Under the pieces are notes generated by a model. The model searched no databases and had not been told where the DNA came from. It saw nothing but the letters and a program-made list of their open reading frames with translations. From an uncultured Oscillatoriales cyanobacterium (lineage in GTDB: Bacteria; Cyanobacteriota; Cyanobacteriia; Cyanobacteriales; Microcoleaceae), in the NCBI GenBank assembly GCA_903893625.1, contig CAITND010000109.1:1-47186 (forward strand): a stretch of 47,186 nt of DNA, given 5' to 3'. Each line of letters opens with the position of its first letter. Position 1 is the first letter of the stretch. Shown here in pieces: positions 1 through 47,186 of the stretch. Position numbers and translations under genes: made by a program.

Positions 1-331
1 CTTTTGTTATTAATAAATATCAAAATTGTTCATTCTTAATATTTCCAACTTATCTGATAAAAATTAGAGGGAATTTGATCGGAAAATTTGATGATTTTTT
101 TTGAAGATAGCGATCGCATTTTTGAAAATGAAAACGCCCTGATTAAAAACGGGGGAATAGGAAATGTAGGGGCGGGTTCTACAATATTTAACAAATCTAA
201 CCAATAACCTCGATAAACCCGCCCCGTCTTTTGTAATATTTAACAAATCTAACTAATAATCTTGATCAACTTGCCCCTTCTGTAATATTTAACTTCAGAT
301 TATAATAGTGTTAATCAACAAGGAGGTTGAA
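1..331. other. AT-rich leader region before the first Uma2 gene
   Basis: No convincing gene is seen here. The region contains one HIP1 octamer near position 110, a GTAGGGGCGGGTT stretch near 165-178 of the kind common in cyanobacterial intergenic repeats, and a diverged tandem repeat at 183-294 described separately. A possible reading frame on the minus strand at 64-246 runs through the repeat and has no ribosome binding site or recognisable family, so I do not call it. Confidence 0.6.
183..294. repeat. Diverged ~50-bp tandem repeat, about 2.2 copies
   Basis: The motif AATATTTAACAAATCTAAC begins at 183 and recurs at 235; a truncated third copy (AATATTTAAC) begins at 284. The first unit is 52 bp and the second 49 bp. 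Both continue with a similar AATAAYCTYGAT..CCC tail. It ends just before the Uma2 gene start, so its last copy lies in that gene's promoter or 5' leader region. Confidence 0.7.
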
Positions 332-892
332 ATGTCAATCCCAGTTTTAAAACGACGCTTTACCGTTAAAGATTATCAAAAAATGGGAGAAATAGGGGTT
401 TTTGAAAATGATGAAAAAACGGAATTAATTAATGGAGAAATTATTAAGATGTCACCCATTGGAAAACGGCATGCGTCTTGTGTTAATCGCTGTAATCGAT
501 TATTTTATCAAACCTTGGGCGATCGCATTTTCATCAGTGTACAAAACCCCATTCAATTAAATGATTTATCCCAACCTCAACCGGATTTAGTGTTATTACA
601 ACCGCGCCCAGATTTTTATGAAGAACAACATCCCCAACCGTCGGATATTTTGTTATTAATAGAAGTGGCAGATACAACCATTGAGTTTGACCAACAGGTG
701 AAAATCCCCCTCTATTGTCAGAATCATATTCAGGAGGTTTGGTTAATAGATTTGAATCAAAATATTATTCGGATGTATCGGACTCCGACGGCTAACGGTT
801 ATCAATTTATTCAGTTATTTGAACCCGAACAAACCTTAGCCTTGGGTGCTTTTCCAGATATAACAATTAACGTTAATGAAATTTTGGGTTAA
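332..892 (+). CDS. Uma2-family (DUF820) endonuclease-like protein
   Basis: A 186-residue protein of the Uma2/DUF820 family, a PD-(D/E)XK nuclease-fold family greatly expanded in cyanobacteria. Its cellular role is not established. The family pattern is visible in order: PDLVLL in the middle, then LLLIEVADTTIEFD, K near IPLYCQNH, and VWLID towards the C-terminus. The start is placed at ATG 332 because AAGGAGGT (320-327) sits 4-5 nt upstream; a frame-compatible GTG at 308 lies before this ribosome binding site and is unlikely to be used. The stop codon is followed after only 9 nt by the interior of a TPR-coding sequence, so this gene appears to sit at the broken 5' end of the next gene. A second Uma2 gene with different sequence lies at 36427. 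Confidence 0.85.
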   Translation: MSIPVLKRRFTVKDYQKMGEIGVFENDEKTELINGEIIKMSPIGKRHASCVNRCNRLFYQTLGDRIFISVQNPIQLNDLSQPQPDLVLLQPRPDFYEEQHPQPSDILLLIEVADTTIEFDQQVKIPLYCQNHIQEVWLIDLNQNIIRMYRTPTANGYQFIQLFEPEQTLALGAFPDITINVNEILG

Positions 893-901
893 CCCTTTTA
901 A

Positions 902-1410
902 GCAGCCATTACTTGTTATCACCAGGCTTTAATTATTTATCAACAACAGACATACCCCCAAAGTTGGGCAATGACAACTAATAATCTGGGGAATGCCTAT
1001 TTAGACCTAGCAGCAATAGAAAATACCGAGGAGAATTTAAAAGCAGCCATCGCTTGTTATCATCAGGCTTTAATAGTTTATCAACAACAGACATACCCCC
1101 AAGATTGGGCAACGACAAATAATAATCTGGGGAATGCCTATTTAAAACTAGCAGAAATAGAAAACACCAAGGAGAATTTAAAAGCAGCCATCGCTTGTTA
1201 TCACCAGGCTTTAATAGTTTATCAACAACAGACATACCCCCAACAATGGGCAACGACAAATAATAATCTGGGGAATGCCTATTCAGACCTAGCAGCAATA
1301 GAAAATACCGAGGAGAATTTAAAAGCAGCCATCGCTTGTTATCAACTGGCTTTAAAAGTTTATCAACAACAGACCTACCCTCAACAATGGGCAATGACAA
1401 ATAATAATCT
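902..1410 (+). repeat. 141-bp tandem coding repeats (47-residue TPR units)
   Basis: The codon GCA before each repeat recurs at 968, 1109, 1250 and 1391, an exact 141-bp period. A partial unit extends upstream to 902. Units are nearly identical at the DNA level, for example TATCAACAACAGACNTACCC in each. Near-identity at synonymous positions implies recent expansion or homogenisation. Confidence 0.9.
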
Positions 1411-3331
1411 GGCGTATTGCTATTCTCAACTCGCCTCCGAAGTTCAGGGGTCAGCACAACAAAACCTGTATGGTCAGGCTGTTCATTGTTATCGACAAGC
1501 GTTAATAGTTCATCAACCCAAAATATTACCTCTGGACTGTGTAATAACAGGACGCAATTTCGGGAATTTAGGGTTTAAAATCGGGAACTGGGACTGGGGA
1601 GTGGAGGGCTATGAATGGGCGATGAAAGCAGTAGAAAATAGTCGCAGTCGGGCGCAAACCGATCAACAGCGTCAAGAGATTTTAGCCGCAGCCATTGGGG
1701 TTTATGCAAATGCGATTCAATGTTATATTAATTTAGGGAATTATCAACAGGCATTATTGACCGCAGAGCGATCGCGGTGTCGGCAGTTAGCGGATTTATT
1801 TGCCAGTAAGGATCTCTATCCCAATGCGGAAGTTCCCCCGGAATTGGTGGCGGAATATAATAGTTTGAAACAAAAGATGAATCAGTTACAGAAAAAACCC
1901 CCATCGGATACGTCGGAAAATCCCTCAAAAACTGGTCAACTCTCCCCAGAAACTTTAGCAGAAATTGAACAATTAGAAACGGAAAGAAAGCAGCTTTGGC
2001 AAGAAATTCGCAGTCATGATCCGGTATTAGCAGGTCAAATAGAAGTGGATGTGATTCAGTTAGCAGAAATTCAGCAGTTAATTCAGGATGATGTCACCGC
2101 TATTGTTAGTTTTTATAGTACCAATGATCGGACGTTTGCGTTTGTGTTGAGGCTTTTGCCCCCCCTTAATCCTCCTTTGGTAAGGTGGGAAACCAGTCTC
2201 ACCCTCCACACCTGCGACGGTCAAGGATACGAAACCCTGCAAAATTGGATATTGCAAAATTGGTTAAAACCTTATCAGAATTGGCTACAGAATAAGGATA
2301 ACCAATGGCGGCAAAATATGGGTAATTTTCTTACCGAAATTGCCGAAAGATTGCAAATTAATCAATTAATTGATCAGCATTTACAGGGAATAGAGGAATT
2401 AATTATTGTTCCCCATTTGTATCTCCATCAAATGCCCTTTGCAGCTTTACCGTTGAATCTCAATCCTATTATTCCTAGTGGCGAAACCCAAACCGCAAAA
2501 ACTCGTGAAATGGGCTTTAGTGAGCCGATTTCTAGCAGTTCTACCGAGTCAGAAAATAATACAGAATTACCGGAATATTTAAGCGATCGCTTTCGTTTAA
2601 GAGTCGTTCCCAGTTGTCAAATATTAAAATATTGTAGCGATCGCCATCTGGTTTCCAAACCCCATCAATTAGGAATTGTCGCCAATGCAACGGGGGATTT
2701 AACGGGTGCTGAAATTGAATGTTATCGTTTAGTTAAACTCTATCAAGTTCCTAAAGAATATTGTATTAAAAGGCGAGAAGCTACCCGAGATAATTATATC
2801 AAATTAGCGAAAAAAGTGCAACGGTTACATTCAAGTCATCATGCGAATGCAGACTTAAATAATCCTGAAAATTCGCAATTAGTTTTAGCCGATGGCGGAC
2901 TAAATTTAGTCACAATTTTTACTTTACGGTTTCCAGAGTTATCGGATTTATTTTTATCCTGTTGCGAAACTAATTTAACTTTAACTCCTATTACCGATGA
3001 GCCGCTATCCTTAGCCGCAGGTTTTCTATCTGCGGGGGCGAGAAATGTTGTTAGTACATTGTGGTCGGTGAATGATCAAGCTACATCGGTATTTACTATT
3101 TTATATTATCAATATCTCGAACAGGGAAAAACTCGCCCGGAAGCGTTAAGATTAGCACAATTTGATTTAAGAAGTTATCAAAGTGTGCAAGCATTAAATA
3201 AGTCAACCCCAGAAAATTCTTCAGAGCACTTAGGGCAAAAAGTAGATAACCCTAAAAATAGTTCTGAGGTAAAATATCCCTATGCTAGTCCCTACTATTG
3301 GGCGGGTTTTCTTTCCCAAGGTTTGGCTTAA
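971..3331 (+). CDS. TPR-CHAT domain protein, probably 5'-truncated
   Basis: A protein of up to 786 residues with N-terminal TPR repeats of the [26 protein letters not shown] type, a middle coiled or charged region (about 270-350), and a C-terminal CHAT domain, a caspase-like protease fold often fused to TPRs. The candidate catalytic dyad is a His in LHSSHHA and the Cys of LSCCETN, followed by the typical [21 protein letters not shown] strand-helix region. Open TPR-coding sequence continues upstream in the same frame to 902, where a two-base deletion relative to other repeats creates TAA at 899-901. No ATG, GTG or TTG lies between 902 and 971, and there is no ribosome binding site before 971. 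No signal peptide is visible. It may be a decaying gene, or expressed from an unusual start. Confidence 0.75.
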
Positions 3332-3377
3332 TATTAGAAACCTATTTGCAAGTCTAAATGATTTGTGATCAAAACCC

Positions 3378-3434
3378 GTAGGGGTTGGGTCTCCCAACCC
3401 AGGCGCCAAGAGGGTTGGGAGACCCAACCCCTAC
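3378..3434. terminator. Perfect 23-bp inverted repeat between convergent genes
   Basis: Arms at 3378-3400 and 3412-3434 are exact reverse complements (starting GTAGGGGTTGGG), separated by 11 nt. It lies between the CHAT gene stop (3331) and the minus-strand glycosyltransferase stop (3447). The position suits a bidirectional terminator, but the GTAGGGG ends are typical of dispersed cyanobacterial intergenic palindromes, so it may be a small mobile repeat serving that role. The right arm is followed by CATTTTTAAGG. Confidence 0.75.
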
Positions 3435-3446
3435 CATTTTTAAGGA

Positions 3447-5129
3447 TTAAGGTTTCTTGGTTATTAATATCCAGTCGGGAGTTTGATCAATTTTTTTAAC
3501 ATTGTTTAATTGTAATTTTTTTAGGGTATTTTCTTTCAATAAGAAATAGGGTTGATCTAGGGTTTTCCATTTGGTTTTTAGGGTAATATTGTCAACAGCA
3601 TGGATATGGCGATCGCTATAAAAATTCAACGAAGGACGACCAAAGGGATGATCCATATAAATCTCTTGTCCTGGAGGTGTTCCTTCCCGAATAATAGCCG
3701 CCACAGGTTTAACTGCAAAATCTTCATTCAGTTCCCAAACCCAATAATTGGAAGTAAAAAATAGCAGGAGAGATAAATACATTCCCCAGAATAAAACCAT
3801 CAAAAATTGTCTATCTTTTTGGCTAATTAAAACCGCTACAAAAGACATTGTTAAGGTCAAAGCTCCGAAGGTAAATTGTAAATCTCGTTGAGCAATAAAA
3901 TTAGGAGTAACCCCAGAAAGCATCCCTCCAAAATAACAGTATCCAATTCCTGAAATGATCGCTAATAGAATAAAAAATGGTAGGATTTGATCGGGGGTTG
4001 GTTTAACAAAATGTTCATACTTGCCGCGCCCAACTTTACCCAATTTCCAAAGTCCAATATCCCGATCTCCTTCTTTCCAGACTTCCGCCAAATATCGTCC
4101 TACTGCTAAGGCTAAAACTGGATAAATCGGTAAGATATACCAGGGTAATTTGGTTGTCATTAATGAAATAGAAACAAAATAAATCCCTGTCCAAACTATA
4201 ATTAATTTAGCCCAACTTAAGTTGCGATTTTGCCAAGCTAATCTTAATCCCTGGGGTAAAAATAATAGCCAGGGCCAGCCATATTTTAAAATTTCTAATA
4301 AATAATACCAAATCGGCCCGGAATGGTTCTCAACGGGTTGCAAAACTCTTTGTAAAGACTGATTGACTAAATTTCCTTGAATAAATCCCTGTCCATAATA
4401 AATCCATTGTGCTCCATACCAGAAACAAACAGGTACTAAACCAAATCCTAAACCCAACCACAGATAGGGACTTGTTAATAGGCGAGGGGTATCCCAAAAT
4501 AGGAAGAAAAAAGCGATTGCTCCTAATAATAATCCTAAAAAAATTCCCTTGGTTAAACACAAGAAACCAAAGGCTATTCCCGACCCTAAAGCAAATCTTA
4601 AATCCCGTCGGGAACGTAACACACACCAAACCAAAACTAACCATAAAAATAAAACAGTTCCATCTAACATTGCTAACCGTCCTTGACGAATAACGGGTAA
4701 TAATGTTAAATAAACTAAAGCTGAAAAAATAGCTGAAGTGCGATGGCGAAATAGTTCTAAACCAATAACATATAAAATCGGAACGGAAATCGCTGTTAAT
4801 AGTGCCGAAGGTAGTCGCGCCATCCATTCATTGATACCACCGATTTGATAGGCAAAAGCTATTAATAAATGCACTAAAGGAGGTTTATTAAAATAGGGAA
4901 TTCCATGCAGAGTCGGATGGAGCCAATTCTGTTGTCCTCGTCCAATTTCCCTCGCTACTTGAGCTACTAACCCCTCATCCCAATCTCGCAAGGGGACTCC
5001 ACCTAAATGCAGTCCATAGAGGGTCAGTGCAGCCACTAATAAACCCAAAACCCAGAATAAATCAACCCAACGATCAACGGGGCGCATTTGGCGCAAAGGA
5101 CTATCTCCAGTAAAAATTTGACGTGACAT
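3447..5129 (-). CDS. GT-C membrane glycosyltransferase, family 39 (ArnT/PMT-like)
   Basis: A 560-residue polytopic membrane protein. Members of this class transfer a sugar from a lipid-phosphate donor to an acceptor on the outer face of the membrane. The first luminal loop carries the conserved acidic pair in RDWDEG (about D51-E52), followed by HPTLHGIPYFNKPPLVHLL, a family signature, and later TTKLPWYILPIYPVLALA. About ten hydrophobic segments are visible. A C-terminal soluble portion (about 470-560) follows the membrane domain. The ATG at 5127-5129 is the first in frame. The gene is divergent from prfB with 88 bp between the start codons. The donor and acceptor cannot be deduced; lipid A or glycan modification are possibilities. 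Confidence 0.85.
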   Translation of the reverse strand: MSRQIFTGDSPLRQMRPVDRWVDLFWVLGLLVAALTLYGLHLGGVPLRDWDEGLVAQVAREIGRGQQNWLHPTLHGIPYFNKPPLVHLLIAFAYQIGGINEWMARLPSALLTAISVPILYVIGLELFRHRTSAIFSALVYLTLLPVIRQGRLAMLDGTVLFLWLVLVWCVLRSRRDLRFALGSGIAFGFLCLTKGIFLGLLLGAIAFFFLFWDTPRLLTSPYLWLGLGFGLVPVCFWYGAQWIYYGQGFIQGNLVNQSLQRVLQPVENHSGPIWYYLLEILKYGWPWLLFLPQGLRLAWQNRNLSWAKLIIVWTGIYFVSISLMTTKLPWYILPIYPVLALAVGRYLAEVWKEGDRDIGLWKLGKVGRGKYEHFVKPTPDQILPFFILLAIISGIGYCYFGGMLSGVTPNFIAQRDLQFTFGALTLTMSFVAVLISQKDRQFLMVLFWGMYLSLLLFFTSNYWVWELNEDFAVKPVAAIIREGTPPGQEIYMDHPFGRPSLNFYSDRHIHAVDNITLKTKWKTLDQPYFLLKENTLKKLQLNNVKKIDQTPDWILITKKP

Positions 5130-5217
5130 ATTTTAGGTATTGATGGTTACTTGTTTCCTAATTACCGCTAAAATTAAAAGTGTACCTTTTAGTATAGAAA
5201 AACGGTTAGTGATCGCA

Positions 5218-6340
5218 ATGGATGTTTTAGAAATTAAACGAGAAATCGAACTGTTGTCTGAGCGCCTGGGTAAAACTCAGGACTATCTTTGACCTGCCTG
5301 CACTTCAAGCCAAAATTCAAGATTTGGAGCAAGTTGCAGCCCAACCCGACTTTTGGGATGAACAAAAAACTGCACAACAAACCCTTCAACAGTTAAATGA
5401 TCTTAAATCAATTGTGCAGCAACAGGAACACTGGCGACAAGCTATTGAAGATACAAAAGCTATCTTGGAATTATTGGAGTTAGAAACCGATGACTCCCTT
5501 TTAGAAGAAGCAACAGCTACGGTTTCCCGACTTAACCGAGAATTTGATCAATGGGAATTGCAACAACTGCTTTCTGGAATTTATGATCAACATGGTGCGG
5601 TTTTAACGATTAATGCCGGAGCAGGTGGCACCGATGCTCAAGACTGGGCAGAAATGCTGCTACGGATGTATACCCGTTGGGGAGAAGCTCAGGGGTATAA
5701 AGTACATTTAACCGAAATTTCTGAAGGGGATGAAGCCGGAATTAAATCGGTTTCTTTGGAAATTGACGGTCGTTATGCCTACGGTTATTTGAAAGGCGAA
5801 AAAGGCACTCATCGTTTAGTTAGAATTTCTCCATTTAATGCCAATGGCAAGCGACAAACCAGTTTTGCTGGGGTGGAAATTATGCCGATTTTGGATAATT
5901 CTATTGAGTTGGATATTCCTGATAAAGATTTAGAAATTACCACCACTCGGTCAGGAGGAAAAGGGGGGCAAAACGTTAATAAAGTGGAAACAGCCGTGCG
6001 GATTGTTCACCTACCAACGGGTATCGCCGTGCGTTGTACTCAAGAACGTTCTCAGTTGCAAAATAAAGAAAAAGCTCTCGCATTGTTGAAGGCAAAATTA
6101 TTAATTATTGCCCAAGAACAACGGGCAAAAGCGATCGCAGAAATTCGAGGGGATTTAGTAGAAGCAGCTTGGGGAAATCAAATTAGAAACTATGTCTTTC
6201 ATCCCTATCAAATGGTCAAGGATTTACGCACCGCCGAAGAAACAACGGCAATTCAAGATGTGATGAATGGAGAATTAGACGCTTTCATTCAAGCCTATTT
6301 ACGTCAGGAACACCAACTCCTAGAACCCCAAACTGCCTAG
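5218..6340 (+). CDS. prfB: Peptide chain release factor 2, programmed +1 frameshift
   Basis: Release factor 2 recognises UGA and UAA stop codons and triggers peptide release. The zero frame opens at ATG 5218 ([13 protein letters not shown]) and stops at TGA 5290-5292 in the classical slippery context TAT CTT TGA C. A +1 shift at CTT continues as [14 protein letters not shown] and runs to 6340, giving 373 residues, normal for RF2. A Shine-Dalgarno-like CAGGA lies just upstream of the shift site, as in other prfB genes. The SPF anticodon-like tripeptide (RISPFNANG) and the GGQ catalytic motif ([10 protein letters not shown]) are intact. The mechanism is autoregulatory: low RF2 gives a longer pause at UGA and more frameshifting. 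Annotating only the second frame would lose the N-terminal helix. Confidence 0.97.
5287..5293 (+). promoter_or_regulatory. prfB: prfB +1 ribosomal frameshift site (CTTTGAC)
   Basis: CTT at 5287-5289 is followed by in-frame TGA 5290-5292. Skipping T5290 puts GAC 5291-5293 in the downstream frame. CAGGA at about 5278-5282 is positioned as the stimulatory anti-16S pairing element. Confidence 0.93.
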
Positions 6341-7807
<1,467 letters not shown>

Positions 7808-7812
7808 ATCAG

Positions 7813-7838
7813 TCAAGATATTTTATAAAATGTCTTGA
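7813..7838 (+). terminator. Palindromic hairpin after petH
   Basis: A 26-nt near-perfect palindrome (TCAAGATATTTTA / TAAAATGTCTTGA, one G-T pair) starts 5 nt after the petH stop. It has no long U tract of its own and may act in 3'-end stabilisation ahead of the stronger hairpin at 7897. Confidence 0.55.
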
Positions 7839-7896
7839 TTAATCCATGATTAATGAGTAACCTGAGTCCAGAAAACTCATTTTAATCTATTTCAGT

Positions 7897-7932
7897 GCGA
7901 GGGATTATTTCATTCCTCGCTTTTATTCTTTT
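7897..7932 (+). terminator. Rho-independent terminator downstream of petH
   Basis: GCGAGG (7897-7902) pairs with CCTCGC (7915-7920), and is followed immediately by TTTTATTCTTTT. It ends 10 nt before the possible start of the next gene, so that gene's promoter must overlap or precede this hairpin, or the gene relies on read-through. Confidence 0.75.
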
Positions 7933-7941
7933 GATATTTTT

Positions 7942-8895
7942 ATGATGCCAAAATCAGGAATTGAAATGTATCAACAACGGCTTTTTGCTCTGCATACAAG
8001 CCAAATTTACACTTGTTTATCTGCGGAAGTTTATCAACCGACTTATCAAGATTGGCTGAATATATTAGAGCAGGAATCTAATTTAATTCAAGCTGAAATC
8101 TCTGAAAATTTTGGTGCGTATCGATTCAATATTTTATTAGGAGATTCCTTAAGTATGTGGTTTCCTAATTCTTTATTACCATCAGGAAGATTGTGGTTAA
8201 ATCAAGGCATATCAGGGGATACAACAAGCGGAATTTTGAAACGCCTAGATATTTTTGCTAAAACTCAGCCTAATGCTATTTATATTCTTGCCGGAATTAA
8301 TGATTTAAAAAGGCAAGTTCCCGTTGCAGAGATATTAAAAAACTATCAAAAAATATTAGATTATCTCCAACAAAATTATCCTGATACTCAAATTTTAGTT
8401 CAATCTATTTTTCCGACTCAGTTACCCACAGAAACCCTAACTTTTTCGATCCCAAACACTTTAATTCGAGAACTGAATCAAAATTTAGCTCAACAAGTTC
8501 GAGACCAAGGAAGTCTCTATTTAGATTTTCATCAACGGTTTACCAATACTCAGGGACATATCCGTTCTGAATTAACAACAGATGGAGTACACCTCAGCTT
8601 AGAGGGTTACAAAGTTTGGCAATTTGCCCTCAAACAAACCGAATCTCGCCTCACTAAGAATCGAGATGATAACTATCAAAAATGGTTACAAAAATCAACA
8701 GGATTCCCCTTAGATGGACAATCCTATAGTTGGGTTTCCTATAAAGTTCAACCCGGAGATACCCTAGAACAAGTTACCCTGAAGACATTAGGACGAGACG
8801 ATTTCGATTACTGCGATTTAATTGCAATCCGAAATAACCTGACATCAGAGATTCTCCCTATCAATGATGTCATCGAAATTCCTCAAGTTATGTAA
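7942..8895 (+). CDS. SGNH/GDSL-family hydrolase with LysM-like C-terminal tail
   Basis: A 317-residue SGNH-family esterase/lipase-like protein. All four blocks are present: NILLGDSL (nucleophile Ser about 69), the Gly of NQGISGDTT, AGIND (oxyanion Asn about 120), and TTDGVHLS with the catalytic Asp and His near 215. The last 55 residues (SYKVQPGDTLEQVTLKTLGRDDFDYCDLIAIRNN) resemble a LysM-type module, which would bind glycan chains. No signal peptide is seen. The substrate is unknown. The start is uncertain: ATG 7942 has no ribosome binding site, whereas an in-frame ATG at 7966 follows CAGGAATTGAA and may be the real start. Confidence 0.82.
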   Translation: MMPKSGIEMYQQRLFALHTSQIYTCLSAEVYQPTYQDWLNILEQESNLIQAEISENFGAYRFNILLGDSLSMWFPNSLLPSGRLWLNQGISGDTTSGILKRLDIFAKTQPNAIYILAGINDLKRQVPVAEILKNYQKILDYLQQNYPDTQILVQSIFPTQLPTETLTFSIPNTLIRELNQNLAQQVRDQGSLYLDFHQRFTNTQGHIRSELTTDGVHLSLEGYKVWQFALKQTESRLTKNRDDNYQKWLQKSTGFPLDGQSYSWVSYKVQPGDTLEQVTLKTLGRDDFDYCDLIAIRNNLTSEILPINDVIEIPQVM

Positions 8896-8965
8896 ATTTG
8901 GGACTGAGAAGAAAAACAGTCCGTGTTTCCCTGATTGGATTTTTAGGGTTGATAGCCAAACTGGA

Positions 8966-9163
8966 CTACAGCGTTTGCCGAGAAATGAATTTTTCTAAGT
9001 CTGCCTGAGTTTGCTGTAGCAGTTGCTCCCGAGAATCACGAGCTATGGTCAAGTTGGGAACTAAATTACGAGCTTGTAACGTCATGTGCAGTTGTAAGTC
9101 TGCCACATAAGCGCCGACGCCTTGATTATTAGAAGCTGTTGAGTATCCCATCTCTAACTTCAC
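8966..9163 (-). CDS. Small conserved-looking hypothetical protein (65 aa)
   Basis: I do not recognise a family. The reading frame begins at GTG (9161-9163) with AAGGGAGA on the minus strand about 8 nt upstream, which is strong support for real translation. The protein (MKLEMGYSTASNNQ..., ending EKFISRQTL) is hydrophilic, has no membrane segment, and looks helical in its second half (REQLLQQTQADLEKFI). It is divergent from the large RTX gene and convergent with the SGNH hydrolase gene. Confidence 0.6.
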   Translation of the reverse strand: MKLEMGYSTASNNQGVGAYVADLQLHMTLQARNLVPNLTIARDSREQLLQQTQADLEKFISRQTL

Positions 9164-9567
9164 AGATTTTTCTCCCTTGATTAGAACAGTGTTTCATCGT
9201 CATGGGTAGAAGGTATCATGCCCTTTGTCCTAATGAACCATCTTGTAACGAAGTTTAATCGTTGGGGGGGTAATCTTTACAGTTTGTTACAAATCCAGGA
9301 AGATAGAATCCGCCGGAACGTCTAAACATAAGTAATTTCCGCGTTGGAGATTTGTTAACAAAAACAGAATTCCTGGGTAAGCTTTCTAGTATCAACGATA
9401 TTTCTATTTACGCTAAAAATTCTGTATACGACTGACTAACTTAGGGATAGGATGCACCGGATTCGGGTTTACTTGTAGTGCTGTATCAATTAATACAGAA
9501 CTAATTAACGTTTAACCAGGTTCCGGCTTTCAATCAATCACCAACATAAAATTTAGGTTTTTTGGAT
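9164..9567. promoter_or_regulatory. Divergent promoter region before the RTX/Calx-beta gene
   Basis: About 400 bp without a gene. It must carry the promoters of the 65-residue protein (leftward) and of the RTX protein (rightward). Visible structures are a hairpin CTGTAT-CAATTA-ATACAG at 9481-9498 and an inverted pair TTGTAAC (9243-9249) / GTTACAA (9285-9291). Neither matches an operator I can name. Confidence 0.45.
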
Positions 9568-12500
9568 ATGACACAACTTATTGGTACTGCGAGTGATGAT
9601 TTCCTTGTTGGGACACCCGAACCCGATGAAATACTAGGATTTGCTGGAAACGACACCTTACAAGGATTAGCGGAAAACGATACCCTTAACGGGGGTCAAG
9701 ATCAAGATTTGCTATCTGGGGGTACAGGCAATGATCTGCTGTTTGGGGATATTGGCAACGATACCCTAGAAGGAGAATCAGGAGATGACATTGTTTATGG
9801 CAATGCTGGGGATGATCAACTAAATGGTGGTGAAGGTAACGATATCCTTCATGGCGGACAAGGCAACGATACCCTATTTGATAGTAGTGGAAATGATCAA
9901 CTATTTGGAGATAGAGGAAACGACCTTCTATATAGTGGAACTGGGAAGAATGAACTCACTGGAGGCGGGGGTTCCGATGTATTTGTAATTGGTCGAGAAC
10001 TGATAGATAGCGAAGTTGATCTAATTAATGATTTTAGAATTGGAGTTGATTTAATTGGGTTAACAAATAAATTGAAATTTGCTGATTTGCGGTTTGTTCA
10101 AGTTGGAAACGATACCGTAATTGAAGATAAAGTTAGTAATCAACAACTAATTATTATCCAAGAAACCCAAGCTACAACTCTGAATAATCAAGCTAACTTT
10201 ACTCAATCTATCGAAAGTCTTACCCCGGTTATTGAGTTTACCAATAATGAGTCCCTGCTAGTCAAAGAAGGCGAAACACCAGCCCTATTCGTCAACGTTC
10301 AACGGGCGGGTTCTCCGTTTAATACTGTTAGTGCAACCTTAGAATTACAACCCGACACCGCTACCGCCAGCGATGTCAACCTACAACCCATAGAAATCGT
10401 TTTCAAACCTTACGAAACTTTCAAAATAGTTCCTATTCCCCTAACCGTTATTGATGATCAACAAACCGAACCTAATGAAAGCTTTAACTTAATCCTAACC
10501 AACCCCACCTCTGGAGCAACCCTGGGAACATCCCAAAAAATTGTTGTCAGCTTACAAGATAATGATAACAGTTCACAGGGAACTACCCCCCCAACAGATT
10601 CAGTACCATCTATAGTTCTTCCGCTCCAGCCATCTTCATCCCAGATTAGCCTGTCTTTGTCTCCGGCGACAATCCTTGAAAACGGCCAAGAAAACCTAGT
10701 TTATACCTTTACACGAGAGGGTGGTTCCCTAAACCTACCCATTAACGTGAACTTCACCGTCGGAGGGACAGCACAACTGGGGGAAAACTATACCGTTATT
10801 GACAACCCCGGCTTTACTAACACTGGGGGCAGCGTTTCCTTCCCGGAAAATAGTACCATCGCCACCCTGAAAATCGCTCCCATCAACAATGATCTATTTC
10901 AAGAAAACCCCCTAACTATTGATATCAGCTTAAAAGAATCCGGTTTTTTATATACCGCTAATCCTCAACAATCTACAGCGTTGGGAAGCATCCAGAGCGA
11001 AGATCTCCCACCCAAACCCCCGGTTTATAACTTTAGTCAACCTGAATTTTCCATCTTTGAAGGTGATCCAAATGTTCCTCGTGTCGCTACGATCACGGTT
11101 AACCGTACTTTTGATACCAGCCAGCAATCAAGTGTCAAAATTCTCCTCGCCCCGGCCCCGCAGAATGGCGGAACACCCGGCGTTGATGTCGAACCCACGG
11201 AAATCGTCCTCCAATTTGCCCCGGGCCAGACTGAGAATACTTTTCAAATCCCGATTATTGGTGATAACGACATTGAATCTTCAGAGGCAATTATCTTATC
11301 CTTTGCGCCAGACGCTTTTCTACCCACCGGACAAGCTGGAACCCTTCAGCCCACAGCCAACTTAGTTATTAACGACGACGATGGCCCCACTACCTACGAT
11401 TTCACAGAACCTCTATTCAAAACCCTTGAAGGTAACTCAAGTAATATTACCCAACTGGTAGAAATTTCTCGTTCTGGGGATGTTAATATAGACTCCTCCG
11501 TCTCAGTTAACGTCACCGGGACTAACGCTATTCCCAATATAGATTTTGTTCCCGGGCCAATCACCGTTAACTTCACCGCCGGACAAATCACCCAAACTGT
11601 CCCGATCACCATTCTGGGCAACCTAACACCCAATCAAAACCGAACCCTAAATTTATCCCTAAATCCCACCCTAGGTAATTTAGTTGGAAACCAGCATCCC
11701 ACCTCGGAGTTACTCGTTGTTGACGACGATAACGTTCCCACTTATGATTTTACCACTAATATTTATCGGATACGCGAGAACAACAGTGATATTACCTACA
11801 GTGAAATCACCGTAATTCGCTCAGGAAAACTTAATGTTAACTCATCGGTGACAGTGGACTTAAATACGGTTCCCCAAAACGGAGCAACTCCAGGAGATGA
11901 CTTTACCCCATCGGAAATTCCCCTACAATTTGCACCTGGGGAAATTAGCAAAACTCTACAAGTTACAATTAAAGGAGACAAAATATCCGAATCCGCCGAA
12001 ACCGTTGCCCTGTCATTTTCCAAATTCGACAACGGTGGACAAACCGGAACCACAGTCCCGGAAGCTGCTCTAATCATTGAAGATGATGATTCCCCACCAA
12101 GCTATAATTTTGTCGAGGCCAACTACAGCGTCGATGAAGGAGACAGCACTAGCTTGTTCAGTCAAGTCCAAGTAAGTCGCTCAGGAGATATTAGTCAAAC
12201 ATCTAGTGTTGATGTGGTGTTGACCTCTGGTACAGCGATCGCTAATACCGACTTTACACCCAGCACCCCACAAAGAATTCAATTTGCTCCCAACCAAGAC
12301 ATACAAACCGTTTCTCTGGGAATTGTTGGCAACACCAAGGTTCAACCAGACCGCAGTTTTGGACTATCCTTCAATAATTTTGATAAAAACGGAGTAGCCG
12401 GAGACACAACCCCCACCAGTACCGTCACTATCAAAGATGACGACAAAGCCACTCTCACTTTGACTACTGTAGAAGCTACGGCCACGGAACCTATAACTAC

Positions 12501-13929
12501 AAAAGTTCCAGACGAAAAGCCCCAAAACGGAGTTTATCGGATTAGTCGCGCCCCCGATACTTATGGGGACTTAACTATCAACCTCGCCCTAACACCTGAT
12601 AAAATTACTGCCGATGACTACACCCTGACAACTTCAACGGGGCAAACCGTCACGATTAATAATGATTCTACCGCCGTCTTTACCCTTCCCAATGACCAAT
12701 CCAGTATGGATATCATTCTGACTCCTATCGATGATATTCCGGCAGAAGCTTCGGAATCCTTGACCTTGGCTTTGGCGGAAGGAAATTACAAAATTAGTCC
12801 CAAAGAAAACACCGCGACGGTCACTATTCTAGCAAATGATACTGCTGTTACCCAACTGGGTGATACCAACAGTCAAGCACCGGAAGACTATGCCCTTGTA
12901 CAAGGTTCCTTACGTCAAGCCATTCTGAATGCTCAGTCCTTACCCGGTGAAGATACGATTACCTTTGTTGATCAAGCATCTTCAGGGGTGATTAACCTCA
13001 CGGGCGCTTTACCTGCCCTCAACAGCGATATCATCTTCGATGGGACAGGAGCGGATCAACTTAGTATTCGTCGGGATACCGGAGGGGACTATAACATTTT
13101 TAACGTGAATGGAGGCAATGTCACCCTTGAGGGATTGAAACTAAGCAACGGCTTCCCGGCTGGAACCATACCCACTAGTTCTAGCACGACCACAGGTAGC
13201 CGAGGCGGTGCGATTAATATTACCTCATCTACCAGTAACGTTAAATTGATCGATAGTTGGCTAGATGGAAACCAAGCGAATAATGGTGGTGCGATCGCTA
13301 ATTCTGGGAAACTCACCATTCAAAACAGTACCATTAGCAATAACACGGGTAGCAATGGCGGTGGATTAATTGTGATTGATGGTCAAGTCCAAATTATTAA
13401 CAGCACCATTGCTAAAAATACAGGCACCATCGGCGGAGGTATATTTAACTCCGTTGCTGAGTTGACTATTACCAATAGTACGATTGCTTTCAATAATGCC
13501 ACCGGAAACAGTGGCGGGGTCAGAAATATTGGGGGGGTCAGCAACCTGAAAAATACTATTATTGCCAGCAACACCGCCCCTCTTAACCCCGATGTCGGGG
13601 CATCCATAGAATTTGCCTTCAACAGTAGTGGCAACAACCTCATCGGAAACGGAACGGGAGGACAAGGTTTAGTCAATGGGGTTAATAATGATATTGTTGG
13701 CAGTGCCACTGTCCCCATTGATCCGTTACTGAATCCTTCTTTACAAAATAACGGCGGCACCACACCCACCCTAGCCCTAGCCATCACCAGCCCTGCTATT
13801 AACGTAGGAAATAACAGCTTTGCTATCCCCTATACTGATCCCGGACTGTTTGACCAACGGGGGGCAAACTTTACCCGGATTGTTAACAACATCATTGATA
13901 TTGGAGCTTTTGAATCTCAACTGCTGTAA
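9568..13929 (+). CDS. RTX repeat / Calx-beta / beta-helix secreted protein
   Basis: A 1453-residue modular protein, probably exported by a type I system because it has RTX repeats and no signal peptide. Residues 1 to about 140 hold roughly ten GGxGxDxLx Ca2+-binding nonapeptides (GNDTLNGGQDQDLLSGG and similar). About 220-1100 is a chain of Calx-beta-like domains, each ending in a D/E-rich NDDDG or KDDDK linker. About 1110-1400 is a parallel beta-helix region opening with QGSLRQAILNAQSLPGEDTITF and rich in NGGAI and NSTI turns. The C-terminus (LQNNGGTTPTLALAITSPAINVGN...DQRG...DIGAFES) matches the choice-of-anchor Q type end. ATG 9568 is preferred over the upstream TTG at 9562. RTX repeats are here at the N-terminus, not the usual C-terminus. 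Role is likely surface or extracellular adhesion. Confidence 0.88.
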   Translation: MTQLIGTASDDFLVGTPEPDEILGFAGNDTLQGLAENDTLNGGQDQDLLSGGTGNDLLFGDIGNDTLEGESGDDIVYGNAGDDQLNGGEGNDILHGGQGNDTLFDSSGNDQLFGDRGNDLLYSGTGKNELTGGGGSDVFVIGRELIDSEVDLINDFRIGVDLIGLTNKLKFADLRFVQVGNDTVIEDKVSNQQLIIIQETQATTLNNQANFTQSIESLTPVIEFTNNESLLVKEGETPALFVNVQRAGSPFNTVSATLELQPDTATASDVNLQPIEIVFKPYETFKIVPIPLTVIDDQQTEPNESFNLILTNPTSGATLGTSQKIVVSLQDNDNSSQGTTPPTDSVPSIVLPLQPSSSQISLSLSPATILENGQENLVYTFTREGGSLNLPINVNFTVGGTAQLGENYTVIDNPGFTNTGGSVSFPENSTIATLKIAPINNDLFQENPLTIDISLKESGFLYTANPQQSTALGSIQSEDLPPKPPVYNFSQPEFSIFEGDPNVPRVATITVNRTFDTSQQSSVKILLAPAPQNGGTPGVDVEPTEIVLQFAPGQTENTFQIPIIGDNDIESSEAIILSFAPDAFLPTGQAGTLQPTANLVINDDDGPTTYDFTEPLFKTLEGNSSNITQLVEISRSGDVNIDSSVSVNVTGTNAIPNIDFVPGPITVNFTAGQITQTVPITILGNLTPNQNRTLNLSLNPTLGNLVGNQHPTSELLVVDDDNVPTYDFTTNIYRIRENNSDITYSEITVIRSGKLNVNSSVTVDLNTVPQNGATPGDDFTPSEIPLQFAPGEISKTLQVTIKGDKISESAETVALSFSKFDNGGQTGTTVPEAALIIEDDDSPPSYNFVEANYSVDEGDSTSLFSQVQVSRSGDISQTSSVDVVLTSGTAIANTDFTPSTPQRIQFAPNQDIQTVSLGIVGNTKVQPDRSFGLSFNNFDKNGVAGDTTPTSTVTIKDDDKATLTLTTVEATATEPITTKVPDEKPQNGVYRISRAPDTYGDLTINLALTPDKITADDYTLTTSTGQTVTINNDSTAVFTLPNDQSSMDIILTPIDDIPAEASESLTLALAEGNYKISPKENTATVTILANDTAVTQLGDTNSQAPEDYALVQGSLRQAILNAQSLPGEDTITFVDQASSGVINLTGALPALNSDIIFDGTGADQLSIRRDTGGDYNIFNVNGGNVTLEGLKLSNGFPAGTIPTSSSTTTGSRGGAINITSSTSNVKLIDSWLDGNQANNGGAIANSGKLTIQNSTISNNTGSNGGGLIVIDGQVQIINSTIAKNTGTIGGGIFNSVAELTITNSTIAFNNATGNSGGVRNIGGVSNLKNTIIASNTAPLNPDVGASIEFAFNSSGNNLIGNGTGGQGLVNGVNNDIVGSATVPIDPLLNPSLQNNGGTTPTLALAITSPAINVGNNSFAIPYTDPGLFDQRGANFTRIVNNIIDIGAFESQLL

Positions 13930-14124
13930 TCAGTTATCAGTTATCAGTAAACAGTAATCAGTGTAAGAGTTATCAGTAGACATCGAGCAAAGAGTTAATA
14001 GTTCTCAATTATCAACTTCGGTCTGTAGGGGCGAGGCGCGCCTCGCCCCTACGATTATTTGGATTTCCAGCTATTTGTACAACTGATTTAGACTTGCTAT
14101 AACTACTGATAACTGATAACTGAT
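13929..14124. repeat. Heptamer-based inverted repeat enclosing a 28-bp palindrome
   Basis: ATCAGTTATCAGTTATCAGTA at 13929-13949 is exactly reverse-complemented at 14104-14124. Between them, at 14025-14052, is a perfect 28-bp palindrome (GTAGGGGCGAGGCG and its complement with no loop). The left arm overlaps the last base of the RTX gene stop; the right arm ends one base before the pnp stop (14125). The element fills the gap between two convergent genes and probably terminates transcription from both sides. Confidence 0.85.
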
Positions 14125-16275
14125 TTATTTCACCCCAGCGGCACGGGCAGCGGCAGCTTCATCGGGATGAATATTCAGACGAGTCAGATTAATCCGACCT
14201 TTACTGTCAATCTCCCGAACCTTAACAATCACCTCATCCCCCACAGAAACCTCATCCTCAACACGAGGAACCCGGTAGTCTGCTAATTGGGAAATATGAA
14301 TCATTCCTTCTTTACCTGGGAGTAATTCTACAAAGGCGCCAATGGGGATAATCCGAGTAATCCGGCCCACATACACATCCCCGGCATTGAGTTTGCGGGT
14401 CATCCCTTGAATAATTTGATAGGCACGGGCGGCATTTTCGCTATCCGTTGAAGCAATTGTCACCGTGCCATCATCATCAATATCAATCTTGACCCCGGTT
14501 TCTTCGGTAATCCCCTTAATAGTTTTCCCACCAGGGCCAATTACCAAACCAATCAAATCAGGATCGATTTTTAACGTTAACAACCGAGGCGCGTAGGGAG
14601 ATAAATCAGAACGAGGTTTGCCAATCACCTCTAACATTTTTTCCAGGATATGCAGTCGGGCAGGTTTGGCTTGATAAATGGCATCCGCCACCGTTTTCAT
14701 CGACAACCCAGTAATTTTCATATCCATTTGCAGGGCGGTAACACCTGTATCCGTTCCCGCCACTTTGAAGTCCATATCTCCCAGGAAGTCTTCAATTCCT
14801 TGAATATCCGTGAGAATCCGAATTTCTTCCCCTTCTTTAATTAATCCCATCGCCGCCCCACTCACGGGTTTAGAAATCGGAACCCCGGCATCCATCAACG
14901 CCAAAGTCGATCCACACACCGAACCCATTGAGGTTGAACCGTTAGAAGACAATACTTCCGACACCACCCGAATCACATAAGGAAACTGATCTTTAGAAGG
15001 CAATACAGGAACTAAGGCCCGTTCTGCTAAAGCTCCATGACCAATTTCTCGCCGTCCCGGTGCCCGCATGGGTTTGGTTTCCCCAACGGAATAAGGGGGA
15101 AAGTTGTAATGGTGCATATAGCGTTTTTCTTCTTGGGGATGCAAATCATCCAAATCCTGAGCATCTCCCGGTGTTCCCAAGGTGGCAATGGACAATACCT
15201 GAGTTAAACCCCGATTAAATAAACCACTCCCATGTACCCGTTTCGGTAAACAACTGACCTTACAGGATACCGGACGTACTTGATCTAAGCTGCGACCATC
15301 AACCCGGACACTATCTTGGACAATTTGCTGACGCATCAATTCCTTGGTGATGTCTTTGAAAATCTGACTCACCAATTTAGACTCTTCCGTTGTTGCAACC
15401 CGTATCGGATCGTCTTCGGGTAACGCCTCAATGGGGGTAATAATTTCTCGTTCCTTGATTTCATCCAAGTTGGCATCCCGTGCCGTTTTATCCAGGTCGT
15501 GTTGTTGGAGAACTTGTTTAACGGGGAGAGTAACACGATCGCGGATAAACTGGATTAACCCCTGATTTCCTTCCGGTGGTTCTCCTGGTTTTAATTCAAT
15601 CCCCAAGTCTCTCATTAATTCCTCTTGGGCCTTGATTAAATCACAAACTGCTTCATAACCAAAATCGATCGCCTCGATGATATCCTGTTCTGGCAGTTGG
15701 TTCGCACCCGCTTCTACCATCACCACGCCATCAGGGGAACCCGCCACGACTAAATCCAAATCCCCATTCTTTACTTCTCGGTAAGTTGGATTAATAATAA
15801 AATCATCTCCAACTAATCCCACCCGTACCGCAGCCATCGGCCCAAAAAAGGGAATTCTTGCCAAAATCACTGCCACAGAAGCACCCGTCACCGCTAACAC
15901 ATCCGGGGGTACTTGCTCATCCATTGACAAGGTTGTGGCTACAACCTGAATATCATCGCGTAACCAATGGGGAATTAGAGGACGTAAGGGACGGTCAATT
16001 AAACGGCTAGTTAGGGTGACGCGATCGGGTGGACGACCTTCCCGACGTAAGAATCCCCCTGGAATTCTTCCCCCGGCGTACAGTCGCTCTTCATAGTCCA
16101 CCAACAAGGGTAGAAAATCTAATCCGGGTCTGCCTTCGGCGCGAGTCGCAGTCACTAGAACTGATGTATCTCCAGACTCGATTAAAACGGCTCCACCTGC
16201 CTGTGGCGCAAGTAAACCTATTTTGAGTCGAATATCCCGTCCATCAAAGGATATTGACTTAATGATCTCTTCCAT
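14125..16275 (-). CDS. pnp: Polyribonucleotide nucleotidyltransferase (PNPase)
   Basis: A 716-residue PNPase: a phosphate-dependent 3'-5' exoribonuclease, which in cyanobacteria also makes heteropolymeric RNA tails. Two RNase PH-like domains (about 1-230 and 310-545) are joined by a helical domain. The second carries [15 protein letters not shown] and the [22 protein letters not shown] catalytic segment. A KH domain (about 555-620, [14 protein letters not shown]) and an S1 domain (about 625-700, [29 protein letters not shown]) follow, the usual order. The ATG at 16273-16275 is preceded on its strand by AAGGAAG. It is convergent with the RTX gene and has a 502-bp upstream gap. Confidence 0.97.
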
Positions 16276-16777
16276 GTATTTTATCTTCCTTCTTCTTCTG
16301 TCGATTCTCTCTCTGTCGTCATCGTAACACGGTGATGAGCATGGGTAAGGAGTGTTTAAACGCTCGCAGTCAACCCTTAGTCATGAACAGTTAACAGTCT
16401 TCTAGTCACGATTTTACAAGCAGAGAGGGAGTTTTAAAGTTGGACTGAGGTTTCTGATCTTCAATCTCATCCGACCTCTGGATTGAGGTTGATTTTGACT
16501 GACCTTTGTGTTTTAGAAACCTAAGTTCAGTTCTTCATTATAGTTCCTGACCCTCTCAATGAAATAATTCTGCTCTGCAAATATCAGTTTGATAGGACTC
16601 CTGACAAAATGACCCCTGTTTTTCCTGTAACATTAACAGAATATAATCTCAGTAGGAATAGAATTGACAGCCTAACATTAAGCTGTGATCGCTCAATTCG
16701 CGGTGAGTGTTAGGAAATTGGTATTCTTTGGAGAAGAATAGTAAGGGCGATCGCCTTCAATAATCAACAATACAATC
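16276..16777. promoter_or_regulatory. Divergent region between pnp and the ATPase gene
   Basis: A 502-bp gene-free stretch. A TATAAT at 16642-16647 is a plausible -10 element for the rightward ATPase operon, though I see no good -35. CCTAACA (16671-16677) and TGTTAGG (16708-16714) are complementary and would form a stem around a 30-nt loop just downstream. A HIP1-like GCGATCGCC is at about 16748. I see no gene in it. Confidence 0.45.
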
Positions 16778-18154
16778 ATGAAAATTAAAGTCAAAAATCT
16801 TGGGGTTTTAAAACAAGCTGAATTCACTTTGGGCGACCTAACAATCTTATGTGGCTGTAATAATACGGGCAAGACCTATGCCACTTATGCGTTATTTGGC
16901 TTTTTGTCTATTTGGCAACGGATGTTTTCGATTGAAATCAGTGATGACAAAATTGATCAACTCCTCGCTGATGGGGTCATTCATCTTGATATACAAGAAT
17001 ATGTTAAACAGTCTGAGCAGATTATTATTAAAGCTTGTCAAGAATATACTCAACAATTACCTAAGATTTTTGCAACATCAACTGAACGTTTTAGAAAAAC
17101 AGAGTTTCAAGTAGAACTCAATACCAATAATATTAGGTTAATAGACAGATTTGAACTAACCATCGGATCTACAAATACCGAAATATTTTCAATTATTAAA
17201 ACTGAAGATAGCACAAAATTAATTGTTACTCTATTAGTTGAGAAAGAAAATATAAAAATTCCGATTGATATTGTGAAACGTACTATTGCTGATGCTCTGA
17301 AAGATATTATTTTTTCTCCGCTTTTTCCTCGTCCTTTCATTGCTAGTGCAGAGCGAACAGGTGTTGCTATTTTTCGTAAAGAGTTAAATTTTGCCCGGAA
17401 TCGCTTGCTTGAAGAAATGGGTAAGAATATCAATCCAATGGAGCTTTTATTCAAAGTTTATGACGATTACGCCCTACCAATTAAGAAAAATGTAGATTTT
17501 ATTCAACAACTTGAAACACTTGTCAAAAAAAGTAGTTTTATTGCCGAGAATTACCCAGATATATTAGTCGATTTTGCTAATATTATTGGGGGTGAGTATA
17601 CCGTTACCCAAAACGACGAACTTTACTATGTACCCAAGGGTAAACGAATTAAACTTTCAATGGATGAAAGTTCTAGTGCTGTGCGTTCTCTATTAGATAT
17701 TGGTTTTTACCTGCGACATGAAGCGCAACAGGGTGATTTACTGATGATAGACGAACCCGAACTTAATTTACACCCCGAAAATCAGCGCCGTGTTGCTCGA
17801 ATTTTCGCTCGATTAGTTAATCTTGGAATTAAGGTTTTTATCACAACTCACAGTGATTATATTGTTAAAGAATTGAATACCTTAATTATGCTTAACCATG
17901 ATAAACCTCATCTCAAAGCAATTGCTGAACAAGAAGGTTATCGACCCGAAGAACTCATTTCTTATGATAAACTAAAAGTTTATATTGCAGAAGCAGCACT
18001 CATCAAACTAGAAGGGAGTCATAAAAAAACAAAATGCCAAACTCTAACACCCGCAGATATTAACCCAGAACTTGGGATTGAAGCTCGAAGTTTTGATCCA
18101 ACAATTGAAACCATGAACCGAATTCAAGAAGCAATTGTTTGGGGTGCGGAGTAA
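16778..18154 (+). CDS. AAA/ABC-type ATPase of the OLD-like (AAA_15) class
   Basis: A 458-residue ATPase of the RecF/OLD-like group, whose members often power defence systems. The N-terminus is MKIKVKNLGVLKQAEF, then Walker A at residues 26-33 (GCNNTGKT). A long helical insertion occupies about 50-280. A signature-like segment MDESSSAVRSLLDIGF precedes Walker B and the D-loop (LLMIDEPELNLHPENQ, about 320-335), then the H-switch FITTHSDYIVKEL. Unlike OLD nucleases it shows no C-terminal Toprim domain: after the H-switch there is only about 100 residues ending in ETMNRIQEAIVWGAE. The nuclease role is presumably supplied in trans by the next gene, whose ATG overlaps this stop by one base (TAATG). 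Start ATG 16778 has only a weak ribosome binding site. Confidence 0.85.
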   Translation: MKIKVKNLGVLKQAEFTLGDLTILCGCNNTGKTYATYALFGFLSIWQRMFSIEISDDKIDQLLADGVIHLDIQEYVKQSEQIIIKACQEYTQQLPKIFATSTERFRKTEFQVELNTNNIRLIDRFELTIGSTNTEIFSIIKTEDSTKLIVTLLVEKENIKIPIDIVKRTIADALKDIIFSPLFPRPFIASAERTGVAIFRKELNFARNRLLEEMGKNINPMELLFKVYDDYALPIKKNVDFIQQLETLVKKSSFIAENYPDILVDFANIIGGEYTVTQNDELYYVPKGKRIKLSMDESSSAVRSLLDIGFYLRHEAQQGDLLMIDEPELNLHPENQRRVARIFARLVNLGIKVFITTHSDYIVKELNTLIMLNHDKPHLKAIAEQEGYRPEELISYDKLKVYIAEAALIKLEGSHKKTKCQTLTPADINPELGIEARSFDPTIETMNRIQEAIVWGAE

Positions 18155-18702
18155 TGTCTGATATTGCTATTCTCAAAGAGATGATCAAAGAAACCGCTAC
18201 GGTAGCATTAGAAAAAGATGACTACAACAAAAAGATAGTTATACTCAGAGAACCTCCACCTGCAAACTATTCGGTAACAATTCATGAAATGCCTAATGAT
18301 GATGAGGTCATTATTATCAAAGCAGATACTTTTAGCTCACCTGACAAAGTTTTTCAAGGAAAGAAGGATGAATGTAAGCGTGCAGATTTTGTTATTATTG
18401 CTAATACTGACAAGAAAAAAGTCATTCTCTGTATTGAGATGAAAGCGGGTAAAGCAGATAATACTATAATCATCCAACAGCTTAAAGGAGCACAGTGTTT
18501 TGTTGCTTATTGTCGGGAAATAGGTCAGGTATTTTGGAATAATCGAAATTTTCTTAAAGGTTATAAGTATCGTTTTATTAGTATTAAGGATATTCGTGTT
18601 CCTAAGAAACCATCACGGACTAACACTGCTATTCATGATTGTCCAGAGCGAATGCTTAAAATTAGTTCTCCAAAACACATTAAATTCAATCACTTGATCT
18701 AA
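18154..18702 (+). CDS. Small PD-(D/E)XK nuclease-like partner of the ATPase
   Basis: A 182-residue protein I cannot place in a named family. Its core reads like a PD-(D/E)XK nuclease: D78 in KRADFVII, a short turn, then ILCIEMKAGKA with E95-x-K97 at the end of the next strand, then IIIQQLKGAQCFVAYC with Q108/Q109 on the following helix. This order (D, ExK, Q) is the known signature of that fold. The start is ATG 18154, which overlaps the ATPase stop as TAATG with GCGGAG upstream; an upstream TTG at 18139 would lie inside the ATPase gene and is unlikely. The coupling implies fixed stoichiometry with the ATPase. The C-terminal 50 residues are basic (KKPSR..KHIKFNH). An alternative is a non-catalytic nuclease fold used only for nucleic acid binding. 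Confidence 0.75.
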   Translation: MSDIAILKEMIKETATVALEKDDYNKKIVILREPPPANYSVTIHEMPNDDEVIIIKADTFSSPDKVFQGKKDECKRADFVIIANTDKKKVILCIEMKAGKADNTIIIQQLKGAQCFVAYCREIGQVFWNNRNFLKGYKYRFISIKDIRVPKKPSRTNTAIHDCPERMLKISSPKHIKFNHLI

Positions 18703-18736
18703 AAACTAGATCATGAAATACTTCTAAAAACTCTTC

Positions 18737-19002
18737 TTAACGTGAGTTCGATGGGTTGCGATCGCATCTCAACAGGAGAGTGGGTGAGCGATCGCATCTC
18801 AGTAGGAGAGTGGGTGAGTGCTTATTAAATTTAAAATTCTTATAGAACCTGTTTACTATTTCTAATTAATTATTAGATCTCAAGAAATTTTAAAAAAAAG
18901 CTCAAGCCTAGAAACTTAGCGATTGATAGCTTCTGCTATCGGCTTAAGCATTGAAATCATCTACTTAGCTTAACTAACTTTTAGCCATCGAACTCACGTT
19001 AA
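18737..19002. mobile_element. MITE-like element with 18-bp terminal inverted repeats
   Basis: TTAACGTGAGTTCGATGG (18737-18754) is exactly reverse-complemented at 18985-19002, giving a 266-bp element with no coding capacity. If TTAA at each end is a target-site duplication, the inverted repeats proper are 14 bp (CGTGAGTTCGATGG). It contains two 30-bp direct repeats at 18758-18817, each beginning with GCGATCGC. It lies between the nuclease-like gene and vapC; its right end is one base from the vapC stop. No transposase is present, so a full-length parent elsewhere in the genome would be needed. Confidence 0.8.
18758..18817. repeat. Two 30-bp direct repeats with HIP1 cores
   Basis: Units 18758-18787 and 18788-18817 begin GCGATCGCATCTCA and end GGAGAGTGGGTGA, differing at two positions. 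They lie inside the MITE-like element. Confidence 0.85.
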
Positions 19003-19003
19003 T

Positions 19004-19390
19004 TTAAAAAATGTTAGCCATTGGATAAGAAATAATTGCCTTATCTTCTGTTATAATGATTAAATCATGCTCTAAAGATTGACAAAGCAAAAGACGATCA
19101 AACGGATCATTATGTAAAGGAGGTAATTTTGCTAATTGAGTAATCGTAGTTTCATCAATAGATAAACTAGAAATCAGATGTCTTTCACGCTGTTTGGGAA
19201 GGTAAATTTCAGGGGATTCTGGTAAAGGTAATTTTCCTAATTGATATTTAATCGTCGTTTCCCAAACAGAAACTACACTGAGATAAATTTCGTTATCTCG
19301 ATTACTAATAGCATCATAATATTTTCCAGACAATCGTTTATTATTAGTAATAAACCAGAGAAATATATGAGTATCTAAGAGTATTTTCAT
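19004..19390 (-). CDS. PIN-domain toxin, VapC family
   Basis: A 128-residue PIN-domain ribonuclease, the toxin half of a type II toxin-antitoxin pair; such toxins cleave tRNA or other RNA. Acidic residues of the Mg2+ site are present: D6 (LLDTHIF), E44 (VWETTIKY), D98 (HNDPFDRLL) and D116 (ITEDKAI). The length is normal. Its start overlaps the antitoxin stop by 4 nt, indicating translational coupling. The stop codon lies two bases from the MITE-like element, so that element supplies whatever 3' signals the operon has. Confidence 0.92.
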   Translation of the reverse strand: MKILLDTHIFLWFITNNKRLSGKYYDAISNRDNEIYLSVVSVWETTIKYQLGKLPLPESPEIYLPKQRERHLISSLSIDETTITQLAKLPPLHNDPFDRLLLCQSLEHDLIIITEDKAIISYPMANIF

Positions 19391-19632
19391 GGATTTTCAA
19401 AAAGGTTAATAATTTCTTCAGGAAGGGGATCATTAAAATCATCAGGTACAACAAATTCACCTTCACATAAACCGATAGGACGAGGTTCTTTTTTGGGTTT
19501 ATTTGTGGCTATAGGTTTAATTTCAGCAATAGGTTGATCAGCTTGGGTAATAATTAAGCTGTTACCTTCTTGAATCAGTTTAATAAATTCCGATAAGTTT
19601 TGTTGAATCTCATCTATGTTTACGGTAATCAT
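19387..19632 (-). CDS. Phd/YefM-type antitoxin partner of VapC
   Basis: An 81-residue antitoxin beginning MITVNIDEIQQNLSEFIKLIQEG, the usual Phd/YefM N-terminus with its DNA-binding fold, followed by SLIITQADQPIAEIKP and an acidic, Pro-rich toxin-binding tail (FVVPDDFNDPLPEEIINLF). ATG 19632 is preferred because AAGAAAG precedes it and it matches family starts; an upstream in-frame ATG at 19662 would add ten atypical residues. It is the first gene of the operon and is expected to repress it. Confidence 0.9.
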   Translation of the reverse strand: MITVNIDEIQQNLSEFIKLIQEGNSLIITQADQPIAEIKPIATNKPKKEPRPIGLCEGEFVVPDDFNDPLPEEIINLFENP

Positions 19633-19669
19633 GGCGTTTCTTTCTTGATAGTTAACTTTCATATTGATT

Positions 19670-19858
19670 TTATATTGATTTCTTAATTAAGCTATTGTAG
19701 CATGAATTTTTGGAAATGGTATCATTACCAGAACCACTATTGAGAATGTCACTACCACCCAAGGCATTCAGGGTATCATTACCGGAGTTACCATTCAGAA
19801 ATTTTTTCATAAAAACTGAATTTCTTACAATTTTTGAAATACTTTTAAATAGTTTCAA
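19670..19858 (-). pseudogene. Fragment of an RTX (hemolysin-type Ca-binding) gene
   Basis: A 62-codon frame whose middle encodes RTX nonapeptide-like repeats (NGNSGNDTLNALGGSDILNSGSGNDTI) flanked by unrelated sequence. It has no partner domain or secretion signal and overlaps the 3' end of the DUF262 gene by 14 nt. It is most simply a scrap of a larger RTX gene of the kind intact at 9568, left by recombination. An active micro-peptide cannot be excluded. Confidence 0.55.
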
Positions 19859-21812
19859 TTTGCCAATCTTCGGAACTTAATCCGGCTCTTTCAATGGCTT
19901 TTAAGCAAAATGAATTAATATCTTCCGCACATAAGTTAACTTCAATAAAAGCCCCATTTTTTAGTTCTCTGGTGTATCTAAAATTTTGATGATTCCAATT
20001 TACTAAACGAGGATAGTCTATAATAAGTTCCTGAAACTTATCTTCATCTAAGTCAGCAACAACGTTTAGGGTTGTTTCTAATACATCGCGCCAAGTTTTA
20101 ACGGGATATTTTTTGTTAAGTACAGACAATACTGTGGGTTTTGTTCCTCTAACTTTAGCCACAGTATTGTCTTTAACCTCCCCAAAGTCAGGCCATATTT
20201 TCAGACAGATTTCTGCTAAAGATTCTGATCGATCTTCAATATCCTCCTTCTTCCAGGTGATTTTATTTTTAAAATACTCGTTTAATTCTAAATGACTTTC
20301 TAGCAAAATGTCCCGTTTTTTATCAAAAGGTTTATTAGAAAGTTCAGGATTATATCCTGTTAAAGTTAAGTTGCCAAGGGTATGCAGCAACAGTTGGTGA
20401 GTTGTTTCCCAATCTTCGCCTAAAGATTTTTCCCAATCTTTGTTGAGCTTTTGAGGCATAATGTGTTCGATTGAAAGATTATCGAAAGATACCCCTTCTT
20501 TATGACAGAATGATTGTTCGATTGATTCTAAAATTAGTTTGGCTTTTTCTGCCTTAACCCTAGTCGCATACAGTTCCACTTCTTTTAACATCAATTTAAA
20601 CTTATCATCACTGGGATAGTTTTTGTTAGCAAGAATTTCTTTTAACCCATCCATAAAGTTTTTGTCGATTTTTTGTTTAATTTGACTGTATAGAGAAGGA
20701 AACATTTTGTTGAGGGAGTTGGTAGGAAAGTTACAAACAAAACGACGAATAATAAAGTTTTCCAGAATCTTTAAGATTTCTACAAATTCATCAGCAGCAA
20801 ATTTATCGTGGCTGTAATCATCGTAACAATTTAGTAAAAATGGATAGACCGTAGTTAATTCTAGTCTTTTTATTCGCATCAGAAAATTACTAATAGCTTT
20901 GTTGATTTCCTTATTTGGCTCAATCAATTTATTATAGTAGTTGGCAAAATTAGCTAAATCTTCTAAAGATTCTAAAGCATTTTTAGCATTAACCTTATCC
21001 TTTAATGTCAAATAAACTTGATCTTTTTTAACTTCTCGACCCTCTTTCATTAAATAATGACGGATAAATTCAGTCAAATTATCGCCTAAAGCGACTTGCA
21101 TGGGTTCCCAATACTGAGCATAAATTGCCGCCTGTTGTTCCACATGAATTTTCATAAAGAAGTAGTTTCTAATTAAATCAGCTTCACTTAAAGCTTTTCC
21201 TTTCGCATTCAAACTTTCAAAAACCAGGTGCGGATTTTCGTCTGGATCTAAAACAATACTAACTAAGGAAAGACCACTAATAATCACTGTTGTAATTAAA
21301 CTTAATTCAATTTCTCTCTGACGTAATTTTTTATCAAAGAAGCGATAGCACTCATTAATTAAAGATTTATCAGAATTAGGAAAACCTTGATCAATAATGT
21401 GATGAAAATTGCAACGATCTGCCTGAGTAGGTTGTAGCTTATATTTTTCTAATCCTATTTCATAAGGATTAATTAGAATAGTATTATTGATTTTTTCTGC
21501 TATTTTATGTATTTGTTGTTGTTTGGCATGATCCCGAACAACAGCCAATAAAATTAAAATAGTTGTCAGTCTTTGTTGTCCATCAATTAATAAATATTTA
21601 GACACTCCTTCCGGGACAGAAACAGTTTGTAGGGTAACAATAGAACCCATAAAATGAGGTCTTATTGTTTCCTGTTCTGTCAAATCTATTAGATCGTCCC
21701 ATAAATTCTCCCATTCTTGACGTTCCCAGCTATAGAAACGTTGAAATAGGGGAACGAGATATTGTTGGGTTCCTTCTAGGATTTTTTGTAGTTTAGTTTC
21801 CGATGCTTTCAT
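19845..21812 (-). CDS. GmrSD-like DUF262/DUF1524 restriction protein
   Basis: A 655-residue protein with the architecture of GmrSD-type type IV restriction enzymes, which degrade modified (for example glucosylated hydroxymethylcytosine) phage DNA. The N-terminal DUF262 (ParB/Srx-like NTPase fold) shows VPLFQRFYSWE and the hallmark DGQQR (residues 77-81). A helical middle region follows. DUF1524 (about 445-505) carries the His-Me/HNH-type motif SIEHIMPQ and LLHTLGNLTLTGYNPELSN. The last 100 residues form an extra domain (RLVNWNHQNFRYTRELKNGAFIEVNL...). It is transcribed away from the SNF2 helicase gene with a 147-bp gap. Substrate specificity cannot be read from sequence. Confidence 0.88.
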   Translation of the reverse strand: MKASETKLQKILEGTQQYLVPLFQRFYSWERQEWENLWDDLIDLTEQETIRPHFMGSIVTLQTVSVPEGVSKYLLIDGQQRLTTILILLAVVRDHAKQQQIHKIAEKINNTILINPYEIGLEKYKLQPTQADRCNFHHIIDQGFPNSDKSLINECYRFFDKKLRQREIELSLITTVIISGLSLVSIVLDPDENPHLVFESLNAKGKALSEADLIRNYFFMKIHVEQQAAIYAQYWEPMQVALGDNLTEFIRHYLMKEGREVKKDQVYLTLKDKVNAKNALESLEDLANFANYYNKLIEPNKEINKAISNFLMRIKRLELTTVYPFLLNCYDDYSHDKFAADEFVEILKILENFIIRRFVCNFPTNSLNKMFPSLYSQIKQKIDKNFMDGLKEILANKNYPSDDKFKLMLKEVELYATRVKAEKAKLILESIEQSFCHKEGVSFDNLSIEHIMPQKLNKDWEKSLGEDWETTHQLLLHTLGNLTLTGYNPELSNKPFDKKRDILLESHLELNEYFKNKITWKKEDIEDRSESLAEICLKIWPDFGEVKDNTVAKVRGTKPTVLSVLNKKYPVKTWRDVLETTLNVVADLDEDKFQELIIDYPRLVNWNHQNFRYTRELKNGAFIEVNLCAEDINSFCLKAIERAGLSSEDWQIETI

Positions 21813-21959
21813 ATTTTTTAGGTATATTTCAACTAAAATTATTTAAGGCTTGATGTTAATGGTTTACCACTAAGGCTATTTTTCCAGTCCTTTCTCGTCG
21901 GTTGGGTTAACGCAAGAAAACCCAAAATATTTTTCCAGTTACAATTTTATCATATCAAT

Positions 21960-24900
21960 ATGGCAATTTTACATGGAAGTTGGTGCATGACGTCGAAGGG
22001 GTCTTTTTTCCTTTGGGGAGAAACCTGGCGACGAGTCACGTCGGAGTCCTTTTATTCAGAACCAATTTTTCCCTATCCTTTTGCTTTAAATGATACAGAA
22101 TTATTGACTCAACCCTTGTTAAAAAATATTGGATTATCAAATATTCCATCCCAACAAATTATAGCGTTACCAACGAATATTTCTGAATCTGGGGAACTCA
22201 CTCCGATTTATTCTGCTACAACAAATACGTCTCAATGCTATCTTTATCCTTGGCAAATTACGGGAATTTGTCTTAATCCTAAACAAGCATTTCAATTTTT
22301 ACAATCTCTGCCTTTGAGTACCGTGACAACATCTGAATCTAATCTAGGGGAAGATTTACGATTTTGGTCACATATTGCTCGTTGGAGTTTAGATTTATTA
22401 GCTAGATCTAAATTTTTACCCCAATTAATTCAACAATCTGATAAAACCATTATTGCACAATGGCAACCCCTTCTTGATAGTGCTATTGATCAAGCTCGAT
22501 TATTACGATTTGCTAAACAAATGCCAACGGTTTGTCGAATGGTTCAGGAGTTAATAGAAGGTGATATTTTAGCCATTAATTTACCCTTATCTGCTCAGGA
22601 TATTATCATTAATTTTTTAGGAACAATGATTGATGCACAGGTGAGAACTGTTGCTGAAGAAGTCGAAAAGAAAGCCAGTGCTAATGCGATTTTACTTCCC
22701 CCAACTCTACAAGCTTGGTTACAGGGATTAGGGAAAGAAGAAAATATGATTCAGGGGGAATTAACAGAAATAGAATCCTTAGAAACAGCCTTAAAAAATT
22801 GGACTTCTCCCTTACAATATTCTCTATCTGAACAAAATCTATTTTCTACGGCTTTTCATTTACATCCTCCCACAGAAGATGATCCAAATTGGCAATTAGA
22901 ATATTGTCTACAAGCGATTGATGATCCTGAATTTATTGTCAATACTCATATTATTTGGAGTCATCCGGTTGAGTCCTTTCCCTATCGAGGAAGAACGATT
23001 AAACATCCCCAGGAAACCCTGTTAAAAGGCTTAGGACTAGCCTCAAAATTATATCCAGTGATTGAAACCAGTTTACAACAAACTCGTCCCCAAAGCTGTA
23101 GTTTAAATCCGTTACAAGCTTATGAATTTCTGAAAAGTTATGCTTGGCGTTTTACTGATAGTGGATTAGGAGTAATTTTACCTCCTAGTTTAGCAAATCG
23201 AGAGGGTTGGGCAAGTCGATTAGGATTAAGTATTAAAGCAGAAACGCCTAAATTAAAAACGAATGAACGGTTAGGTTTAAAGAGTCTATTAAACTTCAAA
23301 TGGCAATTATCCATTGGCGGACAAACGATGACTAAAGCAGAATTTGATCGCTTAGTTTCTAAAGAAAGTCCGTTAGTAGAAATTAATGGGGAATGGGTAG
23401 AATTACGCGAATCAGATATTAGATCAGCAAAGATATTTTTCAGTCAAAGAAAAGATGAAATGACTCTTTCTTTAGAAGATGCGTTAAGGTTATCAACGGG
23501 AGATACTCAAATGATTGAAAAATTACCCGTTGTTAATTTTGAAGCGGGAGGAAAATTACAGGAATTACTCAATGCTTTAACCAATAATCGCAGTTTAGAA
23601 CCCATTCCAAATCCTAAACATTTTAAAGGAGAATTACGACCCTATCAAGCTAGGGGTGCAGGCTGGTTATCCTTCCTAGAACAATGGGGTTTAGGTGCGT
23701 GTTTAGCTGATGATATGGGATTAGGAAAAACCATAGAATTTATTGCATTTTTACTGCATTTAAAAGAACAAAATAATTTAGAAAATCCTGTATTATTAGT
23801 TTGTCCAACTTCGGTTTTAGGAAATTGGGAACGGGAAGTTAAACGCTTTAGTCCGACTCTAAAAGTAATGGTTCATCATGGCGACAAACGTGCAAAAGGT
23901 AAAAATTTTGCTAAAATAATTCAAGATAAAAATTTAGTGATTACCAGTTATCCATTAACGTTCAGAGATGAGAAAGAATTGCAGGGAGTAACTTGGCAAG
24001 GATTGGTATTAGATGAAGCCCAAAATATTAAAAATCCCGATGCTAAACAATCAAAAACTATTAAAAATATTAACGCATATTTTAAAATAGCGTTAACAGG
24101 AACTCCGGTAGAAAATCGCCTATCGGAATTGTGGTCAATTATGGATTTTTTGAACCCAGGGTATTTAGGACAACGATTGTTTTTTCAACGGCGGTTTGCT
24201 ATTCCCATTGAAAAATATGGGGATACGGACTCTTTAAAGATTTTGCGATCGCTGGTTCAACCTTTTATTTTACGTCGTCTTAAAACGGATAAGGATATTA
24301 TACAAGATTTACCTGAAAAACAGGAAAATACAGTATTTTGTCTATTGACAACTGAACAAGCAACCCTATATCAAAAAATTGTGGATGACTCCTTAGCAAA
24401 AATTGATGATGCGGAAGGAATTCAACGCCGAGGAATGATTTTAGCTTTATTAGTGAAACTAAAACAGGTTTGTAATCATCCAGTTTTAATCGAAGCTAAA
24501 GTTAAAAATAGTAAAAAATCAGAATTAATTAAAACCCAATATTCAGGAAAATTACAACGTTTGACAGAAATGCTAGAGGAGGTTTTAGCAGAAGGTGATC
24601 GCGCTTTAATTTTTACTCAATTTGCAGAATGGGGAAAAGTATTACAACCCTATTTAGAAAATCATTTTCAACGAGAAATATTATTTCTATATGGGAGTAC
24701 CTCAAAAAACAAACGAGAAGAAATGATTGATCGCTTTCAAAATGATCCGCAAGCTCCACCGATTATGATATTATCATTAAAAGCAGGAGGAGTCGGTTTA
24801 AATTTAACCCGTGCGAATCATGTTTTTCATTTTGACCGATGGTGGAACCCAGCCGTTGAAAATCAAGCCACAGATCGAGTATTTAGAATTGGTCAAACTC

Positions 24901-25100
24901 GGAATGTACAAGTGCATAAATTTGTTTGTACTGGAACGTTAGAAGAAAAAATTCATGATTTAATTGAAAGTAAAAAAGCCTTAGCAGAACAAGTAGTAAG
25001 TGCGGGAGAAGATTGGTTAACAGCTTTAGATACCGATCAACTCAGAAATCTATTAATATTAGATCGTAATTCTATTATTGATGAAGAAATACCGTTGTAG
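21960..25100 (+). CDS. SNF2-family DEAD/DEAH helicase
   Basis: A 1046-residue SNF2/RapA-like ATPase, a double-stranded DNA translocase. The N-terminal half, beginning MAILHGSW, is the bacterial SNF2-associated region. The C-terminal half has the full helicase core: LADDMGLGKT (motif I, about residue 582), VLDEAQNIKN (motif II, about 685), LTGTPVENRLSELWS (motif III), ALIFTQF (motif IV), LSLKAGGVGLNLTRANHVFHFDRWWNP (motif V) and QATDRVFRIGQTRNVQVHKF (motif VI). DEAQ in place of DEAH is usual for bacterial members. It is followed after 51 bp by a SWIM protein on the same strand, likely one operon. No clear ribosome binding site precedes ATG 21960. Role is probably nucleoprotein remodelling. Confidence 0.93.
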   Translation: MAILHGSWCMTSKGSFFLWGETWRRVTSESFYSEPIFPYPFALNDTELLTQPLLKNIGLSNIPSQQIIALPTNISESGELTPIYSATTNTSQCYLYPWQITGICLNPKQAFQFLQSLPLSTVTTSESNLGEDLRFWSHIARWSLDLLARSKFLPQLIQQSDKTIIAQWQPLLDSAIDQARLLRFAKQMPTVCRMVQELIEGDILAINLPLSAQDIIINFLGTMIDAQVRTVAEEVEKKASANAILLPPTLQAWLQGLGKEENMIQGELTEIESLETALKNWTSPLQYSLSEQNLFSTAFHLHPPTEDDPNWQLEYCLQAIDDPEFIVNTHIIWSHPVESFPYRGRTIKHPQETLLKGLGLASKLYPVIETSLQQTRPQSCSLNPLQAYEFLKSYAWRFTDSGLGVILPPSLANREGWASRLGLSIKAETPKLKTNERLGLKSLLNFKWQLSIGGQTMTKAEFDRLVSKESPLVEINGEWVELRESDIRSAKIFFSQRKDEMTLSLEDALRLSTGDTQMIEKLPVVNFEAGGKLQELLNALTNNRSLEPIPNPKHFKGELRPYQARGAGWLSFLEQWGLGACLADDMGLGKTIEFIAFLLHLKEQNNLENPVLLVCPTSVLGNWEREVKRFSPTLKVMVHHGDKRAKGKNFAKIIQDKNLVITSYPLTFRDEKELQGVTWQGLVLDEAQNIKNPDAKQSKTIKNINAYFKIALTGTPVENRLSELWSIMDFLNPGYLGQRLFFQRRFAIPIEKYGDTDSLKILRSLVQPFILRRLKTDKDIIQDLPEKQENTVFCLLTTEQATLYQKIVDDSLAKIDDAEGIQRRGMILALLVKLKQVCNHPVLIEAKVKNSKKSELIKTQYSGKLQRLTEMLEEVLAEGDRALIFTQFAEWGKVLQPYLENHFQREILFLYGSTSKNKREEMIDRFQNDPQAPPIMILSLKAGGVGLNLTRANHVFHFDRWWNPAVENQATDRVFRIGQTRNVQVHKFVCTGTLEEKIHDLIESKKALAEQVVSAGEDWLTALDTDQLRNLLILDRNSIIDEEIPL

Positions 25101-25151
25101 CGCTTCAGCGCATCTTATTCTTAATTTAAGTCAATTACAAAGGAGGATAAA

Positions 25152-25976
25152 ATGAGTCAGGAATGGTGGTCACAACAATGGTTAGATTTATTAGATAAAT
25201 ATCGGTTTAAAAAACGGTTAGAACGAGCCAGAAATTATGCGAGACAAGGGAATGTTTTAAATATTGAATTTAAAGAGCAAAAAGTTTTAGCTCAGGTTCA
25301 GGGAACGCAACCGGAACCTTACACGGTTTCCTTTTGGTTAGATATCTTTAGTGATGAAGAATGGGATTATATTATCGCAACTCTATCACAACGGGCAATT
25401 TTTAGTGCTAAATTATTAGCAGGAGAAATGCCACAGGATATTGAGGATGTATTTGCAGCTAATGGGTTAAGATTGTTTCCCTTTTCCTTGGATAATGTTC
25501 ATTCTGAATGCAGTTGTCCAGACAAAGTGAACCCCTGTAAACATATTGGTGCGGTTTATTATATGTTAGGCGATCGCTTCAGTGAAGATCCTTTCGTTTT
25601 ATTTCAACTCCGAGGGAGAACACAGGAACAAATTATTAAGACTTTACGCCAATTGCGAGGTCAAAGTGAAGATGAAATTAATGCTGCAACCGCAGAAGAA
25701 ATAACAGTAAAATCGCACTCTAATTCTCCCAAACTCGATTTATTTTGGAATTACTCTGAACAGCTAGATTCTGCTTTAGTCGTGATTACGCCACCGCCAA
25801 GTAGTGAAACGGTGCTGGATGTTTTAGGTGCTATTCCCTTAGCACCAATCACCGTAACTTATAACAATCATTCGGCTTCATCCGCCACCGATATTGTCAT
25901 GCAATATTTAGAAACGGTGTACAAAAATGTAAGTCAGCAAGCCGTTTTAGTAGCACTCAATCGGGAAGAAACCTAA
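25152..25976 (+). CDS. SWIM zinc-finger protein
   Basis: A 274-residue protein with a SWIM zinc finger, SECSCPDKVNPCKHIGAVYYML (about residues 117-137; CxC...CxH pattern), a nucleic-acid or protein-binding module commonly encoded beside SNF2 helicases. The start is ATG 25152 after AAGGAGGATAAA, a strong ribosome binding site. Acidic N-terminal and variable C-terminal regions carry no other domain I recognise. Pairing with the preceding helicase suggests the two act together on DNA. Confidence 0.9.
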   Translation: MSQEWWSQQWLDLLDKYRFKKRLERARNYARQGNVLNIEFKEQKVLAQVQGTQPEPYTVSFWLDIFSDEEWDYIIATLSQRAIFSAKLLAGEMPQDIEDVFAANGLRLFPFSLDNVHSECSCPDKVNPCKHIGAVYYMLGDRFSEDPFVLFQLRGRTQEQIIKTLRQLRGQSEDEINAATAEEITVKSHSNSPKLDLFWNYSEQLDSALVVITPPPSSETVLDVLGAIPLAPITVTYNNHSASSATDIVMQYLETVYKNVSQQAVLVALNREET

Positions 25977-26002
25977 TTGAAACGTTAACAGAATTTTACA
26001 CT

Positions 26003-26662
26003 TTATGTCTCAAAAACAATTTTACCCACTGATAGGTTCTCAATAGCAGCAATAAGTTCTGAAGGATGAGTAATTAAAGCATCGGGGTGATGTTGCGCTA
26101 AAATTTCGGCAGAATTATATCCCCAACTGACGGCTATACTTTTAATTTTAGATTGTTTAGCTGCATTAATATCTCTAGTTTCATCTCCAATATAAATAGC
26201 GTGTTGGGGTTCTATTTTTTCCTGAGCTAATAACTGATCAATAATTTTATCTTTCCCAAATAGACTAATTCCAGAATAGATATTTATGAAACTGTCTACT
26301 AAATCATAACGGCATAGGATTGTGTTTACATTTATCTTGGAATTAGAGGTAATAATATAAAGAGGATAATTTTGTTCTTGCAATTGTTGCAGAATCTCTG
26401 GAATTGAGGGAAATAAATGAATCAGTTGTAAATCCTGATTTAATTCAGAAATCACTCGCTTCAGTAAAAAAGGCATTTTAAATAGGGAAATCCCCGATTT
26501 TTGAATAATCTGCCAAGAGCTTAAATTTTGAATTTGAGCGAGTGTTTCCGGGTTAGTTGGTAAATAGCCAAATTCCCCAGATAAGCGATTGGTAATTCTC
26601 ACCACCGCGTCCAAGGTATCTGCTAAAGTTCCGTCAAAGTCAAAAATGATAATTTGATTCAT
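26003..26662 (-). CDS. HAD-family phosphatase (phosphoglycolate phosphatase-like)
   Basis: A 219-residue HAD-superfamily hydrolase. Motif I is IFDFDGTLADT (residues about 5-15), motif II the Ser of LYIITSNSK, motif III the Lys of FGKDKII, and motif IV IYIGDETRDINAAK, all intact. A helical cap lies between motifs I and II, as in Gph-like phosphatases. The substrate is unknown. ATG 26662 is chosen since it directly begins MNQIIIFDFDGT; the longer frame to 26746 adds 28 residues unlike any HAD N-terminus. It is convergent with the SWIM gene, with a 26-bp gap. Confidence 0.87.
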   Translation of the reverse strand: MNQIIIFDFDGTLADTLDAVVRITNRLSGEFGYLPTNPETLAQIQNLSSWQIIQKSGISLFKMPFLLKRVISELNQDLQLIHLFPSIPEILQQLQEQNYPLYIITSNSKINVNTILCRYDLVDSFINIYSGISLFGKDKIIDQLLAQEKIEPQHAIYIGDETRDINAAKQSKIKSIAVSWGYNSAEILAQHHPDALITHPSELIAAIENLSVGKIVFET

Positions 26663-27161
26663 ACATTTATAAGGTGTTCTGCCTGGGTTTGAGATTGAAA
26701 TTCCGTATTTTTGAGGAGATACAACAGAAGCGTGATGTACGGGCAATTATTGCTGATATTCCTGATTTTAGATCATACTCACTGTTTTCTGGTGTCATAT
26801 TGTTGAATTTTTATAAAAAATCTGTGATCTTACGGATGCTTAAACGCTCTAATATTAACAATAAAATAATCCGCTAACTCAACCCCCTTTTTGATAAATC
26901 CGCAAAAGCTGTACCCGCTATATATGGAAATTTGGTCAATTCTTTAAATAACAGCTTAGAACTATAAAAGTTTTGTAAAACTTACAAGAATTTTTCAGGA
27001 AACTGGTGACAAAGTAATAGGGTTTGCTATTGTAGTAATAACAGCTTGTATGAATCACTCTGGTTGCTGAGATGTCACCCTCGAAGGAGACACCCAGGAC
27101 AACCGAGTTATCAGTTCAGGGTAAAAGCAGCCAGTAGGACATTCACACACAGGAGTTCCCA
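26663..27161. promoter_or_regulatory. Region between the HAD gene and PEP-CTERM gene 1
   Basis: About 500 bp. The left part has no gene I accept; a weak plus-strand frame at 26674-26877 lacks support. From about 26918 the sequence is homologous to 28093 onward upstream of the second PEP-CTERM gene, so it is duplicated promoter DNA. It includes a palindrome TTGTAA-AAC-TTACAA at 26973-26987 not kept in copy 2, and a structured leader at 27058-27107 that is kept. Confidence 0.6.
27058..27107 (+). promoter_or_regulatory. Conserved structured leader, copy 1
   Basis: The 5' leader of PEP-CTERM gene 1 can fold into an outer stem (CTC 27058-27060 with GAG 27105-27107; GGTTG 27062-27066 with CAACC 27100-27104) and an inner hairpin (TGTC 27073-27076 with GACA 27089-27092; CCT 27079-27081 with AGG 27085-27087). 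The same fold is possible in copy 2 despite substitutions. No riboswitch class is recognised. Confidence 0.5.
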
Positions 27162-27923
27162 ATGAAAACCAGATTCTTCACCACTTTAATCTCAACCTTA
27201 GCTTTAACAGGTGTTTACGCGACCTCTGCTCAAGCATTCACTTTCAAAACCAACTATTCTACAACCGATAAGACAACTTGGACAAAGGACATCACCTTAA
27301 ATTCAGTTGAATTTAACAGTAAAACCTATAGTAATTTCTCCCTAGTAAACAAAGTTGATATTATCCACAATGATCTCTGGACAGAAGGAAATACTGGTGC
27401 GGCTAGTAGCGATAGAGGGGATAATGCTTCAGGAAATGCTGTAGAAGCACCCACAGCAAGCAATTTAGCAGTTTCTCTGGGAAATCTGAACTTAAATAAT
27501 ATTGTGGATTCAGAAGACAACGGCAGTTTCACCCTGGACTTGTTCTTTGCAAAACCAGCGAATAATTTCCTGTTCTTTGAACGGGGTAAGAACAGCAAAC
27601 TGGACGTTCAAGCTGTGCTTACTGATGGCTCATTTGGGAAGGTCGTTAATTTAGATTCAAAAACATGGGAATCTGCTGGCTATAACCTCGATACCACAGA
27701 AATTACGGGTGCTCAAGAAGTAGGATCTTTAGGTCTCAGTTTGTCAAACTTAGGCGTAACCGATGCCAAATCGTTCAAAGGTCTGCGGTTGATCAGCACA
27801 TCGGATTTCAAAGGCCCAGACTTTAAAGTGGTGGGTGTGTCTGTTCCTGAACCCACAACAGTATTAGGTTTAGGTTTAGTCGGCGCTGCTTTAGCAATGT
27901 CTCGTCGCAAAAAAGCTCAATAG
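27162..27923 (+). CDS. PEP-CTERM sorting-domain protein, copy 1
   Basis: A 253-residue exported protein. The N-terminus is a signal peptide (MKTRFFTTLISTLALTGVYA..AQA, cleavage after about residue 25). The C-terminus is a cyanobacterial PEP-CTERM tail: VPEPTTV, a hydrophobic segment, then SRRKKAQ. Exosortase removes this tail during export to the surface. The mature domain is beta-rich with NASGNAVEA and FLFFERG segments and no known catalytic motif. The ribosome binding site CAGGAG lies before ATG 27162. A paralogue follows 1175 bp downstream; the first 122 nt of both genes are identical while internal segments differ. It is followed by its own terminator, so each copy is a separate unit. 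Confidence 0.92.
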   Translation: MKTRFFTTLISTLALTGVYATSAQAFTFKTNYSTTDKTTWTKDITLNSVEFNSKTYSNFSLVNKVDIIHNDLWTEGNTGAASSDRGDNASGNAVEAPTASNLAVSLGNLNLNNIVDSEDNGSFTLDLFFAKPANNFLFFERGKNSKLDVQAVLTDGSFGKVVNLDSKTWESAGYNLDTTEITGAQEVGSLGLSLSNLGVTDAKSFKGLRLISTSDFKGPDFKVVGVSVPEPTTVLGLGLVGAALAMSRRKKAQ

Positions 27924-27969
27924 GGCAGATTCGTTGAATAAATTGACATTAGACATCCATAATTGCTCA

Positions 27970-28010
27970 CCGCCCTGTGCAATGAAAACATGACAGGGCG
28001 GTTTGAATTT
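27970..28010 (+). terminator. Terminator of PEP-CTERM gene 1
   Basis: CCGCCCTGT (27970-27978) pairs with ACAGGGCGG (27993-28001), 14-nt loop, followed by TTTGAATTT. Confidence 0.85.
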
Positions 28011-28065
28011 ATAAATACTAGCAGGGAATACCGGAATAATAGTCACTGAGATCAACCCCGATTTT

Positions 28066-28105
28066 ATCCTATATATATAGGATACTTACCCTATATATAT
28101 AGGTA
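28066..28105. promoter_or_regulatory. Twin CCTATATATATAGG palindromes, 22 bp apart
   Basis: The 14-bp palindrome CCTATATATATAGG occurs at 28068-28081 (extended to 18 bp, 28066-28083) and at 28090-28103. The 22-bp spacing is close to two helical turns, which suits a dimeric regulator binding one face of the DNA. Copy 1 keeps only a degenerate CGCTATATATGG near 26916-26927. Confidence 0.5.
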
Positions 28106-28232
28106 TTTGGTCAATCCTTTAAATAAAGACTGATATCTATAAAGGTTCTGTAAAACTTCCTGGAAGTTTTATAAATGCGTGTGACAAACTGATAGGGTTT
28201 GCTATTATGTTATCAACAGCTTGTATGAATCA

Positions 28233-28282
28233 CTCTGGTTGCTAAGATGTCACCCTCTAAGGCGACACCCAAAACAACAGAG
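28233..28282 (+). promoter_or_regulatory. Conserved structured leader, copy 2
   Basis: The same fold as the copy 1 leader: CTCT (28233-28236) with AGAG (28279-28282), GTTG (28238-28241) with CAAC (28275-28278), TGTC (28248-28251) with GACA (28264-28267), and CCT (28254-28256) with AGG (28260-28262). The substitution CAACCGAG to CAACAGAG moves a bulge but preserves the stem. Confidence 0.5.
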
Positions 28283-28336
28283 TTATAAGTTTAGGGTGAC
28301 AGTAACCAGCAGGATATTCACACAGAGGAGTTCCCG

Positions 28337-29104
28337 ATGAAAACCAGATTCTTCACCACTTTAATCTCAACCTTAGCTTTAACAGGTGTTTACGCGACCT
28401 CTGCTCAAGCATTCACTTTCAAAACCAACTATTCTACAACCGATAAGACAACTTGGACACATGACATCTCTTTAGACTCTGTTGAAATTGGCAATAAAAC
28501 CTACGACGATTTTTCCCTGGTCAAAGATGTTAAAGTGATTCAGAATGATCTCTGGACAGGAGGAAATACTGGTGCAGCTAGTAGCGATAGAGGGGATAAT
28601 GCTTCAGGAAATGCTGTAGAAGCAGCAACAGGAAGCGATTTAGCAGCCTCACTGGAAAATCTGAATTTAAGCAATATTGTGGATACAGAAGACAGTGGAA
28701 ACTTCACCCTAAACTTGCTATTTGGCCAATCTGTGAATAATTTCCTGTTCTTTGAACGGGGTATGAACAGTAAATTGAGAGTTCAAGCACTAGATAAAAG
28801 TGGTAAATTAATTGGGAATTCAATTAAATTAGATTCATCAACATGGCAAGCCGCAGGTTATAGCCTCAATACCACAGAAATTGGCGGTACTCAAAAAGTA
28901 GGGTCTTTAGGAGTCAGTTTGTCAGACTTAGGACTGGGCAAAAGTATCACCTCTATCAGTGGCCTCCAGTTGATCAGCAAATCCAGTTACGTTGGCCCAG
29001 ACTTTAAAGTGGTGGGTGTGTCTGTTCCTGAACCCACAACAGTTTTAGGTTTAGGTTTAGTCGGTGCTGCTTTAGCAATGTCTCGTCGCAAAAAAGCTCA
29101 ATAA
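28337..29104 (+). CDS. PEP-CTERM sorting-domain protein, copy 2
   Basis: A 255-residue paralogue of the preceding protein. The signal peptide and first 41 residues are identical, the middle (about 42-215) has diverged apart from conserved patches (DLWTxGNTGAASSDRGDN, FLFFERGxNSKL), and the last 36 residues from GPDFKVVGVS through VPEPTTV to SRRKKAQ are identical again. It is presumably exported and processed by exosortase in the same way. The two-residue length difference comes from small insertions in the middle. Its promoter region differs from that of copy 1 by the twin TATATA palindromes, so expression may differ. Function of the mature domain is unknown. Confidence 0.92.
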   Translation: MKTRFFTTLISTLALTGVYATSAQAFTFKTNYSTTDKTTWTHDISLDSVEIGNKTYDDFSLVKDVKVIQNDLWTGGNTGAASSDRGDNASGNAVEAATGSDLAASLENLNLSNIVDTEDSGNFTLNLLFGQSVNNFLFFERGMNSKLRVQALDKSGKLIGNSIKLDSSTWQAAGYSLNTTEIGGTQKVGSLGVSLSDLGLGKSITSISGLQLISKSSYVGPDFKVVGVSVPEPTTVLGLGLVGAALAMSRRKKAQ

Positions 29105-29145
29105 GGCAGATTCGTTGAATACAATAGAAAACTCTTAATTTACTT

Positions 29146-29190
29146 CCGCCCCATGCAATTTGAAAATATGATGGGGCGGTTTGACTTGAT
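29146..29190 (+). terminator. Terminator of PEP-CTERM gene 2
   Basis: CCGCCCCAT (29146-29154) pairs with ATGGGGCGG (29171-29179), followed by TTTGACTTG. It corresponds to the terminator of copy 1 but both arms of the stem have changed together (CCCTGT/ACAGGG to CCCCAT/ATGGGG), which supports a real RNA structure. Confidence 0.8.
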
Positions 29191-29238
29191 CGAGTAGTTC
29201 AGAAATTGATCCAGTTGCGATCGCAATCTTTATTTTTC

Positions 29239-29508
29239 CTAATAAACTTGTATCCAGGCTTTGACATCATATTCTGTCCAAATCCCATTTTGCCAATAGG
29301 GGTCAGACTCCACTAACTGACGCACCGTTGCTTCATCTTCCGCTTCATAAATCCCAAATATTTTTGTAACATCCTGAGTCGGGCCAATTGTTAATAAAAC
29401 ACCCGATTCTTTTTGTTGTTTTAATCCTTCCAAATGCGCGGCGCGATAGGGTTCCCGCTTTTCCAGAACATCCTCGCAATAGGTTCCAAACATCACATAT
29501 TTTGGCAT
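29239..29508 (-). CDS. YciI-like (YCII family) protein
   Basis: An 89-residue protein of the YciI/YCII-related fold: MPKYVMFGTYCED at the start, R and H in KREPYRAAHLEGLKQQKESG, then LLTIGPTQD, IFGIYEAEDEATVRQLVESDPY and a final WTEYDVKAWIQVY. This fits the dimeric alpha/beta-barrel family, with His as the putative active residue; the reaction is unknown. ATG 29508 is chosen by homologous starts. The frame continues upstream through a heptamer array (codons NRQQSTVNNQQSTT), so an N-terminal repeat-encoded extension from 29562 is possible. It lies 80 bp downstream of pheT on the same strand. Confidence 0.8.
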   Translation of the reverse strand: MPKYVMFGTYCEDVLEKREPYRAAHLEGLKQQKESGVLLTIGPTQDVTKIFGIYEAEDEATVRQLVESDPYWQNGIWTEYDVKAWIQVY

Positions 29509-29511
29509 AGT

Positions 29512-29560
29512 TGTTGATTGTTGATTGTTGACGGTTGATTGTTGACGGTTGACTGTTAAC
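29512..29560. repeat. Heptamer array (TGTTGAY), seven units
   Basis: Seven 7-bp units of TGTTGAT/TGTTGAC/GGTTGAY ending TGTTAAC occupy the gap between pheT and the YciI-like gene. The reverse-complement family (GTCAACA) occurs at 32084-32118 on the other side of pheT. Confidence 0.85.
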
Positions 29561-29588
29561 ACCTCAGCAGATAACAGACAACAGACAA

Positions 29589-32030
29589 CTAACTTCTGAG
29601 ATTAACGTTAAATTGTTGAACTAAAGCATCTCGGACTTTTTGTTGGAAGGGGTCAATATCAGTATCGGTTAAGGTGCGATCGCTAACGCGATAAACTAAA
29701 CGAAACGCCAAACTCCGTTGACCATCAGGTACATTTTTCCCCCGATATTCATCAAAAACTTCCACCGATTCTAATAAATTTCCTGCGGCTTTAGTAATAC
29801 AGCGTTGCAGGTCGGCGACAGGAACCTCGACCGGGACGAAAAAGGCAATATCTCGATCGGTCGCCGGGAAAGTAGAAAAAGGTTTGAATTTACGGACTAA
29901 ATTAGAAGGACGGTTCATCGCTTCTAATAATACCAATAACTGGAATTCAAAGGCATAAACTTGATTCGGTAAATCCTGTTTTTGACACAGTTGAGGATGC
30001 AATTGTCCGAAAATTCCTAACCGTTTTCCCTGTAACCATAAAGAAGCGGTGCGTCCGGGGTGTAATAGTTTTATTGTAGATTCTGGTTTGTATTCAACGG
30101 TTAAATTTAAACGCTGAAATACCGCTTCTAAAATCCCTTTTGCTTCAAACCAAGTTAGGGGTTGGTCTTGACCACTTCTAACCCAACGCCCAAAGCTGCG
30201 ATCGCCTCCCATAATACCAGCAACGGCATCTTGTTCTTTGTATTCATCCCCTTCTTTCCAGAAAATTCGACCGACTTCAAAGCCATTTAACGGCCCATTA
30301 CCATTTTCTAAATTATAAACAAAAGCATCAATTAAACCCGTCAACATTTCGGTGCGTAATGCCGAATATTCCACAAACAAAGGGTTGTCTAAAACAACTT
30401 GATGATCTGCTTCTATTTTTACTAAGGAATAGTGCATTAATTCCATTAGTCCTTCCCCTCGAAAAGCTGCCCGAATTTGTCGAGTTGCTACCTGTTCTAA
30501 GGGGAGATAACCCGATACGCCTTGACTGGGTAAAGTGTCACGGAATTGATCATATCCGTAGAGACGAGCTACTTCTTCGATTAAGTCAATTTCCCGTTCT
30601 AAATCTCGGTAACGATAGGGAGGAACTGTGACTTGCCAAACCACAGAATTGCCCTGAGAATCCTTAACTAATTTACAGCCTAAAGCAGTGAGAATTTTTT
30701 CTACTTCTTCTGGTAATAAATAAGGAGATTCGGCTCGTTTTAGTTGCCCTAAAATTGCATTAATTCGATTCAATCTTAACGTAATTTCAGGAATCTGTAC
30801 TTCAATCCCGCTACTATCGCTTTCTTGACGAATAGGAGTACCAGAAGCTAATTCTTTTAATAATAAAATAGCTCGCCGACAAGCTAACGCTAATTCCGCC
30901 TGATTAACCCCTCGTTCATAACGGGTAGACGACTCACTGCGTAAACCTTGCGCCCGTGCAGAACGCCGAATTGCTATCGGTGCAAAAATAGCCGCTTCTA
31001 ACAGTAAATTCTGGGTTCCTGTAAATACTTCTGTTTCTTCCCCTCCCATCACTCCGGCTAAAGCTACGGGATAATCATTAGCCGTAATTAACAGATTTTG
31101 CTCTTGTAATTTCCGGGTTTGACCATCTAAAGTTTTAATCGATTCATCGGATTTAGCAAAACGCACACCAATAGTTAAATCTGGAGAGGAAGTCACTTGT
31201 TGGAGACGATCTAAATCAAAGGCATGAAGCGGTTGTCCCCATTCGAGTAAAATATAATTAGTTACATCCACAACATTATTAATCGGACGGACACCTGCGG
31301 CTTGTAATCGTCGTTGTAACCAATCAGGAGAGGGAGCAATTTCTACTCCTTCAATAATAGTTCCGATATAGATCGGACAAGCTTGTTTATCAGCAATTTC
31401 AACTGCTAAAGATTGAGACTGATTCTGATGTTCAATTAACACTCCAGTCGCTTCAGGAATTCTTAAACTAGCCCCGGTTAATGCAGCAATTTCACGGGCA
31501 ATTCCCACCATACTTAAGCCATCTGCACGGTTAGCCGTTGCTGTCACATCTAAAATCACATCATCTAACCCTAATAACGGTCTAACATCACTGCCTAATA
31601 CCGGATTTTCAATGTCAAAACTGTGAATTCCTGAAGAGTCTTTTTCTAATCCTAATTCCGCTAAGGAACAAATCATTCCCTCGGAAGAAACGCCCCGTAA
31701 TTTTGTCTTTTTTAGTGTTAAATTAATTTTAGGTAAATGGGTTCCCAAAGTTGCCACAGCCACCACCATTCCTGCTGCTGCATTGGGTGCTCCACAGACA
31801 ATATTAACGGGTTCTGAACCCCCAATATCCACTTGACAAACTCTTAATTTATCGGCATTGGGGTGTTGTTCAGCTTGTAGAATTTTTCCCAGGACAACCC
31901 CATCCGCCCAGGAACGCCAATCTTCAATATCTTCCACTTCAAACCCCGCCATTGTCAGGGTTTCTGCCAACTCTTGGGGGGTCATCTGGATATCTACCAG
32001 TTCTCGCAACCAATTTAGAGAGATACGCAT
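29589..32030 (-). CDS. pheT: Phenylalanyl-tRNA synthetase beta subunit
   Basis: An 813-residue bacterial PheT, which with PheS forms the (alpha-beta)2 enzyme charging tRNA-Phe. Domains are in the normal order: N-terminal [14 protein letters not shown]; an EMAP-II-like tRNA-binding OB fold (about 40-150, [20 protein letters not shown]); B3/B4 editing region (about 200-385, including [17 protein letters not shown]); B5 (about 405-490); the catalytic-like core ([28 protein letters not shown]); and the C-terminal FDX-ACB anticodon-binding domain ([26 protein letters not shown]). pheS is not in the window, so the two subunit genes are unlinked or at least separated, as is common in cyanobacteria. 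Confidence 0.97.
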
Positions 32031-32444
32031 CGTTGTTTGCTTTCAATGTTCCTAGTCCATTGTTGCAGAAGTGGGGTATTACCGTTAACCGTCAACAGCC
32101 AACAGCCAGCAGTCAACATCTACCCATTTATTAGATCTAACTGCTATCCTGGTGTCAAGTCTGTATTCCGTTGACACTCCACTGCCTAAAGGCGATAAGT
32201 AGGAATAACCATCTACCTGAAGAAACCATCCTAGTTGCGAAAGTTAACGATTCTCAGGTGATAATAGAGGTAAAGAGAAACATTTGTGATATGGGAGTTG
32301 GATATATTCAAGTCATGATGCAAAAACCCACATTCATGTAAGAGTTACCAGGAGTAACCTGTGCCGCTGTCTGATATGGCTTAATTCTATTAATATGGGT
32401 TTTGCAAGTCCTCCGTCCACTGGTACAAAGCAATCTCAAACACC
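32031..32444. promoter_or_regulatory. Divergent region between pheT and the kinase gene
   Basis: 414 bp with no gene. It contains a heptamer array at 32084-32118 and otherwise unique sequence that must hold promoters for both flanking genes. No T-box or other tRNA-sensing leader is recognised before pheT. Confidence 0.5.
32084..32118. repeat. Heptamer array (GTCAACA/GCCAACA), five units
   Basis: GTTAACC, GTCAACA, GCCAACA, GCCAGCA and GTCAACA in a row. It is the reverse-complement family of the 29512-29560 array, so pheT and the YciI boundary are bracketed by inverted heptamer arrays. Confidence 0.8.
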
Positions 32445-34106
32445 ATGAGCTACTGTGTCAATCCAGCCTGCCCTCAACCCGAAAATGTAGATGATGCCCT
32501 CAAGTGCAAGGCTTGTGGCTCAAAATTGCTGTTGAGAAATCGATACCAAGTCATTCAACCTTTGGGCAAAGGGGGTTTTGGAGCAACATTTCTGGCTCAG
32601 GATATTTCGTTACCCGGACGTCCTAGTTGTGTGGTTAAACAACTGCGTCCTTCTGCCACATCAGCCCGAATTTTAGAAATGGCGCGAGAGTTATTTCAAC
32701 GGGAAGCAAAAACCCTGGGTAAAATTGGTGATCATCCCCAAATTCCTCGCCTAATTGATTATTTTGTTGGGGGAAAACAATTCTATCTAGTGCAAGAATA
32801 TATTGATGGTTATACCTTAAAACAAGAAGTCAAAGAAAAAGGAATTTTTAACGAGACACAAGCCAAAAAGTTTCTTCAAGAAATTTTACCTTTATTAAAT
32901 TATATTCATAGTCAAGAAGTTATTCATCGAGATATTAAACCTGCGAATATTTTACGACGACGAATTGATCAACATCTGGTTTTAATTGACTTTGGAGCGG
33001 TGAAGGATCAAGTCAATCAAGCAACCATGATGGGAACGGGACAAACAGCCTTTACTAATTTTGCCATTGGCACGTCGGGGTTTGCTCCTCCTGAACAAAT
33101 GGCCTTACGTCCGGTTTATGCCAGTGATATTTATGCGGCGGGGATGACCTGCGTTTACTTAATGACAGGGAAGTCTCCCAATGCCTTTGAAAGTAATCCG
33201 GTGACGGGGGAAATTGTGTGGCTACCCCATTTGGACGTGAGTGATTCCTTTGCGAGTATATTGCAACGGATGTTGGAATTTTCCGTACAGTATCGCTATC
33301 AATCAGCACAAGATGTTCTGCGAGCATTAGATTCAGAATCCAGTTATGGGATGCTTGCAGACGGGATGGTGATGCAACAAAAGTCTAACTCAACTCCTAC
33401 AAAATCAACAACCCCGACTCAGGAAGCGACTTTTTTGAATGAACCGAATACCAGCTTGAGCTTACCTTCAAAGCAGATGGCTGCACAAATTCGCGCTAGA
33501 AATCAACGGTTAGCGAAGAAAAAACAACCCAATCCTGCCGAGGATACGGATATTTATGATCAAACATCTGTTACGAGTGGGTTAAGTGCAACTCAAGGTG
33601 CTCCAAGAACCATGATTTATGATTCCATCCCGAATCATAAACTCACTTCTTCTTCACCTCCACCTTCAGCACCCAAATGGAATGAAAATACATTAAAAAC
33701 TGCTTATGCCAAAGGAAGGCGGGATTTTGCCGACTGTGAATTGACGGGTTTGAATTTACAAAATTTCGAGGGTTGTGATGCTAATTTTTATGAATCCCGT
33801 TTAAGTAATACCAATTTTCAAGGCGCGGATTTAACCGAGGCAAATTTTGGTCGAGCCCGATTAACGAATGTCAATTTTCGGAATGCCAAATTAGTCAAAG
33901 CGTATTTAAGTAATGCTAATTTAGAAGGATCAGATCTTCGGGGGGCAAATCTGAGAAATGCCTGTTTAAATCGGTCTAATTTGCGAGGTGTTAATCTCTG
34001 CGGTGCAAATCTAACCAATGCCATTGTCACCGATGAACAATTAGCGATGGCTAAACTGAATTGGCGCACGATTAGACCCAATGGAAAACGGAAATGGTGG
34101 TTTTGA
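32445..34106 (+). CDS. Ser/Thr protein kinase with zinc ribbon and pentapeptide repeats (SpkB-like)
   Basis: A 553-residue Hanks-type kinase resembling Synechocystis SpkB. The N-terminus has a Cys4 cluster (C4, C9, C21, C24) in MSYCVNPACPQPE..KCKACGSK, a probable zinc ribbon. The kinase domain (about 34-300) shows LGKGGFGATFLAQD (P-loop), VVKQL (catalytic Lys), HRDIKPANIL (catalytic loop), DFGAVKD (DFG) and GTSGFAPPEQ (activation segment). A Ser/Thr/Pro-rich linker (about 305-410) leads to a C-terminal pentapeptide-repeat domain (about 425-535, ADLTEANFGRARLTNVNF and similar), a right-handed beta-helix used in protein contacts. No membrane segment is seen. Substrates are unknown; SpkB has been linked to oxidative-stress signalling. 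Confidence 0.92.
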   Translation: MSYCVNPACPQPENVDDALKCKACGSKLLLRNRYQVIQPLGKGGFGATFLAQDISLPGRPSCVVKQLRPSATSARILEMARELFQREAKTLGKIGDHPQIPRLIDYFVGGKQFYLVQEYIDGYTLKQEVKEKGIFNETQAKKFLQEILPLLNYIHSQEVIHRDIKPANILRRRIDQHLVLIDFGAVKDQVNQATMMGTGQTAFTNFAIGTSGFAPPEQMALRPVYASDIYAAGMTCVYLMTGKSPNAFESNPVTGEIVWLPHLDVSDSFASILQRMLEFSVQYRYQSAQDVLRALDSESSYGMLADGMVMQQKSNSTPTKSTTPTQEATFLNEPNTSLSLPSKQMAAQIRARNQRLAKKKQPNPAEDTDIYDQTSVTSGLSATQGAPRTMIYDSIPNHKLTSSSPPPSAPKWNENTLKTAYAKGRRDFADCELTGLNLQNFEGCDANFYESRLSNTNFQGADLTEANFGRARLTNVNFRNAKLVKAYLSNANLEGSDLRGANLRNACLNRSNLRGVNLCGANLTNAIVTDEQLAMAKLNWRTIRPNGKRKWWF

Positions 34107-34210
34107 ACAGAATTTTGTTTGGGTGGTCTGATTGTCCTGCTTCCCTCTCCACCTGTCCCCATCTCTGTATTAACATAGTAAGGTGTTTTGCCCCCTAAAC
34201 TGAAGAAAAT

Positions 34211-36313
34211 ATGAGTACGACTACAACAATGACAGAAAATCCCCTACTGATTGGTCAGGGATTACCACCCTTTGAAAAGATGACACCGGATGATGTTGTT
34301 CCTGGGATTACGCAACTGTTAATGGAATTGGAACAGGATCTCGCCAGCTTAGAAACCTATCTTAAACCTACCTGGACGGATTTAGTTGAACCCCTACAAA
34401 AATTGCAAGAACGGTTAACCTGGAGTTGGGGAATTGTGGGGCATTTAATGGGGGTAAAAAATAGCCCTGAATTGAGAACAGCCCATGAAACAGTTCAGCC
34501 TAATATTGTGCAGTTTATCAATAAACTCAATCAAAGTAAAATCATTTATCAAGCTTTTAAACAGTTAAGAAATAGCCTAGAATGGGAGCAGTTAGATTCG
34601 GCTCAACAACGCATTGTGAATACGGCTCTGCGAGATGCAGAATTATCCGGGGTGGGATTAGAAGGAAAAGAACGCGATCGTTTTAATACGATTCAATTAG
34701 AATTAGCTGAACTTTCAACTAAATTTTCTAATCATGTTTTAGATGCCACAAAAGCGTTTAGTTTAACCCTCACGACACCCGAAGAAATTGCCGGGTTACC
34801 GCCTAGTTTACTCAGTTTAGCAGCTCAAGCTGCTCGTTCAGCCGGGGAAGAAAACGCCACCCCAGAAAACGGCCCCTGGCGAATTACCTTGGATTTTCCC
34901 AGTTTTGGCCCCTTCTTAAAATATAGTAGGAGGAGAGATTTACGCGAACAAGTGTATCGGGGTTATATGAGTCGTGCTTCTAGTGGGGAATTAGATAATT
35001 TTCCCTTAATTGAACGCATTTTAGAACTCAAAAAACAGAAAGCTAGTATTTTGGGTTTTAATAGCTATGCAGAACTGAGTTTAGCAAGTAAAATGGCTCC
35101 CAATGTGGCAGCAGTAGAAGCATTATTAGAAGAATTACGCATTGTCAGTTATGATGCGGCTCAACAGGAATTTGAAGATTTAAAAGCCTTTGCTGCTGCA
35201 AAAGGGGCAGAAGAAACAGAGAATTTACAACATTGGGATATGGCTTTTTGGTCAGAACGCCAACGGGAAGAAAAATTCGACTTTACTGATGAAGAATTAC
35301 GGCCATATTTTGCCTTACCGCAAGTTTTAGAGGGGTTATTTGGGTTAGTTCATCGCATTTTTGGCATTATTATTACTCCGGCGGATGGTCAAGCACCTAT
35401 TTGGCAGGAAGAGGTTCGCTATTTTCAAGTAGCGGATAAAAGCGGAAATCCGATTGCGTATTTCCATTTAGACGCCTATAGTCGCCCAGCAGAAAAACGA
35501 GGAGGGGCATGGATGGATGAGTGTATTACTCGCGCTAAATTTGTAGAACAGGGGGAAACAAAAGTGCGATTACCTGTGGCTTATTTACAGTGTAATCAAA
35601 CGCCTCCGGTAGATGATAAACCCAGTTTAATGACGTTTACAGAAGTGGAAACGTTATTCCATGAATTTGGTCACGGGTTACAACATATGTTAACAACGGT
35701 TGACTATGCAGGAGCGGCAGGAATTAATAATGTGGAATGGGATGCAGTGGAATTGCCGAGCCAATTTATGGAAAATTGGTGTTATGATCGAGCCACATTA
35801 TTTGGCATGGCAAAACATTATCAAACGGGAGAAACTTTACCCGAACATTATTACCAAAAGTTGTTAGCGGCTAAAACCTATATGAGCGGAACCGGAATGC
35901 TGCGACAACTCCATTTTGCTTTTGTCGATATTGAGTTACATCACCGTTATCAACTCGGAGGCAGTGAAAGTATTAGTGATGTTCGCAACCGCATTGCCGA
36001 GAAAAGCATGATTTTAAAACCTCTGCCAGAAGATGCTTTTTTATGTGCCTTTGGTCATATTTTCGCTGGCGGTTATGCAGCAGGATATTACAGTTATAAA
36101 TGGGCAGAAGTGTTGAGTGCTGATGCTTTTGCCGCTTTTGAAGAAGCAGGATTAGAAAATGAAAATGCTATCTCTGAAACCGGGAAACGCTTCCGCGATA
36201 CGGTGTTAGCATTAGGAGGAAGTTTGCATCCGATGGAAGTGTTTAAAGCCTTCCGAGGTCGAGAACCGAGTACAAAACCTCTATTAATTCATAGTGGTTT
36301 AGTAGCAGCTTAA
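34211..36313 (+). CDS. M3-family oligopeptidase A-like metallopeptidase
   Basis: A 700-residue zinc metallopeptidase of family M3 (PrlC/OpdA/Dcp-like), a cytosolic enzyme that degrades short peptides, including cleaved signal peptides. The zinc-binding helix HEFGHGLQHML is at about residue 487-497, with the third ligand in the downstream NVEWDAVELPSQFMENW region. The N-terminus MSTTTTMTENPLLIGQGLPPFE matches the family after a short extension; the second ATG (34229) is another possible start. Length is typical. It is immediately followed by a 12-copy heptamer array. Confidence 0.94.
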   Translation: MSTTTTMTENPLLIGQGLPPFEKMTPDDVVPGITQLLMELEQDLASLETYLKPTWTDLVEPLQKLQERLTWSWGIVGHLMGVKNSPELRTAHETVQPNIVQFINKLNQSKIIYQAFKQLRNSLEWEQLDSAQQRIVNTALRDAELSGVGLEGKERDRFNTIQLELAELSTKFSNHVLDATKAFSLTLTTPEEIAGLPPSLLSLAAQAARSAGEENATPENGPWRITLDFPSFGPFLKYSRRRDLREQVYRGYMSRASSGELDNFPLIERILELKKQKASILGFNSYAELSLASKMAPNVAAVEALLEELRIVSYDAAQQEFEDLKAFAAAKGAEETENLQHWDMAFWSERQREEKFDFTDEELRPYFALPQVLEGLFGLVHRIFGIIITPADGQAPIWQEEVRYFQVADKSGNPIAYFHLDAYSRPAEKRGGAWMDECITRAKFVEQGETKVRLPVAYLQCNQTPPVDDKPSLMTFTEVETLFHEFGHGLQHMLTTVDYAGAAGINNVEWDAVELPSQFMENWCYDRATLFGMAKHYQTGETLPEHYYQKLLAAKTYMSGTGMLRQLHFAFVDIELHHRYQLGGSESISDVRNRIAEKSMILKPLPEDAFLCAFGHIFAGGYAAGYYSYKWAEVLSADAFAAFEEAGLENENAISETGKRFRDTVLALGGSLHPMEVFKAFRGREPSTKPLLIHSGLVAA

Positions 36314-36395
36314 TCAGTAATCAGTAATCAGTAATCAGTAATCAGTAATCAGTAATCAGTAATCAGTAATCAGTAATCAGTAATCAGTAATCAGT
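36312..36395. repeat. Twelve perfect copies of AATCAGT
   Basis: Uninterrupted 84-bp heptamer array starting within the stop region of the oligopeptidase gene (TAA at 36311-36313) and ending 31 bp before the ATG of the second Uma2 gene. Perfect identity suggests ongoing slippage and copy-number variation. The unit belongs to the same family as the inverted repeat at 13929/14104. Confidence 0.95.
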
Positions 36396-36426
36396 AAATG
36401 GTTAATCGTTGAGGAAATTGAAAATA

Positions 36427-36984
36427 ATGGTATTATCTTTATATACAATAACGGATGCTGAATTGATGCAAATCAGTTCTCAAAATCCCGATTTACGCTT
36501 TGAACGCAATGCAGATGGAACGTTAGTAACTATGGCTCCTACAGGTGGGATTTCAGGAAATCGAGAATTAAAGTTTGGCTCTCGTTTATTGGTTTGGGTA
36601 GAAAGCCAAAACTTAGGAGAAGTGTTTGGTTCCAGTACCGGATTTAAACTTCCTAATGGAGCAATTCGTTCTCCTGATGTGGCGTTTGTTGCTCAAGAAC
36701 TTTTACCTCAAGGATGGGATGAAGGAGAAGATGAATTTTTAAATTTAGTGCCGGATTTTGTCATAGAAATTCGATCTAAAACCGATCGGTTGAAAAAATG
36801 TCAAGAAAAAATGACTGAATATATTGAAAATGGGGTGCGGTTGGGGTGGTTAATTGACCGTCAAAATCAACAAGCTTGGGTCTATCGTGCTGATAGTTCA
36901 ATTACTCAATATCCCGCCACCGCAACATTAACTGGAGAAGATATAGTTCCAGGATTTACAATAGCGTTAAACTCCTTAATTTAG
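36427..36984 (+). CDS. Uma2-family (DUF820) endonuclease-like protein, second copy
   Basis: A 185-residue Uma2/DUF820 protein. Family features are SPDVAFV, PDFVIEIRSKTDRLKKCQEKMTEYIENGVRLGWLID and a final VPGFTIALNSLI. The E-x-R-S-K segment and following Lys give the PD-(D/E)XK-like core. It is not a close copy of the gene at 332. ATG 36427 is preferred: GAGG lies upstream, whereas the longer frame begins at TTG 36409 inside the array-proximal sequence. Its 3' end overlaps the convergent FecR gene by 4 nt, so the two transcripts are antisense at their ends. Confidence 0.87.
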   Translation: MVLSLYTITDAELMQISSQNPDLRFERNADGTLVTMAPTGGISGNRELKFGSRLLVWVESQNLGEVFGSSTGFKLPNGAIRSPDVAFVAQELLPQGWDEGEDEFLNLVPDFVIEIRSKTDRLKKCQEKMTEYIENGVRLGWLIDRQNQQAWVYRADSSITQYPATATLTGEDIVPGFTIALNSLI

Positions 36985-37754
36985 AAGGGTAAACGCGGAC
37001 TGGGAATGGGAATGGGAGGCGTTGGAATTGAAGGAGTAGGAATTCCAGTAGTGGAACAACTAAACCCTGGTAAAAAACGAGAACAGAGGGAATATAATGC
37101 CCCTTCTGGTGTTACAGGAATCGTAAATCCTGAGAATAATCGACCCGATAAAATAGACACAATTTCTTCAGGGGTCATAGGAATGACCTGACTTAAAATT
37201 CCTTGTAAAACGGATACCTTTTCACCTTCTTTGACTTCTACAGGTTCTCCAGTTCCAGTAGAGGAACTCACCTGTACTGTTCCTTCCAAAACTTTAATAT
37301 TACCTGTATTGTTATCGGTAGTTTCTAAGACATAAATTGTTCCTTGAACCCCAACGGTAAACCCCGCAATACATCCATTAATAGGGCCACTAACTAAGAT
37401 TTGTCCCTGTTTTATTTCCACGCATTGACCGACCGTAACAATAGAATTAGCATCCATGCGTCCGGCTGCGCCATTATTAAATATTACTCCGGCGCGAGAT
37501 TTTTTTGTAAGCACAATTTGCCCAAATTCCGCTTTATCCTCTACTTTGGCTTGATTATCCTGAATAAAGACTTGATCTCCATCTAAAATTTCTTGAATGA
37601 TAGCAAGATTAATCTGAGCAACGGTAGACTGTTGGAACAGTCCGGTACTGAAAACGAGAAATAATCCAATAATTAAACCCATTAAAATTCGTCTCCAGTA
37701 ACGAGGAGATTGAAACCAGCCAGAAAATGCAGAAAAAAGGGAAAGCGTTAACAT
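36981..37754 (-). CDS. FecR-domain exported protein
   Basis: A 257-residue protein with an N-terminal basic segment (RYWRR) and hydrophobic signal or anchor (about 25-42), then a FecR-like domain (about 65-195: GDQVFIQDNQAKVEDKAEFGQIVLTKKSRAGVIFNNGAAGRMDANSIVTVG..GTIYVLE..VLEGTVQVSS..VKEGEKVSV). Such domains usually sense signals in the periplasm. No anti-sigma cytoplasmic domain or sigma factor gene accompanies it. The C-terminus is Pro-rich (PTPSIPTPPIPIPSPRLPF). Its start is divergent from the CHAT-TPR gene with 135 bp between. The start is uncertain: ATG 37754 lacks a good ribosome binding site; an inner ATG at 37682 has GGAG upstream but would shorten the signal region. Confidence 0.83.
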   Translation of the reverse strand: MLTLSLFSAFSGWFQSPRYWRRILMGLIIGLFLVFSTGLFQQSTVAQINLAIIQEILDGDQVFIQDNQAKVEDKAEFGQIVLTKKSRAGVIFNNGAAGRMDANSIVTVGQCVEIKQGQILVSGPINGCIAGFTVGVQGTIYVLETTDNNTGNIKVLEGTVQVSSSTGTGEPVEVKEGEKVSVLQGILSQVIPMTPEEIVSILSGRLFSGFTIPVTPEGALYSLCSRFLPGFSCSTTGIPTPSIPTPPIPIPSPRLPF

Positions 37755-37889
37755 AAGTTAAGAGGAGAATGAGAAACTTAAAGCGATTCGTAAATCCTGA
37801 CACTCATTAGATTAGAATGACCTGTAAAATCGTCTAGGATACTTTGATCACCTCATCCTAAACGCTGGGATTGAATTGGGAATTGAGTC

Positions 37890-40625
37890 ATGATACATAG
37901 GCAAAGAAGCAAAAATCAATGTTTCAGAGTTTGGTTTTGTATTCTGATTCTGGGATCTTTTTTGGCTTCAGCAATAGTTATACCTGCGATCGCACAAGAA
38001 TGGCAATCCGCACAAATTCTTAATTCTAATTCTGGTGCAGAAAATAGTTTTAATCAAGGGATGAAACGGTATCGAGAAGGAACATTAGCGGGGTTTCGGG
38101 ATGCAATTCAGCACTGGGAAGAGGCGTTACGTCTGTGGCGAGAAGCAAATAATTCTCTTCAAGAATCTATTACTCGCAATTTTTTATGTTCTGTTTATAG
38201 TAATTTAGGGGAATATCCCCAGGCGATTAATTGTTATAATCAATTGCTGATTTTAACTCAAACCCTTCAAGATCAACAAACCCAAGCTACAACTTTAGTT
38301 TCCCTTGCCAAAATTTATGCTCAATTAGGAGAATATCAAAAAGCCTTAGACACTCTAAATCAAACTTTTCCTTTATGGCAAACTCTCAATTTTAAGACGG
38401 GGGAGTTGGCGGCTTTGAATGAAATTGCTTTTGTTTATTTTAATTTAGGAGAATTTCAACAAGCTCTGAATTATTATAATCAAGCCTTAGCTGTAGTAAA
38501 ACCTTTAGGAAATCCGGCTAATGTGGCAGCCATTTTAAATAATATTGGTCAAGTTCAATCTGAATTGGGTCAATTTGAACAGGCTCTTGATAATTATAAA
38601 CAGGCTTTAAGCTTAGGGGAAGAAGTGATTCAAAAGTTTGGGGATCATACTGCAATTCAGGTTCAGCGAGGTAAAGGAGCAACATTAAATAATATTGGGT
38701 TTATTTATGCTAATTTGAATCAATTTGACTTAGCATTAACAACCTATAGTCAAGCCTTAACGCTGTGGCAAAAAATTGGCGATCGCACGGGAGAAGCCAG
38801 TACCTTAAATAATATTGGATTTGTTTATTTTCAACAAGGTCAGTTAGATCAATCCTTAAAATTCTATAACAAAGCCTTACAAATTCGTCAGGAAGTTGGC
38901 GATCGCCCTAAAGAAGCCTTATCTCGATATCGAGTCGCAACAGTTAAACGAAAACAGGAGAATTTTGAGGAAGCGATCGCTCAAATTGAAACGGCTTTAA
39001 TGATTATTGAAGATTTACGAACCCAAATTGCAAATCAGGATTTAAGATCTGCTTTTTTGGCATCTAAACAGGATTATTATCAATTTTATATTGATTTATT
39101 AATGCAACTGAATCAACAACAACCCAACCAAGGATGGGATGGAAAAGCCTTACAAATTAGTGAACGTGCGAAAGCCCGATCTTTATTAGATATTTTAGCA
39201 GAAGCTCAAGGAGAAATAACTTCTGGTGTTGATCCTCAACTCTTAGATCAAAAACAAACCTTAAGACAAAAATTATCCGCTTTGGAAGAACAGCGTGTTA
39301 AACTCTTAAGCCAACCCCATACCATTATTCAAAAACAGGAAATTAACCAAGAAATTGAAACATTGCTCCAACAGTATAATCAAGTTTTAGATAAAATTCG
39401 AGAGAATAATCCCCATTATGCAGCCTTAACTCAACCTCAACCTTTAAATTTATCAGAGATTCAAAAATTATTAGATAATGATACTGTTTTATTAGAATAT
39501 TCACTAGGAAAAGACCGTAGTTATTTATGGGTTGTGAGTTCTAATTCTATCCAAAGTTATGAATTACCTGGGGAAGAAACGATTAAAACAAGCGTTAAAA
39601 CCTTTCGAGAAGCTTTGATTTTACCCAGTCAAAGAATTCGGCGATCGCTCTATGAAGAATCGGGAAAAGCATTAAGGGAAATGGTGTTTCCCTTAATCCC
39701 TAACTTAGAAAATAAAAGATTACTAATTGTTGCTGATGGAGCCTTACAATATGTTCCCTTTGCCGCCCTTCCTCTATCAGAAAAAAACAGCAAGGATGAT
39801 TCTATACCATTAATTATAAATCATGAACTGGTAACTTTACCTTCTGCTTCCGTTTTAGGAATTCTACGACAAGAAACTCGAACTCGAAAACCTGCCGAAA
39901 AACTTTTAGCGATATTAGCTGATCCGGTATTTAGTTCAACAGATGAACGATTAAAAGCTGTGGTTTCTAAAGCTATTAAATCCCTGCCCCCCGACTTAGA
40001 ACGTTCCGCCAGAGAATCCGGTGTTTTATTTGATCGTTTACCCTTTACCCAAGAAGAAGCAAAACAGATTTTAGCCTTAGTTCCTGAGCAGGAACGTTTA
40101 CAAGAAATCGGCTTTAATGCTAATCGAGAAACAGCAACAAATCCTCAACTTAGCCAATATCGTTTTATTCATTTTGCGACTCATGGTTTACTCAATAGTG
40201 AAAATCCTCAATTATCAGGTTTAGTGTTTTCTTTAGTCGATCAAACCGGACAATCTCAAAATGGATTTTTACGACTCTATGATATTTTTAACTTAAAGTT
40301 GCCAGTAGAATTAGTAGTATTAAGTGCCTGTGAAACGGGATTAGGTCAGGAAATAAAAGGGGAAGGATTAGTAGGTTTAACTAGAGGATTTATGTATGCA
40401 GGTGCGAGTCGAGTCGTGGTGAGTTTATGGAGAGTTGATGATCAAGCGACATCTAACTTAATGGTAAAATTTTATCAAAAAATGCTAGAACAAGGATTAT
40501 CTCCTGTAGCGGCTTTACGACAAGCTCAAATTGAAATGCAACAAAATGAAACATCAGAATGGATACCTCCTTATTATTGGTCGGGGTTTACTTTACAAGG
40601 AGAATGGCAAGGAATTCAGAATTAA
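37890..40625 (+). CDS. Exported TPR-CHAT protease-like protein
   Basis: A 911-residue protein. Residues about 1-35 are a signal peptide (FRVWFCILILGSFLASAIVIPAIAQ). About 50-390 contains seven or more TPRs (YPQAINCYNQLL, FQQALNYYNQAL, FDLALTTYSQAL and similar), and about 400-520 a coiled-coil-like helical region. The C-terminal CHAT domain (about 590-905) has the His of FIHFATHGLLNSE and the Cys of LVVLSACETGLG, an intact caspase-type dyad, followed by GEGLVGLTRGFMYAGASRVVVSLW and PPYYWSGFTLQGEW. It differs from the CHAT gene at 971 in having a signal peptide and an ordinary dyad. It is divergent from a FecR gene, suggesting a shared promoter region and function. Confidence 0.93.
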   Translation: MIHRQRSKNQCFRVWFCILILGSFLASAIVIPAIAQEWQSAQILNSNSGAENSFNQGMKRYREGTLAGFRDAIQHWEEALRLWREANNSLQESITRNFLCSVYSNLGEYPQAINCYNQLLILTQTLQDQQTQATTLVSLAKIYAQLGEYQKALDTLNQTFPLWQTLNFKTGELAALNEIAFVYFNLGEFQQALNYYNQALAVVKPLGNPANVAAILNNIGQVQSELGQFEQALDNYKQALSLGEEVIQKFGDHTAIQVQRGKGATLNNIGFIYANLNQFDLALTTYSQALTLWQKIGDRTGEASTLNNIGFVYFQQGQLDQSLKFYNKALQIRQEVGDRPKEALSRYRVATVKRKQENFEEAIAQIETALMIIEDLRTQIANQDLRSAFLASKQDYYQFYIDLLMQLNQQQPNQGWDGKALQISERAKARSLLDILAEAQGEITSGVDPQLLDQKQTLRQKLSALEEQRVKLLSQPHTIIQKQEINQEIETLLQQYNQVLDKIRENNPHYAALTQPQPLNLSEIQKLLDNDTVLLEYSLGKDRSYLWVVSSNSIQSYELPGEETIKTSVKTFREALILPSQRIRRSLYEESGKALREMVFPLIPNLENKRLLIVADGALQYVPFAALPLSEKNSKDDSIPLIINHELVTLPSASVLGILRQETRTRKPAEKLLAILADPVFSSTDERLKAVVSKAIKSLPPDLERSARESGVLFDRLPFTQEEAKQILALVPEQERLQEIGFNANRETATNPQLSQYRFIHFATHGLLNSENPQLSGLVFSLVDQTGQSQNGFLRLYDIFNLKLPVELVVLSACETGLGQEIKGEGLVGLTRGFMYAGASRVVVSLWRVDDQATSNLMVKFYQKMLEQGLSPVAALRQAQIEMQQNETSEWIPPYYWSGFTLQGEWQGIQN

Positions 40626-40926
40626 ATATATTGCTCTTCCTGAAGTGAAAAGCACTAGGGCTCACTTCGGTTTTGATTTTTCTGGGGGTTAAATTGCCTG
40701 ATAGAAGCCGGAATTGGAATTAGCCTTGAATTAAAACTGATGTCAGGTTAATTTGGTTATGGGTACTTATCCAGGACTGACGAACCTGCAAAATCAGGAT
40801 CATAGATTCGAGTGCTGAATTGCTGATGATATTATGGGGTGCAGATTGAATACACTCCCCTGATTAGTTATTATATATAATTAAACTAGGGAATATTAAC
40901 TAACAAAACTCTAAGGAATCGTTTAA
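40626..40926. promoter_or_regulatory. Region between the CHAT gene and gmd
   Basis: 301 bp. A terminator-like hairpin (GAAGTGA 40642-40648 with TCACTTC 40662-40668, followed by GGTTTTGATTTTT) ends the CHAT transcript. An AT-rich stretch near 40868-40885 (TTATATATAATTAAAC) is the likely gmd promoter area. CTAAGGAATC lies before the gmd ATG as its ribosome binding site. Confidence 0.65.
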
Positions 40927-41955
40927 ATGACAGAACGGAAACGGGCATTGATTACTGGAATCACGGGTCAAGATGGCTCATACCTGAGTGAATTGTTACT
41001 AGAAAAAGGCTATGAAGTTCATGGAATCATCCGCCGATGTTCTAGCTTTAATACCGAACGCATTGACCATATTTATAAAGACCCTCATAACACTGAGGCG
41101 CGATTGTTTCTGCACTACGGAGATTTAACGGATGGCACAACCCTACGCCGAATTTTGGAAGAAGTTAAACCTGTAGAAATTTATAACCTCGGTGCTCAAT
41201 CCCATGTTCGGGTGAGTTTTGACTCTCCAGAATATACCGTTGATGCTGTTGGGATGGGGGTCTTACGTCTATTAGAAGCCATTCGAGATTATCAGCAACG
41301 TACTGGAATTGAAGTCCGCTTTTATCAAGCAGGTTCTTCGGAAATGTTCGGGAAAGTGTTAGAAATTCCCCAAAAAGAAACCACACCCTTTTATCCTCGA
41401 AGTCCTTACGCCTGCGCTAAAGTTTATGGACATTGGCAAACGATAAACTATCGGGAATCCTACGGTTTATTTGCCTGTAATGGGATTTTATTTAACCATG
41501 AAAGTCCCCGACGTGGCCCTACCTTTGTCACCCGAAAAATTACCCGTGCGGTAGCTCGAATTGTTAAGGGAAAACAAAAGGAAATTTATTTAGGAAATCT
41601 CGATTCTAAGCGAGATTGGGGCTATGCTAAAGATTATGTGCGAGCCATGTGGCTGATGCTCCAACATTCTGAAGCAGATGATTATGTCGTTGCTACTAAT
41701 GAAACCCATTCTATTCGGGAATTTCTAGATATTGCCTTTGGTCATGTTAATTTAGATTGGCAAAATTATGTCAAATTTGATCAACGTTATTTGCGTCCGG
41801 CGGAAGTGGATATTTTAATTGGTGATCCCGCTAAAGCCAAAGAAAAATTGGGATGGGAACCGACTGTTACCTTTGAAGAATTGGTGAAATTAATGGTAGA
41901 TTCCGATCTCAAAGCCTTAGAAGAAACTCAAGAACCAACCCATCACTTTGATTAA
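40927..41955 (+). CDS. gmd: GDP-mannose 4,6-dehydratase
   Basis: A 342-residue short-chain dehydratase that converts GDP-D-mannose to GDP-4-keto-6-deoxy-D-mannose. The N-terminal NADP site is [20 protein letters not shown] (residues about 9-28), followed by [15 protein letters not shown], a Gmd signature, and the catalytic Tyr-x3-Lys in [12 protein letters not shown]; the Ser/Thr of QAGSSEMFG is also present. The C-terminal [22 protein letters not shown] is typical. The next gene, 26 bp downstream, catalyses the following step, so they form a GDP-L-fucose operon feeding polysaccharide or glycan synthesis. Confidence 0.97.
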
Positions 41956-41981
41956 TTACAGATACAATAGAGGCTAAATTC

Positions 41982-42926
41982 ATGAATTCACTGGACTTAA
42001 CCAATAAACACATTTTGGTGACAGGGGGTGCAGGTTTTTTGGGTCGTCAAGTGGTGGCTCAACTGCATCAAGCGGGTGTCGATCCCAATCAGATTATGAT
42101 CCCTCGTTCTAAGGATTATAATCTGTGTACCTTAGAAGCTTGCCAAAAAGTTGTTCAGGGTCAAGATATTATTATTCATTTGGCGGCGCACGTTGGGGGA
42201 ATTGGCTTAAATTTAATCAAACCTGCGGAACTTTTCTATGATAATTTGATCATGGGAACTCAATTAATTGAGAGTGCCTATCGTGCGGGGGTGGAAAAGT
42301 TTGTCTGTGTCGGAACAATTTGCGCCTATCCAAAGTTTACTCCCGTTCCTTTCAAAGAGGATCATCTTTGGGACGGTTATCCTGAAGAAACGAACGCGCC
42401 TTATGGAATTGCTAAAAAAGCCTTATTGGTGCAATTACAAGCCTATCGTCAACAATATGGCTTCAATGGTATCTATCTGCTACCCGTGAATTTATACGGC
42501 CCGGAAGATAATTTTGATCCGAAAAGTTCCCACGTTATTCCAGCTTTAATTTGCAAGGTTTATGAAGCTCAAAAACGGGGAGATAAGACTCTTCCCGTTT
42601 GGGGAGATGGTAGTCCCAGCCGCGAGTTTCTGTATTCAACGGATGCGGCGCGGGGAATTGTCATGGCAACTCAATTGTACAATGAACCCGACCCAGTGAA
42701 TTTAGGCACAAATCAGGAAATCAAAATTAAAGACTTAGTAGAAACGATTTGTGAATTAATGGAATTTGAGGGGGAAATTGTCTGGGAAACCGATAAACCT
42801 AATGGTCAACCTCGCCGTTGTTTGGATACAACCAGAGCCAAAGAAAAATTCGGGTTTGTAGCAGAAATTGGCTTTAAAGAAGGGTTGAAAAATACCATTG
42901 ATTGGTATCGTCAACACGCTGAATAA
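41982..42926 (+). CDS. GDP-L-fucose synthase
   Basis: A 314-residue NAD(P)-dependent epimerase/reductase of the WcaG/Fcl type, completing synthesis of GDP-L-fucose. The Rossmann motif is [13 protein letters not shown] (about 14-26), the catalytic segment has VGTICAYP and [10 protein letters not shown] (Tyr-x3-Lys), and HVGGIGLN and [13 protein letters not shown] are family hallmarks. AGAGG is located before the ATG. It probably shares a transcript with gmd. Family names for this gene are fcl or wcaG. Confidence 0.95.
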
Positions 42927-43084
42927 TTGTTGACAAATAGGGGGGAGTAGGATAGGTTTTGCCCATCACCCCAACAGCATATTTTAACTGAAGAGGGGGT
43001 TTGGAGGAGCGGTAAGTCCCAGGCTGAATTTCTCCAAGCCCAAAAGATACCAGAAATCAGCGTGGGAACCACGGACTCCCCCAA

Positions 43085-43119
43085 GTTAATTTTGTCGGGA
43101 TTGATCGAACAAAATTAAC
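43085..43119. promoter_or_regulatory. 11-bp inverted repeat upstream of chlG
   Basis: GTTAATTTTGT (43085-43095) and ACAAAATTAAC (43109-43119) are exact complements with a 13-nt loop. It lies 80 bp before the chlG ATG and could be a hairpin in the leader or an operator. No U tract follows. Confidence 0.5.
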
Positions 43120-43199
43120 AAGAATGTGCTAGAATTCATCAGCGAAATTACCTCGATTTCTATATTGCAGACCATCAAAACATAAGCGAACAAAGGATC

Positions 43200-44204
43200 A
43201 TGTCGGACACTCCATCGTCTCAACCTTCAGAAGAATTAACAACAGAAGCGAATTCAGATCGCAGTGCTAAAACCCGACAACTGTTAGGGATGAAAGGGGC
43301 GGCGTCAGGAGAAACATCCATCTGGAAAATTCGCCTACAATTGATGAAACCGATCACCTGGATACCCTTAATTTGGGGGGTGGTCTGTGGTGCCGCTTCA
43401 TCGGGACATTTTAGTTGGTCACTGGAAGATGTGTTAAAAGTGGCGACTTGTATGTTAATGTCCGGGCCATTAATGACCGGGTACACCCAGACCATGAATG
43501 ATTTTTATGATCGCGAACTCGACGCCATTAATGAACCCTATCGTCCCATCCCAAGCGGGGCGATTTCCATTCCCCAAGTTGTCACCCAAATTTTACTGTT
43601 ATTAGGCTTAGGAATTGGCATTTCCTACCTGTTAGATACTTGGGCGGGACATGAATTTCCGATCATTACCGTTCTCTGTATTGGGGGGGCGTTTATATCC
43701 TATATTTACTCTGCACCCCCTCTAAAACTCAAGCAAAATGGCTGGTTAGGAAATTACGCGCTAGGGGCGAGTTATATTGCCTTACCTTGGTGGGCGGGTC
43801 ATGCGTTATTTGGAGAACTGACCCCAACAATTATGGTTTTAACCCTGTTTTATAGTTTAGCCGGGTTAGGAATTGCCATTGTTAATGATTTTAAGAGTGT
43901 GGAAGGCGATCGACAACTGGGGTTACAATCTCTACCTGTGATGTTTGGGATCACAACGGCCGCCTGGATTTGTGTTTTGATGATTGATATCTTCCAAGCG
44001 GGGATGGCTGTTTATTTAGTCAGCATCCAGCAAAATCTCTATGCTACCGTTCTCTTGCTGCTGGTGATTCCTCAAATTACCTTCCAGGATATGTATTTCT
44101 TACGCAATCCTGTAGAAAATGATGTTAAATATCAAGCAAGCGCCCAACCGTTCCTCGTGCTAGGAATGTTAGTTGTGGGTTTAGCTCTGGGTCATGCGGT
44201 TTAG
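43200..44204 (+). CDS. chlG: Chlorophyll synthase
   Basis: A 334-residue UbiA-family prenyltransferase that attaches a phytyl or geranylgeranyl group to chlorophyllide a in the thylakoid membrane. The N-terminus is soluble (about 1-45, TRQLLGMKGAASGETSIWKIRLQLMKPITW), then eight or so membrane helices. The prenyl-diphosphate/Mg2+ motif is NDFYDRELDAINEPYRPIPSGAI, and a second acidic motif is IAIVNDFKSVEGDRQLGLQSLPV. AAAGGATC precedes the ATG. It appears to be a single-gene unit between the fucose genes and the penicillin-binding protein gene. Confidence 0.96.
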   Translation: MSDTPSSQPSEELTTEANSDRSAKTRQLLGMKGAASGETSIWKIRLQLMKPITWIPLIWGVVCGAASSGHFSWSLEDVLKVATCMLMSGPLMTGYTQTMNDFYDRELDAINEPYRPIPSGAISIPQVVTQILLLLGLGIGISYLLDTWAGHEFPIITVLCIGGAFISYIYSAPPLKLKQNGWLGNYALGASYIALPWWAGHALFGELTPTIMVLTLFYSLAGLGIAIVNDFKSVEGDRQLGLQSLPVMFGITTAAWICVLMIDIFQAGMAVYLVSIQQNLYATVLLLLVIPQITFQDMYFLRNPVENDVKYQASAQPFLVLGMLVVGLALGHAV

Positions 44205-44258
44205 GGAGTTGTTCAATTCCTTGAAAATCGCAGTTTCCCGACCCTCCTGAAGCCTGGG

Positions 44259-44282
44259 ATCAAGGAAAAAACCTTGATTTTC
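44259..44282 (+). terminator. Terminator downstream of chlG
   Basis: ATCAAGG (44259-44265) pairs with CCTTGAT (44272-44278) with a short A-rich loop, and TTTT follows. Confidence 0.7.
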
Positions 44283-44313
44283 AGTGAGATCAGGGTTCGG
44301 CAGCGAACTGTAG

Positions 44314-44332
44314 AGGCAAGTTTGTCTTGCCT
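44314..44332. repeat. Short hairpin AGGCAAG-TTTGT-CTTGCCT
   Basis: Perfect 7-bp stem and 5-nt loop in the chlG to penicillin-binding protein gap. The GTAGAGGCAAG...CTTGCCT type is commonly dispersed in cyanobacterial intergenic DNA. Confidence 0.6.
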
Positions 44333-44391
44333 TCTGCGCGTTTAAAATAGACTGCCGAATTATAATCAAAACCACCGATTTGTCCGAACCC

Positions 44392-46761
44392 ATGGAAGAA
44401 TCTCAATTACCCTCCCGACCCAAAACGGACTCTGCTCTATCAGAAACCGAATGGGAAACTAACCCCAGTACGGTTTCAACCCAACCCGTTTTGACGTCAT
44501 CCGCGACGGTCACAGAAGAAGAACCCAATGAGGATTTATCTTCAAGGGTGTCTGAGTCCCAGAGTTCAGATCTAGTGTGGCATCGTCGCGCCCTCCATCG
44601 ATTGAATTCAGAATGGGTTAAACTTCGTCAAGGTTTTACCACTCAAGAGATTCAAGGGAAACGCTGGTATCGTCATCCCGGTGTTTGGATCGGAATTGGA
44701 GTGATTAGTGTTGGGGGTGGCGCATTGGGTTATGGAGCTTGGCAATGGTATCGTGTTGATCAAAGCTTACCCCAAGTCTCGGTTAATAGTATGGCATCCT
44801 TTAGCCGCAACGGGACGATTACGATTAAAGCGACGAATGGTGATATTTTAATGCAGGTGGGGCCAGCAACACGGGAAAAGCTGCGACTCAAACAAATTCC
44901 CGAAAAACTGGTACAAGCTTTTATTTCCACTGAAGATGTTCGCTTTTATGACCATGATGGCGTGGACTATCAAGGCATTGTTCGCGCCATTGGGTCTAAT
45001 GTATTAGCAGGGGGAGTGGTAGAAGGAGGAAGTACCATCACCCAACAGTTAGCCCGCATTGTGTATTTGAATCAAGAACATAGCCTCACTCGTAAACTCA
45101 AAGAGGCAATGGTGTCTTGGAAAATTGAAGATCAAATGAGTAAAGAAGATATCCTAGAACGCTATTTCAATTTAGTGTATCTAGGTTCTGGAGCTTATGG
45201 GGTGGCGGATGCAGCCTATGTTTATTTTAGTAAATCTGTGAATGAGTTAACGTTGTCGGAAATGGCAATGTTAGCAGGTTTACCCCCCGCACCGAGTCAA
45301 TATTCCCCCTTAGAAAATCCAGAGGCGGCCAAGAAGAGGCGTAATATTGTTCTCCAACGGATGCAGGATGCTGGGGTGATCACTGCTTCAGTTGCTCAAG
45401 CTGCAATGCAAGAACCCCTTAATCTCAAACCCAGTCAACCGAAACGCTTATTAGTTAAAGCTCCTTATTTTTCCAGTTATGTCCTGAAAGAATTACCCCA
45501 ATATGTTTCTAAAGAAGCTATGGAAGCTGGGGGGTTAACAGTTGAAACCAGTTTAGATGTGAAATGGCAAGAAGCAGCAGAAAAAACTGTTAAAGATGCG
45601 GTAGAAATTGATGGAGCCGGAGCTAATTTTGGTCAAGCCGCGTTAGTTTCTATTGAAGCAAAAACCGGAGAAGTTAAAGCAATGGTGGGAGGATATCAAT
45701 ATAAAGATAGTGAATTTAATCGCGTTACCCAAGCGCAACGACAACCGGGATCAACCTTTAAAGGATTAGTCTATGCTACAGCAATTGGGGCGGGTTTTTC
45801 CCCTTATGATAGCTATTTAGATGAACCCTATAAAGTTGATGGTTATCGTCCTCGAAATTATGGGAATAAACATTCTGGATGGATGTCGATGTCCGATGCT
45901 TTGAGCCGTTCTGTGAATGTAATTGCCGTTAAAGTATTAGTTGATGTGGGGTTTGAACCTGCAATGAAACTAGCAAAAGATATGGGAATTAAATCTCCTT
46001 TGAAACCGACTTATGCGATGGCATTAGGAGCCTATGAAGTGAATTTATTAGAATTAACAAATGCTTACGGAACCCTAGCCGATGAAGGCAATTATATTCC
46101 GGCTCATGGCATTCGTCGGGTTTTAGATAAACAGGGAAATATCATTTATGAAGCTAAATTTAAACCCAAACAAGTTTTAGATAAAAATAGTGCCAATATT
46201 ACCACTTGGATGTTAGAAGGAGTTGTTAATGGGGGAACCGGAGGCGCTGCGGCGTTACCCGATAGAGAGGTAGCTGGTAAAACAGGAACCTCTGAAGAAG
46301 CCAGGGATTTATGGTTTATTGGTTATATTCCCCAAGCCGTAACCGGAATTTGGTTAGGAAATGATAATAATGATCCGACTTGGGGATCTAGTAGTAGTGC
46401 TGCCTATAGTTGGGGGGAATTTATGCAGAAAGTTGTGGAAGGAATGCCTATTGAAAAGTTTCCAGAACTGCCTGAATTAGAAGGACGTAAAGGCAGTATT
46501 AAAGCTAAACCCCATCAACCTAATAGTATTGAAACGGGGTCAAAAGTCGCCATTGAAGATGGTGATCCAGGTGATCCGGCTCAAGCTGCTAATGGGGATA
46601 GCAGTTATGCCAGCAATTCTGAGAATTACGATAGTAATAACAACAGTTATTCATCCGATAGCTATTCTGATAATTCCTCTTCTGGGGGATATTCCGAGGG
46701 TTCTTCCTCTGATGGGTATTCTTCGGACGGGGGATATTCGGAAGGTTCCAATAATTACTAA
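44392..46761 (+). CDS. Class A penicillin-binding protein (PBP1A-like)
   Basis: A 789-residue bifunctional peptidoglycan synthase. A hydrophilic cytosolic N-terminus (about 1-100) precedes one membrane anchor (VWIGIGVISVGGGALGYGAW). The GT51 transglycosylase domain shows STEDVRFYDHDGVDYQGIVRA with its catalytic Glu, and GGSTITQQLAR. The transpeptidase domain has PGSTFK (SxxK nucleophile), SRSVN (SxN) and GKTGTSE (KTG). The C-terminal 60 residues are a low-complexity Ser/Tyr/Asn/Gly/Asp tail (SDSYSDNSSSGGYSEG) of the sort expected to be flexible. ATG 44392 is used in preference to TTG 44380. The tail is a candidate for length variation among strains. Confidence 0.94.
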   Translation: MEESQLPSRPKTDSALSETEWETNPSTVSTQPVLTSSATVTEEEPNEDLSSRVSESQSSDLVWHRRALHRLNSEWVKLRQGFTTQEIQGKRWYRHPGVWIGIGVISVGGGALGYGAWQWYRVDQSLPQVSVNSMASFSRNGTITIKATNGDILMQVGPATREKLRLKQIPEKLVQAFISTEDVRFYDHDGVDYQGIVRAIGSNVLAGGVVEGGSTITQQLARIVYLNQEHSLTRKLKEAMVSWKIEDQMSKEDILERYFNLVYLGSGAYGVADAAYVYFSKSVNELTLSEMAMLAGLPPAPSQYSPLENPEAAKKRRNIVLQRMQDAGVITASVAQAAMQEPLNLKPSQPKRLLVKAPYFSSYVLKELPQYVSKEAMEAGGLTVETSLDVKWQEAAEKTVKDAVEIDGAGANFGQAALVSIEAKTGEVKAMVGGYQYKDSEFNRVTQAQRQPGSTFKGLVYATAIGAGFSPYDSYLDEPYKVDGYRPRNYGNKHSGWMSMSDALSRSVNVIAVKVLVDVGFEPAMKLAKDMGIKSPLKPTYAMALGAYEVNLLELTNAYGTLADEGNYIPAHGIRRVLDKQGNIIYEAKFKPKQVLDKNSANITTWMLEGVVNGGTGGAAALPDREVAGKTGTSEEARDLWFIGYIPQAVTGIWLGNDNNDPTWGSSSSAAYSWGEFMQKVVEGMPIEKFPELPELEGRKGSIKAKPHQPNSIETGSKVAIEDGDPGDPAQAANGDSSYASNSENYDSNNNSYSSDSYSDNSSSGGYSEGSSSDGYSSDGGYSEGSNNY

Positions 46762-46837
46762 CGGCTAAATTTTGTTAAATGCGCTAAAATCCAGAAGGAT
46801 TAATTGCGATCGCAGGGTTTAAGGAGACTATTCGATT

Positions 46838-47050
46838 ATGAATGAACTCAAGCCAATTTTAGAAGAATTAACCCATGAACCTATTGCATTTTTAGGCGGG
46901 TTTTTCTCAGGTTTATTAAAATTAAACCTCAACGATGATCCCGTTAAAACCTGGCTAGAGAAACAAGGAGGAACAACCGGATCTACTTCCTCTGACTCTA
47001 AAAATAATAACGGCAATTCCGGTGGCCCTCAATCAATTACGATTGATTAA
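46838..47050 (+). CDS. Small hypothetical protein (70 aa)
   Basis: A 70-residue protein with an excellent ribosome binding site (TTAAGGAGAC) 13 nt before the ATG. The first half (MNELKPILEELTHEPIAFLGGFFSGLLKLNLNDDPVKTWLEKQ) is helical and partly hydrophobic; the second half is a Gly/Ser/Asn-rich tail (GGTTGSTSSDSKNNNGNSGG). No family is recognised. It lies 76 bp after the penicillin-binding protein gene on the same strand and also ends in a Ser/Asn-rich tail. Confidence 0.75.
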   Translation: MNELKPILEELTHEPIAFLGGFFSGLLKLNLNDDPVKTWLEKQGGTTGSTSSDSKNNNGNSGGPQSITID

Positions 47051-47063
47051 TTTTAATCTGAGG

Positions 47064-47119
47064 GTTTCAGGTGTCGGGTGTCGGGTGTCGGGTGTCGGGT
47101 TTCAGGTGTCGGGTGTCGG
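47064..47119. repeat. Heptamer array (GTGTCGG with GTTTCAG)
   Basis: Eight 7-bp units: GTTTCAG, four GTGTCGG, GTTTCAG, two GTGTCGG. The higher-order pattern suggests duplication of a composite unit. Confidence 0.9.
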
Positions 47120-47140
47120 GTGTTAATTATTTTCTTCTCT

Positions 47141-47186
47141 CCCCCTACTCCCCCTACTCCCCCTGCTCCCCCTGCTCCCCCTGCTC
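47141..47186. repeat. 9-bp tandem repeat CCCCCTRCT, at least five copies
   Basis: CCCCCTACT twice, then CCCCCTGCT three times, running to the window edge, so total copy number is unknown. Confidence 0.9.

Follow-up and report, generated by a model that had tools for sequence, protein, structure and literature searches.

The window, a 47,186-nt stretch of cyanobacterial DNA, carries two plus-strand open reading frames that overlap by a single base at a TAATG junction. The upstream frame encodes an OLD/ABC-type ATPase and the downstream frame a small PD-(D/E)XK-like protein, hereafter termed the effector; features of both are listed in Table 1. The two frames, the junction and the 182-residue length of the downstream protein were confirmed as reported in an earlier sequence-only reading of this DNA. 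A longer effector frame that begins at TTG 18139 was also present in the open reading frame list; this start is unlikely, since the ATG (MSDIAI...) is where the alignment of most homologues begins. The TAATG junction was retained in 31 of 38 aligned rows and in 27 of the 33 rows that were distinct by ATPase protein (window included), and this overlap makes translational coupling of the two genes probable. Upstream of the pair, a polynucleotide phosphorylase gene (pnp, 14125-16275) was found on the opposite strand. Downstream were a PIN/Phd-like toxin-antitoxin pair, a GmrSD-type gene and an SNF2 helicase gene. Also upstream of the region, 9562-13929 encodes a protein of 1455 aa that matches Calx-beta (2.5e-47) as well as RTX calcium-binding repeats (5e-25).

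Table 1. Coordinates of the gene pair and its features in the window.
Feature	Position	Strand	Basis
OLD/ABC-type ATPase, 458 aa (PDC-M47A; PD-T4-4_A / WonA-like putative sensor)	16778..18154	+	profile matches, alignment, model fold; start ATG 16778, stop TAA 18152-18154
Walker A GCNNTGKT, residues 26-33	16853..16876	+	sequence
Walker B / D-loop LLMIDEPELNLHP, residues 321-333	17738..17776	+	alignment
H-loop TTHSD, residues 356-360	17843..17857	+	alignment
TAATG stop/start overlap	18152..18156	+	31/38 rows
PD-(D/E)XK-like nuclease effector (predicted), 182 aa (PDC-M47B)	18154..18702	+	PADLOC, alignment, model, structural matches; start ATG 18154-18156, stop ends 18702
Candidate catalytic Asp D78	18385..18387	+	36/36 effectors
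Candidate catalytic E95-x-K97	18436..18444	+	alignment
Conserved Gln Q109, helix after ExK strand	18478..18480	+	36/36; helix 103-128 of model
Sharp-edged module common to a same-genus genome at another site	16770..18737	+	92.9%, 1982 aligned columns

Motifs and predicted folds of the ATPase and effector

When the ATPase was compared to Pfam, only AAA_15 (1e-25) and AAA_21 (3.3e-17) exceeded their own cut-offs, and no Toprim model was matched anywhere in the chain at E≤1. The protein extends 98 residues beyond the TTHSD H-loop, and its PADLOC matches to Old and GajA were confined to ATPase parts. Membership in the Toprim-type OLD or Gabija GajA groups was rejected, as a C-terminal Toprim domain was not detected at E≤1. 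The predicted model adopts an ABC-ATPase fold, with UvrA, RecN and MutS-type proteins among its structural neighbors. Residues K32 (Walker A), R193, D325 and E326 (Walker B) and H358 (H-loop) were invariant in all 12 aligned ATPases, and K32 also in 31/31 of a larger set. The sequence-only reading was thus accurate in describing an OLD/ABC-like core that has no detectable Toprim domain and carries the Walker A, Walker B and TTHSD motifs.

For the effector, an alignment was built from 36 of 45 sequences (window included) that represent cyanobacteria, one Bacteroidota plasmid, Enterobacterales plasmids and one Vibrio phage. Duplicate, near-duplicate, partial, truncated or too divergent sequences were left out (L016, L017, L021, L025, L031, L033, L038, L045 and L046); two of the retained rows (L015 and L037) are from one genome, and several rows are bounded by the match rather than by a codon. 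Only three columns were fully invariant, namely D78, K97 and Q109, with position 95 occupied by E in 31 and D in 5 of the 36. The columns D78, (E/D)95-x-K97 and Q109 correspond to the arrangement predicted for a PD-(D/E)XK nuclease. Positions proposed earlier for D78 and E95-x-K97 were correct; by contrast, Q108 had been taken as the motif glutamine, and this residue is Q in 16 of 36 rows versus 36 of 36 at column 109.

An AlphaFold model of the effector, of medium confidence, had strand 79-84, strand 89-96, helix 103-128 and strand 138-145, with the candidate residues on the strand-strand-helix core that such a nuclease should have, in agreement with the PD-(D/E)XK-like partner that had been proposed. 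By structural look-up, most titles among the matches listed were DNA endonucleases (BsmI, N.BspD6I, Bse634I, McrBC and EndoMS). Judged from their titles, we take 36 of the 50 matches listed to be nucleases or nuclease-containing; among the remaining 14 are six entries for acetyl-CoA carboxylase. All of these matches had Z≤5.5, so that the PD-(D/E)XK fold is supported rather than proven. Sequence searches of Pfam, NCBIfam, PHROGs and PDB returned nothing significant for the effector. PDB matches to lactate dehydrogenase (E 0.08 to 1.1) and mitochondrial ribosomal protein L2 (E 0.4 to 0.6) were judged to be due to chance. When all 36 effectors were scanned against Pfam, the commonest weak match was HSDR_N_2 (8 members, best E 0.012), followed by PDDEXK_9 in 2 members (0.054); both are below significance and are suggestive of a nuclease.

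Conservation of the pair in cyanobacteria, plasmids and phage

Two sets of loci were surveyed for pairing of the genes. The first set held 12 loci, of which 10 were true and two (L018 and L019) were rejected as false matches through a shared peptide, CIEMKAGK; the latter are, judged by their sequence, ribosomal protein L2. All ten confirmed named homologues were cyanobacterial. The second set was drawn from 386 sampled genomes of the phylum and added 28 further loci, with four genomes common to both sets. Family matches were detected in 29 of these 386 genomes (that of the window included), and the effector model had matches in none of 14 control genomes. An ATPase homologue was located directly upstream of the effector in 10/10 true loci of the first set and 27/28 further loci of the second, as a neighborhood survey of homologues was expected to reveal if the pairing were conserved. 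The pairing and the shared TAATG junction exceed chance. Individual loci varied: the effector of L045 was truncated, and in L046 the ATPase was at 37% and the effector was detected by profile and missed by tblastn. A weak match in L047 (6.3e-4) with internal stops and no ATPase was rejected. In one 'same order' genome (G374, L065) and in Desmonostoc muscorum FACHB-395 (L010), the ATPase proteins were identical.

Close relatives were mostly on chromosomal contigs, with one plasmid, also cyanobacterial, recovered by the effector query, and no close relative of the ATPase was found in viral contigs by a single-protein query. A search with the ATPase matched 37 plasmid and phage records, 8 of which were examined. 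In seven of the eight, a protein of 184-210 aa was encoded directly after the ATPase; each of the seven partners was recognized by PDC-M47B models, PD-T4-4_B models or both, and all have D78, (E/D)95-x-K97 and Q109. In one of the seven, a Serratia plasmid, the ATPase gene is annotated as short. The eighth record, an Enterococcus plasmid, has a transposase gene after the ATPase instead of an effector.

Pairwise distances of the ATPase and effector were correlated (r 0.81 over 31 pairs, a value reached in 0 of 2000 permutations), with L010, L081, L082 and L087 dropped as duplicates and L017, L079, L089 and L090 as partial, truncated or too divergent; shared genome ancestry contributes to this correlation. 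The effector evolves faster, with a mean identity of 54% compared to 70% for the ATPase. Compared to 10 chosen relatives, dN/dS was 0.09-0.24 for the ATPase and 0.16-0.45 for the effector, values that are rough given several dS >1. Both genes are under purifying selection.

Polymorphism of the pair among same-genus genomes

A DNA search of 10 same-genus genomes, the window's own included, revealed that the pair is polymorphic within the genus and is contained in a module with sharp edges (Table 1). In G157, the pair was present at 93% identity with flanks unrelated to those of the window. In G389, the pair (its ATPase cut by the contig end) was located 98 bases before the SNF2 gene, and in G392 only 278 and 57 bases of the pair remained before the same SNF2 gene. 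Five other genomes had no DNA match to the genes of the pair. In G387, the effector was intact and open with all catalytic candidates kept (L062:5465-6093, minus strand), and the ATPase gene was reduced to its last 25 codons near a DDE transposase gene. Such an orphan effector, which may be unexpressed, is not what a simple antitoxin role of the ATPase would predict. Immediately after the pair in the window, 18738-18818 is a dispersed repeat found on several contigs of the same and related genomes.

Genomic neighborhood

The sequence-only reading had placed the pair next to toxin-antitoxin and GmrSD-like genes. These genes exist: the PIN and GmrSD-type genes were confirmed, the Phd-like neighbor scored 28.3 bits (just below its 29.8 cut-off), and the GmrSD-type gene matched PADLOC Orf5 (5.3e-215) and HEC-06 (5.4e-83). 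Together they form a block at 18737-21959. They are, however, no part of the system. Neither the site before the shared SNF2 gene in G389 nor the remnant site of G392 has the block, which is therefore a separate insertion. Tblastn (E≤1e-8) detected none of the PIN, Phd, GmrSD, pnp and SNF2 genes in the flanking sequence, which varied in length, of 37 other loci, and the toxin-antitoxin/GmrSD neighborhood looks private to the genome of the window.

At other loci, the gene mfd, which encodes the transcription-repair coupling factor, adjoined the pair in seven distinct cases (L010, L011, L013, L014, L016, L064 and L071), which represent 7 of the 32 loci distinct by ATPase protein (window aside), some of whose flanks are too short to show mfd. 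The identity of mfd is based on the L010 copy (NCBIfam mfd, E 0). A 37% partial match to mfd in L076 was left out of the count. Eight other flanking genes from five loci were also tested and most were non-defense; trpS was among the flanking genes. A protein of 185-187 aa was encoded after the pair in L014 (6652-7209), L015 (2179-2736) and L016 (6646-7209); the L014 copy matches Uma2, a putative restriction endonuclease (1.5e-34), and the other two resemble it by their first residues. A SocA/Panacea antitoxin-like gene (1.9e-21) was located downstream of the pair in L012 (6999-7745).

Relationship to known defense families

Both genes matched candidate system PDC-M47 of PADLOC-DB 2.0.0 (models PDLC04664 and PDLC04665-04669) in the same order, and the best models aligned at full length: E 9.5e-245 for the ATPase against PDC-M47A (residues 1-457 on profile 1-460/461) and 1.2e-84 for the effector against PDC-M47B (residues 1-182 on profile 1-183/186). 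The pair is thus of the same family. The ATPase also matched PD-T4-4_A (PDLC04033) at full length (4.6e-159, residues 1-457), and the effector matched PD-T4-4_B over partial stretches that were far weaker than PDC-M47B (1.9e-6 and 2e-6). In a single profile-profile comparison, the cyanobacterial effectors matched a PD-T4-4_B-type set at E 8.5e-6 (probability 83%), versus E 0.26 and a probability of 0.2% with one unrelated control, likewise a single comparison. PD-T4-4 shares the two-gene order and a partner with D...(E/D)xK...Q. The PD-T4-4_B-type effectors examined were 14-21% identical to the cyanobacterial effector, and the aligned ATPases from non-cyanobacterial plasmids and phage were 25-34% identical to that of the window; these alignments had gaps toward the C terminus and insertions at other positions.

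PARIS (AriA/AriB) and Septu (PtuA/PtuB) also split an ABC ATPase from a nuclease, with a DUF4435 effector in AriB and an HNH effector in PtuB. Their ATPases have weaker similarity to the one described here (AriA 6.5e-28; best PtuA 5.1e-11). Membership in either system was rejected, as the effector has no DUF4435 and no HNH match in Pfam at E≤1; this difference from both partners had been anticipated.

No paper that names PDC-M47 was found in open PMC full text; PDC entries in general are described, in the available part of one report, as unvalidated candidates from 'guilt-by-embedding' (PMC12988326). PD-T4-4 was recovered by functional selection in E. coli (Vassallo et al. 2022, PMC9519451, available text) and is listed with the PD(D/E)XK-type systems in a table in the accessible portion of PMC10952713. 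According to the available text of Adams et al. 2025 (PMC12137116), WonAB of Vibrio consists of an OLD-type ABC ATPase and a small PD-(D/E)xK nuclease, requires both genes and both active sites for defense, and aborts infection by translation inhibition while chromosomal DNA stays intact. The same text groups WonAB with PD-T4-4 and with an 'OLD-ABC ATPase + novel REase' operon of an earlier survey, a grouping repeated in the accessible part of a review (PMC12409358), and excerpts of a BREX survey describe nucleases as widely paired with OLD-ABC ATPases (PMC12839542). WonA was inactivated through K34, R182, E300 and H333 (PMC12137116, available text); by motif order only, these residues would correspond to ATPase K32, R193, E326 and H358, and WonB K71 to effector K97. 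WonAB differs in that it is prophage-borne and WonB is 16.1 kDa compared to 182 aa here, and the likeness is one of description and motif order. The proposal that the system is undescribed was therefore wrong on two levels, as both genes are catalogued as candidate PDC-M47 and the family has experimentally tested relatives in PD-T4-4 and WonAB. The pair is a well-preserved cyanobacterial member of an already catalogued anti-phage family, not a new kind of system.

Proposed mechanism and alternatives

We consider it probable that the pair is a defense of the PDC-M47/PD-T4-4/WonAB type, in which the ATPase licenses the nuclease and infection is stopped, most likely by halting the cell. In this scheme, an ATPase dimer assembled around ATP would detect something that phage infection produces or brings about, and would then license the small PD-(D/E)XK nuclease encoded by the coupled second gene. 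Once licensed, the nuclease would cut nucleic acid and the infection would stop, most likely via arrest of the infected cell by analogy with WonAB, which inhibits translation. We infer defense, dimerization, licensing by the ATPase and an abortive outcome from the relatives; the licensing step and a possible RNA or translation target are carried over from WonAB. The support consists of the intact genes, their motifs, the invariant catalytic candidates and PADLOC homology, together with co-conservation, correlated divergence and purifying selection. The anti-phage role put forward by the sequence-only reading is upheld as likely, on the example of the tested relatives PD-T4-4 and WonAB.

Direct DNA targeting, in which phage DNA is cut in restriction-like fashion by the nuclease that the ATPase brings to it and the host is not shut down, is possible though distinctly less probable. 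It is favored by the DNA endonuclease titles that prevail among the structural matches listed for the effector and by an E. coli screen in which direct immunity was reported for 7 of the 11 systems that have DNA-binding or cleavage-like components, a count that may or may not include PD-T4-4 (PMC9519451, available text). Fold similarity, however, cannot separate DNA from RNA targets, and WonAB, the closest mechanistically studied relative, spared chromosomal DNA and inhibited translation (PMC12137116, in the available part). The pair could also act in toxin-antitoxin style, with the ATPase keeping the nuclease inactive until phage activity frees it. Such is the mechanism of PARIS, where the ATPase holds the effector inactive and phage activity releases it, and both the AriA model match and the coupled gene order are consistent with this explanation. 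We find it unlikely, as G387 mildly opposes it by keeping an intact effector without its ATPase (again, the orphan may be unexpressed), and simple sequestration was excluded for WonAB, given that overproduced WonB was toxic only with WonA present (available text of PMC12137116).

A non-defense role as a cyanobacterial accessory of DNA repair or recombination would agree with the mfd adjacency, the UvrA, RecN and MutS-type fold neighbors of the ATPase, and the mostly chromosomal location of close relatives. We regard this role as very unlikely: the pair is patchy in the phylum (29/386 genomes), and some same-genus genomes have it truncated while others have no DNA match to it; its effector is the faster-evolving partner; and more distant relatives reside on small plasmids, a phage and, in the available text of PMC9519451, an integrative element. 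A still more speculative idea, to which we attach very little weight, is that cyanobacterial PDC-M47 effectors are RNases of PD-(D/E)XK fold, harmless alone and lethal only after the ATPase, with ATP bound, has licensed them, which would allow an orphan to persist, and that in several lineages the pair has settled beside mfd and answers phage-stalled transcription.

Taken together, these results remove the claim of a new system and assign the locus to a cyanobacterial branch, patchy yet recurrent, of a known, still poorly understood family. With an orphan effector in a sister genome and the residues pinned (K32, R193, E326 and H358 of the ATPase; D78, E95, K97 and Q109 of the effector), the licensing and antitoxin roles of the ATPase are directly testable.
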